A stretch of DNA of 47,799 bases from Candidatus Giovannonibacteria bacterium RIFCSPLOWO2_12_FULL_43_11c. GTDB lineage: Bacteria; Patescibacteriota; Minisyncoccia; JACPKW01; UBA11713. The position numbers and the translations under genes are program-made. Positions 1 to 47,799 of the stretch are shown in pieces (within the stretch, counting starts at the first letter, position 1; the number at the start of each line of letters is the position of its first letter). The notes under the pieces are model-generated. The model saw only the letters and a program-made list of their open reading frames with translations, was not told the origin of the DNA and made no database searches. The stretch spans positions 5,884 to 53,682 of the forward strand of contig MFIO01000014.1 in assembly GCA_001780775.1 (NCBI GenBank). Reading direction: 5' to 3'.

Positions 1-789
1 CCCTGCGTCTTTCGCAACTTCCAAAATCAATTTCTCGTCCAAAGGTTTTACGGTATGGCAGTTTAGAACGACGACTCCAACTCCCTCTTTTTCAAGATCC
101 TCGGCCGCGAGAATCGCATTATGAATAAGGGGACCACATGCGATTATCGCAACATCTGGTTTTTTATTTTTAGATTCAAAAAATATTTCAGCTTTTCCGA
201 TTTTAAACGGAGTCTCTGGAGTAGTACAGATGGGGGTTTTCTCTCTGGTGAATCTTAAATAGACAGGTCCATCAAATTCGGCGGCGGCAAGCGTCGCTTT
301 TTTCGCTTCCTCGGTATCACACGGCGCGATCACTGTCATATTCGGAATCACGCGCATGATTGCGATGTCCTCAATCGCTTGGTGCGTCGCGCCGTCCGGA
401 CCGACGGAAACTCCGGCGTGCGATCCTGCGATTTTCACTGGAACGTTGTTATAACAAATTGTTGTTCGGATCTGTTCCCAATTTCGTCCTGGAGAAAACA
501 TCGCGTAGCTTGAAATAAATGGGATCTTTCCGTAGTTCGCAAGGCCGGCGGCAATTGCCGCCATATTCTGCTCGGCTACGCCCATTTGAATAAATCTTTG
601 CGGAAATTTCTTGGCAAAGAGATGCATTTGTGTTGATTCCGTCAGATCAGCGCAAAGCGCGACAACTTTTTCGTTCTTCTCCCCCGCTTCAAGCAATCCC
701 TCGCCATATCCCTTCCGCGTCGGCGCCTGCTCAACAGTTTTTGGATCTAATATATTATTCGCTAGTTTTAAGTTTGGATTTATGGGCAT
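1..789 (-). CDS. tktB-like: transketolase, C-terminal subunit (partial; runs off left edge)
   Basis: Minus-strand ORF from ATG at 789 read by hand: MPINPNLKLANNILDPKTVEQAPTRKGYGEGLLEAGEKNEKVVALCADLTEST...GVAEQNMAAIAAGLA...SYAMFSPGRNWEQIR...SHAGVSVGPDGATHQAIEDIAIMR; typical transketolase pyrimidine-binding domain. No stop before position 1. Confidence 0.93.
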   Translation of the reverse strand, partial: MPINPNLKLANNILDPKTVEQAPTRKGYGEGLLEAGEKNEKVVALCADLTESTQMHLFAKKFPQRFIQMGVAEQNMAAIAAGLANYGKIPFISSYAMFSPGRNWEQIRTTICYNNVPVKIAGSHAGVSVGPDGATHQAIEDIAIMRVIPNMTVIAPCDTEEAKKATLAAAEFDGPVYLRFTREKTPICTTPETPFKIGKAEIFFESKNKKPDVAIIACGPLIHNAILAAEDLEKEGVGVVVLNCHTVKPLDEKLILEVAKDAG

Positions 790-790
790 G

Positions 791-1471
791 TCATTTCAAA
801 AATTTTATCGTTGAAACAATCTCATTAAAAGTATTGATAATTTCTTTGCCAGACTTCAATGGTGTTCCATTCTCATTGGTTACCAAAGTTACTATAGATA
901 TATAAAAATCTTCGCTTAGTGCTTTCAAAAAATAAGCCGTGAGTTGTTGCTGTTTATCCAATTGCAGTTGCCCAGTACGAATTTCTCTGACATATTTTAG
1001 GCCGAATTTATTTTCTAATTCCTTACATTCAACTACATGTGTTCCGATGGGGCACCCACTGTATGGTTCTGCGCCTACTCCCCAATAAGAATAATAAATA
1101 TCAATTCCAACTTCTAGGTTATTAGGATCAGTCAAAGCATAAATTGTTTCCACTTGCCTTTCTTTTTTTTCGAGCATCCAGGTTTCGGGGTATTTCACCT
1201 CAAACCCGTATTTTTCGTTGCGGTAGGTTTTCCAATTAATATCGGCAATATCGAAGTTCGACTTCGATAGATCGGGGCAATCCGCAAATTCGCAATTTGG
1301 GCCGATTCGGCCTACGGCCGAGCCATCGGGGCAGAGTTTGGCCTCTTGAGTACAGGCGATTTGTTGGGGCACGCTTGCAAAATAATATCTATATGCAAAT
1401 GCGGAAAATCCCGCAAACGCCAAAAGCCCAATCCAGAAAAATATGGTCGCGTGGTGATGAGTGAATTTCAT
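791..1471 (-). CDS. membrane-anchored hypothetical protein with CxxxxKxCPDGS...PNCEFADCP motif
   Basis: 226-aa ORF; N-terminal TM; CTQEAKLCPDGSAVGRIGPNCEFADCPD motif followed by a PsbP-like segment (YGFEVKYPETW). Confidence 0.75.
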   Translation of the reverse strand: MKFTHHHATIFFWIGLLAFAGFSAFAYRYYFASVPQQIACTQEAKLCPDGSAVGRIGPNCEFADCPDLSKSNFDIADINWKTYRNEKYGFEVKYPETWMLEKKERQVETIYALTDPNNLEVGIDIYYSYWGVGAEPYSGCPIGTHVVECKELENKFGLKYVREIRTGQLQLDKQQQLTAYFLKALSEDFYISIVTLVTNENGTPLKSGKEIINTFNEIVSTIKFLK

Positions 1472-2751
1472 TTCGGTTCTTCGGAAGAATTCTTTTTTAT
1501 ATTCGTAACAATCCTTAAAAGAAGAAAAGCTAATATTGCTACGACTACCCCAAGAATCGTCTGGAGAAGATACGGGGAACGCTCGGAAAGCGGAGGCGGA
1601 GGTGGCACTTTTTCAACAAACGCTGGATTTTTTCCAACAGTCGCCACTTTGACTTGGTTCAAACCATTCAAATCAACATACTTTGAAATACTTTCGATAT
1701 CATATTGCGGTCTTTTGGCATCTTTATTCCCGAGATAAAGGTAATATTCTTTCGAAGGATTGAAGTTGAATAGAATTCTTCGGACAAGTCCTGTTATTTT
1801 TGCGCCGGAAATTTCTATCGGCCTATCATCGCGGTTTAAGATAGAAATCTTCAGATAGCGCTTATTGGATTCGGGATAAGAAAATTCCAAATTGGATCCG
1901 ATAAATTTTAGAGTATTTACTGAAAAAATATACGCATAACCGATTGCCCTCCAACTAATTTTATCATCACTTTCATAAATCTGGACAGCCCTGCTAAAAT
2001 TGTCGCTTGTTGTTTCGATCGCAACCTTGCCATGCGGTATCCCGTTCGCGCTTAAGTCCAATATAACGTCCGTTGCCTTATCTGTTGAATTCTGAAGTAT
2101 TTCAACGGCTGGCAAATAGGAAATATCGCGAGCAGAAACCGAAACTTGCGTTGAAACAATCCCACCTGAAATCTTAAGTGGAGTTTCTCCTTGGTTCAAT
2201 ATAGTCACGCGCAAGTATCTGAAGGTTCCTTCAGGATAATAGACAGTCGTATCGCGAACTGATACCGGCTTAATATCACGAACAGTGTAATCGAAAATCT
2301 GTCCGCGTGGATTCAAAGTTCTCCATACGGATTGGTCATTTGATCCTTCAATTTCGACAATTCTTCTGAAGTTTTCAGAGCCAGTCTGGATTGTAACAGA
2401 ATTATGGAATTCTCCCTTCGCACCTACATCCAAAATAAAAGAGGACGACTGATCGCTCGAAGACAAATTAAACATCCTCGAAGCAATATTGCGAATCGAA
2501 CTCTGTTCTTTTTCGATTGCAACCATATATGAAACTTCCCCATCTTGATTTATAATACGCAGATCAGAAAGATCAGATTTTAGGTACGAAAATATCGACG
2601 ATGGCAATTCAAGAGTTACAAATCCTGAAACGGAACCTCCTAGAATTCGCGCTCTATATTCCCAATCCGCAGTGGAAAAATCAGCGAAAGCGGGCTCAAC
2701 CAAAAACAACATTAATAAAAGCGATGAGCCTATAAAACTTTTCTTGATCAT
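1468..2751 (-). CDS. DUF3999-like exported protein
   Basis: 427 aa; signal peptide, duplicated discoidin-like segments, C-terminal TM; adjacent to and overlapping a DUF2339-like gene, a known pairing. Confidence 0.75.
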   Translation of the reverse strand: MIKKSFIGSSLLLMLFLVEPAFADFSTADWEYRARILGGSVSGFVTLELPSSIFSYLKSDLSDLRIINQDGEVSYMVAIEKEQSSIRNIASRMFNLSSSDQSSSFILDVGAKGEFHNSVTIQTGSENFRRIVEIEGSNDQSVWRTLNPRGQIFDYTVRDIKPVSVRDTTVYYPEGTFRYLRVTILNQGETPLKISGGIVSTQVSVSARDISYLPAVEILQNSTDKATDVILDLSANGIPHGKVAIETTSDNFSRAVQIYESDDKISWRAIGYAYIFSVNTLKFIGSNLEFSYPESNKRYLKISILNRDDRPIEISGAKITGLVRRILFNFNPSKEYYLYLGNKDAKRPQYDIESISKYVDLNGLNQVKVATVGKNPAFVEKVPPPPPLSERSPYLLQTILGVVVAILAFLLLRIVTNIKKNSSEEPK

Positions 2752-4568
2752 ATAGTTAATTTTTGAGATGCTCCTTCAAGTCGGGATCTAAACTTAAAAT
2801 ATAGATAGGAAGCTAAGAGTAAAATAACGCCCAGCACCATGAAGGACATTATTCGAAGCGGAGGCGAGAGAACAGTCAAATCGACTAAGAATACCTTGCC
2901 AATCGTAATGCCAAATAATATAAGAGCCGTCCAACGCAGATAAGCGCTTCTCTTCATTATTCCTAAAGTTATCAGAAGTATCGCATATAAAGTCCAAAAA
3001 ACTGATATTGTCGCGTTTTTCCGGTTTGTTACCGATTTATGCTGTTCGGTCAACTGATTTTGATATACGTTATAGGAATCGTTGTAATAATTCCCTGGCA
3101 CGAAAGATTGCTCCTGTTTAGATCTCATATCATTATTTAGGCTGTAAAGTTTTGCTTCGAAAAAATACGAAATCTCCGAAGTGATCGCTATAAGGATCAG
3201 CAAATTTAAAACGGTTGCGAGAAAAAATTGCGTTCCTTTTTCAAATTGAGTGAATTTTTCTCTATTTTGAATAGCAATATAAGCCATAAGGCTCGAACCT
3301 AAAATAATCATCAGGTAGGTAAAGAATCGCTTATTAAAGAAAATTATAAATGAATTTAGTTGTAGGTTAAGGCTGTCATACGCAAAAAGGCGAATCAGGG
3401 AAATAATTAAGACGCCGAGTGAAAAAATCCGCATGCCCTCGTTCCTGAGGTATGCTCCCAGCGCAAATAAGAGCGCGGCTTCTATTGCCCATGCAATGGT
3501 AATTGCATTTTGCTTAAGCTCGAGAGGAATCGCGATCGTCAGAAAGACAACAGCGATTGCGCCCAAGAACAATGTTAATTTCTTATCTTCCGATCTCAAA
3601 TTAGATGCAATGTAGGCAAGCAAAATATAGAATGCTCCCAATATAACCGCTATAAAGCCGAGCGACAATTCATATTTCGCCTGCAGAAGAAAATAGAGCC
3701 ATCCAAAATACCAAGCCGGATTGATTGTTAATATGAATAAATCGTTCGAATCGGCGAGTTTCTTGTTGGCTATATTGGCGATAACCCCAGCCAAAGCATA
3801 AATGACATAAAATGCCGAAAGAACGAAAATCGCAAAAAAGAGCTTTTCCGTTTTATAATAGGATCCATACCATGAGATGAAGTTTAGGATGGTCAGCACA
3901 AATCCCAGCTGGATTAACGCATGCCATTTCTTGAAAAACGCGACGGCAAGCACCGTAAGATTTAATATAGCGAGATACATGAAAAATCCGAAATCATTGG
4001 AAACGCCGGTTGAAAGCAGAAAAGGAGTTAGAAAACCGCCGAAAATCGATATCGCCGAAATTGGTATCGCGTCTACCCAAACCGCTAGAACAACTCCGAA
4101 TAGCGTGATTAGAGACATAAATCCAAAAGCCGTTCCCTGTCCGATGAAATCGTAATACCAAAAAGCGCCGTAAGTTGAAAGGTATAAAAGCCCGAGGCCC
4201 CCGCCGGACAAAATGAAAGAATATTTTACAAGACGCGGCCTCAAATATTCCCCGAGGAATATCAGTAAAACCCCTCCTACAACTCCCATCGCAACTCTGC
4301 CTGCAGGGCCAATTAAACCATTCTCAAAAGCATATTTGAGAAAGAAGCTTGTACCGAAAAGAATGGCGACAACACCAACAATTCCCAAAATCCATCGTCC
4401 GATGTAACTTTCCACATCCCCTTTGGGAATCTGAGGCGACGACGAAGGTATATATTTTTCTGGCTGGGGAGGCTTTTCTTGCCCAGGCATTACATCCTGC
4501 CTAATATTTAGGACACGCTCAATAGCAGAAAGTCGATTTTCCAGATCTCCAAGTCTCTTATCGTCCAT
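2748..4568 (-). CDS. DUF2339 family multi-pass membrane protein
   Basis: 606 aa; coiled-coil N-terminus then many TM helices; GRWILGIVGVVAILFGTSFFLKYAFENGLIGPAGRV is typical of DUF2339. Confidence 0.85.
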   Translation of the reverse strand: MDDKRLGDLENRLSAIERVLNIRQDVMPGQEKPPQPEKYIPSSSPQIPKGDVESYIGRWILGIVGVVAILFGTSFFLKYAFENGLIGPAGRVAMGVVGGVLLIFLGEYLRPRLVKYSFILSGGGLGLLYLSTYGAFWYYDFIGQGTAFGFMSLITLFGVVLAVWVDAIPISAISIFGGFLTPFLLSTGVSNDFGFFMYLAILNLTVLAVAFFKKWHALIQLGFVLTILNFISWYGSYYKTEKLFFAIFVLSAFYVIYALAGVIANIANKKLADSNDLFILTINPAWYFGWLYFLLQAKYELSLGFIAVILGAFYILLAYIASNLRSEDKKLTLFLGAIAVVFLTIAIPLELKQNAITIAWAIEAALLFALGAYLRNEGMRIFSLGVLIISLIRLFAYDSLNLQLNSFIIFFNKRFFTYLMIILGSSLMAYIAIQNREKFTQFEKGTQFFLATVLNLLILIAITSEISYFFEAKLYSLNNDMRSKQEQSFVPGNYYNDSYNVYQNQLTEQHKSVTNRKNATISVFWTLYAILLITLGIMKRSAYLRWTALILFGITIGKVFLVDLTVLSPPLRIMSFMVLGVILLLASYLYFKFRSRLEGASQKLTI

Positions 4569-4688
4569 TGATGTATTATGAAATGAATCAAATTAATAAG
4601 CAAATCTAAAAACTACCGACCGATTTTTCCGGGCAAGCTTATTTGAGAAACTGGTGATGCGGGCATTTGCACCGAAACAGTAGCCATT

Positions 4689-5549
4689 TTACTGGTGCTC
4701 ACTTGTGATTTTGCCGCCGAGCGTTCTCAATTCGTTCAAGAATTTCACCGCCTGTTCTTTATTTGGCGGGATTCCGTGCCACCTGTAATCAAACTCTATT
4801 TCTTTAATGCCCTTCCCAGGAATCGTGTGCGCGATAATCATGGTCGGCTTTTCGTAAATCGCTTTCGCCTCTTCAACCGCGTTAACGATTTCCTCGAAAT
4901 TATGCCCGTCGATTTCCAAAACGTGCCAGTTAAACGCCTCATATTTCGCACGAAGAGATTCAAGCGGCATTATATCTTCCGTCATCCCGTCGATCTGAAT
5001 ATTATTCCTGTCGATAATTCCGGTTAAATTCGAAAGTTTATTTTTCCCCGCGAACATTGCGGATTCCCAAATAATCCCGCAATCCTGTTCTCCATCGCCC
5101 ATAAAACAATACGTGCGAAATTTTTTATTATCCATTCTCGCGCCATATGCTATTCCAACCGCTTGCCCAAACCCAGATCCGAGCGGACCAGAAGTTATTT
5201 CAATCCCCGGAAGCGCTCCCCTATGGGGATGCCCCTGCAAACGCGTCCCAAATTTTCGGAGAGTTTTCAGCTCCTCTATTGGAAAATACCCTGCGTGCGC
5301 GAGCGTTGCGTATTGCACAGGGCAAATGTGCCCATTCGAAAGTACCAAGCGATCCCGCTCTTCCAATAAGGGATTTCTCGGGTCGTGATTTAAAATATGA
5401 AAATAAAAAGCCGTAAAAATGTCGGCCATTCCCAACGGCCCCGCCGTATGCCCAGATCCAGCCTCAACGAGCATCTCAATAATCGACTCGCGAATATCAT
5501 TCGCCTTTTTTTCTAAAAATTTGATTTTATCGTCGTGGAGATGCGACAT
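4689..5549 (-). CDS. tktA-like: transketolase, N-terminal (TPP-binding) subunit
   Basis: 286 aa; GDGEQDCGIIWESAMFAGKNKLSNLTGIIDRNNIQIDG TPP-binding motif. Confidence 0.95.
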   Translation of the reverse strand: MSHLHDDKIKFLEKKANDIRESIIEMLVEAGSGHTAGPLGMADIFTAFYFHILNHDPRNPLLEERDRLVLSNGHICPVQYATLAHAGYFPIEELKTLRKFGTRLQGHPHRGALPGIEITSGPLGSGFGQAVGIAYGARMDNKKFRTYCFMGDGEQDCGIIWESAMFAGKNKLSNLTGIIDRNNIQIDGMTEDIMPLESLRAKYEAFNWHVLEIDGHNFEEIVNAVEEAKAIYEKPTMIIAHTIPGKGIKEIEFDYRWHGIPPNKEQAVKFLNELRTLGGKITSEHQ

Positions 5550-5552
5550 AGC

Positions 5553-5807
5553 TCAATTATAATCACTTTCTCCTTTTTTAATAAATATATCAACTACATC
5601 TATCTCTGCTTTTCCTAAAATAAAAAGAATTCGCCATCTACCGACGCGGATTCTATATCCAGCGGTATGGCCTTCTAATTTTTTCGTATTCGTGGGAAAT
5701 GCTCCTTTTTGCAAAATATTGATAGCTATTCTTATTCTCTTTTGGTCTTTTTTGCTAGCAGATTCAAAGCCCTTAATGGCTCTGGGCCTAAAGAAAATCT
5801 CTGCCAT
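5553..5807 (-). CDS. RelE/ParE-type toxin
   Basis: 84 aa; FRPRAIKGFESASKKDQKRI...KLEGHTAGYRIRVGRWRILF...VVDIFIKKGE. Confidence 0.9.
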   Translation of the reverse strand: MAEIFFRPRAIKGFESASKKDQKRIRIAINILQKGAFPTNTKKLEGHTAGYRIRVGRWRILFILGKAEIDVVDIFIKKGESDYN

Positions 5808-5812
5808 AAAAA

Positions 5813-6019
5813 TTACAAACTTGAAAATTTAATCCTCTTTTTGTTCTTGGGATCTCGTAGTGCCTCTTTTAATCTTGCGGAATCCTCTGCGTCTTCCATT
5901 ACCATCTCTAATCTCTGATATGTCTTCCAATCCAAAATGACATAGCGCGGGTTACCGCGTTCTTTTATTACAGCCGGCTTGCCGCTCTTTATTGCTTTTG
6001 AAATAGTAGCTAAAGTCAT
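5813..6019 (-). CDS. Phd/YefM-type antitoxin
   Basis: 68 aa; GKPAVIKERGNPRYVILDWKTYQRLE; directly upstream of the RelE-type toxin. Confidence 0.85.
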   Translation of the reverse strand: MTLATISKAIKSGKPAVIKERGNPRYVILDWKTYQRLEMVMEDAEDSARLKEALRDPKNKKRIKFSSL

Positions 6020-6089
6020 AATTCTATATTAAACGTTTTTAATCGAGAATTCAAACTGGAATTTTCTTTTACTTACCCGCCTGAATACG

Positions 6090-6332
6090 CTAACTTTTGA
6101 CAGGTCGTCGTGGTAATGTAGCATATTTACTTTTCCAATAAGATCTCCCTGAAATGCCGCCTGCAATTGCCAAGATATAGGGCATAAAAAAACCCACCAA
6201 AAAAGGTAAGCCAGGGCCTTTAGAAATTGGGGATTGTGTAAAGTAATAAATAATTACGAGTCCCGCAAAATAACCAATGATACATCCAGAAACAATATAA
6301 GGCCAAGACCAAGGTTTTTCGTTATTAGACAT
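6090..6332 (-). CDS. small membrane protein, hypothetical
   Basis: 80 aa, two predicted TM segments; start overlaps rpe 3' end by 8 nt. Confidence 0.6.
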   Translation of the reverse strand: MSNNEKPWSWPYIVSGCIIGYFAGLVIIYYFTQSPISKGPGLPFLVGFFMPYILAIAGGISGRSYWKSKYATLPRRPVKS

Positions 6333-6954
6333 TTTTTAAATTATTTATCGCTTCTTCTATATTTTTTGACCCGAAAATATAATTCGCGGAAACAAGGATG
6401 TTGGCACCGGCTTCAACGCACTTCTTTCCAGTTTCAAGATTAATTCCACCGTCTGCTTCAATTATAGCTTTTGGATGGGATTCGCGGATGTGCTTAATTT
6501 TATCCAAAATCTCTGTCTTAAATGCCTGTCCTGCGTGCCCAGGATAAACCGCAAGCGTTTGCACTAAATCCGCTTTCGCGCAAAAAGACTCCAATTTCCT
6601 CCAATCTGTCTCGGGACGTATTGCCACGCCGACTTCTTTTTTTTCTTCTTTGATTTTATTTAAAACAAATTCCGGGTCGTGCGCCGCCTCGGCATGGAAA
6701 ATAATCCTATCCACTTTCGGTAAAACCCAATCTTGCCACCGTGTGTCCATATCAGCAATCATCAAATGCACTTCGATCAAAAGCGGCGTTTCGAGCGTTG
6801 ATAAATCCGATGCATTATGCCAAAGCGTATTGAGAGTAAATGTTCCGTCCGCAATATCCAAATGCACCCATTTTGAAAAAGGCTCAACAAGCTTGATTTT
6901 ACTTTTTACCTCTTCAAAACTCTCGGCGTTAATCGCTGGAATGACTTCAATCAT
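6325..6954 (-). CDS. rpe: ribulose-phosphate 3-epimerase
   Basis: 209 aa; WVHLDIADGTF, EVHLMIAD, QTLAVYPGHAGQAF, EADGGINLETG. Confidence 0.93.
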   Translation of the reverse strand: MIEVIPAINAESFEEVKSKIKLVEPFSKWVHLDIADGTFTLNTLWHNASDLSTLETPLLIEVHLMIADMDTRWQDWVLPKVDRIIFHAEAAHDPEFVLNKIKEEKKEVGVAIRPETDWRKLESFCAKADLVQTLAVYPGHAGQAFKTEILDKIKHIRESHPKAIIEADGGINLETGKKCVEAGANILVSANYIFGSKNIEEAINNLKNV

Positions 6955-8585
6955 TTTTTCTTTGAAATCACAGCTTTTATGAATTCTCTAAAAAGCGGAT
7001 GGGGATTTAGCGGGCGAGATTTAAATTCCGGATGAAATTGCGTGCCAAGAAAAAATGGATGGTCTTTCAATTCTATAATTTCAACCAGCCCCGATTCCGT
7101 ATTGATTCCGGATGTCACAAGTCCCTTTGATTCTAAAATACTTCGAAGCGCTTCGTTGAATTCGTAACGATGTCGATGCCGTTCATAAACTGTTCTTACT
7201 CCGTAAGCACGGCGCGCGATAGTTTTATCCTTGAGGCGGCAGGCATACGCTCCCAACCTCATCGTCCCCCCCATTTTCCCGGAAAAAACCTTCTCCTTCT
7301 GCTCCGCCATCAAATCAATCACGGGATATTTGGTCCTCGCGTTAACTTCCGTGGTATTCGCCCCCTTCATGCCCGCGACATTTCTCGCAAATTCTATCAC
7401 CGCCAACTGCATCCCGTAGCAAAGGCCGAGGTACGGCTTTTTATTTTTTCTGGCGAAAGTTATTGCTTTTATTTTTCCTTCAATACCTCTTGATCCAAAT
7501 CCTCCCGGGACTATTATTCCATCCAATTTTCCAAGCTCTTCTTTCATCCTCTCTGGATTTTTTTCATATGCTTCCGCGTCCAACCAAAAGATTTTTGGAA
7601 TTCTCCCAAATTGCCACGAAGCATGTTTGATTGCCTCGATAACGGAAATGTACGAATCAGAGAGAGTAAATTTACCTGTTCCGAAATATTTTCCAACAAT
7701 CCCAATGTTAACTTCCTTTTTTGAAAAAAGAGCTTTCCTGACCATTCTCGCCCATTCTTTCATATCGCGCTTCCCTTCTTTCATGTCGAATTTTTTCAAA
7801 ATTTTAGCGCCGAGTTTTTCTTTTTCTAAATTAAGGGGCACCTGGTAAATATTTTCTATATCAGGAGCGGAGATAACATCCTCCGGATGCACGTTGCAAA
7901 ACACGGAAAGTTTTTTCTTCCGCGGTTCGTCCAGGGGAACTTCGGCTCGGGCGATTATGAAGTCCGGCTGGATCCCCACGGAATTTAACGCGCGGACAGC
8001 GTGCTGCGTCGGTTTCGTTTTCATCTCTCCGATCTTTGTCGGTATCGGGAAATAGCTTATCAGCATGAATAAAACATCCTTCGGGGATTTCAGGTGCATC
8101 ATCCGAGCCGCTTCTAAAAATAAAATGTTTTCGTATTCCCCCGCGGTCCCTCCGATCTCAACTAAAACAAAATCGGCCTTTGATTTCCTGGCCGCTAATT
8201 TTAGTCTCCTTATAACTTCTTCTGGGACATGCGGAACGATTTGAACGCAATCCCCGTTATATTTCAAAGCCCTCTCTTTCTCTATAACAGAAAGATAAAC
8301 CGAACCGGAAGTCATGTAATTCTCCGAGAAAATGTTTTCGTCCAAAAATCTTTCGTAGTTTCCGATATCCTGGTCGGTTTCCATTCCGTCTTCAGTCACA
8401 AAAACTTCGCCGTGTTCGATTGGATTCATCGTGCCGGCGTCAACGTTAAGATACGGATCGATTTTTACGCAAGTTGTTTTATATCCCTTAGACTTTAAAA
8501 TCCTCGCCGTTGAAGCCGATGCAATCCCTTTGCCGATGCCGGACATCACTCCGCCAATTACAAAAATAAACCTTGGGCTGGGCAT
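6951..8585 (-). CDS. pyrG: CTP synthase
   Basis: 544 aa; FIFVIGGVMSGIGKGIASAS N-terminus, GlnGAT domain with PYLGLCYGMQLAVIEFARN. Confidence 0.98.
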   Translation of the reverse strand: MPSPRFIFVIGGVMSGIGKGIASASTARILKSKGYKTTCVKIDPYLNVDAGTMNPIEHGEVFVTEDGMETDQDIGNYERFLDENIFSENYMTSGSVYLSVIEKERALKYNGDCVQIVPHVPEEVIRRLKLAARKSKADFVLVEIGGTAGEYENILFLEAARMMHLKSPKDVLFMLISYFPIPTKIGEMKTKPTQHAVRALNSVGIQPDFIIARAEVPLDEPRKKKLSVFCNVHPEDVISAPDIENIYQVPLNLEKEKLGAKILKKFDMKEGKRDMKEWARMVRKALFSKKEVNIGIVGKYFGTGKFTLSDSYISVIEAIKHASWQFGRIPKIFWLDAEAYEKNPERMKEELGKLDGIIVPGGFGSRGIEGKIKAITFARKNKKPYLGLCYGMQLAVIEFARNVAGMKGANTTEVNARTKYPVIDLMAEQKEKVFSGKMGGTMRLGAYACRLKDKTIARRAYGVRTVYERHRHRYEFNEALRSILESKGLVTSGINTESGLVEIIELKDHPFFLGTQFHPEFKSRPLNPHPLFREFIKAVISKKK

Positions 8586-8614
8586 AAAATATTTGACCTA
8601 TTTTAGGATACCAC

Positions 8615-9067
8615 CTACAGGTCTAGCTTTTCAATACGCCTTTGATGCCGTCCCCCGCCAAAAGGTGTGGACAAGAAAATTTCAACCGCTTTTTTGGCCT
8701 CCTCCTCGGAAATTAGCCGTGCACCTAACGATAAAACGTTGGAATCATTATCTTGCCGGGCCAGTTTAACCGTCTCGAGCCCGCTATCCGGCGAACCGCC
8801 GTAGTACACCTCCGCACGGACGTGTTTGAAGCGATTCGCCTCAATCGCCTCCCCCTGCCCCGAGCCGCCGATGACAATACCTCTAGAATTTTCCGGATCT
8901 TTGGAAACGGCTTCCGCCACGAGTTTAATAAAATCCGGATAATCGTCTTCGGGATCAAGTTTAAAGGCACCTTTATCCTCAACTTCGTGCCCTTTTTCTT
9001 TGAGATAAGCTATGAGTTTACTTTTCAACTCAAACCCCGCGTGATCCGATCCAATATAGATTTTCAT
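8615..9067 (-). CDS. rpiB: ribose-5-phosphate isomerase B
   Basis: 150 aa; MKIYIGSDHAGFELKSKLIAYLKEKGHEVEDKG. Confidence 0.95.
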   Translation of the reverse strand: MKIYIGSDHAGFELKSKLIAYLKEKGHEVEDKGAFKLDPEDDYPDFIKLVAEAVSKDPENSRGIVIGGSGQGEAIEANRFKHVRAEVYYGGSPDSGLETVKLARQDNDSNVLSLGARLISEEEAKKAVEIFLSTPFGGGRHQRRIEKLDL

Positions 9068-9070
9068 AAA

Positions 9071-9337
9071 CTATTTATACGCTCCACCACGCCAATCAAT
9101 AACGTCGATGAAAATTGATGAGTTGTCAAAATTAAATTTTGCGATGATCCTAATCTCACCTTTTCTGATGCGATGGAATTCGTCCCATTTTTCCTTCATC
9201 TTTTTGATATCTATATTCACTTTCTCGCCTTGAAACTTTTTTATCGAAAGACTTAATAGTTCAAGAATGTCATCTTTTGGAATTCTATTTTGTTTTAAAA
9301 ATTTCTCCGATCGCGCTGAAAAATCTATCCGCCACAT
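9071..9337 (-). CDS. RelE/HigB-like toxin
   Basis: ORF track gives 9071..9382; internal ATG at 9337 (MWRIDFSARSEKFLKQNRIPKDDI...) overlaps the upstream stop as TAATG, so the shorter form is preferred. Confidence 0.7.
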   Translation of the reverse strand: MWRIDFSARSEKFLKQNRIPKDDILELLSLSIKKFQGEKVNIDIKKMKEKWDEFHRIRKGEIRIIAKFNFDNSSIFIDVIDWRGGAYK

Positions 9338-9531
9338 TACAGTTCTACTTGATAGCTTCGCGAGGCTTTGCGTGAAGGCCATTTGTAGAGCTTGACGATA
9401 TTTTTCTGTTCCGCTTCTGATACATAAGGGATTAAAAACGCGCCCAACTTTATCATCTGAGCATCCATAGCCTCTTTTACGCCTTCTTTAATCAAAAGTT
9501 TTATTTTTTTATCGTCTAATTTTAACGCCAT
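9337..9531 (-). CDS. putative antitoxin of the adjacent RelE-like toxin
   Basis: 64 aa; small ORF directly upstream of the toxin with a 1-nt overlap. Confidence 0.6.
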   Translation of the reverse strand: MALKLDDKKIKLLIKEGVKEAMDAQMIKLGAFLIPYVSEAEQKNIVKLYKWPSRKASRSYQVEL

Positions 9532-9533
9532 AT

Positions 9534-9605
9534 TTAGTTTATATCACAGCTTATAAAAGTTTTCAACTCAAACCCCGCGTGATCAGAACCAATATAGATT
9601 TTCAT
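9534..9605 (-). pseudogene. 5' remnant of rpiB (MKIYIGSDHAGFELKTFISCDIN*)
   Basis: 9560-9605 matches 9022-9067 at 44/46 positions; the two differences are synonymous (GGA/GGT, TCG/TCT); reading frame then hits a stop. Confidence 0.85.
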
Positions 9606-9612
9606 ATCTGAT

Positions 9613-9870
9613 TTACAAAAAAGGCCACAATATAATTTGCAAGATAATGTTAGATAAAGTTTTTTCAGGTTCAGAAAAGGCAGATACCAATCCTAATATT
9701 ATATACAAAACCGCAAGAACAATTAAGCCGCCGAGAAAAATCTTCTTTTTTGTCGCAATGAATAATACAAATGATATAAAAAATAAAACTGGAACAATGT
9801 AACCAATTCCAAAAATCAGATAAGCAAAGCTATCAAAGAAAGAAGAAATTGGAGATACTTGAGTTAGCAT
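9613..9870 (-). CDS. small membrane protein, hypothetical
   Basis: 85 aa, hydrophobic, 2-3 TM segments. Confidence 0.55.
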   Translation of the reverse strand: MLTQVSPISSFFDSFAYLIFGIGYIVPVLFFISFVLFIATKKKIFLGGLIVLAVLYIILGLVSAFSEPEKTLSNIILQIILWPFL

Positions 9871-9874
9871 AAAG

Positions 9875-10852
9875 TCATTTCAAATTCTGGCAAACCCTCC
9901 TCACATGCTCAACTAAAGTCGCTGTGTACCCGGCTTCGTTGTCGTACCAGGAGAAAACTTTTACGAGATCGCCCTGCAAAACTTGAGTTAAAGTCAAATC
10001 AATAATCGCGCCGTAGGGTTCACCAATAATATCAGAGGAAACAATCGGGTCTTCGGTGACCTTTAAACTTTTTGACCAACGCGGATCGCTTGCGGCTTTT
10101 TTGAAAACATTATTTATTTCTTCAACTGTCGTTTTCTTTTCGGTGATGACTGTCATTATAGAGAGCGAGCCGGTAAGCGTCGGCACTCTAACTGACTCCG
10201 CCTGAAATTTTCCTTCAAGCTCCGGAATGGATTGAATCACTGCTTCCATAGCACTGGTAGTTGATGGCACAATATTTGCGGCGGCGGCTCTCCCTCGCCT
10301 CGGGTCTTTTTCATCCGGCCCGTCAACCAATTTTTGGGTTGCCGTATATCCATGAACAGTCGTCATCGCCGCTTTTTTTACGCCGAAATTTTCTAAAATA
10401 ATTTTCATTGCAGGCGACACTGAATTCGTCGTGCAAGAAGCATTACAAGTTAACGGATTCTTATTTTTTGCAAAAATATCGTCATTAACTCCGATAAGCG
10501 CAGTAATCACGTCCCCTTTTGCTGGAGCCGTGATAACTACTCGCTTTGCGCCAGCATCCAAATGAGCTTTTGCTTTATCTGCAGTTGTAAAAAATCCAGT
10601 CGATTCAATAACAATATCAACGCCCAATTTCTTCCACGGGAGTTTCGCTGGGTCTCTTTCCGCCAAAAATTGGACTCCTTTCGGCTCTTTCAAATAACGG
10701 CCGTAAACAGAATCATATTTCAACAAATACATCAGTGTTTTTTCATCCGCCAAATCGTTTACGGCGACGATATCAAATTCCGACAATCCCCACGCCGCGC
10801 GAAAAAATGACCTCCCAATCCTCCCGAATCCGTTTATCACTATTTTTGTCAT
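9875..10852 (-). CDS. gap: glyceraldehyde-3-phosphate dehydrogenase
   Basis: 325 aa; INGFGRIGRSFFRAA, CNASCTTNSVSP active site, WYDNEAGY. Confidence 0.97.
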   Translation of the reverse strand: MTKIVINGFGRIGRSFFRAAWGLSEFDIVAVNDLADEKTLMYLLKYDSVYGRYLKEPKGVQFLAERDPAKLPWKKLGVDIVIESTGFFTTADKAKAHLDAGAKRVVITAPAKGDVITALIGVNDDIFAKNKNPLTCNASCTTNSVSPAMKIILENFGVKKAAMTTVHGYTATQKLVDGPDEKDPRRGRAAAANIVPSTTSAMEAVIQSIPELEGKFQAESVRVPTLTGSLSIMTVITEKKTTVEEINNVFKKAASDPRWSKSLKVTEDPIVSSDIIGEPYGAIIDLTLTQVLQGDLVKVFSWYDNEAGYTATLVEHVRRVCQNLK

Positions 10853-10872
10853 AAGTTAATTATAACATTATT

Positions 10873-11844
10873 CTACTCTGCCGCTGGCGATGTCTTAGCT
10901 CTTTTCAAAAGATAATTATATGCCGCCAAAGCTGCTTTGACCGCGTCCCCAGCAGAAATATTATTTTGCTTATACGGGTCGTCTGTTATGTCTCCGGCGG
11001 CGAAAACACCGGGATGCGAAGTCGCGGAATGTTTCGAATCGATAAGAACTTGTCCGTATTTATCCAAATCGATTAAATTCTTCACCATCTCCGAATTTGG
11101 CACCGATCCTATCTCGACAAAAATACCCTCAACTTCCAAAACTTTCTCCTCGCCGGTCTTGGTATTTAGGTATTTTATCCCCGAAACAAACTTATCTCCC
11201 AAAACTTCCACCGTTTTTGCGTTAAATATCATTTCTTTCAACTTGGGATTTTTCTTCACTTCCTCCTGTGTCACTGGATCCCCTTTTAAGCTGTCCGCGT
11301 ATTCCATGATATAAATCTCGCTCGCGTAAGGAAAAAGATCGATCACCGCCTCAAGTCCGGCGTTCCCTCCGCCGACAACCGCAACTTTTTTTCCGGAAAA
11401 CAAAGGAGCATCACAAGTCGAACAATATGCAACTCCTTTGCCCTCGAACTTCTCTTCTCCGGGAATATTTAATTTTCTTCTCCTTGCTCCCGCGGTCAAA
11501 ATTATGCTTTTCCCCTCATATTTATTTCCTTTATCCGTCGTAACTTCGAAATCGCAAATTCGTGATTCAGAATCGCATTTAATACTTTTTATTTCCGTGA
11601 CTCGCTCCGGTATTTTAATATCGACCATATCCGAAAACGCCCGGACATGCGCTTCGAATTTTTTAGCAAGGTCAAAACCAGATATGTGCGGCTCGCCTAT
11701 CCAGTTTTGTATATCATCCGAAACGATTGATTGCCCGCCGAAAGATTCGGTAATTAAAATAGTTTTTAATCTCTTTCTTGCGACATAAACTGCCGCCGCG
11801 CACCCCGCTGGCCCGCCTCCGATAATAATTATGTCGTAAAGCAT
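10873..11844 (-). CDS. trxB: thioredoxin reductase-like FAD-dependent oxidoreductase
   Basis: 323 aa; IIIGGGPAGCAAAVYVARK, YCSTCDAPLFSGKKVAVVGGGNAG, FAAGDITD. Confidence 0.92.
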   Translation of the reverse strand: MLYDIIIIGGGPAGCAAAVYVARKRLKTILITESFGGQSIVSDDIQNWIGEPHISGFDLAKKFEAHVRAFSDMVDIKIPERVTEIKSIKCDSESRICDFEVTTDKGNKYEGKSIILTAGARRRKLNIPGEEKFEGKGVAYCSTCDAPLFSGKKVAVVGGGNAGLEAVIDLFPYASEIYIMEYADSLKGDPVTQEEVKKNPKLKEMIFNAKTVEVLGDKFVSGIKYLNTKTGEEKVLEVEGIFVEIGSVPNSEMVKNLIDLDKYGQVLIDSKHSATSHPGVFAAGDITDDPYKQNNISAGDAVKAALAAYNYLLKRAKTSPAAE

Positions 11845-11855
11845 ACCTCCGACAA

Positions 11856-12605
11856 CTATTTTTTCAATTCTTCTTCAATAATTTTCTGAAAAATAGAAAA
11901 TGACGCGGCTCCAACGGAATTGCCATTAGTATCAGTAACTGGTTTGCTGTTGATAAATGATGCGGGCGTGCCATTTACTCCCGCGATGTTTCCATCATCC
12001 GTAGATTTTTTTACAGCTTCCGTATATTTTCCAGAATCGAGACATGAATTAAATTTAGATTGGTCAAGCCCAAGATCTCCCGCGAATTTTTTCAAGTTCG
12101 CTCCTGAAAACGCACCCTTGTTCTCCCCCTTTTGATTTACGAAAAGCTTGTCATGATACTCCCAGAATTTTCCCTGCTCCCCCGCGCAACGCGCGGCCTC
12201 CGCCGACATATGCGACTCTCCGCGCTCTATCCCGTTAATCGTGTCCAGAAACGCGAAATCGCGCCAGACGAAAGCAACTTTACCTTGCTCGACATATTGC
12301 GAAACGATCTGCGGTTCGATTGTTTTATAAAAAACTCCGCAATATGGGCACTGAAAATCCCCATATTCGATATATAAGACTTTCGCCTTTGGATCTCCCA
12401 AAACAAAATCCCCTTCTCTAATCTTAAGAATATCGGCTACGGCGGGATTAGTATTCGCGATATTATCTTTGCCTCGAGGCGCCTGAACGCCGGAGTTGCC
12501 AAGCGTATACATGACGGCAAACGCGATTAAAAGCCCGGCAACTATGATGCTCGCCGGAATTAGCATTTTATTTTTATCTTCAGTAGTTTTAGTTTCGTTT
12601 TCCAT
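11856..12605 (-). CDS. DsbA-family thioredoxin-fold protein
   Basis: 249 aa; N-terminal TM; EYGDFQCPYCGVFYKTIEPQI; cis-Pro region NGTPASFIN. Confidence 0.92.
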   Translation of the reverse strand: MENETKTTEDKNKMLIPASIIVAGLLIAFAVMYTLGNSGVQAPRGKDNIANTNPAVADILKIREGDFVLGDPKAKVLYIEYGDFQCPYCGVFYKTIEPQIVSQYVEQGKVAFVWRDFAFLDTINGIERGESHMSAEAARCAGEQGKFWEYHDKLFVNQKGENKGAFSGANLKKFAGDLGLDQSKFNSCLDSGKYTEAVKKSTDDGNIAGVNGTPASFINSKPVTDTNGNSVGAASFSIFQKIIEEELKK

Positions 12606-12626
12606 ATTGGTGAGTATAGCACCAAT

Positions 12627-14813
12627 CTAGAAAGAAGTGAAAACATTGCTTATTATGTATGATTTTGTTTTGGCAAGTTTTTCGTAAATCGGCCGCATGA
12701 CTTCTTTGAAGCCGGAATCCCTTATTGAAATATTGAGAGTAATAACGAGCAGTCTCGGGCTCAAGTTAGACGTTTCTCCATGAATAGTGACTGTATATAG
12801 TCCGGAAGGCGTGTTGGGTGGAACGGTAATAGAGAAAGAGGAACCAGTGCTATATTCCTCCTCGGAGAGTATCGTATCGGAAAAATTTCCAACCGCGCCC
12901 GCAATCGCTGGATTAATATTTTCGAGGCTTAGCGTCACATCCTTATCAAAACACTCGCACGGAGGCAATGGAACAACGGTAATTTGAACCGTATTAGAGG
13001 TAACGGCCCCAGAACCGGAAATCGTCAAAAATAGAGAATCCGAATTTAGGGAATATAAATTAAAGTCTGGCGGTAATGTGCATTGCGATTCGTCGAATTT
13101 ACAAGTAGAAGCATCGTAACTTAATGATCCTCCTGTAAATCCGCGCGAAGAGCAAGTTGCCCCTCCCAAGCATTGGCTGGAAGGATTTCCTATTTCAGCC
13201 GCCGAAAGAGCGCGGTCGTAGATGCGAACATCGTCGAAGGAGCCTTCGAATTGATAACCGCCTTCAAGAAATCTCCCCAGCATTGAATGTGTGCATGTGT
13301 TATCTAGATTCCCGGATACGTCCCTGATTGCGTCTTGATTTCCATCAAGATAGAGAATCATCTGTGTTGAAGTCTTAACGCCAACAACATGATGCCATGT
13401 TCCTGCACTTACTGCAGTTGTTCCGTCAAGATCGGCAAATCCCAGACGAAAAGAGTAGGTTCCATTAGCCAGTAAATCAATATAGTAACAAGGGAATCTG
13501 CTGGCAGTATGCTTCTGCGCGCCAATCACATCCGCCTTTGCCCACATAGAAATAGTAATTTCATCGCCTGATATATCGAGATTCGAACCGGTTCCAAAAT
13601 CAACATAATCATCCTCCCCGTCAAAATGCAAAGCGCCACCAATCTTACCTGTAGTCCATGCTGGATCATAAGTGAGTACCCCCGTATTTCCGTTACCGGA
13701 AGAATCACTTGCCGTTGTTCCAGAGTCATCAAGCTTCCACCAGGCGACGGGATTTGTCGGTCCGGCATCACAATCTTCTCCTGCATCAATAACTCCATTG
13801 CCGCACAGCCCCTGTTGTTGACCGCTCACAAAATTAATATCAAAAGCAATAGACGCACCGTTGGGCAACAATTGAGGAATTGGCGGCGTCACGGAATCAT
13901 ATGTCGCGCCCGCAGGACCGCCACTCAAATAATTTAATGCGTAAGTTTCATCTGCTACAACATCTTCATAAGTAAAAGGTACGGAAGAATTACTGATGTC
14001 TCCTGATGGACCGGACAAAGTATAAGTTACGGCATTGCTTCCGCTTGCCGGCCACGGCTGGCCATTTAAAGTGGCCGTAACATAAATGCTGGTCGCAATA
14101 CCACTATAAAGTTCACTAACCTCTCCGGCCGAAAGCACACGGTTGTAGATGCGGACATCATCGATGGACCCCTTGAATAAATTGGCACCATTCGAGGCGC
14201 TTCCTATGGTTGTCCCCTGTATGCCAGATGAACCATAGCCACCTGCGCTGGAAATCGGATGGATTGTGCCATCAATATAAACCAAAAAATTTGAGTTTGT
14301 CGTGGCGCCTTGGCCATTGTATGTAACTGTAATATGGTGCCAGGCATCAGTCAGCGTCGCCAGGTCATCATCTGTTTTAATTGTTGTCCAATCGCTCGCC
14401 GAGCCCATTGAAAAACCGAGATAACTAGAGTCGGCAGAGAATAAGAAATGAAGTCCGGAGTTGGTATTTGTGCGTAAAAGAATTAAATCAGGGTAATTGC
14501 CTAATGCGGATGAATCCAGATAATACCATGCGCTCATAGTGAAAGGGCTTCCGGTATTGGCATATGCCGTTGTGCCAGCGACATCTACTCCATCATCCAC
14601 CCCGTCAAAACTCAACGCATTTGATCCGATTTTGCCAGCAACAAAACTTGGACCGCCGATAAGTGTTCCATTATTTATACCAGCGGAGTCATTGGCATTT
14701 CCATCAAACTTCCACCAGCCAACGAGGCCGGCTGTCACATCCGCGTGAGCCGGGCGGATAAATCCGCTCATTAAAAACAATGAAACAATGGCGAATTTTA
14801 GAAAGTTTTTCAT
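12627..14813 (-). CDS. secreted protein with two LamG/concanavalin-like domains, a split Cys-rich repeat and a C-terminal beta domain
   Basis: 728 aa; signal peptide; GLVGWWKFDGNANDSAG...GSIDDVRIYNRVLSAGEV and VAWWKLDDSGTTASDSSG...GSFDDVRIYDRALSAAEI; CGNGVIDAGEDCDAG. Confidence 0.88.
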   Translation of the reverse strand: MKNFLKFAIVSLFLMSGFIRPAHADVTAGLVGWWKFDGNANDSAGINNGTLIGGPSFVAGKIGSNALSFDGVDDGVDVAGTTAYANTGSPFTMSAWYYLDSSALGNYPDLILLRTNTNSGLHFLFSADSSYLGFSMGSASDWTTIKTDDDLATLTDAWHHITVTYNGQGATTNSNFLVYIDGTIHPISSAGGYGSSGIQGTTIGSASNGANLFKGSIDDVRIYNRVLSAGEVSELYSGIATSIYVTATLNGQPWPASGSNAVTYTLSGPSGDISNSSVPFTYEDVVADETYALNYLSGGPAGATYDSVTPPIPQLLPNGASIAFDINFVSGQQQGLCGNGVIDAGEDCDAGPTNPVAWWKLDDSGTTASDSSGNGNTGVLTYDPAWTTGKIGGALHFDGEDDYVDFGTGSNLDISGDEITISMWAKADVIGAQKHTASRFPCYYIDLLANGTYSFRLGFADLDGTTAVSAGTWHHVVGVKTSTQMILYLDGNQDAIRDVSGNLDNTCTHSMLGRFLEGGYQFEGSFDDVRIYDRALSAAEIGNPSSQCLGGATCSSRGFTGGSLSYDASTCKFDESQCTLPPDFNLYSLNSDSLFLTISGSGAVTSNTVQITVVPLPPCECFDKDVTLSLENINPAIAGAVGNFSDTILSEEEYSTGSSFSITVPPNTPSGLYTVTIHGETSNLSPRLLVITLNISIRDSGFKEVMRPIYEKLAKTKSYIISNVFTSF

Positions 14814-15403
14814 TTATTTAAATTCACATAGCTTATAACAATATCTGACCCCGCCGCTATTTTTACGGAAGAACGGATGGTTATATTTATTTGCTCGGAC
14901 GCTTTTTTAAAATATAAAAATGAAATAGAATCGCCATTATTAGAAGAATTAACGACATCCCAGCCGTTATCTTTAGCCCATTTAGTATAAAAATCGAAAT
15001 TCGCTTCCGGACTTTTTGACGAAATAAATTCTACTGTAGCTTGCTTCGCTGGAGAATTAGGATAGGTCGCCGAATAAGATCCTGTGATTGCGGTTTTTGA
15101 GTTTAGAGTTAAATTTTTTGGAAAACCTCCGGCTACTTCTTTGGGAGGCGCTTGAGTTATATTCGGGACAACAATATTCTTAGCCGGGCTTTGGGGTTCT
15201 TCCGAAGCAGCTTTCTTCCTTTGCAAAAAAACTGCTGGATCAACAAAATAAAAAATAACAATTACAAAAATTAATACTCCAGCAATGCCGATAATCCGAA
15301 GATATTCTTTCTTTATAAATTTAATATCCTGCTTTAAAAAAGACTTTAACCCCTTTCCTTTCCTTTTGACTTTGGAGTAATCTTCTGCGAGAAAATGTCT
15401 CAC
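14810..15403 (-). CDS. single-TM hypothetical protein
   Basis: 197 aa; TM IIGIAGVLIFVIVIFYFVDP; overlaps neighbouring genes by 4 nt on both sides. Confidence 0.6.
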   Translation of the reverse strand: MRHFLAEDYSKVKRKGKGLKSFLKQDIKFIKKEYLRIIGIAGVLIFVIVIFYFVDPAVFLQRKKAASEEPQSPAKNIVVPNITQAPPKEVAGGFPKNLTLNSKTAITGSYSATYPNSPAKQATVEFISSKSPEANFDFYTKWAKDNGWDVVNSSNNGDSISFLYFKKASEQINITIRSSVKIAAGSDIVISYVNLNK

Positions 15404-17223
15404 AGTGATGCGTTCGAAGTTTGGATAAATGGCGAAACAAAATTCGCGAACGCTTCAAGGATCGGCCTAAGTGTCTCCCTGAAGCCGGGGTCTTTCAGGG
15501 CGACGTTAAGTGTGACATCCACGCTATTGTTGCGAACAGGGTCATCGCTACGTCCATGAATTGTAATGGTGTACGAGGGTGGAGATGGGGTGGTATTGGA
15601 TGGAATCGTTATACTAAATAAAGTCCCTGCTGAATATTCCGACTGAACAAGATTCATATCCGAAAAATTAAAAGTCGCACCGGTAATTGTGGGGGAAATT
15701 TCCACATCGCTTGCTGAAAACGTTATGTTATCAGAAAAACCTCCCCAAATAGTACTCACATATATTCTGCTACTAGATGTAACGGGACTTGAACCTTTTA
15801 TGGTCGCGAAGATGGAAGGAGGATTTGCAGAGAGAGAATAATCGGGAGGCTGTGGAGGTAAAGGCGCCGTATAATGCCACCATAAGTCAGAATACCCGCC
15901 AGCAGGCACATCAACGGTTACGGAATTCCCGGGCGTCGGTGCATTATTATGACAAGTAGTGACGTTGTAACATAGCGTATAGCCCACGCTCCACCCGGCC
16001 GGCACGCCTACAGAGACCACATGAGAACCTGCGGAAACATTAGAAAACATATAAGGATTTACATTTGTTTGCCTATCAACAACAGATCCGACAAAGTCAA
16101 TACTTGGATCAAAATTGGTTACATCGCCAATATTGTTTCCGCGTTTATTAATTACAAAATCGATATTGTCATTGGGAGAAACTGGCGTATTAATATCATA
16201 ACTAATCCCTGTAGTATTTCCATTCTCAATAGTTCCTTGCCATAAGATTGCGTTATTTTTTTTAATGAATATAATAACGCCATCCCCAGTAGGAAAGCCG
16301 TCGCTCGCATTTCCAGTTATATGTATTGTGCCGACGCCAGGAGCAACCCATCTCCTCACCACATCCAAGGCTCTTTCAGGATGCCCTTTAGAGGACCAGA
16401 GCCGGTTCCAGTTATAACGTGGTGGGGGAAATACTTCTAATCCGCGCCAACTATTAGACATATCATAGCCAGTTGGATCGCCCACTAAATCATAAACCAT
16501 CTGATTGCCGTTTGATTCAAGATAGTACCAATTTCTTTGACCCTGTGTAGAAGAAAAATCAGTGGAAGCCTTGTAAAGAGTATTGACGTTGTTATAAAGC
16601 GTTACAGTTTCATTAGCCGGAGGCACGGCTGTTTGATTATTGCCAGGCATTAACACTTTGTATCCTTGGATGGTTCCGGTGGTAGGAAGGCAATTCGGAG
16701 TGGTAAATGTGCCTGAACTAATTACATGGCCTTCATATATTCCAGCGACCGGGTCGACATTATAGAAAAAATGTTGACCAGTTACAGGGGAATTTGCTGT
16801 GCGGTACCTAACAAAATATTCATACGCAGTATTGGATTTCGCCGAAGGAGTCGGTGGACCAGGGTTTGTTGCGTCCCAAATGTAAGAACCGCTACACGGC
16901 AGATTTTCATCCACACTGCGAGAAGTTAAAGGATCGCCCATTATATTTACCCGAATCCAAACAGATTCACATGCAAGATCCAATGGGTTGCCGCCATCAG
17001 ACCACGAAAAGGAAACTGAAGGCGCGTTACCAGCGCATGTGGACATTGCGCTTGAGGATCCGCATGCTGGAGCAATAAAACCTTCGCCGACTTTTTCTAT
17101 AAATTTTGAATCCAAAGCCGCCTCACCAGATTTTCCGAGAGAAAAAAATAAAATTCCCGAAGCCGCGACGGCGCCAAGGACCAGAATTAGGCCAAAAACA
17201 TGCCTAGGAAAGCTTTTCCCCAT
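15400..17223 (-). CDS. secreted protein; C-terminal domain paralogous to that of the LamG protein
   Basis: 607 aa; signal peptide; PDYSLSANPPSIFATIKGSSPVTSSS...DPGFRETLRPILEAFANF aligns with the 728-aa protein C-terminus. Confidence 0.75.
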   Translation of the reverse strand: MGKSFPRHVFGLILVLGAVAASGILFFSLGKSGEAALDSKFIEKVGEGFIAPACGSSSAMSTCAGNAPSVSFSWSDGGNPLDLACESVWIRVNIMGDPLTSRSVDENLPCSGSYIWDATNPGPPTPSAKSNTAYEYFVRYRTANSPVTGQHFFYNVDPVAGIYEGHVISSGTFTTPNCLPTTGTIQGYKVLMPGNNQTAVPPANETVTLYNNVNTLYKASTDFSSTQGQRNWYYLESNGNQMVYDLVGDPTGYDMSNSWRGLEVFPPPRYNWNRLWSSKGHPERALDVVRRWVAPGVGTIHITGNASDGFPTGDGVIIFIKKNNAILWQGTIENGNTTGISYDINTPVSPNDNIDFVINKRGNNIGDVTNFDPSIDFVGSVVDRQTNVNPYMFSNVSAGSHVVSVGVPAGWSVGYTLCYNVTTCHNNAPTPGNSVTVDVPAGGYSDLWWHYTAPLPPQPPDYSLSANPPSIFATIKGSSPVTSSSRIYVSTIWGGFSDNITFSASDVEISPTITGATFNFSDMNLVQSEYSAGTLFSITIPSNTTPSPPSYTITIHGRSDDPVRNNSVDVTLNVALKDPGFRETLRPILEAFANFVSPFIQTSNASL

Positions 17224-17254
17224 GTCTTTATTATACTACTTCTATAAAAATTCT

Positions 17255-18043
17255 TTACAGCGCTTTATCAACAGAGCTCCTTTTCAAATTTTCCTCAATC
17301 GCCCGCTTAAAATCCGAAAAGCCTTTTTCCGATTCAGCCGGATTATTGCCGGGATAGGCCCTTGACCATTCTTCTAGGGTAATGGTTTCTGCGAGCTCCC
17401 GCGCTTTCCTAAACGACGCCTCTGCTGTTTTGTATTTTCTCAAATTAAGTTCTGCGACCCCGAGTGAATTCCAAAGCCATGAATTTTCTTCCGATTTATA
17501 GACATCTTGAAATGCGATCTCAAGGGCGTCTTCCGCCTCTTGATATTTGCCTTGCTTCAACAAAACCCACGCCAGATCGTTGTGGCCAGCCCATTCCTTC
17601 GGAGCCCAGCTGACAAAATTTCGAAAATCCTTCTCCGCGCTATTAAAGTTTCCGTTATAAGAATTTATAAGCGCGCGGATATAAAGCGCGCGGAGATTTT
17701 CGGGATTCGCGTCTAATTCCTTATTTATCTCGGATAAGGCCTTGATTCGCTCCCCCCTTACAAGATAAATTCGCGCCAATTGATAATGCCCCCAAAGAAT
17801 TTTCGAATCTATTTGAACCGCTTTTTTAAAAGCTCTCTCTGATTTTTCCAAATCATACCCGCCGGCTCCGTTGAAATAATGATTCCCGATTTCCAGCGCA
17901 AGCTTGTCGTCCTTCGTCAAAATAATCGCCGCCCTCGCATTGCGATATTTTTGCCAAGCAATTGTAGCCAGCGCGTTCTGCGACAACAAAAACCCAAACA
18001 GCAAAACCGCGAATACCGACATCCATACATCACGGGGTTTCAT
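17255..18043 (-). CDS. TPR-repeat protein, membrane-anchored
   Basis: 262 aa; N-terminal TM; repeats such as ILWGHYQLARIYLVRGERIKALSEINKELDANPEN. Confidence 0.85.
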   Translation of the reverse strand: MKPRDVWMSVFAVLLFGFLLSQNALATIAWQKYRNARAAIILTKDDKLALEIGNHYFNGAGGYDLEKSERAFKKAVQIDSKILWGHYQLARIYLVRGERIKALSEINKELDANPENLRALYIRALINSYNGNFNSAEKDFRNFVSWAPKEWAGHNDLAWVLLKQGKYQEAEDALEIAFQDVYKSEENSWLWNSLGVAELNLRKYKTAEASFRKARELAETITLEEWSRAYPGNNPAESEKGFSDFKRAIEENLKRSSVDKAL

Positions 18044-18111
18044 AATATTATCTATATTGCATCTGTTTTCCCAGTAAGTAAAAAATCAGTATTCTTAGCA
18101 TTCTAAAGAAA

Positions 18112-19266
18112 TCAACTACCAGTAAAAGCTTCTTCAGACTTCTTCAGTTGCACGCGAAATTTTTCCTCGTCGAATTTTAGCAGTTCCTGTGCTACCCACC
18201 CGCTCATGAGCGTGGCCTTTGTATTCTCCCCTTTTTTAAAATTGCTTAAGAATCCGTAATCCCCGTCAAACTTAACTTCTTCTTCACTATCCCACAAATG
18301 CAAAACAACGCTACGCATCAAAGCGAGGGCGTCATCGCGATAGCGACTATTCTGATTATTTTCCATTTCCGCCAATATAAGAAGTGAGTCAATAATTTTC
18401 GCGAAATTTTGGATGTCCAATCGCCTTCGAAGCTCTCGCAGATGAACCTTCAAATTAGCTTTATCGTAAAAATCTTTGGCTGCTATCAAATATTTTTCAT
18501 CTTTGGTCGCAGAATAAGCAGGGAGGTATACAGACCAAACAGCCTGAAAAGAACCTACTTTGACTATAAAGCCGTTGTCTTCATAGAGAGGTTTTTTTTG
18601 ATCGGTAGATTCAATGCCCCTATTTAGAACTTCGTCCGCAACATGGCGCAATCGATCAATATATTTCCTCTCGGAAGTAACTTCGTAAAGCATCGCGAGT
18701 TTATTTCCGTAGTTTCCGCCAACCGCGTCTTTTAATGGCACTTTATCATCTAAAAATCGCCCGGAGACAGCAAGCATTGCATCCAAGTATTTCTTGTCTC
18801 CGGTATCTTTATAATAACGATAGAGCGGGAAAAAGTTCCACTCGCAGTAATTTTTATCGAGTTCATGGCACAATTTTATAGACACTTCCAAAGCCTTATC
18901 AGCCTTTTCCTTATACGTATTGTCGCCCGTTCTTTTTGTTAATTCGTAATAGGCCAAAATAATCTGCCCGGTATGCGGTGGCTCTTCGATCGGCGCTTCG
19001 CGGCACTTCTTCTCTTCTCTAGATTCCGGGTCGCATTGATAGCGAATTACGAACATCCCGTTTGGCTTCGAACTCATGTCCAGAAATTGCGCCGTTCTTT
19101 GTGCAATTTCAACTCCGCTTAGCTCTAAAAGAGGTTTCCTTTCGTCCTTGCCCGCAAAAAAATCATACAAAACATAAATTAAAACCAGAGAAAACACTGC
19201 TAACAGGGCTAAAAAAAACTTATTTTTATTGTCTCGAATATTTCCTACTTCCATCTTAATTTTCAT
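18112..19266 (-). CDS. membrane-anchored putative alpha/alpha-toroid (six-hairpin-like) protein, paralog A
   Basis: 384 aa; N-terminal TM; PPHTGQIILAYYELTKRTGDNTYKEKADKALE, YCEWNFFPLYRYY, TLMSGWVAQELLKF. Confidence 0.6.
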   Translation of the reverse strand: MKIKMEVGNIRDNKNKFFLALLAVFSLVLIYVLYDFFAGKDERKPLLELSGVEIAQRTAQFLDMSSKPNGMFVIRYQCDPESREEKKCREAPIEEPPHTGQIILAYYELTKRTGDNTYKEKADKALEVSIKLCHELDKNYCEWNFFPLYRYYKDTGDKKYLDAMLAVSGRFLDDKVPLKDAVGGNYGNKLAMLYEVTSERKYIDRLRHVADEVLNRGIESTDQKKPLYEDNGFIVKVGSFQAVWSVYLPAYSATKDEKYLIAAKDFYDKANLKVHLRELRRRLDIQNFAKIIDSLLILAEMENNQNSRYRDDALALMRSVVLHLWDSEEEVKFDGDYGFLSNFKKGENTKATLMSGWVAQELLKFDEEKFRVQLKKSEEAFTGS

Positions 19267-19281
19267 CCATTATAAAAAACA

Positions 19282-19539
19282 CTAACCGCCACAACCTGTT
19301 TTTGAAGGTGGAGGACTGCTCCCTGTATCAGCCATGGCTTCATTTACTATTACGGCACGTAAAAACTCGGAAGATTTTTTGTCCACATCCGTTAAGCTAG
19401 TAAAAAGCTTTCTTTTATACGCACTAAAGGTATCTATTAAAAACTTTCCCCCAAAGCGATACGCCAACGTTGGAACTGCCAAAAACACAAAAATCAAGAC
19501 AAGCGACAGATCGGCCTTTATAAGTTTAGTGTTTCGCAT
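19282..19539 (-). CDS. small TM protein with C-terminal ...SSPPPSKTGCGG
   Basis: 85-aa ORF in the same operon between the two toroid-like paralogs; ends in Cys-Gly-Gly-stop. Confidence 0.6.
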   Translation of the reverse strand: MRNTKLIKADLSLVLIFVFLAVPTLAYRFGGKFLIDTFSAYKRKLFTSLTDVDKKSSEFLRAVIVNEAMADTGSSPPPSKTGCGG

Positions 19540-19558
19540 AGATAAAGTTTAAGATATT

Positions 19559-20728
19559 TCACGGACTCTGTCCATCCGTAGGGGGTTCAAAACTATCGTC
19601 GAGCATTCTAAGATATAGCTGTATTAACCAACCGCTATAGAACGGAGACTTGTTATTCTTGCTTTTATTTGCAGCGTGTAAAAACCCATAATCCGCATTA
19701 AACTGTCTGTTGTATTGCGAGTCCCATCTTTCATTAAGGATATGTTGGCCAATCGCCTTGGCCTGCGCATAAAATACCTCCGGGTCGTCATCGGGTTCAT
19801 CGTGGGATGCTAAAGCCTCAGGCACAGTGCGCATACTACCTTGCAAATCGCCATAATGCGGGTTTCGACCTTGAGCAATTTCAGTAAGATCTAAAAGAAC
19901 TTCCCACGCCTTAGCAAGATTTCCAATGCCCAGCCCAGCGCCTGAATCAAATTTGCCAAGATGTTCGGTAATGTGCGACTTCTCAAAAAAATCCTTAACT
20001 GCGTTAAGATATATTACATTCTGAGTTTCGGCGTAAGCTGGGAGGTAAACGCTCCAAATGATATGGATATCATTATTCCTTACTACATAATAATCGCTGG
20101 TTACAAAAAACTCTAAGCCGCGAGAGAATTTCCCGTCTAATATATCTTTTGCTGTTTTATCAAGCTTATCAAGATATTTTTTTTCTCCCGTAACATGGTA
20201 AAGCGCGGCCAGTTTAATGCCGTTGTTGTTATTCACGGTATTTTCCAGCGATTCATTCAAAAACTTATCCGCAGATTTTAACATAGCTTTCTTAAAACGA
20301 TCGTCCTTGAAATCCATGTAGAAATCGTGGAGTGCGAAGTAATTCCATTCGCAGTAATCAGAATTTTTCTCGCAAGCATCTAACACAAAACCCATGGCGC
20401 GATCAGCTTTTTCTTTATATTTTGGATCACTGGTTGTTTTCCATAAATGATAATACGCGCGGAGAATTTGCCCAGTATGCGGAGGCCCGGACGATTCGAT
20501 GGCTTTGCAAGCGCTATCATTTTTTGTACACTCGTATAATAATTCAAAACTGCCGTCTGGTTTCAAAGTTTTATCAAGAAATAAGGCAGTTTTTTTGGCA
20601 ATTTCCAGCCCCGTTAGACGCTTTCCCGCTTTGACCCCAATAAATTCCGGCAAATATACCGCCGCGTAATACATCAGGGCGATCGCGAAAACAGCCGAAG
20701 CCGCCAAAATTATATTCTTCTTCATCAT
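19559..20728 (-). CDS. membrane-anchored putative alpha/alpha-toroid protein, paralog B
   Basis: 389 aa; PPHTGQILRAYYHLWKTTSDPKYKEKADRAM, YCEWNYFALHDFYMDFKDDRFKKAM, FYSGWLIQLYLRM; clearly paralogous to 18112..19266. Confidence 0.6.
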   Translation of the reverse strand: MMKKNIILAASAVFAIALMYYAAVYLPEFIGVKAGKRLTGLEIAKKTALFLDKTLKPDGSFELLYECTKNDSACKAIESSGPPHTGQILRAYYHLWKTTSDPKYKEKADRAMGFVLDACEKNSDYCEWNYFALHDFYMDFKDDRFKKAMLKSADKFLNESLENTVNNNNGIKLAALYHVTGEKKYLDKLDKTAKDILDGKFSRGLEFFVTSDYYVVRNNDIHIIWSVYLPAYAETQNVIYLNAVKDFFEKSHITEHLGKFDSGAGLGIGNLAKAWEVLLDLTEIAQGRNPHYGDLQGSMRTVPEALASHDEPDDDPEVFYAQAKAIGQHILNERWDSQYNRQFNADYGFLHAANKSKNNKSPFYSGWLIQLYLRMLDDSFEPPTDGQSP

Positions 20729-20750
20729 AAAATTATAAATCTTTTAGGTC

Positions 20751-22022
20751 TCAAAACCAAACAAAAATATCGCCATGCGCCTCAAATGCTTGGACTTTCT
20801 TAACGTCGAATTGTATCAAACCTTCATCTATAAAATGCTTGAGAGGAAAGTTTCTTTTAATAATCCATCTGTTCGCTATATGATCCGGATCTATAAAGCT
20901 TTTTGAGTTCGCCTTATCATCCAAATATTCCAATGAAATCCTAAGAGTAGCTTTGTTTTTTTGAGAGAAAAGCTCCGTAACATGAATCTGAAATTGAAAA
21001 TCTACATGGTGAATAGAAAATAAAACGTTCTTTAACTGGGCGATGTCCAGCTTGATTCCCTCAAAATGAAACTCCTTGTCTACGCTACCGACTACCCTTA
21101 GGAATTTTTTGCCGCAAGCGCAAATCTCGTCTTCCCAAATACCAAGATCAGAAGTCTTATATCTCACAAGGGGCAAAAATCCGTGTTTTTTTATTGAGCT
21201 TACGATAATGTTGCCGGGTTTGCGGATAGCTCCTCCTTCGCGCAACAATTCAACGAACATATCATCATATAAATGAAATAGATTGGGATCCTCGTACGGC
21301 GCCTTTCTGCATCTGTAGCCAACAATATTGCCGCCGATAATGCGGTAAGCATTTTCGACAACGGCATGCGGGTAAAAATTACTAAGGTTTTGCAAGCGGA
21401 AAAAAGAAAGATGTCCAGTCGGGACAAAAATGAATTTGATGTATTCCCCAGCGCCTGTAATATCCATTTCTTTCCCCAAATTCAGCGCATTTTGATAAGA
21501 CGCAATAAGGCTGTCGATTTTAAGATAATCAGCAAGCACCGCTGTGTATTTCATGGCATGAGGATCACCGATTATATGTAATAATTTAAGCTTACGGCAA
21601 ACTCTAGCTAGCCTATTGGTAAATGAGCTTGGCGTCAAAGTAATCGCCCCACTTATATTCCTTTCCGAAAGAATTTCGAGCGTCTTCTGGGAAGCACTTC
21701 CGTATTCATCTGAAACTTTAGCGAAATTCAAAAAGCCGTAGCGCTCCTCTATTGTTAAGAGACCAGAAAAATTATCCTTCCAAGATCCAGGACCGTGAAT
21801 TGATTCGTAATGCATCCTGATTGCCATGTCAATATTATCGTTCGTCAGTACGGGAATTTTTTCTATATCAATAAAGTTCTCAATAGACAATTTCCAATCA
21901 AAGCCTGCTTGCTTGTACTTATCTCTATAATAGGAATTTTCATCGCCTGCAACGCTTTTCAAGAAATCATTAAAAAAGCGTAATGCCGATTGGCGTTCTT
22001 CGTCTGTATATATTTCATTCAT
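20751..22022 (-). CDS. PaaK/CapK-like adenylate-forming-fold protein with degenerate phosphate loop
   Basis: 423 aa; LVRYKTSDLGIWEDEICACGKKFLRVVGSVDKEFHFEGIKL typical of the C-terminal half; TSGTT position reads LTPSSFTNR. Confidence 0.65.
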   Translation of the reverse strand: MNEIYTDEERQSALRFFNDFLKSVAGDENSYYRDKYKQAGFDWKLSIENFIDIEKIPVLTNDNIDMAIRMHYESIHGPGSWKDNFSGLLTIEERYGFLNFAKVSDEYGSASQKTLEILSERNISGAITLTPSSFTNRLARVCRKLKLLHIIGDPHAMKYTAVLADYLKIDSLIASYQNALNLGKEMDITGAGEYIKFIFVPTGHLSFFRLQNLSNFYPHAVVENAYRIIGGNIVGYRCRKAPYEDPNLFHLYDDMFVELLREGGAIRKPGNIIVSSIKKHGFLPLVRYKTSDLGIWEDEICACGKKFLRVVGSVDKEFHFEGIKLDIAQLKNVLFSIHHVDFQFQIHVTELFSQKNKATLRISLEYLDDKANSKSFIDPDHIANRWIIKRNFPLKHFIDEGLIQFDVKKVQAFEAHGDIFVWF

Positions 22023-22060
22023 TTTTATATATCCTTAATTTCTATTATACCAAAATTAAT

Positions 22061-22936
22061 TTATCCCAAACGAAAAGAAGGAATACCGCAACTGCACGAG
22101 CCAGCCACAGAATACAATAGTATATTAGTTTGATAGCGTATCATTGGGCAAGCTTGAAGACGAGAAGAAGTTATAACGGCTATGCCGGGCTCTATAAAAA
22201 CATCATTGAAGGGGTGGAATACAAAATCCATGTCCCGGTTTGATTCAGGGCATTTAAAAGCTAATCGCCCCGTTTCAGGGAGGCTTAAGATATAGTCAAT
22301 AATGATGCCTTCAGGCCAGTGCCAGTCGGTATAACAAAATTGAGAATCAATAAGCGTTATGCTTTTTAATGGGAGTTTCGCTCTAATTAAGTCGTGCTTA
22401 TAGTGATCTATCGAATATCTATCGAGAAAAATGCTATCCGCCTCGTATTGCTTCGATACAGAAAATATAAGTTCAGAATTCGGGATTTCTCCAATCAATG
22501 GGATAAGATTCTGCTCATAAATATAGACGCAATGTTCTAATGCTTCATATATGTCCCCCATCAGAACTAGAGGGCGTTTACCGTTTATCGGCAGACCACT
22601 CTTTTTTATCTCATCAACAGTCCTGTGCAATAAAAAAGACCTTTCTGCTTCTGGAGACTTAATCAGTTTATATACGGCGGGACCTTCACCATAAATTCTG
22701 TCGTGGTAAAACGTTAAGGCAAGCTCCTGCCTCGTCACAATAGGCAGCTCTCTTAAAAAATCGTAATTCAAATTGTCTGGCAAATCCGAAAAACTTATTT
22801 TTAATCCTTTTTTCTTATATTTTTCACGATAAAAATCTGCGGGTGCCGACAGAACCGTCTTTAAAAGGTTCGAAAACTGACTTAAAAAAACTTTTTCCGA
22901 ATTATTCGTTGAGTTGCAAATCCTAGTGTCAAGCAT
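22061..22936 (-). CDS. short PaaK-like protein lacking the C-terminal lid domain
   Basis: 291 aa; ends ...ACPMIRYQTNILLYSVAGSCSCGIPSFRLG*, i.e. stops just after the RYxT...CxCG motif. Confidence 0.5.
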   Translation of the reverse strand: MLDTRICNSTNNSEKVFLSQFSNLLKTVLSAPADFYREKYKKKGLKISFSDLPDNLNYDFLRELPIVTRQELALTFYHDRIYGEGPAVYKLIKSPEAERSFLLHRTVDEIKKSGLPINGKRPLVLMGDIYEALEHCVYIYEQNLIPLIGEIPNSELIFSVSKQYEADSIFLDRYSIDHYKHDLIRAKLPLKSITLIDSQFCYTDWHWPEGIIIDYILSLPETGRLAFKCPESNRDMDFVFHPFNDVFIEPGIAVITSSRLQACPMIRYQTNILLYSVAGSCSCGIPSFRLG

Positions 22937-22964
22937 TTGAAATTGGGTTAAGCTTCGTTATAAT
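22937..22964 (+). promoter_or_regulatory. candidate sigma70-type promoter for the plus-strand small ORF
   Basis: TTGAAA (22937-22942), 16-nt spacer, TATAAT (22959-22964); ATG at 22979 implies a very short 5' leader. Confidence 0.45.
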
Positions 22965-22978
22965 TATATATATTGAAT

Positions 22979-23143
22979 ATGCCTTACTACATCCTCAAAA
23001 AACTATATGCAATAATGACTGATCTCCTCGCCAAATGGCGAGGCCATTTTAATAAGGATGACGAAACTGAATCACAGCCCACACCCAAAAAAGAAAATCC
23101 GAACGCAAAACTTTTCATAAGCTGTGGCGGTTTCATAGAATAG
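22979..23143 (+). CDS. 54-aa small protein MPYYILKKLYAIMTDLLAKWRGHFNKDDETESQPTPKKENPNAKLFISCGGFIE
   Basis: Manual translation; not in the ORF track (<60 aa); fills almost exactly the 210-bp gap between two minus-strand genes and is preceded by a promoter-like sequence. Confidence 0.55.
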   Translation: MPYYILKKLYAIMTDLLAKWRGHFNKDDETESQPTPKKENPNAKLFISCGGFIE

Positions 23144-23146
23144 ATT

Positions 23147-24511
23147 TCATACAATTTTTCTTAAAACAAGCCGCTTGTTTTTTGGCGGAAAATCTTCAAC
23201 AAAATCCAATTTAAGGGGTAAAAACTTATTTTTCTCAACCAAGCTTGCGATGGTATCCGTGGGAGTTATAAATAAATTTTTACTGACAAAATTTGAAATA
23301 AATTTGCTCTTATTATGTTTTTCAGACTTATCGCTAAACTTTAACTTAAGAAGGAGCTCTCCAAGTACGCCATCTCCAACAAGAACCTCGCGAGCCTCTC
23401 CCTCCCAATCATCTATCCAATCACGAATAGCATCTAATGACAATACTCTTTCTATCTCACTTCGCATAATAACAGCGCCTCCGCATTTAATATAATCAAA
23501 ATCTTTCCGACCCGCTAGAGCAAAGCTCCAAAAAGCGCCGCACTTGCATTTTTTGAACGATGCCTTTGCAATGTCCCCTGTTCGATACCTAAGAAGCGAA
23601 AATAGAGCATCATCTCTGTCAGAAAAGCGCGTACAAACAACCTCCCCGTATCCATCTTCGTTCACATCAACTATTTCAATTATTGCACTTTCTACCGGAT
23701 GATAAACATTTACGCCTTCTTCCTGTTGCAAATGGAAACACGATGCGCCAATCATCCCGGCTTCGACTGAGCTGTACTGACTATCCAAACTGATTGAATT
23801 AACTCCTTGTTTGCCATAAAATTTCAACAAGTTATCGAGTTGTGGCTTACTTACAAAATCCCCAGTCAATGCCATGCCTTTCACGGATGAAATTAGAGAA
23901 AATTCGTCATCCAAGAAAATTGAAGAAAAATTTACCAAATGCGTTGGGAAAGCGAAAATAAAGTCCGCATTAAAATCCGCAATCGCATATTTTGCGCTGG
24001 CGTTAAGTTGGTTTGGTAATAATGTAAATTGATGGCACTTGCCCCCATTTCTTTTGCTTCCCGAGATTGCTACAAGCAACCCGCGCAAATTATGGGAGAA
24101 TGACCCGGTAATCCTTAAAGACCTTTGAGGCGCCAAAAAAAATTGAGGAATTTCATTTATAAGAAGTACTGGCTCCGTAGATTTTGTTGTTCCAGATGTA
24201 GTGCGGAGAATATATTTGTATTTATAGGCATCTCCTCCAGCGCTGTTTTCAAAATCGTCCCATAATGTTGCGAAGCCTATATCTATGAAATCTTTTTTCG
24301 TCAAGAAAGGAATCTCCTTCCAACGTTCCCAATTAAAGTCCGAAAAGGCCGGCTGAAATTTTTTGTTCACAAAATGACTACGCCAAAATTTTAGCTTATC
24401 AAGTTTTTCCAACGCCGAACCAACGAACTCTCGCTCTTTTTCAAGTTCCTCATGGGTTTTCAAAATTATTTCGCTTGGCATACTTATTCCACGACGAATA
24501 ACTCGCCCCAA
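23147..24511 (-). CDS. PaaK-like adenylate-forming enzyme with intact TSGTT loop
   Basis: 454 aa; ILRTTSGTTKSTEPVLL; LLRYRTGDIAKASFKKCKCGAFWSFALAGRKDFDYIKCGG. Confidence 0.75.
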   Translation of the reverse strand: MGRVIRRGISMPSEIILKTHEELEKEREFVGSALEKLDKLKFWRSHFVNKKFQPAFSDFNWERWKEIPFLTKKDFIDIGFATLWDDFENSAGGDAYKYKYILRTTSGTTKSTEPVLLINEIPQFFLAPQRSLRITGSFSHNLRGLLVAISGSKRNGGKCHQFTLLPNQLNASAKYAIADFNADFIFAFPTHLVNFSSIFLDDEFSLISSVKGMALTGDFVSKPQLDNLLKFYGKQGVNSISLDSQYSSVEAGMIGASCFHLQQEEGVNVYHPVESAIIEIVDVNEDGYGEVVCTRFSDRDDALFSLLRYRTGDIAKASFKKCKCGAFWSFALAGRKDFDYIKCGGAVIMRSEIERVLSLDAIRDWIDDWEGEAREVLVGDGVLGELLLKLKFSDKSEKHNKSKFISNFVSKNLFITPTDTIASLVEKNKFLPLKLDFVEDFPPKNKRLVLRKIV

Positions 24512-25851
24512 TCCTTCGCCCGGTACGAAGGTCCTAAAAATATTTCTCGTAGGTCCTCTTTTCCGACATCCTTCCTTATATCATCTAGGGTTTTATATAT
24601 TGAGCCTCCGGCGAATCTACTCCCGACAAAATTGGGCCTTTCTTCCAATCTCCAAACGCTACGATTAAAAGGTAGGAAAAAAAGGCTAGGATAACTCCGC
24701 ACGATAAACACATAAGAAAGAGGATTCAATACGCCGCTTGCCGCTTCAATCTTTGCCATACGCAAAAAAGTTTGCTCATGAATAACTCCGTTCCAGAAAA
24801 ACAAGTCCAAAAGGCTTGATTTTTGGCTTAAAACAAGAAACTTGTCTAAAAATTTTCGCCTCCAATGCAAGTCGGCGATAGAAGCCAAATCTGCCTGATA
24901 CGTAAAATCTCGAACCGAATAAAAAGTTGTTGCCGATTGATGCCAAAATCTGATACCTCTTTTGATTAGCGGTTCATAGATTGAAATACCCTCATGAAAT
25001 TTGTACTTGGCTGGATCGATTTCAAGAAAAAAATATTCATCTGCGAGAGTGATACGCAAAAATTTTTTATCCGCTTCAGGTGATTTCAAAATGTACAGAT
25101 AAAATTGATGATTTTTAGGCCGACCGTCAAAATGTGAAAGTGTATAATAAATCGGGCCGTATCGTTCTAAAATACTCGGCATAACATCTTCCTCGAGCGA
25201 AAGTATGAAGTCTGATTCCGCTGTTAGTTTAGGCCCGACAAGCTCGAAAGGAATATAATCCATGCGAGGAACAGTTTCCAGTAAATCTTGATCAACCTTA
25301 ACATTGTCTTTTTTTGAAGCAATCGCCGAATTAAGCAATAACTGCAAGCGAAACAAAATCTCTGCTCGTAAGATTTTCCCATTCTCAGCCAGTAAATCAA
25401 TGGACTTTAGAACATCACTTAAATTTACAGAGTACTTATTATAAATATACTCCGGATTACTGCGTTCAAGACGCTCCATTCGTATAAAAGCAAGATGGGC
25501 TTTTTTATAAGAAGAAACGTCACCTTCCCATGAAGCGAGAGCGTGCCAATAGCTATTAATAAGTCTTCTGGCCGAAGCGGCAGAAGGTTCTGCCAGAAAT
25601 ATTCTCCGCCTTTTTTCACACTCGATAAAACTACGCAAGAAATTAAATGGGTGAAGAGTTTTTAAAAAAGAATGGCGAAAATGAAACCAATATTCTTTCT
25701 TGGTTTCTCGGTATAATTTTTCTAAACGCGAAGTGGTTTGATAAAGTTCTCCAATGGCCGCTGACGCATTTTCCAAATCCATTCCTTCTGCGGCAAAAAG
25801 AGGGTCGCCTTTTGTTTTAATATAAAATTCCTGAAGTGACGGTGGAATCAT
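24484..25851 (-). CDS. hypothetical protein, no family recognised
   Basis: 455-aa ORF overlapping the next gene by 28 nt; mostly helical-looking N-terminus. Confidence 0.6.
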   Translation of the reverse strand: MIPPSLQEFYIKTKGDPLFAAEGMDLENASAAIGELYQTTSRLEKLYRETKKEYWFHFRHSFLKTLHPFNFLRSFIECEKRRRIFLAEPSAASARRLINSYWHALASWEGDVSSYKKAHLAFIRMERLERSNPEYIYNKYSVNLSDVLKSIDLLAENGKILRAEILFRLQLLLNSAIASKKDNVKVDQDLLETVPRMDYIPFELVGPKLTAESDFILSLEEDVMPSILERYGPIYYTLSHFDGRPKNHQFYLYILKSPEADKKFLRITLADEYFFLEIDPAKYKFHEGISIYEPLIKRGIRFWHQSATTFYSVRDFTYQADLASIADLHWRRKFLDKFLVLSQKSSLLDLFFWNGVIHEQTFLRMAKIEAASGVLNPLSYVFIVRSYPSLFFLPFNRSVWRLEERPNFVGSRFAGGSIYKTLDDIRKDVGKEDLREIFLGPSYRAKDWGELFVVE

Positions 25852-25888
25852 TTATTTACTTTACATTAATTTATTAACTTTAAAAAGA

Positions 25889-25925
25889 ATACCACACTGC
25901 CTATGACAATATGACAATGTGGTAT
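25889..25925. promoter_or_regulatory. inverted repeat ATACCACA-21nt-TGTGGTAT containing a tandem ATGACAAT
   Basis: Perfect 8-bp arms at 25889-25896 and 25918-25925 in the gap upstream of the 455-aa gene. Confidence 0.4.
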
Positions 25926-25953
25926 TATCGTAAAACTGAATCTCCTTTCTTCG

Positions 25954-27384
25954 CTATGAAAGCGACTTGAAATCGAATGGTCTTTTGTTAGTAAGGCCGC
26001 TAAGTAGCGCCGCTCCAAGTGTAATGCTTATTGGAACAAGCGCGCCAACTGATGAGACTGTGGAATTCTTTACAATCGAACCGTACACGAATAACGGAAC
26101 TCCGATGGCAATACCGAGGAGTATGCCTCCGAAAGTAAACCTTGAAGAAGGTCGCGGCCAAAATAGGGACAAGACCGTGGGAACAAGAAGAGAAGATCTT
26201 AAAACTCCCACCAAAAGGATCAAATAAAGGAGCTGGATTGTCGGGATAAGCGCGATCGACATGCCGACAAGGATGAGAACGGCCATAGCGCTTCTTGACG
26301 CAATCAAAATAGCGCGATCGGAAGCGTTAGGCCGAAAAGAGCGGAAGACATCCACGGCGCCTATCGAACTTATCGCGGCAAGCGCGGAACTTCCCGCTGC
26401 CACAAGCCCGGCAAGCACCATCAGAGTAAAGCTAATTACCCCTATATCGGAAAGCGCTCCAATAGCCATAGAGAATCCAGCAAGCTGGGGATTTTGAACT
26501 AATGTCTGCAGATTTTTGTTTGCAGCCAAAAATCCCAAGGCTCCCAGCATTATTGGCACAATAGCAAAGATTAATCCCCCAAGAAGAAATGCCCTCCTGC
26601 TAATGCCTTCCTTCATTGAGAAAGCCCTTTGCCATTGTTGCTGGTCAATCATGATGCCGGATATTAACGACACGCTGACTGGAACCCCAAATGTCCAAGC
26701 GACAGTCGGATTAAATAGATCAGAAAAGGTGCCGCTTTTCCCGCCAATCCCTGAAATCAAAGCCGAAATGCCTCCCCTTTCCGCAATCACAAAAGGAACA
26801 ATCCAGAAAACAACGACGGCTATGAAGCAAGCCTTGATTACGTCTTCCACGAGCGACGAACGTATACCCTTAAGAACGCTCAATGATACCATCATGCCGC
26901 CCAAAATCAAGATCAGCAACTGCTTGGAAATCCCCATCACCAAATTCAGCATCAGGAGCGCCGCAGTCAAATTGAAAATGATCGCGTAGCTCTGAACGAT
27001 GAATATAGTGGCGACATACAGAACCCGCATTTTTCGGTCAAAGCGGCGCCCTATAAATTCCGGGAGGGTAAAGCCCTGATTGAAAACTTTACGCATTCTC
27101 GCCGCCATGAAGGAAAAAAGAATCAAAGCAAGCGCATTCGGGAAAGTAAACCAAAAAAGACCCGGGATTCCTTGCTCGAAAGCCTTTTGCGATGAAACAA
27201 AAAGCGCTCCTGCCCACACCCAAGCAACAGCAGTCGTTACCGCCCCAAGCAAAAGACCTACATTCCTCTCTGAAACCAGGAAAGAAGCGGGGGTTGCCCT
27301 CGCTCCTGAAACCGCACGAATGGAAATCCAAGAAAAAAACCAGAAACCTGCCAAAATCCAATACCCGCTGATCGTGTCAACCAT
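25954..27384 (-). CDS. sodium:solute symporter (SSS) family transporter
   Basis: 476 aa; ~13 TM; RNVGLLLGAVTTAVAWVWAGAL, TLPEFIGRRFDRKMR; SD-like GGGGAGGG upstream. Confidence 0.85.
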   Translation of the reverse strand: MVDTISGYWILAGFWFFSWISIRAVSGARATPASFLVSERNVGLLLGAVTTAVAWVWAGALFVSSQKAFEQGIPGLFWFTFPNALALILFSFMAARMRKVFNQGFTLPEFIGRRFDRKMRVLYVATIFIVQSYAIIFNLTAALLMLNLVMGISKQLLILILGGMMVSLSVLKGIRSSLVEDVIKACFIAVVVFWIVPFVIAERGGISALISGIGGKSGTFSDLFNPTVAWTFGVPVSVSLISGIMIDQQQWQRAFSMKEGISRRAFLLGGLIFAIVPIMLGALGFLAANKNLQTLVQNPQLAGFSMAIGALSDIGVISFTLMVLAGLVAAGSSALAAISSIGAVDVFRSFRPNASDRAILIASRSAMAVLILVGMSIALIPTIQLLYLILLVGVLRSSLLVPTVLSLFWPRPSSRFTFGGILLGIAIGVPLFVYGSIVKNSTVSSVGALVPISITLGAALLSGLTNKRPFDFKSLS

Positions 27385-27532
27385 TATTATTCCCTCCCCT
27401 TTTTTAAGTTTCCATTAAAGTCTAATATACGTGGCGTGGCGTAGTCAATCGCGGTTTCAGTTTGCAATAAAAACAGTATCAATGTATAAATGGCACGAAT
27501 AGTTTCATTAATTTTTTAAGGAGGGGTTTATC

Positions 27533-28510
27533 ATGCCGTATAGCGATTTGAGATCGTATTTGGAAGTTCTCGAAAAATGCGGAAAGTTGCGCCGTATCAG
27601 AAAAGAGGTTGATGCAAGTTGGGAGATAGCTGCGGTATGCCGCCAGCTATTCTACAAATTCCAGCCTAAGGAGCGCCCAGCCATTATTTTTGAAAATCCC
27701 AAGGGGTATGGCATTCCGGTTGCCGCAGGAACGGCGGCCGCTTCTCCCGAAATTTATCAGATCGGGATGGAGGCGAATTCGCTTGAAGAGATCAATCAGA
27801 AATGGGATCATGCGCTCGAAAATTTGATTCCACCGCGAATCGTTAAGGAAGCATCGTGCAAGGAAAATATTCTTCTTGGCGAGAAAATTGACTTGTCTAT
27901 ATTCCCTGTGCCAACCTGGACGCCTGGGCTGGATGCCGGACCGTATATAACTTCCGCGCTTGTTATCACAAAGGATCCGGAAACTGGCACATACAACATC
28001 GGAACCCACCGGATGATGATAAAAGGGAAAGACGTTACGGGAATGCACATCGGGAGCGCTCAAGACGCAGCGCGGCACATCGAGTGGTATGAAAAACAAG
28101 GCAAGCCCGCGCCCGTTGCAATCGCTCTCGGAACCGATCCCAGTCTCTGTTATGTCTCGACGACCCGCACCCACGAGCACGTTGACGAATTCTTCCTAGC
28201 CGGCGGACTTAGAGGCGAGCCGGTTGACCTGGTCCCGTGCGAAACAATTCCGCTTCTTGTCCCCGCGACAGCTGAAATTATTCTTGAGGGAGAAATTCCC
28301 GCCGGGACACGGGAAATGGAAGGACCCTTTGGAGAATATACCGGCTATATGAGTCCGAGCGGTATGCGCAGAATCTTTCGGATAAAATGTATTACTTTTC
28401 GCAACAATCCGATTTATCACGCGTTTATCAGCCAGATGCCGCCGTCGGAATCGAGCTGCATCCGGAAAATCGGGAACGAGCGCATAATTTTCCATACCTC
28501 CTCATCATAA
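27533..28510 (+). CDS. UbiD family decarboxylase, C-terminally truncated
   Basis: 325 aa; EGPFGEYTGYMSP, FISQMPPSESSCIRKIGNE then abrupt stop; strong SD AAGGAGGGG. Confidence 0.8.
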   Translation: MPYSDLRSYLEVLEKCGKLRRIRKEVDASWEIAAVCRQLFYKFQPKERPAIIFENPKGYGIPVAAGTAAASPEIYQIGMEANSLEEINQKWDHALENLIPPRIVKEASCKENILLGEKIDLSIFPVPTWTPGLDAGPYITSALVITKDPETGTYNIGTHRMMIKGKDVTGMHIGSAQDAARHIEWYEKQGKPAPVAIALGTDPSLCYVSTTRTHEHVDEFFLAGGLRGEPVDLVPCETIPLLVPATAEIILEGEIPAGTREMEGPFGEYTGYMSPSGMRRIFRIKCITFRNNPIYHAFISQMPPSESSCIRKIGNERIIFHTSSS

Positions 28511-28557
28511 CAAATTTAAGCTGAATTTTCCAGCCAGAAAACCGGGAGACAGATAAT

Positions 28558-29787
28558 CTAAATCCCCTCTAAGAATTCTTCCACGATCGGACTTTCTTTT
28601 TTCGGGATAAGTTCACGCCTGATCGGTAGCAAGATTGTGAATGTGGTTCCCTTTCCTTCTTCTGAAACAAAAGTGATCTCACCGCCGTGGCGCTTGATAA
28701 TGTTCCTGGCGATAAAAAGCCCAAGTCCCGTTCCTTCCGTTTCGAGCTTAATGGCGTTCGAGGCGCGGAAGAATTTTGAGAATACTCTTGATTGCTCCCC
28801 AGAAGGAATTCCAGCCCCCGTGTCCGAAATAACGGTCTGGACGTAATTTTTTTCTAAGGATACGTTGATATTTATTTTCCCTTCTTCTTTCGTATAGTGA
28901 AGCGAGTTTTCAATGAGATTCGAAATTACAAGCGAAAGCCTGTCTCTGTCCGCGTAAATGGGCGGAATTAAATCTTTTGCAGGAAGGAAAGTAATGCTGA
29001 TTTTCTTTTCTTTGGAAGTAAGCTCGTAATTCTTGATCAGCTTTGACAAAAAATCCAAGTAATCTATTTCCGTAAATTCATATCCAAATCTTCCCTCCTC
29101 GATGCGCGCCGCATCAAGGAGATCGTTTACGAGCTTAATCATGCGCTCCGTCGTCTCAAAACTGCGGTTCAAAAATTCGAGCTGTTTTGCGTCAAGTTTT
29201 CCCATATCGCCGTCTATAAATAGCTTTATTGTCCATTTAAGGGCTGACAGAGGCGTTCTAAGCTGGTGCGCGGCTACTGATACGAATTCGGACTTAATCT
29301 TCGATATTAGCGCCTCGTGGCTTATATCGCGCATTATTTTCGCGTATCCGTTACCACCGCCTCCGGCGCTTTTAATTTCTTTACTCACGACAAAAAGCCG
29401 CAATTCCGGGCGGGAAGTATGGATCTCAATCCCCTTCTCGGAAGAAAAACTCTCGCCTCCCATCGCTTGGGTAAACGGGGCAAGCTCCGGATAGATCACC
29501 TCAACCAAAGCACGATACGCGGGCTTATCATCCCACAAATCCTCAACAATTTTTACGCCAAAAAGATCTTTTTGCTTAACTCCAAAAAATTCTTCCGCTT
29601 TAGGATTCATGAAGATAATTTTTTTATCGGCGCTATACTGCAAAACTCCGTCGGAAAGCGACGCCAGAATTACTTCCATCTCTCGTTTCTCTGCGCGAAA
29701 AAGTTTAGTCTGGCGCGCGAAATCAAAATAGCTTTTTGCCAAAAAGACTAAAAGTATTCCGATCAAAATTGAAGAAAAAATAATCAT
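28558..29787 (-). CDS. PAS-domain sensor histidine kinase
   Basis: 409 aa; VAAHQLRTPLSALKW H-box, NLIENSLHYT N-box, DTGAGIP, GTGLGLFIARNI. Confidence 0.93.
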   Translation of the reverse strand: MIIFSSILIGILLVFLAKSYFDFARQTKLFRAEKREMEVILASLSDGVLQYSADKKIIFMNPKAEEFFGVKQKDLFGVKIVEDLWDDKPAYRALVEVIYPELAPFTQAMGGESFSSEKGIEIHTSRPELRLFVVSKEIKSAGGGGNGYAKIMRDISHEALISKIKSEFVSVAAHQLRTPLSALKWTIKLFIDGDMGKLDAKQLEFLNRSFETTERMIKLVNDLLDAARIEEGRFGYEFTEIDYLDFLSKLIKNYELTSKEKKISITFLPAKDLIPPIYADRDRLSLVISNLIENSLHYTKEEGKININVSLEKNYVQTVISDTGAGIPSGEQSRVFSKFFRASNAIKLETEGTGLGLFIARNIIKRHGGEITFVSEEGKGTTFTILLPIRRELIPKKESPIVEEFLEGI

Positions 29788-30933
29788 CTATTCTTTCAAA
29801 TCATAAGCTCCCCTCGTATATTTGTTAGCCGGGTCCCACGAAAGCCAGCTCGAGAGCCCAGAGTCATAAACAGCCTTTTTCTGGGCGCGCACCATGGCCG
29901 CGTCGTATTTTGCCCCGAGATCGAAATCCTGTATCCAGGGGCGAAGTTTTGCCGGAGTTGATGTTGGAGCGGAGAGGCGCAAAAACGCCGCGTCCATCGC
30001 GAACTTTATAATTTCATATGGATGCTCCGCCGGATTTTTATAGCCCTGGAAAGTCGGAGGGTAGTGCGAAGGGTAAACCATGGGAGAAATATAATCGAAG
30101 TGCTTGTCGATCCGCTCCAAAACTTGTCCAATTCCCAAATCGTCTGTATTCGTAGTCGTCATGCCAAAAATATCCGCGGACATCGGAATCGAAATGGGAT
30201 CTTTCCCGTTTTTCAACTCTCCCCTTAAATAAGAAAAGAACGAATCGAGAACATCAGCTTTGTTCGTATTCCCGGAAAGCGGGAAGACTGCATCGGACAT
30301 ATTCCCGTCCGAAGGAAAACGAATGTAGTCGTAATTAAGCTCGTCAAAACCAACTTTCTCCGAAGCGCGTGATAGTAAAACCATGTAATCCCAATAATCT
30401 CTGGCAAAAGGGTCAATATATGAAAGCCCCTTCCTGTCCTTCCATATAGCCCCGCTTTTAGTTTTGACAGAGCTCTCGGGATATTTTTTTGAATAAAATG
30501 GATCTTGAAAAACCGTTATTCGGGCGATAGTATAAATGCTTTTTTTGTGAAGATCTTCGATAAATGCTGTAAGGTCTTTGATTCGAATCTCTTCCGAGCC
30601 AATTTCTTTGATTTTCTCGTCGCCAGTATCAAAAGAGACGCGTCCGGAATAATCCTTGACGTCTATAACTATGGAATTTATTTCAGTTTTATCAATAAAA
30701 TTGACCATATCGGCCCTCCAATCCTTGGTGCCTGATACCCAGCTTGTCATATAAATTCCCCGGACGGCTTCTGGGGTTGGCAAATGTTGAACCTTTTGAA
30801 CTTCCGCCTTTTTTTTCTCCTTGTCTAGCCCTAAGCGTTCAGAAATATATTCAACTGGCTCGAACGCGCGGGAAATAAAAAATAGCGAGATCAGCACTGC
30901 TCCGATAAAAACAGATAAGCTAAAAAATTTCAC
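29788..30933 (-). CDS. putative glycoside hydrolase (DUF4015)
   Basis: 381 aa; VRGIYMTSWVSG...INSIVIDVKDYSGRVSFDTG, FDELNYDYIRFPSDG, PMVYPSHYP. Confidence 0.85.
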   Translation of the reverse strand: MKFFSLSVFIGAVLISLFFISRAFEPVEYISERLGLDKEKKKAEVQKVQHLPTPEAVRGIYMTSWVSGTKDWRADMVNFIDKTEINSIVIDVKDYSGRVSFDTGDEKIKEIGSEEIRIKDLTAFIEDLHKKSIYTIARITVFQDPFYSKKYPESSVKTKSGAIWKDRKGLSYIDPFARDYWDYMVLLSRASEKVGFDELNYDYIRFPSDGNMSDAVFPLSGNTNKADVLDSFFSYLRGELKNGKDPISIPMSADIFGMTTTNTDDLGIGQVLERIDKHFDYISPMVYPSHYPPTFQGYKNPAEHPYEIIKFAMDAAFLRLSAPTSTPAKLRPWIQDFDLGAKYDAAMVRAQKKAVYDSGLSSWLSWDPANKYTRGAYDLKE

Positions 30934-30934
30934 C

Positions 30935-31336
30935 TTATCTTAATTCTAATTCAGGAGGAAGTGAAACCAAAGCTCCTGATATGATGCCGAATTCCTCCGC
31001 CCGTCCTCGCGGGAGCTCGAGAACCATATCAACCGCGCCAGGGGAAGGAACAATTTTGAGGCCATTTTGCGGCTCACGCGGAAGAAAATCAACGCTCAAT
31101 ACGCGGTTATCTTTTATCCAAACCAGATCCAAGTCCAAAGGTGTTTGTTTATTCCAAAAAGAAACGTCGCCATCGTTCGCAAAAATAAAAAGCATTCCAT
31201 CATATCCTTCAACTCTCAAGACACCCATAAGACCCTGTTCCCGCTCCGCTTCGGTATCGGCAATTTTCACAGAAAGCCTATGCCCATTAATGTGGATCAA
31301 TTTTATATCTTCCCCGGTTTTTGGAGGTGCTTCCAC
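30935..31336 (-). CDS. DUF192 family protein
   Basis: 133 aa; EREQGLMGV...DGMLFIFANDGDVSFWNKQTPLDLDLVWI; a TM-like stretch is in frame upstream of the GTG start. Confidence 0.85.
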   Translation of the reverse strand: MEAPPKTGEDIKLIHINGHRLSVKIADTEAEREQGLMGVLRVEGYDGMLFIFANDGDVSFWNKQTPLDLDLVWIKDNRVLSVDFLPREPQNGLKIVPSPGAVDMVLELPRGRAEEFGIISGALVSLPPELELR

Positions 31337-31403
31337 TTTTTTGAAATAAAGAAAACTGCCGATAATAATTCCGATTACTAGAAATAATAAAGCTGGTTTC
31401 AGA

Positions 31404-32408
31404 TTAGCTTTTTGCTTTTTCTTTTATGCTTTTAACGAGCTCAGCCGCGGCTTTGGAATTTTGTCGTAAAAATTCCTTGGCGTTCTCAAACCCTTGCCCC
31501 ATCCGGACTTCACCAAAAGAAAGAGACGCGCCTGATTTTTTTATCAATTCGTATTTGAGTCCGAGATTAATCAGGTCACCCTCGTAGGAAATCCCTTCGT
31601 TATACATTATGTCAAATTCCGCGCGCCTGAAAGGCGGGGCAACTTTATTTTTCACAATTTTGACATTCGTCCGGTTCCCGATTATTTCTTCCCCCTTCTT
31701 TAATTGTGCAGCGCGCCTGACTTCGATTCTGACCGAGGCGTAAAATTTAAGCGCGTTGCCTCCCGTCGTCGTCTCCGGATTGCCAAAGACTACTCCGATC
31801 TTCATGCGTATCTGATTTATGAAAATTACAACCGTTTTGGATTTCGCGATGATCGCGGTAAGTTTTCGCAAAGCCTGCGACATCAGCCGAGCCTGCAAAC
31901 CCATATGCGATTGACCCATATCCCCTTCAATTTCCGCCTGTGGCGTCAATGCGGCGACGGAATCAATCACTATGACATCGATTGACCCAGACCGCACCAA
32001 ACTTTCAACAATCTCGAGCGCCTGCTCCCCGGTATCCGGCTGTGAGATTAAAAGATCGTCGATTTTGACTCCTATTTTTTTCGCGTATTCCGGATCCAGC
32101 GCGTGCTCCGCGTCTACAAACGCGCAAAGTCCTCCTCCCTTCTGCGCGTTCGCTACAATATGCAAAGCGAGCGTCGTCTTTCCGGAAGATTCCGGACCGT
32201 AAATTTCGATAACTCTGCCCCTTGGAACACCTCCGACGCCTAGCGCCATATCAACGGCGAGCGATCCCGTCGGGATAACGTCCACATCCACTCTCCGGGC
32301 ATCCCCGAGCTTCATAATCGCCCCCTCCCCGTATTTCGCCTGTATTTCACGAATGGCGGCTTCGACCCCAGACTTTTTTTCGTTTATAACTTCAGATTTT
32401 TTTGTCAT
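31404..32408 (-). CDS. recA: recombinase RecA
   Basis: 334 aa; [38 protein letters not shown]. Confidence 0.98.
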
Positions 32409-32430
32409 TAGTTAATTATATAAAAGCTTT

Positions 32431-32766
32431 TTATTTTAACAAGACCGTCCTTAATATCCTCTTCTCGTGGCCAAATTTGTCCTCGGCGTAAATTTCAATG
32501 TCGTTTACTCCTTTGGCAAGCAAAATCTCCTCTTTAAAATTTCCATTTTCATCCGTGAAAATAGTCCTTCCGTTCAAGGTAAATTTTATAACATCCAAAG
32601 CTCGTCCTTTTACTTCCATAGGATTTTTATCAAAAACTTCCCCTTGGGTCGGACTTTCAATATAAATGCGCGGACCCCTTAAAAAATCTCTCGCCTGCCA
32701 GAGGCCATAAAACAAAACCAAAACGCCGACAAAACCAATAAAAAACTTTTTGTGCGATATTCTCAT
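32431..32766 (-). CDS. single-TM protein with Ig-like/glucodextranase-like beta domain
   Basis: 111 aa; IYIESPTQGEVFDKNPMEVKGRALDVIKFTLNGRTIFTDENGNF. Confidence 0.65.
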   Translation of the reverse strand: MRISHKKFFIGFVGVLVLFYGLWQARDFLRGPRIYIESPTQGEVFDKNPMEVKGRALDVIKFTLNGRTIFTDENGNFKEEILLAKGVNDIEIYAEDKFGHEKRILRTVLLK

Positions 32767-34950
32767 TTAAAAACTATCGTAAAATTCATCGGGTTTTAGT
32801 TCTGGCTTCGGCTCCGGGCTTGGCATAAAATTTTCCCTGCCAATTAATACTTCTCTCGCCTTCGAACCATCTTTTGGGCCAACAACCCCGCGTTCTTCAA
32901 GCAAGTCTACAATTCGGGCGGCTCTCGCGTATCCCAATTTCAATCTCCGCTGAAGATGCGAAGTAGAAACACTGCCAGATTCTATCGCGATCTGCCTTGC
33001 TTTCTCAAAAAGCTCCTCGTCCTCATCATTTTCTATATCCCCATCTAGGTTAATCGGGCGCGGCGCTGATAAACCCGGTGCTAGAGCTCCTCCATTTGAA
33101 ACATCTCCGGAAATTTCCGTGATTACCTCGCCAACATCCTCAACATGCTCTTCGATCCATTCCGTAACTTTTTGGACTTCTTTTTCCGAAACGAATGCTC
33201 CTTGTATCCGTTTTGGCTTGCCAACATCCCCCGCGAGAAAAAGCATATCACCGTTTCCGAGAAGTTTATCTGCTCCGGATATATCCAAAATTGTCCGCGA
33301 ATCGATCTGCGATGCCACCGCGAAAGCTATTCTTGAGGTAATATTCGCCTTAATTAAACCAGTGATAACCTCAACCGAAGGCCTTTGGGTCGAGAGGACT
33401 AAATGTATGCCAACCGCGCGCGACATCTGGGCTAACCGAACAATCGAAGCTTCAAGCTCTCTGGGATATGTCGCCATTATATCGGCTAATTCATCAATGA
33501 CTATGAGCAGATACGGAAGTGTCTCGGCTTCTTTATCTTTAGAAAGAATATTTGAGTGATACGAGCTTATATCGCGCACTCCCCTTTGAGACAGAACTTC
33601 GTATCTCCTTTCCATTTCTTTCACAGCCCAGCGCAAAGACAGAATTGTCTTTTTTGCTTCATTGATCGGAGGAAACATTAGATGCGGAATCTTGGAATAC
33701 GCGGAAAGCTCAACCCTTTTCGGATCAACAACTATTAATCTTAAAAATTCCGGAGTGTTCCTGTATAGGAGGCTCATCATAAAAGAATGTATCTGGACTG
33801 ATTTCCCGGAACCGGTTGCACCAGCGATCAGCAGGTGCGGCATCTTTGCAAGATCGGCGTAAACAGCTTTGCCCGAAACATCGCGCCCTAGTGCAAACAA
33901 AAGTGGCCTGTCTGATTTTTGAAATTCCTCCGCGCCCAAAAGAGATCGAAGCCCAACTAGAGCAATGGATTTATTTGGAATTTCAATCCCAACAAGAGAC
34001 CTGCTCGGAATCGGCGCCTCTATCCTCAAAGGATGCGCGGCAAGCGCCAAAGCAAGATCATTTTGAAGCCCAATTATTTTGGAGAGTTTCATGCCCTCCG
34101 CGGGTTTGAGCGTGTATTGCGTTACCGAAGGGCCGACATTCACTTCCATCATCTCAACCTCAATCCCAAAAGTCTGAAGAGTTCGTTTTATAATGTTCGA
34201 ATTAGCCTTAATATCTCCAGAGGAAGGCGTCCCGCGATCATTTTCAAGGAGATCCAATGGCGGAAGTAACCCGGACATTTCGCGAAGCCCTTTTGATCTT
34301 TTTGTTTTCAACGAGAGAACGCCGAATTCATCGGCTGGAGCCGGTTTTGGTTCCGCTTCTTTGATAACCGGCTTTAGCGGGGCAACCGGTATAGTGATGA
34401 CTGGTTTAAGCTCGTCTTCTTCCCTCCTGGCCGTTGTGCCCGACGGGCCAGAGGCCTCATCTTTTTTAAATAATCCTAAGATGTGAAAATTCATCATTAT
34501 AAAAAACCCGGCGATATCCAAAGCCAAAAGCAGGATCAATGCCGCCCAGAAATCAAAAAGTCTTAAAAAGGTGTAGCTTGCTCCAAGCCCTACGTATCCA
34601 GCGGCCATATCCCGAAATACCAAATCAACTATGCCTAAAGTTGAGATTAAAAATAATCCGGCGCCGATAACGGTCGCGGATACAAAATTCCTGCGGAAGG
34701 CGAAAAGAAACGAAAATCCGCCGAAAAGAAAAACCAACGGGACCAAGAAAAATGCTTTTCCAAAAAGAAACTCAAATAAACTCTGTAGTCCATTCCCGAC
34801 AAGCCCCGCCTTCCCGAAAGCCGCCAAAGTCAGCAAAAACGCTACCGCAAATGCAAAAATCGCGAAGATTGATTGCTTCGTCTCATGCCTTATTCCCTCA
34901 TGCCATCGGGACTTTGATTTCCCGTTTTTATTTTTATCTTTCTTGACCAC
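32767..34950 (-). CDS. ftsK: DNA translocase FtsK/SpoIIIE
   Basis: 727 aa; 4 TM N-terminus; HLLIAGATGSGKSVQIHSFMMSLLYR; C-terminal gamma winged helix SVSTSHLQRRLKLGYARAARIVDLLEERGVVG. Confidence 0.96.
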   Translation of the reverse strand: MVKKDKNKNGKSKSRWHEGIRHETKQSIFAIFAFAVAFLLTLAAFGKAGLVGNGLQSLFEFLFGKAFFLVPLVFLFGGFSFLFAFRRNFVSATVIGAGLFLISTLGIVDLVFRDMAAGYVGLGASYTFLRLFDFWAALILLLALDIAGFFIMMNFHILGLFKKDEASGPSGTTARREEDELKPVITIPVAPLKPVIKEAEPKPAPADEFGVLSLKTKRSKGLREMSGLLPPLDLLENDRGTPSSGDIKANSNIIKRTLQTFGIEVEMMEVNVGPSVTQYTLKPAEGMKLSKIIGLQNDLALALAAHPLRIEAPIPSRSLVGIEIPNKSIALVGLRSLLGAEEFQKSDRPLLFALGRDVSGKAVYADLAKMPHLLIAGATGSGKSVQIHSFMMSLLYRNTPEFLRLIVVDPKRVELSAYSKIPHLMFPPINEAKKTILSLRWAVKEMERRYEVLSQRGVRDISSYHSNILSKDKEAETLPYLLIVIDELADIMATYPRELEASIVRLAQMSRAVGIHLVLSTQRPSVEVITGLIKANITSRIAFAVASQIDSRTILDISGADKLLGNGDMLFLAGDVGKPKRIQGAFVSEKEVQKVTEWIEEHVEDVGEVITEISGDVSNGGALAPGLSAPRPINLDGDIENDEDEELFEKARQIAIESGSVSTSHLQRRLKLGYARAARIVDLLEERGVVGPKDGSKAREVLIGRENFMPSPEPKPELKPDEFYDSF

Positions 34951-35015
34951 AAATTATTTGAGTATTATACCAGAAAACAAAAAAACCGTCGCATGAATGC
35001 TAACGGAATTGTTTT

Positions 35016-35047
35016 GGCGGAGTGGATTGCATATGCAATCCACTCCG
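35016..35047. repeat. perfect 32-bp palindrome GCGGAGTGGATTGCAT/ATGCAATCCACTCCGC
   Basis: Arms 35016-35031 and 35032-35047, no spacer, between ftsK and the NUDIX gene. Confidence 0.9.
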
Positions 35048-35061
35048 CTGTTAATTTCTCC

Positions 35062-35799
35062 TTATTTCAGAGGTCGAACGCCTCTGACTTCATCTTCCCA
35101 GGTACGCGGTCTGGATTCTACTGGCCGGGCGGGAGCAGGAAACTTCAGCTCAAGATCTCGAGAAATGCGATCTAGGTGTCCGAGATACTCTTGCCGCCCA
35201 CGCTTCACTTCTTTAGTCAGTGCGGCTTTGAGTGCCAGACAATGTTTGGGAAAACAATTCTCTGGGTTGAGCGCCGATAACTCCAAATACCGTGGCGCTT
35301 CTGCTTCTCCCGGAGTTCCTGCATCTTTGAGTTCCCCGATCGTTTTTATCAGATAAAAATGGCTGGGGATTGGAGATTGAGCACCGAAAGTTATTATGCG
35401 CTCAAAACTCACGACCTCTAATCGTGTTTCTTCCCAAACTTCTCTCTGAAGGGTGGAGTACAGGTGGTCGCCATGTCCCTCGATTCTGGCTGATTCATAA
35501 TCCTCTTCGTCAACCATTCCACCGGGAAAGCCGTATAGATCGGGTTTTACCGTCTCCGTCCGACGCACCATCCATTCCTGGTAACGTTCGTCTGGAATGC
35601 CTTCTCTTCTCCAAGCCTCGAACAAATCCTCCCGCTTGAAAAACTTGATCACTGCGATCAATGTCTCAATACTTTTTACAACCAGGACTTTGCCCTCAAC
35701 TAAATTAATCCCGCCGACAAATTCTCTTTTCATAATCTGCCTTTCTGCCCGAATGTCGGTGCCGCGTTTTGAATTTTTGTTAAAGCAACAACCTCTCAA
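35062..35799 (-). CDS. NUDIX hydrolase-like protein
   Basis: ORF 245 aa; GFPGGMVDEEDYESARIEGHGDHLYSTLQREVWEETRLEVVSFE resembles a Nudix box with an insertion; likely start MKREFVGG further in. Confidence 0.7.
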   Translation of the reverse strand: MRGCCFNKNSKRGTDIRAERQIMKREFVGGINLVEGKVLVVKSIETLIAVIKFFKREDLFEAWRREGIPDERYQEWMVRRTETVKPDLYGFPGGMVDEEDYESARIEGHGDHLYSTLQREVWEETRLEVVSFERIITFGAQSPIPSHFYLIKTIGELKDAGTPGEAEAPRYLELSALNPENCFPKHCLALKAALTKEVKRGRQEYLGHLDRISRDLELKFPAPARPVESRPRTWEDEVRGVRPLK

Positions 35800-35809
35800 C
35801 TAAATCCTC

Positions 35810-35828
35810 CTCCGACCTTGCGTCGGAG
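35810..35828. other. hairpin CTCCGAC-cttgc-GTCGGAG
   Basis: perfect 7-bp stem upstream of the NUDIX ORF. Confidence 0.6.
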
Positions 35829-35850
35829 AAGAACTTGGTTGAAGTTTTGT

Positions 35851-35894
35851 GTCGGGGGGAGTTGGTGAATATTTCATCACCAACTCCCCCCGAC
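35851..35894. terminator. strong 18-bp stem-loop GTCGGGGGGAGTTGGTGA/TCACCAACTCCCCCCGAC
   Basis: Arms 35851-35868 and 35877-35894, 8-nt loop, just downstream of the minus-strand 58-aa gene. Confidence 0.7.
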
Positions 35895-35900
35895 GGGTTT

Positions 35901-36077
35901 TTACGCCTTTCGAGCTATGGCCATGATGACCAATCCGGCTATCGCGCATAGAGCCAACGCGATTGCAGAATGATAGTCAAAATTGCCGGTAATCGTGGCC
36001 AGCTGCTTCAGCTCTAAAACTAGATAAGCCACTACCGCCTCCACAAAAACGCCCCCAGTTAGAAGCGCTTTATTCAT
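35901..36077 (-). CDS. 58-aa two-TM membrane protein
   Basis: Start corrected from 36170: MNKALLTGGVFVEAVVAYLVLELKQ... preceded by SD AAGGAGGGAGC. Confidence 0.6.
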   Translation of the reverse strand: MNKALLTGGVFVEAVVAYLVLELKQLATITGNFDYHSAIALALCAIAGLVIMAIARKA

Positions 36078-36092
36078 GCTCCCTCCTTTTTT

Positions 36093-36110
36093 GTCTCGAT
36101 ATATCGAGAC
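36093..36110. promoter_or_regulatory. perfect 18-bp palindrome GTCTCGATATATCGAGAC
   Basis: Lies between two small genes, immediately upstream of the SD of the 58-aa gene. Confidence 0.6.
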
Positions 36111-36111
36111 G

Positions 36112-36321
36112 TTAGCGTTGGCGTCGTTGAACCGACTGAACTTGGGGCTTGAGTTCCAGGCTACGAACAATCGTGCCCGTAGTTAGAAACTCAGAGTAAC
36201 AACATGTGCTGTGCAAAATTGTCTGAGCTTCTTCCAGTAGTGCGATTGCCTTCAGAAGCAATTTTCCAGCCTCCTCGTCCGCACTCATCAAGTCCACCGG
36301 CAAATATTCTTCATTAGCCAT
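36112..36321 (-). CDS. small hypothetical protein
   Basis: 69 aa; MANEEYLPVDLMSADEEAGKLLLKAIALLEEAQ; SD GAAAGGAG upstream. Confidence 0.55.
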   Translation of the reverse strand: MANEEYLPVDLMSADEEAGKLLLKAIALLEEAQTILHSTCCYSEFLTTGTIVRSLELKPQVQSVQRRQR

Positions 36322-36422
36322 CGTCTTTTTCTCCTTTCAAAGTTTTAAGAACATGTTAATGTTTAGCCCTTTGGCCACATTTTTTCAATTATACCCCTAA
36401 AACGGCTTTAAGTCAACAACAT

Positions 36423-36449
36423 AAAGAGCCCTTAAAATAAGGGCTCTTT
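36423..36449 (-). terminator. terminator hairpin of the rpoBC operon
   Basis: AAAGAGCCCTTA-AAA-TAAGGGCTCTTT, perfect 12-bp stem directly after the rpoC stop. Confidence 0.8.
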
Positions 36450-36466
36450 GAGAGAAAATATGAGAT

Positions 36467-39400
36467 TTAATATCTTGAGCGTGTTCGAGATTCCCTTCTT
36501 TCGCGGTGATATTCTTCCTCTATCTCTTCTTCATCTTTAGATTCGTAATCTTTTCGGTACCCTGTTCCGGCCGGAATTAAGCGTCCAATGATGACGTTTT
36601 CCTTAAGTCCGTGAAGTTTATCTTCTTTTCCTTCGAGTGATGCAGATATTAGGACGCGAGTCGTTTCCTGGAAGGAAGCGGCGGCCAAAAAACTCGAAGT
36701 TGAAAGCGCGGTTTTTGTAATCCCCAAGACTATCCCCGCTCCTTCGGCGACTTTCCCATTTTTCACAGAGACTTTTTCATTCTCCTCGATCAATTCGGTT
36801 TTCTCGATAACATCTCCGATCGCGAATTTCGTATCCCCGGAATCCTTAACCCTAATTCGGGAGAACATCTGCGAAACAATCACCTCAACGTGCTTGTCGT
36901 TTATGGACGCACCTTGCAAAGAATAAATTTTGCCAACTTCGCTTATTATATAATTTTGCGCCACAGACGTGCCCGAGAGCCCAAAAAGCTCTTTGATATC
37001 AATTGGCCCTTCGCACAAGGCTTGTCCTTTCTTAACTTCACTTTCTTTCTGCACAGTGAGCGATCTTCCAAAAGGAATTACAAATTCTTTTGTCTCCTCC
37101 CCTTTCTTTTTATTTTTTTCGCTAACCAAAATTTTAACCACTTTTTCCCTGCCACTATCCCCTATTTCGATAACCGTCCCGTCAACATCCGAAAGAACCG
37201 CAGCATTCTTTGGTAGACGCAGTTCGAAAATTTCTTCAATCCTCGGCAAACCCATTGTTATGTCCGAGGCTCCGGCAACTCCTCCGACATGGAAAGTCCG
37301 CATAGTAAGCTGCGTGCCCGGCTCGCCTATCGCCTGCGCGGCGACAATACCAACCGCTTCTCCCATTTTAACCGTAGCGTTCGAACCTAGATCGTACCCG
37401 TAGCATGTTTGGCAAAGTCCGCGTAAGGTCTGGCAAGAAATCGGAGAACGAAGCGTTACAATTTCAATTCCTGATTTATCTAATAAATCCGCATCTTCAT
37501 GCGATATAAGATGCCCTTTTTTGAAAATCAGTTTTTGATCCGCCCACTTCGCGTCCTGCGCCAAAACTCGTCCGAAAATCCTTGCGTTAAAAGATTTTCC
37601 GTACTCCTCAATATTTTTTCGGATTATCTTGAGGCCGGTCGTATCTTTGCAATCCTCTTCTCGAATAATCAGTTCCTGCGCGACATCGACAAGGCGGCGC
37701 GTAAGATATCCGGCATGCGCGGTCTTAAGCGCGGTATCCGCCGTTCCTTTTCTGGCGCCGTGTGTCGAGATAAAATATTCCAAAACGTTAAGGCCTTCCT
37801 TGTACGAAGATAGGATCGGGAGCTCTATTGTGCGGCCAGCCGGGTTTCGAACAAGTCCCTTCATTCCAGTCATTTGCGTCACCTGTGTCCAAGTTCCACG
37901 TGCGGCGGAAGAAACCATTAGATGTATAGGCCCCTCTTCATTCAAAACTGTCGGAACAATTTCATCAACTTTTCTTTTGACCTCCGCCCAAATCGAGATG
38001 ACTTTATCGTATCTCTCTTCGTCGGTAAGCAATCCGTCGTTATATTGTTCGTCTACTTTCTTTGCCTCTATTTGCGCTTCTTTTAATATCGCGCTTTTTT
38101 GTTCTGGCACTTTCAGATCGTCCATTCCCCAAGAAATCCCAGACACAGTCGCGTACTTAAATCCGAAAGATTTTATTTTGTCCAAAATTGGTGGCACTTT
38201 ATCGACTCCGTAATCAACGATTAATTTAGCGACAATTCTTTCCAAGATTTTCTTTTTAATATCTTCATTCATGTATTCGAAATCGTTCGGCAAGACGGAA
38301 TTGAATAAAAGCCTGCCGACGGACGTCTCAAAAATTCCGCCCTCATATTTCTTATACTTCGGAGTCATTGTTGCGCGAACTTTTATTTTAGCTTTCAGGT
38401 CCAAAATTTCGTAATCATAAGCTAAAACCGCTTCATTGGGATTCGAAAATATTTTTCCTTCTCCCTTTACGTCGGATCTTAATTTTGTGAGCCAATAGCA
38501 TCCGATAACCATATCCTGCGAAGGTGTGACTGTCGGATCGGCGGTTCCAGGTTTTAGAAGATTCTTGGTCGCCGCCATAATATCCGCCGCTTCCCGCTGA
38601 GCTTCTTCAGTAAGCGGGACGTGGACCGCCATTTGGTCTCCGTCAAAGTCGGCGTTGAAAGCGGAACAAACCATCGGGTGGATTTGGATCGCGTTTCCCT
38701 CAATCAAAATCGGCTGGAAAGCCTGAATTCCTAGGCGGTGCAAAGTCGGCGCGCGGTTCAATAAAACATATTTCCCTCGAATCACATCTTCCAATATCGC
38801 CCATACATCTGAAGTCACATCGTCAATCAATCTGTTGGCAGATCGTATATTATGCGCGAGGCCAGCGGTTATAAGCTTATTAATTACGAACGGGCGAAAA
38901 AGTTCCAATGCCATATGCTTCGGAAGCCCGCATTGATGTAGCTTAAGATCTGGTCCGACAACAATAACAGAACGCCCTGAATAATCCACGCGCTTCCCCA
39001 AAAGATTTTGGCGGAATCTGCCCTGCTTTCCTTTAAGCATGTCCGCAAGCGAGCGCAGAGGGCGTTTTTGCGCCTGCGATGTTGCGGCACCAGGCCCGCG
39101 CCTTATTGAATTATCCAAAAGCGCATCAACAGCTTCCTGGAGCATCCTTTTTTCGTTTCGAACAATCACTTCAGGGGCTTTTAGCTCCAAAAGTTTTTTC
39201 AAACGATTATTCCGATTTATTACTCTTCGGTAAAGGTCGTTTACATCGGATGTTGCGTGCCTTCCTCCTTCGAGCTGAACCATAGGGCGAAGCGCTGGAG
39301 GAGAAACTGGAATAATATTTAAAAACATCCACTCTGGACGAGTTCCGGACCTTTCCATCGCTTTGACGAGCGAGAGTCTCTTGATAACTTTTTTCCTCGC

Positions 39401-40135
39401 CAACGGATTTTCCGTTTCCTCTAGTTCTTTTTCAAGCTCCTTCCTAAGACTCGACATGTTTACATCTTTGCAAAGTTTAAATAGAGCTTCCGCCCCGATG
39501 CCCGCTTCAAAAACCTCGCCCCAGCGCAAAGAGAGCCTATGATACTCCACTTCAGACAAAACTCTTCTAATGCGGACACTGTCGATTTCTTTTTTGGCGG
39601 CATCCCATGCTTCTTTTAGGCTAGACTTGTCTTTCTCCTTCATCCCTTCTTTTTTTGCTTTAGATTTGAATTCTTTCTCAAGCTCCCTGTGTGATTCCTC
39701 TTTAGCTTTATCATTAACTTTAGTAATAATGTAGCCGGCGAAATATATCACTCTCTCCAATTCTGGAATCGATAGGTTCAAAACCAGCCCAACGCGAGAC
39801 GGGACTCCCCGCATAAACCATATGTGCGATACGGGCGAAGCAAGCCTTATGTGCCCCATACGCTCCCGGCGCACGATTGAGCGTGTTACTTCAACTCCGC
39901 ACTTGTCGCAAATTATTCCCTTGTACCTGATCCTGCGATATTTTCCGCAATAGCACTCGTAATCTTTTTCCGGGCCAAAAATGCGCTCGTCAAAAAGCCC
40001 GTCTTTCTCGGCTCTCTGCGTCCTGTAATTTATTGTCTCGGGTTTCGTAACCTCTCCTCTGGACCAAGCCAAAATTTTCTCGGGAGACGCGAGCCTGATT
40101 GAAATTGATTTAAAATCTGTTACTTTTGTTTCCAT
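36467..40135 (-). CDS. rpoC: DNA-directed RNA polymerase subunit beta'
   Basis: 1222 aa; [38 protein letters not shown]. Confidence 0.98.
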
Positions 40136-40139
40136 AATT

Positions 40140-43100
40140 TTAAATTCTGATAACTATGTCATCCTTGCCCCTCTCAACCTTTGCATTTTTTTCAACTTCT
40201 TCTTTGACTCCCTTTAGATCAACGTCAAGTCCCAAAGCTTTAAGCTCATTTACCAAAACATGGAAAGAGGCCGGCAAATTTGGGCTCTTGAATTTCTCTC
40301 CCCGAACGATAGCGTCGTAAGCCGCCGCGCGTCCCAAGACATCGTCCGATTTTATCGTCATCATTTCCTGCAAAGTATGCGCGGCTCCGTATCCCTCGAG
40401 CGCCCAAACTTCCATTTCCCCGAATCGCTGTCCTCCTCCCTGCGCCTTCCCTCCGAGAGGCTGCTGGGTAATTAGCGAATATGGCCCGATCGATCTCATG
40501 TGAATCTTATCTTCCACCATATGTATCAGTTTCATTATGTAAATCATCCCAACCGTTACTTCCTGATCAAATACCTCTCCGGTACGTCCGTCGGAAAGTT
40601 TAATCTTTCCGTGTTCTGGCAGACCTGCTTTTTTCAATTCGCCTTTTATCTCTTCTTCAGAAACTCCGTTCAGCGCCGGAGTTATCGCTTGATAATTGAG
40701 CGCCTTCGCGGCCCATCCCAAGTGCGTTTCCAAAATTTGCCCGATATTCATACGAGACGCAACTCCGAGAGGATTTAAAATTATATCAACCGGTGTGCCG
40801 TCCGGAAGATACGGCATCTCCTCAACCGGAAGAATTTTCGAGATGACTCCTTTGTTTCCGTGACGTCCAGCAAGCTTGTCTCCGACGGAAATTTTTCTCA
40901 ACTGCGCGATCTCAACCTGTACTCTTTTTATAACACCCGTATCTAGTTTATCTCCTCTTTCTCTCGAAAAAACTTTTATACCGACGACTCTTCCAGCTTT
41001 TCCGTGCGGAACGCGCATAGAAGTATCCTTGACATCCCTCGCTTTTTCTCCAAAAATCGCGCGCAGCAGCCGCTCTTCAGGAGTAAGCTCAACTTCGCCC
41101 TTGGGCGTAATTTTGCCAACTAAAATATCGCCAGATCGTACTTCCGCGCCGATTCTAATAATTCCCTCTTCGTCCAAATCCTTTAATTTTTCTTCGGAAA
41201 CATTCGGAATATCGTGCGTGGTTATCTCTGGCCCGAGTTTCGTATCCCGCACATCCACCATGAAATCCTCGATATGAATCGAGCTGAAAGTATCTTCCTT
41301 GACCAATCTCTCGGAAAGTATAATCGCGTCCTCAAAATTAGCGCCTCCCCATGAAAGAAAAGCTACAAGCAAATTCTGCCCGAGCGCTAAAACACCGTGA
41401 TCAGAAGAAGAAGTATCAGCAAGGACTTCTCCTTTTTCGACGACATCGCCAAGCTCTACGATGGGACGCTGATTGATGACGGTAAAATCATTCGAGCGCA
41501 AAAAATTTACCAAAGGATAATTGGTTTCTTTATTGGACGATTTGACCGTAATTCTTGAAGCATCTACCTGAGAGATAGTTCCGCCCTCACCCGCGACTGT
41601 AAGCCTTCCGGAATCTCGGGCGGCGCGTTCTTCTATCCCAGTTCCAACCAAAGGGGCTTGCGGCTTTATGCATGGAACCGCCTGCCTCTGCATGTTTGAA
41701 CCCATCATCGCGCGATTCGCGTCGTCGTGAGCGAGAAATGGTATAAGCGTAGTCGCGATTGAAAACGCCTGTTCCGAAGCGACTTCTATAAAATCTATTT
41801 CTTCTCTCTTCATCAATCCCGGAGAACCCTTAACCCTGCCTTCGGTTTCCGCGTCTAAAATCAATCCGCTCTTATCCATATTGGTACCGGCCTGCGCGAT
41901 ATTGTATTTCGCATCCTCAAAAGCTGTCATATACCTTATCTCATCCATGATCTTCCCTTCTTTAACTTTCCTATACGGAGTCTCCAAAATTCCGTATTTG
42001 TTCACTCTGGCGTATCCCGCAAGGTGAACAACAAGACCGATGTTCGGTCCTTCCGGAGTTTCAATCGGGCAAATTCTCCCGTAGTGCGACGGGTGCACGT
42101 CGCGAACCTCGAAGCCGGCGCGCTCTCGAGTTAATCCCCCGGGACCGAGCGCGGAGAGGCGGCGTAAGTGTTCGAGCTCGGATAAAACATTGACTTGGTT
42201 CATAAACTGGGAAAGCTGGTTAGTTGTGAAAAATTCTTTCAAAATCGCCATAAAGGGGCGTGCGTTTATTAGATGCGCGGGCGTGAGCGTTGTTTGATCG
42301 AGAGTTGACATTCTGTCTTGTATAGTTCGCTTCATTCTCGTCATTCCAACTCTTAACCTTTGTTGTAAAAGTTCGCCCAAGGAGCGGATTCTCCTGTTTC
42401 CGACATGATCAACATCATCCGCTTCCGCGTTTGGCGCTGAATTCAAAGTTAAGATATGCAAAATTATTTTAACCAAATCGTTGCCAGATAAAACTCTGGA
42501 AGTTGGGTCATCTGAAAGCCCAAGGCGCTGGTTTAATTTATACCGTCCAACAGACGAAAGATCATATCTTTCTCCTGAAAACATCGCAGATATAAGATCC
42601 TTCGCCGTCTCCATTGTTGCGGGCTCGCCCGGACGAAGCCTTTTATAAATTTCCATATAGGCCTCGGTTGCGTTTTTTGTCGGGTCCTTATCGAGCATTT
42701 TCTTTATGATCTGGTCAACTTCTCCATCTTTGGAAAACTTGCTTAAAATCTCCTCGTTCGTCTCAACGCCGAAGATCCTCAAGATGCAAGAAGCGGGAAT
42801 TTTTCTTTTACGATCAATTCTCGCGTAGAGAGCTCCGTCAGCGTCCGATTCAAATTCAATCCAGGCTCCTCTCGAAGGAATTATTTTCGCTCCGAAATAT
42901 TTTTTCCCGCGAGAAAAATTAGCGGTGAAATAAACTCCGAAGGAACGGGCTAACTGCGAAACGATGACGCGCTCAACGCCATTCACTATAAATGTTCCTC
43001 TGGGAGTCATTAATGGCATGTCCGCTAAAAATATTTCCTGCTCCTTCATCTCCCCGGTTTTCTTATTTGTGAGACGCGCCTTAACTCTCAAAGTCGCGTC

Positions 43101-43352
43101 GAATGATGCATTTTGCGCCTTCGCTTGATACTCATCGTATTTCGGCTCGTCTAAAACATAATCTATAAATTCCAATTCCAAATCCTCTCCGCCGTAATCC
43201 TTGATCGGGGAAGATTCCTTGAAAAGATCCTTAATTCCGTCGGACAGAAACCAGCGCCAGCTCTCGAGCTGGATTTCCGGTAAGTAAGGCAATGCGACTA
43301 AGGGTTCGCGATAATTAGAAAAATATTTTTTCTGCATAAAATTAACAACCAA
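40140..43352 (-). CDS. rpoB: DNA-directed RNA polymerase subunit beta
   Basis: 1070 aa; FFTTNQLSQFMNQVNVLSELEHLRRLSALGPGGL; likely start MQKKYFSNYREP a few codons downstream. Confidence 0.98.
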   Translation of the reverse strand: MVVNFMQKKYFSNYREPLVALPYLPEIQLESWRWFLSDGIKDLFKESSPIKDYGGEDLELEFIDYVLDEPKYDEYQAKAQNASFDATLRVKARLTNKKTGEMKEQEIFLADMPLMTPRGTFIVNGVERVIVSQLARSFGVYFTANFSRGKKYFGAKIIPSRGAWIEFESDADGALYARIDRKRKIPASCILRIFGVETNEEILSKFSKDGEVDQIIKKMLDKDPTKNATEAYMEIYKRLRPGEPATMETAKDLISAMFSGERYDLSSVGRYKLNQRLGLSDDPTSRVLSGNDLVKIILHILTLNSAPNAEADDVDHVGNRRIRSLGELLQQRLRVGMTRMKRTIQDRMSTLDQTTLTPAHLINARPFMAILKEFFTTNQLSQFMNQVNVLSELEHLRRLSALGPGGLTRERAGFEVRDVHPSHYGRICPIETPEGPNIGLVVHLAGYARVNKYGILETPYRKVKEGKIMDEIRYMTAFEDAKYNIAQAGTNMDKSGLILDAETEGRVKGSPGLMKREEIDFIEVASEQAFSIATTLIPFLAHDDANRAMMGSNMQRQAVPCIKPQAPLVGTGIEERAARDSGRLTVAGEGGTISQVDASRITVKSSNKETNYPLVNFLRSNDFTVINQRPIVELGDVVEKGEVLADTSSSDHGVLALGQNLLVAFLSWGGANFEDAIILSERLVKEDTFSSIHIEDFMVDVRDTKLGPEITTHDIPNVSEEKLKDLDEEGIIRIGAEVRSGDILVGKITPKGEVELTPEERLLRAIFGEKARDVKDTSMRVPHGKAGRVVGIKVFSRERGDKLDTGVIKRVQVEIAQLRKISVGDKLAGRHGNKGVISKILPVEEMPYLPDGTPVDIILNPLGVASRMNIGQILETHLGWAAKALNYQAITPALNGVSEEEIKGELKKAGLPEHGKIKLSDGRTGEVFDQEVTVGMIYIMKLIHMVEDKIHMRSIGPYSLITQQPLGGKAQGGGQRFGEMEVWALEGYGAAHTLQEMMTIKSDDVLGRAAAYDAIVRGEKFKSPNLPASFHVLVNELKALGLDVDLKGVKEEVEKNAKVERGKDDIVIRI

Positions 43353-43496
43353 AAACCCCTTATTCTTTAAGGGATTCGCTTTATATTAGGTTATTTATGA
43401 TTTATGGGTTTGCACCCTGGCCTATATTTAGGACGTGTAATTTTTCATCCAAAACTCAATCGTTATTTCCATTATAGACGTATCCAAAAACATGTC

Positions 43497-43524
43497 AACC
43501 CCGTTGTGTGTAAACAACGGGGTT
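43497..43524 (-). terminator. terminator hairpin AACCCCGTTG/CAACGGGGTT
   Basis: Perfect 10-bp stem, 8-nt loop, just after the small gene at 43537. Confidence 0.7.
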
Positions 43525-43536
43525 GGGTTAGAAGAG

Positions 43537-43794
43537 TTAATTAAATTCTCGAGGCTTGGTTTTTCTCAATGCTTGAACTTTCTTATTCCTAAGCCTTTTT
43601 AGGGTTTCTTGATGATCCAGGCCAAAGAGTTTAGCAATGCATCCGGAAGCTTCCCATAACTCCTTTTCGGTTGCGTCAACCCAAAAGAGTTTAAGTTTTT
43701 CCTCAAGTTCCTCCTTTCTCGCCCCCATAGATTTTTTGTTTCGAATCTCATAAGCCTCCAAAGCCAGAGTCAACCAAACAACAAAATTAGCCAT
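43537..43794 (-). CDS. small hypothetical protein
   Basis: Start corrected from 43854: MANFVVWLTLALEAYEIRNKKSMGARKEEL..., SD AAAGGAGGGG upstream. Confidence 0.6.
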   Translation of the reverse strand: MANFVVWLTLALEAYEIRNKKSMGARKEELEEKLKLFWVDATEKELWEASGCIAKLFGLDHQETLKRLRNKKVQALRKTKPREFN

Positions 43795-43905
43795 AGCCCC
43801 TCCTTTTACTGAAAACATTATACTCTCGAAAACGCTTTTGTAAACAAAAGGCAAAATGCCGTATTTGCGCTATCGCGTAAATACGGGATAGATGAACTTG
43901 TGACT

Positions 43906-44793
43906 TTATGCCTTCTTCTCGCGGTAGTTATTCCAAGTGACAAGCAATGGCGAGGCGATAAAGATTGAGGAATAAGTTCCTGCGACAATGCCGATGATTA
44001 ATGCGAGGGCAAAATATTTTGTCGCCTCGGCACCAAGAAAAAATAGCGCAGTCAAAACGACGAGAACCGTGAGAGAAGTGTTAATGGAGCGGGTTAAAGT
44101 CTGGCTCAAAGATTTTCCCACCGTCTCTTCAAATGTTTCTTTCTTGGCAAGCGTCAGGTTTTCTCTAATTCGGTCGAAAACGACGATCGTATCATGAACG
44201 GAAAATCCGAGGACCGTTAAAATCGCTGTGACGAAAAGAGTGTCTACTTCTACTCCTTTAAAATGCCCGAGAAGCGAGAAAACTCCGAGCGGAATAAAAA
44301 CATCGTGGAAGAGGGCTATAACGGCAAAAATTCCGTAGAACCAAGATGAGACCGGGAGGGAAACTTTCCTGAAAGCAAAAGCGATATATAAAATAATCGC
44401 GACGAGCACCAAAATCATCGCCCAGATTGAGCGTGAGCGTAGTTCCTGACCAATCGTCGGCCCGATTGTATTCGCGCTCGAATCTTTAATCTCCCCCAAT
44501 TTCGAAAGTTCTATCGTGATTTTTTGCCGTTCATCCGTCGAAAGCTCGCGAGTTCTTATGGAAAACCCGGCATCTCCCGCGGGCTGGACAACAACTTGCC
44601 CCAAATTAAGCGCTTCCATTTTCTGCCGGACTATATTTATATCGGGGCGCGAACTATATTGAATTTCAATAAGCGAACCTCCGGTGAAATCAATCCCAAA
44701 TTTCAGCCCGTAAAAAGCGAGCGAAATAACGCTCGTCGCGACCAAAATTATCGAAAATATATAACTGAATTTTCTAATTCTAACTAGCCCCAT
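43906..44793 (-). CDS. secF: protein translocase subunit SecF
   Basis: 295 aa; GIDFTGGSLIEIQY, GFSVHDTIVVFDRIREN. Confidence 0.97.
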   Translation of the reverse strand: MGLVRIRKFSYIFSIILVATSVISLAFYGLKFGIDFTGGSLIEIQYSSRPDINIVRQKMEALNLGQVVVQPAGDAGFSIRTRELSTDERQKITIELSKLGEIKDSSANTIGPTIGQELRSRSIWAMILVLVAIILYIAFAFRKVSLPVSSWFYGIFAVIALFHDVFIPLGVFSLLGHFKGVEVDTLFVTAILTVLGFSVHDTIVVFDRIRENLTLAKKETFEETVGKSLSQTLTRSINTSLTVLVVLTALFFLGAEATKYFALALIIGIVAGTYSSIFIASPLLVTWNNYREKKA

Positions 44794-46108
44794 ATAGAGT
44801 TCTCATTATCTTTCTTTCTTGGCCTTTGTTCGAAAATTCAAGAGCGCGTAAGAACGTCCTTGTTATCGTAATCGCGGAGAGCATGCTCAAAACAATGCCA
44901 AGCCCCAAAGTCAGCGCGAAACCGGAAACGCTCTGGCTACCGAGATAAAAAAGTATTACTGACGTGATTAAACTCGAAACGTTGGAATCCCTAATCGAAA
45001 GCCACGCACGGGAAAATCCCTCCTCCACCGCCATCGCGAGAGATTTTCCGCCGCGAAGTTCTTCTTTCGTGCGTTCAAAAATCAGAATATTCGCGTCAAC
45101 CGCCATACCGATAGATAAAATGAACCCGGCGATGCCTGCGGCGGTCAGATAAATTGGGATTAGTTTGAAAAGAGTTAGAGCAAGAGACGTGTAAATCAAA
45201 AGGGCGATGACGGCAATCAACCCTGGCAGGCGATAGAAAAAAATCAAAAATAGGGCGACCCCAATTATCCCGTAGAACCCGGCCTGAAGCATTCGATTCA
45301 AAGTATCCGCGCCAAGATAAGCGCCGAGAGTTTCTTCCTTAATCAAAGATATGGGAACTGGCAGAGCCCCGGAATTTAGGTTTCTGACAAATTTCCGCGC
45401 TTCCTCGCGAGAGAAATTTCCGCTGATGACCGCTTGTCCTTGCGTTATCTCCTCGCGAACAGTCGGCATGGAAATCGGGATGCCATCAAGAAAAATCGCC
45501 ACGGGCTTTCCTATATTTTCTTTTGTTATTTTCGCGAAAAGGTCGCGCCCCTCGTTGTTAAATTCGAGGCCGACGGTCGATTCCAAAGTTGTCTGATTAT
45601 ATTCCAACAAAGCCTTCTGCAAAAATCTTCCAGTAAGCTTCGTCGGCTCGAAGGAACCTAAGACTCCGACAAAATCTTGCGCATCCTGTTTTTTCTGAAG
45701 GTCTTCAATAGTCACACCTGTCTTAAGCGTCTGGAATTCGAGATAAGGCGTCTCGCCTATTATTTTTATCGCGTTATTTACGTCAAAAACTCCCGCCAGT
45801 TCCACGATTAGCCTATCTTCATCTCCCCTCTTTTTAACTTGAATTATCGGCTCGGATACTCCAAATAAATTTACGCGGTTCTCGATTATGTCCCGGAGCC
45901 CGGCCATCGCTTCCGATCTTTCGGAATCCGGGATGGAAGATGTGTCTGCCTTATATTCCAAACTTATCCCTCCCTGCAAATCCGGTCCTAAACTAAACTC
46001 TCTCTTTAAAAAATCAGGAGTAAAAGCAAAATGCCCGGCAATATCAAAATAACCGGCTAATATTCCCAAGATTATAAACAATGCCGCCAATATTCTCGAT
46101 TTCCACAT
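44780..46108 (-). CDS. secD: protein translocase subunit SecD
   Basis: 442 aa; LGPDLQGGISLEYKAD, GMAVDANILIFERTKEEL. Confidence 0.97.
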   Translation of the reverse strand: MWKSRILAALFIILGILAGYFDIAGHFAFTPDFLKREFSLGPDLQGGISLEYKADTSSIPDSERSEAMAGLRDIIENRVNLFGVSEPIIQVKKRGDEDRLIVELAGVFDVNNAIKIIGETPYLEFQTLKTGVTIEDLQKKQDAQDFVGVLGSFEPTKLTGRFLQKALLEYNQTTLESTVGLEFNNEGRDLFAKITKENIGKPVAIFLDGIPISMPTVREEITQGQAVISGNFSREEARKFVRNLNSGALPVPISLIKEETLGAYLGADTLNRMLQAGFYGIIGVALFLIFFYRLPGLIAVIALLIYTSLALTLFKLIPIYLTAAGIAGFILSIGMAVDANILIFERTKEELRGGKSLAMAVEEGFSRAWLSIRDSNVSSLITSVILFYLGSQSVSGFALTLGLGIVLSMLSAITITRTFLRALEFSNKGQERKIMRTLYGAS

Positions 46109-46170
46109 ATATTGAAAAAGTTTAGCATATCTATTAGGATGGATACAATTTGCACGAATAAGGAGGCGGA

Positions 46171-46935
46171 ATGGACATTAAAATCATTGTAGCGGTTTCA
46201 AAAAATGGATTCATGGATATCCCCGGAGTTCAGATGTCAAAAGAAGACCGAGAATTTCTGAGAAGTAAAATTAAAGGCGAAGCGGTCATAATAAGCCGCG
46301 GCACATATGTAAACGCTCTGAAATTCAGGGGTGGCAAGCCTTTCGATTGCAGCGAGATTATTGTAATCACAACGAAAGAGAATCTTTCTTTTCCTAGGTG
46401 TCGCACTGGGGGCTCGCTCAGAAAGGGGCTTAGCTTACTCCAAAACAGAGAGAAAGTTATGGTGCTCGGAGGACAAAAACTTTATAGTGAAGCGTTGGCT
46501 CTGCCGGAAACATCTACAATCTACCTGACCGAAATAGATGTGGAATACGACGGGAAAGTAAAGTTCCCCGAATTCGATTGTTCTTACTTTAAGTTAATTC
46601 ACTCGGACTCGCACGATAACGCAAAACCGCCCGTCACCTTCAAAATATTCAAGCGATCTTGCCCCCTTTGTCTTTCACATCCGCGCAAGTTCTTCGGCAA
46701 TCCCGTAAAGGAAGAGGTTTTCTGGGATTTCTATCAGCATCGCGGGAGATATATTGCCATATACAAAAAAGGGCATACGCATGTGATAATGAGCAGAGAG
46801 GAAAGTCAAGAATTGGATAGCTTTGTCGCATGGTTAAAGTTTGAACACAGGGAAGGGTGGAAAACTCCCTGGCGCACTCTTGGGTTCGATCATGCGCATG
46901 TTTTTTTCAACTGGCGAGCCGTTGCTCCAAATTAA
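46171..46935 (+). CDS. dihydrofolate reductase-fold domain fused to a C-terminal HIT-like (uncertain) domain
   Basis: 254 aa; IIVAVSKNGFMDIPG, VMVLGGQKLYSEALALPETSTIYLTEID; then CPLC...KGHTHVIMSREES...GFDHAHVFFNW; SD AAGGAGG. Confidence 0.75.
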   Translation: MDIKIIVAVSKNGFMDIPGVQMSKEDREFLRSKIKGEAVIISRGTYVNALKFRGGKPFDCSEIIVITTKENLSFPRCRTGGSLRKGLSLLQNREKVMVLGGQKLYSEALALPETSTIYLTEIDVEYDGKVKFPEFDCSYFKLIHSDSHDNAKPPVTFKIFKRSCPLCLSHPRKFFGNPVKEEVFWDFYQHRGRYIAIYKKGHTHVIMSREESQELDSFVAWLKFEHREGWKTPWRTLGFDHAHVFFNWRAVAPN

Positions 46936-46941
46936 AAAGAG

Positions 46942-46971
46942 ACCCAGTCCGAAAATATTCTCGGACTGGGT
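46942..46971 (+). terminator. rho-independent terminator after the DHFR-fusion gene
   Basis: ACCCAGTCCGA-AAATATTC-TCGGACTGGGT followed by TTTAATAATTT. Confidence 0.88.
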
Positions 46972-46980
46972 TTTAATAAT

Positions 46981-47799
46981 TTACTGACTGAATTTTTCTT
47001 TGAGTTTCTCCTCCTTTTTTTTAATTTTTTCCTCAAGACCGCGCCTTGCGAAATCGTATTCATTCATATCGGCTTTGATAAAGGAAGCAATTATTGGATA
47101 GGCCTTCTGGATCAATTTAAATTTCTCCTGCGCGACGTGGCGATAATCCGGGTGTCCCTGCGAGCCAGTCCGAAGCTCTATTTCCCAAAACGCCTGCCGC
47201 ACATTTTGATATTGATAAAATCGCACTCGATGAAAAAGAGTCGTCGCGTATTGCGCGTGCTCCTCTCCGAGCTTTGACACAATTTTTTGATAAAGCTTTT
47301 CCACTTTCTCCATTGCTTTATGAACATGATCCGCGAGCCCAGCCTCTTCTATCTCCGGAGGAACATCATATCCGTGGACAACCGTAAAAAACTGGCGTTC
47401 TTGTGTGTGCATGCGGTGACGGTGCAAATCGCGATACGCTCCCGCGTTCAAAACAATCTCAAAGCGCATGAAAGCGTTCTCGAACGCTCTCCCGACTTTC
47501 TGCCATCGCTCTCCCCTACCTTCGAGATATTTTGCAATAATCCGCTTCTTTTCCTCCGCGCTCATTTTTTTTGCGGCGTCAATCAAATTCGCCCAGCTTG
47601 ATTTTGATGCAGGAAAAAGTATTCCGGCTACTATCGCCGCCTCGCCGTCCTGATCGTAATTCGCAAGTAGGACTTCGGCCTTGCTGGCTTTAATGACGAA
47701 AGATTCGGCCTCCGGTCTGATTCTATCTTTTTTGCCGGCCAAATATTTCTGGTATTCCTTGGATTTCACCTCGTCGAGGCGCAAAAGTAGCGAGCCAAT
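46981..47799 (-). CDS. thyX: FAD-dependent thymidylate synthase (ThyX)-like protein (partial; frame open at right edge)
   Basis: YRDLHRHRMHTQERQFFTVVHGYDVP resembles the ThyX RHRxxSxxxxSxR motif; the reading frame continues to 47799 (IGSLLLRLDEVK...). Confidence 0.85.
   Translation of the reverse strand: MGSLLLRLDEVKSKEYQKYLAGKKDRIRPEAESFVIKASKAEVLLANYDQDGEAAIVAGILFPASKSSWANLIDAAKKMSAEEKKRIIAKYLEGRGERWQKVGRAFENAFMRFEIVLNAGAYRDLHRHRMHTQERQFFTVVHGYDVPPEIEEAGLADHVHKAMEKVEKLYQKIVSKLGEEHAQYATTLFHRVRFYQYQNVRQAFWEIELRTGSQGHPDYRHVAQEKFKLIQKAYPIIASFIKADMNEYDFARRGLEEKIKKKEEKLKEKFSQ

Follow-up and report, generated by a model that had tools for sequence, protein, structure and literature searches.

Cys-tailed small proteins, PaaK-like enzymes and an orphan protein family as a recurrent gene system in scattered Patescibacteria

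The DNA analysed here, which we call the window, is a stretch of 47,799 nucleotides from a Candidatus Giovannonibacteria genome, and the locus of interest is essentially a run of minus-strand genes whose coordinates, order and lengths are as first annotated. The initial annotation had also placed a second small ORF with a CGG end within this run, but that ORF lies on the plus strand, in the 210-base gap between the genes of the 454-aa and 291-aa proteins. The features are as follows.

27384-25954, minus strand: SSS-family solute symporter, 476 aa; PF00474 (SSF), 60.9 bits against a Pfam cut-off of 22.8
25851-24484, minus strand: 455-aa orphan of the orf455 family; relatives in other loci, unmatched in Pfam, NCBIfam, PADLOC and the PDB
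24511-23147, minus strand: 454-aa PaaK-like adenylate-forming enzyme; overlaps the 455-aa gene, in the system PaaK clade
22979-23143, plus strand: 54-aa Cys-tailed peptide ending KLFISCGGFIE; alternative TTG start possible at 22973
22937-22964, plus strand: sigma-70-like promoter TTGAAA-16-TATAAT; 11 of 12 consensus matches, its end 14 bases before the ATG
22936-22061, minus strand: 291-aa shortened PaaK paralogue, without the C-terminal domain
22022-20751, minus strand: 423-aa degenerate PaaK paralogue; it lacks the P-loop, TGD and A10 Lys but retains the Zn-type C/H/CxCG
20728-19559, minus strand: 389-aa membrane-anchored toroid-like protein; window-specific accessory, 39% identity to the 384-aa paralogue
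19539-19282, minus strand: 85-aa membrane-anchored protein ending SKTGCGG; TM-like N-terminus, perhaps belonging to the tail family as a diverged form
19266-18112, minus strand: 384-aa (alpha/alpha)6 toroid with a membrane anchor; accessory specific to the window, C5-epim_C match and structure model

Two small proteins with a CGG end had been proposed for this locus, and the comparison with other genomes separates them. When the 636 ORFs of the window were ranked with a tail profile from which the window had been left out, all its sequences coming from other genomes, the 54-aa ORF came first with 19.6 bits (the best of 5,800 control ORFs reached 12.3); the 85-aa protein came second, but its 10.3 bits fall inside the control range and its membership is tentative. 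In related loci outside the window, the small proteins are 60-95 aa long, usually carry an N-terminal membrane anchor, and end in [FYL]x[GW]C[GN]G(F/V/I/L)(F/Y) or a sequence near it. A tail literally ending in CGG is not supported, as the endings found elsewhere are CGGFF, CNGFF, CGGVY and similar. Among 14 tails, all of which contain the Cys by construction of the set, this residue is the fifth from the C-terminus in nine and the sixth in four, the exception being the window's 85-aa protein. The strict tail pattern is found in 10 of 1056 small ORFs from positive loci; among 1493 small ORFs from control loci and 1071 reversed ORFs there is no match. The 54-aa peptide has no transmembrane helix and its tail Cys is its sole Cys, whereas nearly all of the anchored peptides contain additional Cys. 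The identical nucleotides at the shared CGG, also pointed out earlier, do recur (TGTGGCGG occurs three times in the window, where 0.68 would be expected), but they are weak evidence by themselves. The exact C..GFF DNA pattern gave 61 matches across 333 Patescibacteria genomes, nearly all of them noise and retained as a negative control, among which the only anchored small ORF adjoining both a PaaK gene and orf455 was that of genome G195. Since the motif survey was limited to exact or narrow patterns, it may have overlooked tail proteins that do not belong to the system.

The proposal had been made to depend on the small ORFs recurring beside the same enzymes elsewhere, and they do: wherever a homologous locus offers enough sequence, Cys-tailed ORFs lie next to members of the PaaK-like clade, and they adjoin orf455 in all such loci except L036, which has a PaaK gene and a divergent tail protein and in which orf455 was not found within 18 kb. 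The PaaK-like clade is present in related loci of ten other assemblies (Daviesbacteria, Curtissbacteria, Sungbacteria, Nomurabacteria, Adlerbacteria and others), with a Cys-tailed small protein in all of these loci save one short fragment, and the orf455 family is present in all related loci save L036. As single-sequence queries the window proteins yielded little: in genome contigs the 454-aa protein found no relatives, and the toroid gave one weak match besides the window. The 423-aa protein led to G195, the entry to the whole family. Across the phylum, orf455 was found in only two of the 333 genomes sampled, namely the window's own and G195, and neither a plasmid search with orf455 nor a viral search with PaaK returned any match. 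Generic PaaK matches in L016-L018, L041-L044 and L046 were set aside, as they are accompanied by neither orf455 nor a Cys-tailed ORF. The PADLOC anti-phage defence models matched neither the peptide, the PaaK-like proteins nor orf455, and a literature search found no description of such a system. The gene set is undescribed and occurs in scattered, distantly related Patescibacteria. Judging from sequence comparison, the core of the original hunch almost certainly holds, in that Patescibacteria have a conserved but sporadic gene system consisting of a Cys-tailed small protein, one to three PaaK-like proteins of their own clade and, in all complete loci but one, orf455.

The PaaK-like proteins score 26-63 bits against NCBIfam PaaK models with cut-offs of 646 and 700, and their matches to the NCBIfam PaaK, FlxY and F390 models are significant and above chance, all of them lying under the curated equivalog cut-offs; they are thus not PaaK equivalogs, and these scores lend no support to a phenylacetate-CoA ligase function. 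Their profile aligns to solved PaaK proteins (PDB 4r1l, E 2.4e-31), and the family similarity assigned to the three window proteins is sound, but three working enzymes are not supported, as only the 454-aa protein keeps the ANL motifs (P-loop TSGTT, RYRTGD and C-terminal Lys). The adenylation motifs (P-loop, RY(K/R)TGD and A10 Lys) are kept in most homologues but not as a full set in the 423- and 291-aa proteins of the window; a short form like the latter is conserved in Sungbacteria (L034:17128-17967, 43% identity). As in phenylacetate-CoA ligases (PDB 4r1l, 2y27; TIGR02155, NF041878, FlxY NF053551), the P-loop SGTT, RYKTGD, the C/H/CxCG Zn-type residues and the C-terminal Lys are found in most system members. 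Unlike those ligases, the system members fall far under the family cut-offs, form a Patescibacteria clade of their own and are linked to Cys-tailed peptides and orf455. In the tree they separate from the 11 generic PaaKs included (94/79; in 89% of bootstrap trees), and they carry no signal sequences.

The 455-aa protein has no match in Pfam, NCBIfam or PADLOC and no sequence relative in the PDB, and a fold search of the PDB returned nothing at E < 0.5. Four Cys are conserved in all 12 anchored members of its family and in neither of the two unanchored ones, those of the window and L034, the window version being cytoplasmic and lacking both the transmembrane helix and these four Cys. As the window peptide and the window orf455 are both unanchored, the two partners seem to reside in the same compartment.

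An ABC importer, consisting of a permease, an ATPase and NMT1 solute-binding proteins as in NMT1/SsuA-type importers, is encoded in four of the system loci. What sets these apart from such importers is that the genes of the solute-binding proteins lie beside peptide genes and match the PaaK genes one to one (3:3 in L013, 1:1 in L025, 2:2 in L026 and 2:2 in L028), often as convergent neighbours. No ABC importer was found in the window or in L032, L034 and the Adlerbacteria and Nomurabacteria loci as fetched. The window instead has the SSS symporter, whose identity, as first assigned, is confirmed by a score above the PF00474 cut-off; its inclusion in the system is not, since it was found in no other system locus and ABC importers take its place in four.

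With ATP-dependent activating enzymes and a protein lacking a recognised fold as its neighbours, the nearly fixed Cys tail is probably a site of chemical attachment or ring closure, and the leading idea, as far as sequences can indicate, is that the small proteins may serve as substrates or carriers and be modified at the CGG end, as had been suggested from the start. Tentatively, the most likely mechanism is adenylation of an imported carboxylate, followed by its loading onto the tail Cys in thioester form. The transporter would import a carboxylic acid, a PaaK-like enzyme would turn it into an acyl-adenylate, and the acyl group would pass to the tail Cys, directly or via CoA, making the small protein a dedicated acyl carrier or display peptide; orf455 might then bind or process the loaded tail, on the outer side of the membrane in most lineages but intracellularly in the window version. 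Several observations are consistent with this: the recurrence of the tail beside the PaaK clade, the own-clade PaaKs with their motifs, the parity between solute-binding proteins and PaaKs, the shared compartment, and the precedent of photoactive yellow protein, in which pCA:CoA ligase promotes the thioester attachment of p-coumarate to Cys69 (PMC9664959). There, an ANL-type ligase activates an acid, which a small protein then carries in thioester linkage on a single Cys (PMC9664959), but the system peptide is not a PAS domain, its Cys lies in a C-terminal tail, and its thioester is a proposal. Against acyl loading, most peptides have a tail predicted to lie outside while the PaaKs lack signal sequences, so that loading would have to precede export. 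Furthermore, the number of peptides does not track the number of PaaKs (one peptide and three PaaKs in L013), some loci have no importer, and L036 has no orf455.

An alternative that is almost as likely is that the PaaK-like proteins belong to an ordinary ligase pathway, in which they would convert acids, imported or made in the cell, to CoA thioesters needed for a metabolite or a molecule at the surface, with the tail acting only as a docking tag or as a disulfide partner of orf455. The closest profiles and structures are indeed those of phenylacetate-CoA ligases, peptide counts track orf455 counts better than PaaK counts, and the extra Cys of nearly all anchored peptides, together with the four Cys of anchored orf455, would fit disulfides. 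Neighbours found in single loci, which include a DHQ synthase, a TPP enzyme, an arylsulfotransferase and sulfatase-like proteins, point in the same direction, as do the toroids and truncated UbiD in or beside the window locus. Such a pathway, however, leaves unexplained the almost invariant Cys tail at the extreme C-terminus, which is kept even in the unanchored window peptide with no other Cys.

Acyl loading must also be weighed against a RiPP-type thiolactone, which we consider unlikely, in which the PaaK-like enzyme would adenylate the C-terminal carboxylate of the peptide and the tail Cys would attack it, giving a ring of five (or six) residues like that of staphylococcal AIPs that would then be cleaved off its anchor to serve as a signal or a toxin. 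Staphylococcal AIPs have a Cys followed by four residues, the last of them bulky and hydrophobic, and the same arrangement is seen in the system peptides. With the Cys fifth from the end in nine of 14 tails and sixth in four, this corresponds to the five-residue AIP layout (PMC12250964), and a putative precursor with a conserved Cys tail lies beside the PaaK clade, the candidate modifying enzymes, in all complete loci. ATP activation of a precursor's carboxylate is likewise known for the ThiF-like RiPP adenylyltransferases MccB, GrcB and EnfB, with Cys attack following adenylation in GrcB, whose product is a thiolactone (PMC12250964), but these enzymes have the ThiF/E1 fold rather than the ANL fold. 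Other RiPPs have been reported to be encoded by CPR bacteria (PMC8939145). Nevertheless, PaaK number is matched by solute-binding proteins and not by peptides, the 85-aa protein of the window has CGG as its last residues and would be unable to close such a ring, neither a RiPP recognition domain nor a peptidase or peptide exporter was identified, and a literature search for a PaaK-fold RiPP enzyme found no precedent. In contrast to the AgrD/AgrB system, there is no C-terminal recognition region, the precursors stopping five to six residues from the Cys, no AgrB was recognised among the Pfam matches of the neighbours scanned, and an ATP-using enzyme is present. Finally, that short CGG-tailed ORFs were simply picked from noise near unrelated enzymes is very improbable, since, despite the mild enrichment of TGTGGCGG alone and the noise among exact C..GFF matches, the strict pattern is absent from control and reversed ORFs and the plus-strand ORF outscores every control, although this cross-genome contradiction would not extend to the 85-aa ORF.

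Little is known about how Patescibacteria, with their tiny genomes, act on neighbouring cells. A gene set that is rare yet recurs, with its own enzymes for activating small molecules, in some loci its own importer, and a small surface-anchored protein whose reactive tail is nearly invariant, is a concrete candidate for a signal, a toxin or acyl-carrier chemistry, and one that can be expressed. We see an even chance that it represents a ribosomal peptide system of a new class, in which an ANL (PaaK-fold) enzyme would modify the Cys tail of an anchored peptide, as an acyl-thioester or a thiolactone, and a partner with no recognisable fold in the PDB would read or release it at the cell surface. 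If the PaaK-like enzyme does act on the peptide, the ANL fold would join those of the enzymes that modify ribosomal peptides.

The paired toroids also described at the locus have the predicted fold but are found in no system locus outside the window. The 384-aa protein passes the Pfam cut-off for C5-epim_C (26.1 versus 23.3 bits), and its structure model (pTM 0.74) matches GH88, GH76 and epimerase toroids in the PDB (best 3wiw, E 4.7e-7, TM about 0.5); the 389-aa protein gives weak GH88/GH76 profile matches, its assignment resting on similarity to this paralogue. Like the toroids, a truncated UbiD lies in or adjoining the window locus.

The window lies in a Patescibacteria genome of 796 kb in 35 contigs, and a coordinate check bore out the gene positions of the initial annotation. 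The genes concerned are the following:

18112..19266 (-), 384-aa toroid protein
19282..19539 (-), 85-aa CGG ORF
20751..22022 (-), 423-aa PaaK-like protein
22061..22936 (-), 291-aa PaaK-like protein
22979..23143 (+), 54-aa Cys-tailed peptide
23147..24511 (-), 454-aa PaaK-like protein
24484..25851 (-), 455-aa orphan (orf455) protein
25954..27384 (-), SSS symporter

The 54-aa ORF had been counted as a second CGG ORF of the run, but it has plus-strand orientation, occupies the gap that separates two minus-strand genes, and is preceded by a sigma-70-like promoter (11/12). In four related loci (L025, L026, L028, and L032), peptide genes are also on the strand opposite the adjoining PaaK or orf455 genes. 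The SSS transporter is securely identified. The 384-aa protein passed a C5-epimerase profile, and structure prediction gave it the fold of an (alpha/alpha)6 toroid near GH88, GH76, and sugar epimerases. The three PaaK-likes are genuine phenylacetate-CoA ligase relatives, but only the 454-aa protein keeps the adenylation motifs; the 423-aa protein has lost them, and the 291-aa protein lacks the C-terminal domain. Given that this short form is shared with Sungbacteria locus L034 (43% identity), it is a conserved type and not a fresh pseudogene. Divergent from the SSS gene is a UbiD-family (aromatic acid decarboxylase) gene (27533-28510, +) of just 325 aa, with good Pfam matches for the N-terminal and Rift-related domains and the usual C-terminal part absent.

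With the 423-aa protein as a phylum-wide query, three PaaK-likes were matched within one stretch of genome G195 (locus L013), which also encodes a 584-aa relative of the window's orphan (E 3e-14); another product of this locus, 91 aa long, has the C-terminus DCLFVGCGGFF. A two-row orphan-family profile reached three further genomes (G492, G518, and G583), and Cys-tailed small ORFs were found in each; the initial annotation had proposed the recurrence of CGG-ending ORFs at homologous loci as a check. A PaaK-alignment scan of GTDB contigs added loci labelled as Sungbacteria, Moranbacteria, Nomurabacteria, Adlerbacteria, and two other bacteria. All the GTDB-contig loci used contain the PaaK clade, and all except L036 the orphan family; L039 gave no clear assignment, and L035, a 3-kb fragment, has the orphan family and no clear tail ORF. 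In L036, the end of the PaaK gene is overlapped by an apolipoprotein N-acyltransferase-like gene (8143-9738).

The tails outside the window are CLFVGCGGFF, CLFIGCGGFF, CLFIGCGDFFQ, CIFTGCSQFFF, CLYVGCNGFTY, YLYVGCNGFF, VLFAGCGGFF, NFPGCNSIL, VYYVGCGGLF, VYQIWCGGIY, VYNIWCGGVF, and IYYVWCGGVY, and those of the window are LFISCGGFIE and TGCGG. Counted from the C-terminal end, the tail Cys is fifth in nine, sixth in four, and third in one. A strict tail pattern matched 10/1056 small ORFs in the positive loci, a count that is partly circular because the pattern was devised once the tails were known, 0/1493 across control loci totalling 433 kb, and 0/1071 in the reversed positive loci. The independent test was a position matrix from other genomes only, the window being excluded; with it, the 54-aa plus-strand ORF scored highest among 636 window ORFs, at 19.6 bits, the top of 5,800 control ORFs reaching 12.3. 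The 85-aa ORF came second with 10.3 bits, and since this falls inside the control range, its membership of the tail family is no more than possible.

In the tree, the PaaK-likes of the system loci lie on one side of a branch and eleven generic PaaK-likes apart (94/79; 89% of bootstrap trees), the exact placement of the window copies being unsure owing to long branches. An ABC permease, an ATPase, and NMT1-type solute-binding proteins are encoded in four loci, with solute-binding proteins and PaaKs at 3:3 (L013), 1:1 (L025), 2:2 (L026), and 2:2 (L028); in convergent PaaK/solute-binding pairs, the two genes share a few bases or come close to doing so. All 12 anchored orphan members share an N-terminal membrane helix and four Cys, which are absent from the copies of the window and L034 (14751-16055). 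Because the window peptide, whose tail Cys is its only one, likewise lacks a helix, we infer that peptide and orphan protein act in the same compartment. In L026:7896-10616 (906 aa), an orf455-family domain is fused to a long hydrophobic N-terminal region, probably multi-pass.

The 1:1 numbers of PaaKs and solute-binding proteins suggest an imported small acid as the PaaK substrate, and the invariance of the tail Cys suggests this residue as its destination. In our leading model, the acid would be imported, adenylated by a PaaK-like protein, and held as a thioester on the tail Cys, a logic resembling that of PYP with pCA:CoA ligase (PMC9664959). An AIP-like thiolactone, closed by adenylating the peptide's own carboxylate, would also fit; the Cys spacing is compatible, and GrcB, a ThiF-like enzyme with a fold other than that of PaaK, provides a case of related chemistry (PMC12250964). 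In a third reading, the ligase pathway would be of an ordinary kind and the tail would serve as a docking tag. The computed results separate none of the three with confidence.

The orphan family occurs in 2/333 sampled phylum genomes, the window's own and G195. The exact C..GFF pattern has matches in 51/333, and among those with context read, the sole anchored ORF adjoining PaaK or orf455 is that of G195; thus, the system is rare (about 0.6% of sampled genomes) and scattered over distant lineages. Plasmid and viral searches found no copies. Known families cover the PaaK, transporter, and toroid parts only: neither the peptide nor the orphan protein falls within a curated family, the PDB holds no orphan-protein relative by sequence or by fold (search model with pLDDT 74 and pTM 0.78), and no description of the system was found in the open-access library searched.

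Large LamG or DUF2341 surface proteins are encoded near the system (window 12627-14813 (-), L013:3660-5669, and L028:9560-10345). L037, L038, L040, and L045 contain tandem arrays of an anchored 310-500 aa family (17 entries, one gene being listed twice). Its members have invariant His/Cys (HxxxH, CxHxxGH), some also have an apparent N-terminal cupredoxin-like stretch, and the family had no match in Pfam or the PDB. The same four loci have runs of secreted-looking 186-250 aa proteins, of which the one run against Pfam gave no match and several end in VKKG(E/Q)YLFEGYEK or similar. Finally, sulfatase-family-like proteins (L026:14804-16210, L034:124-2881, and L038:1759-4751) lack the CxPxR formylglycine motif, seemingly replaced by Thr or Ser.
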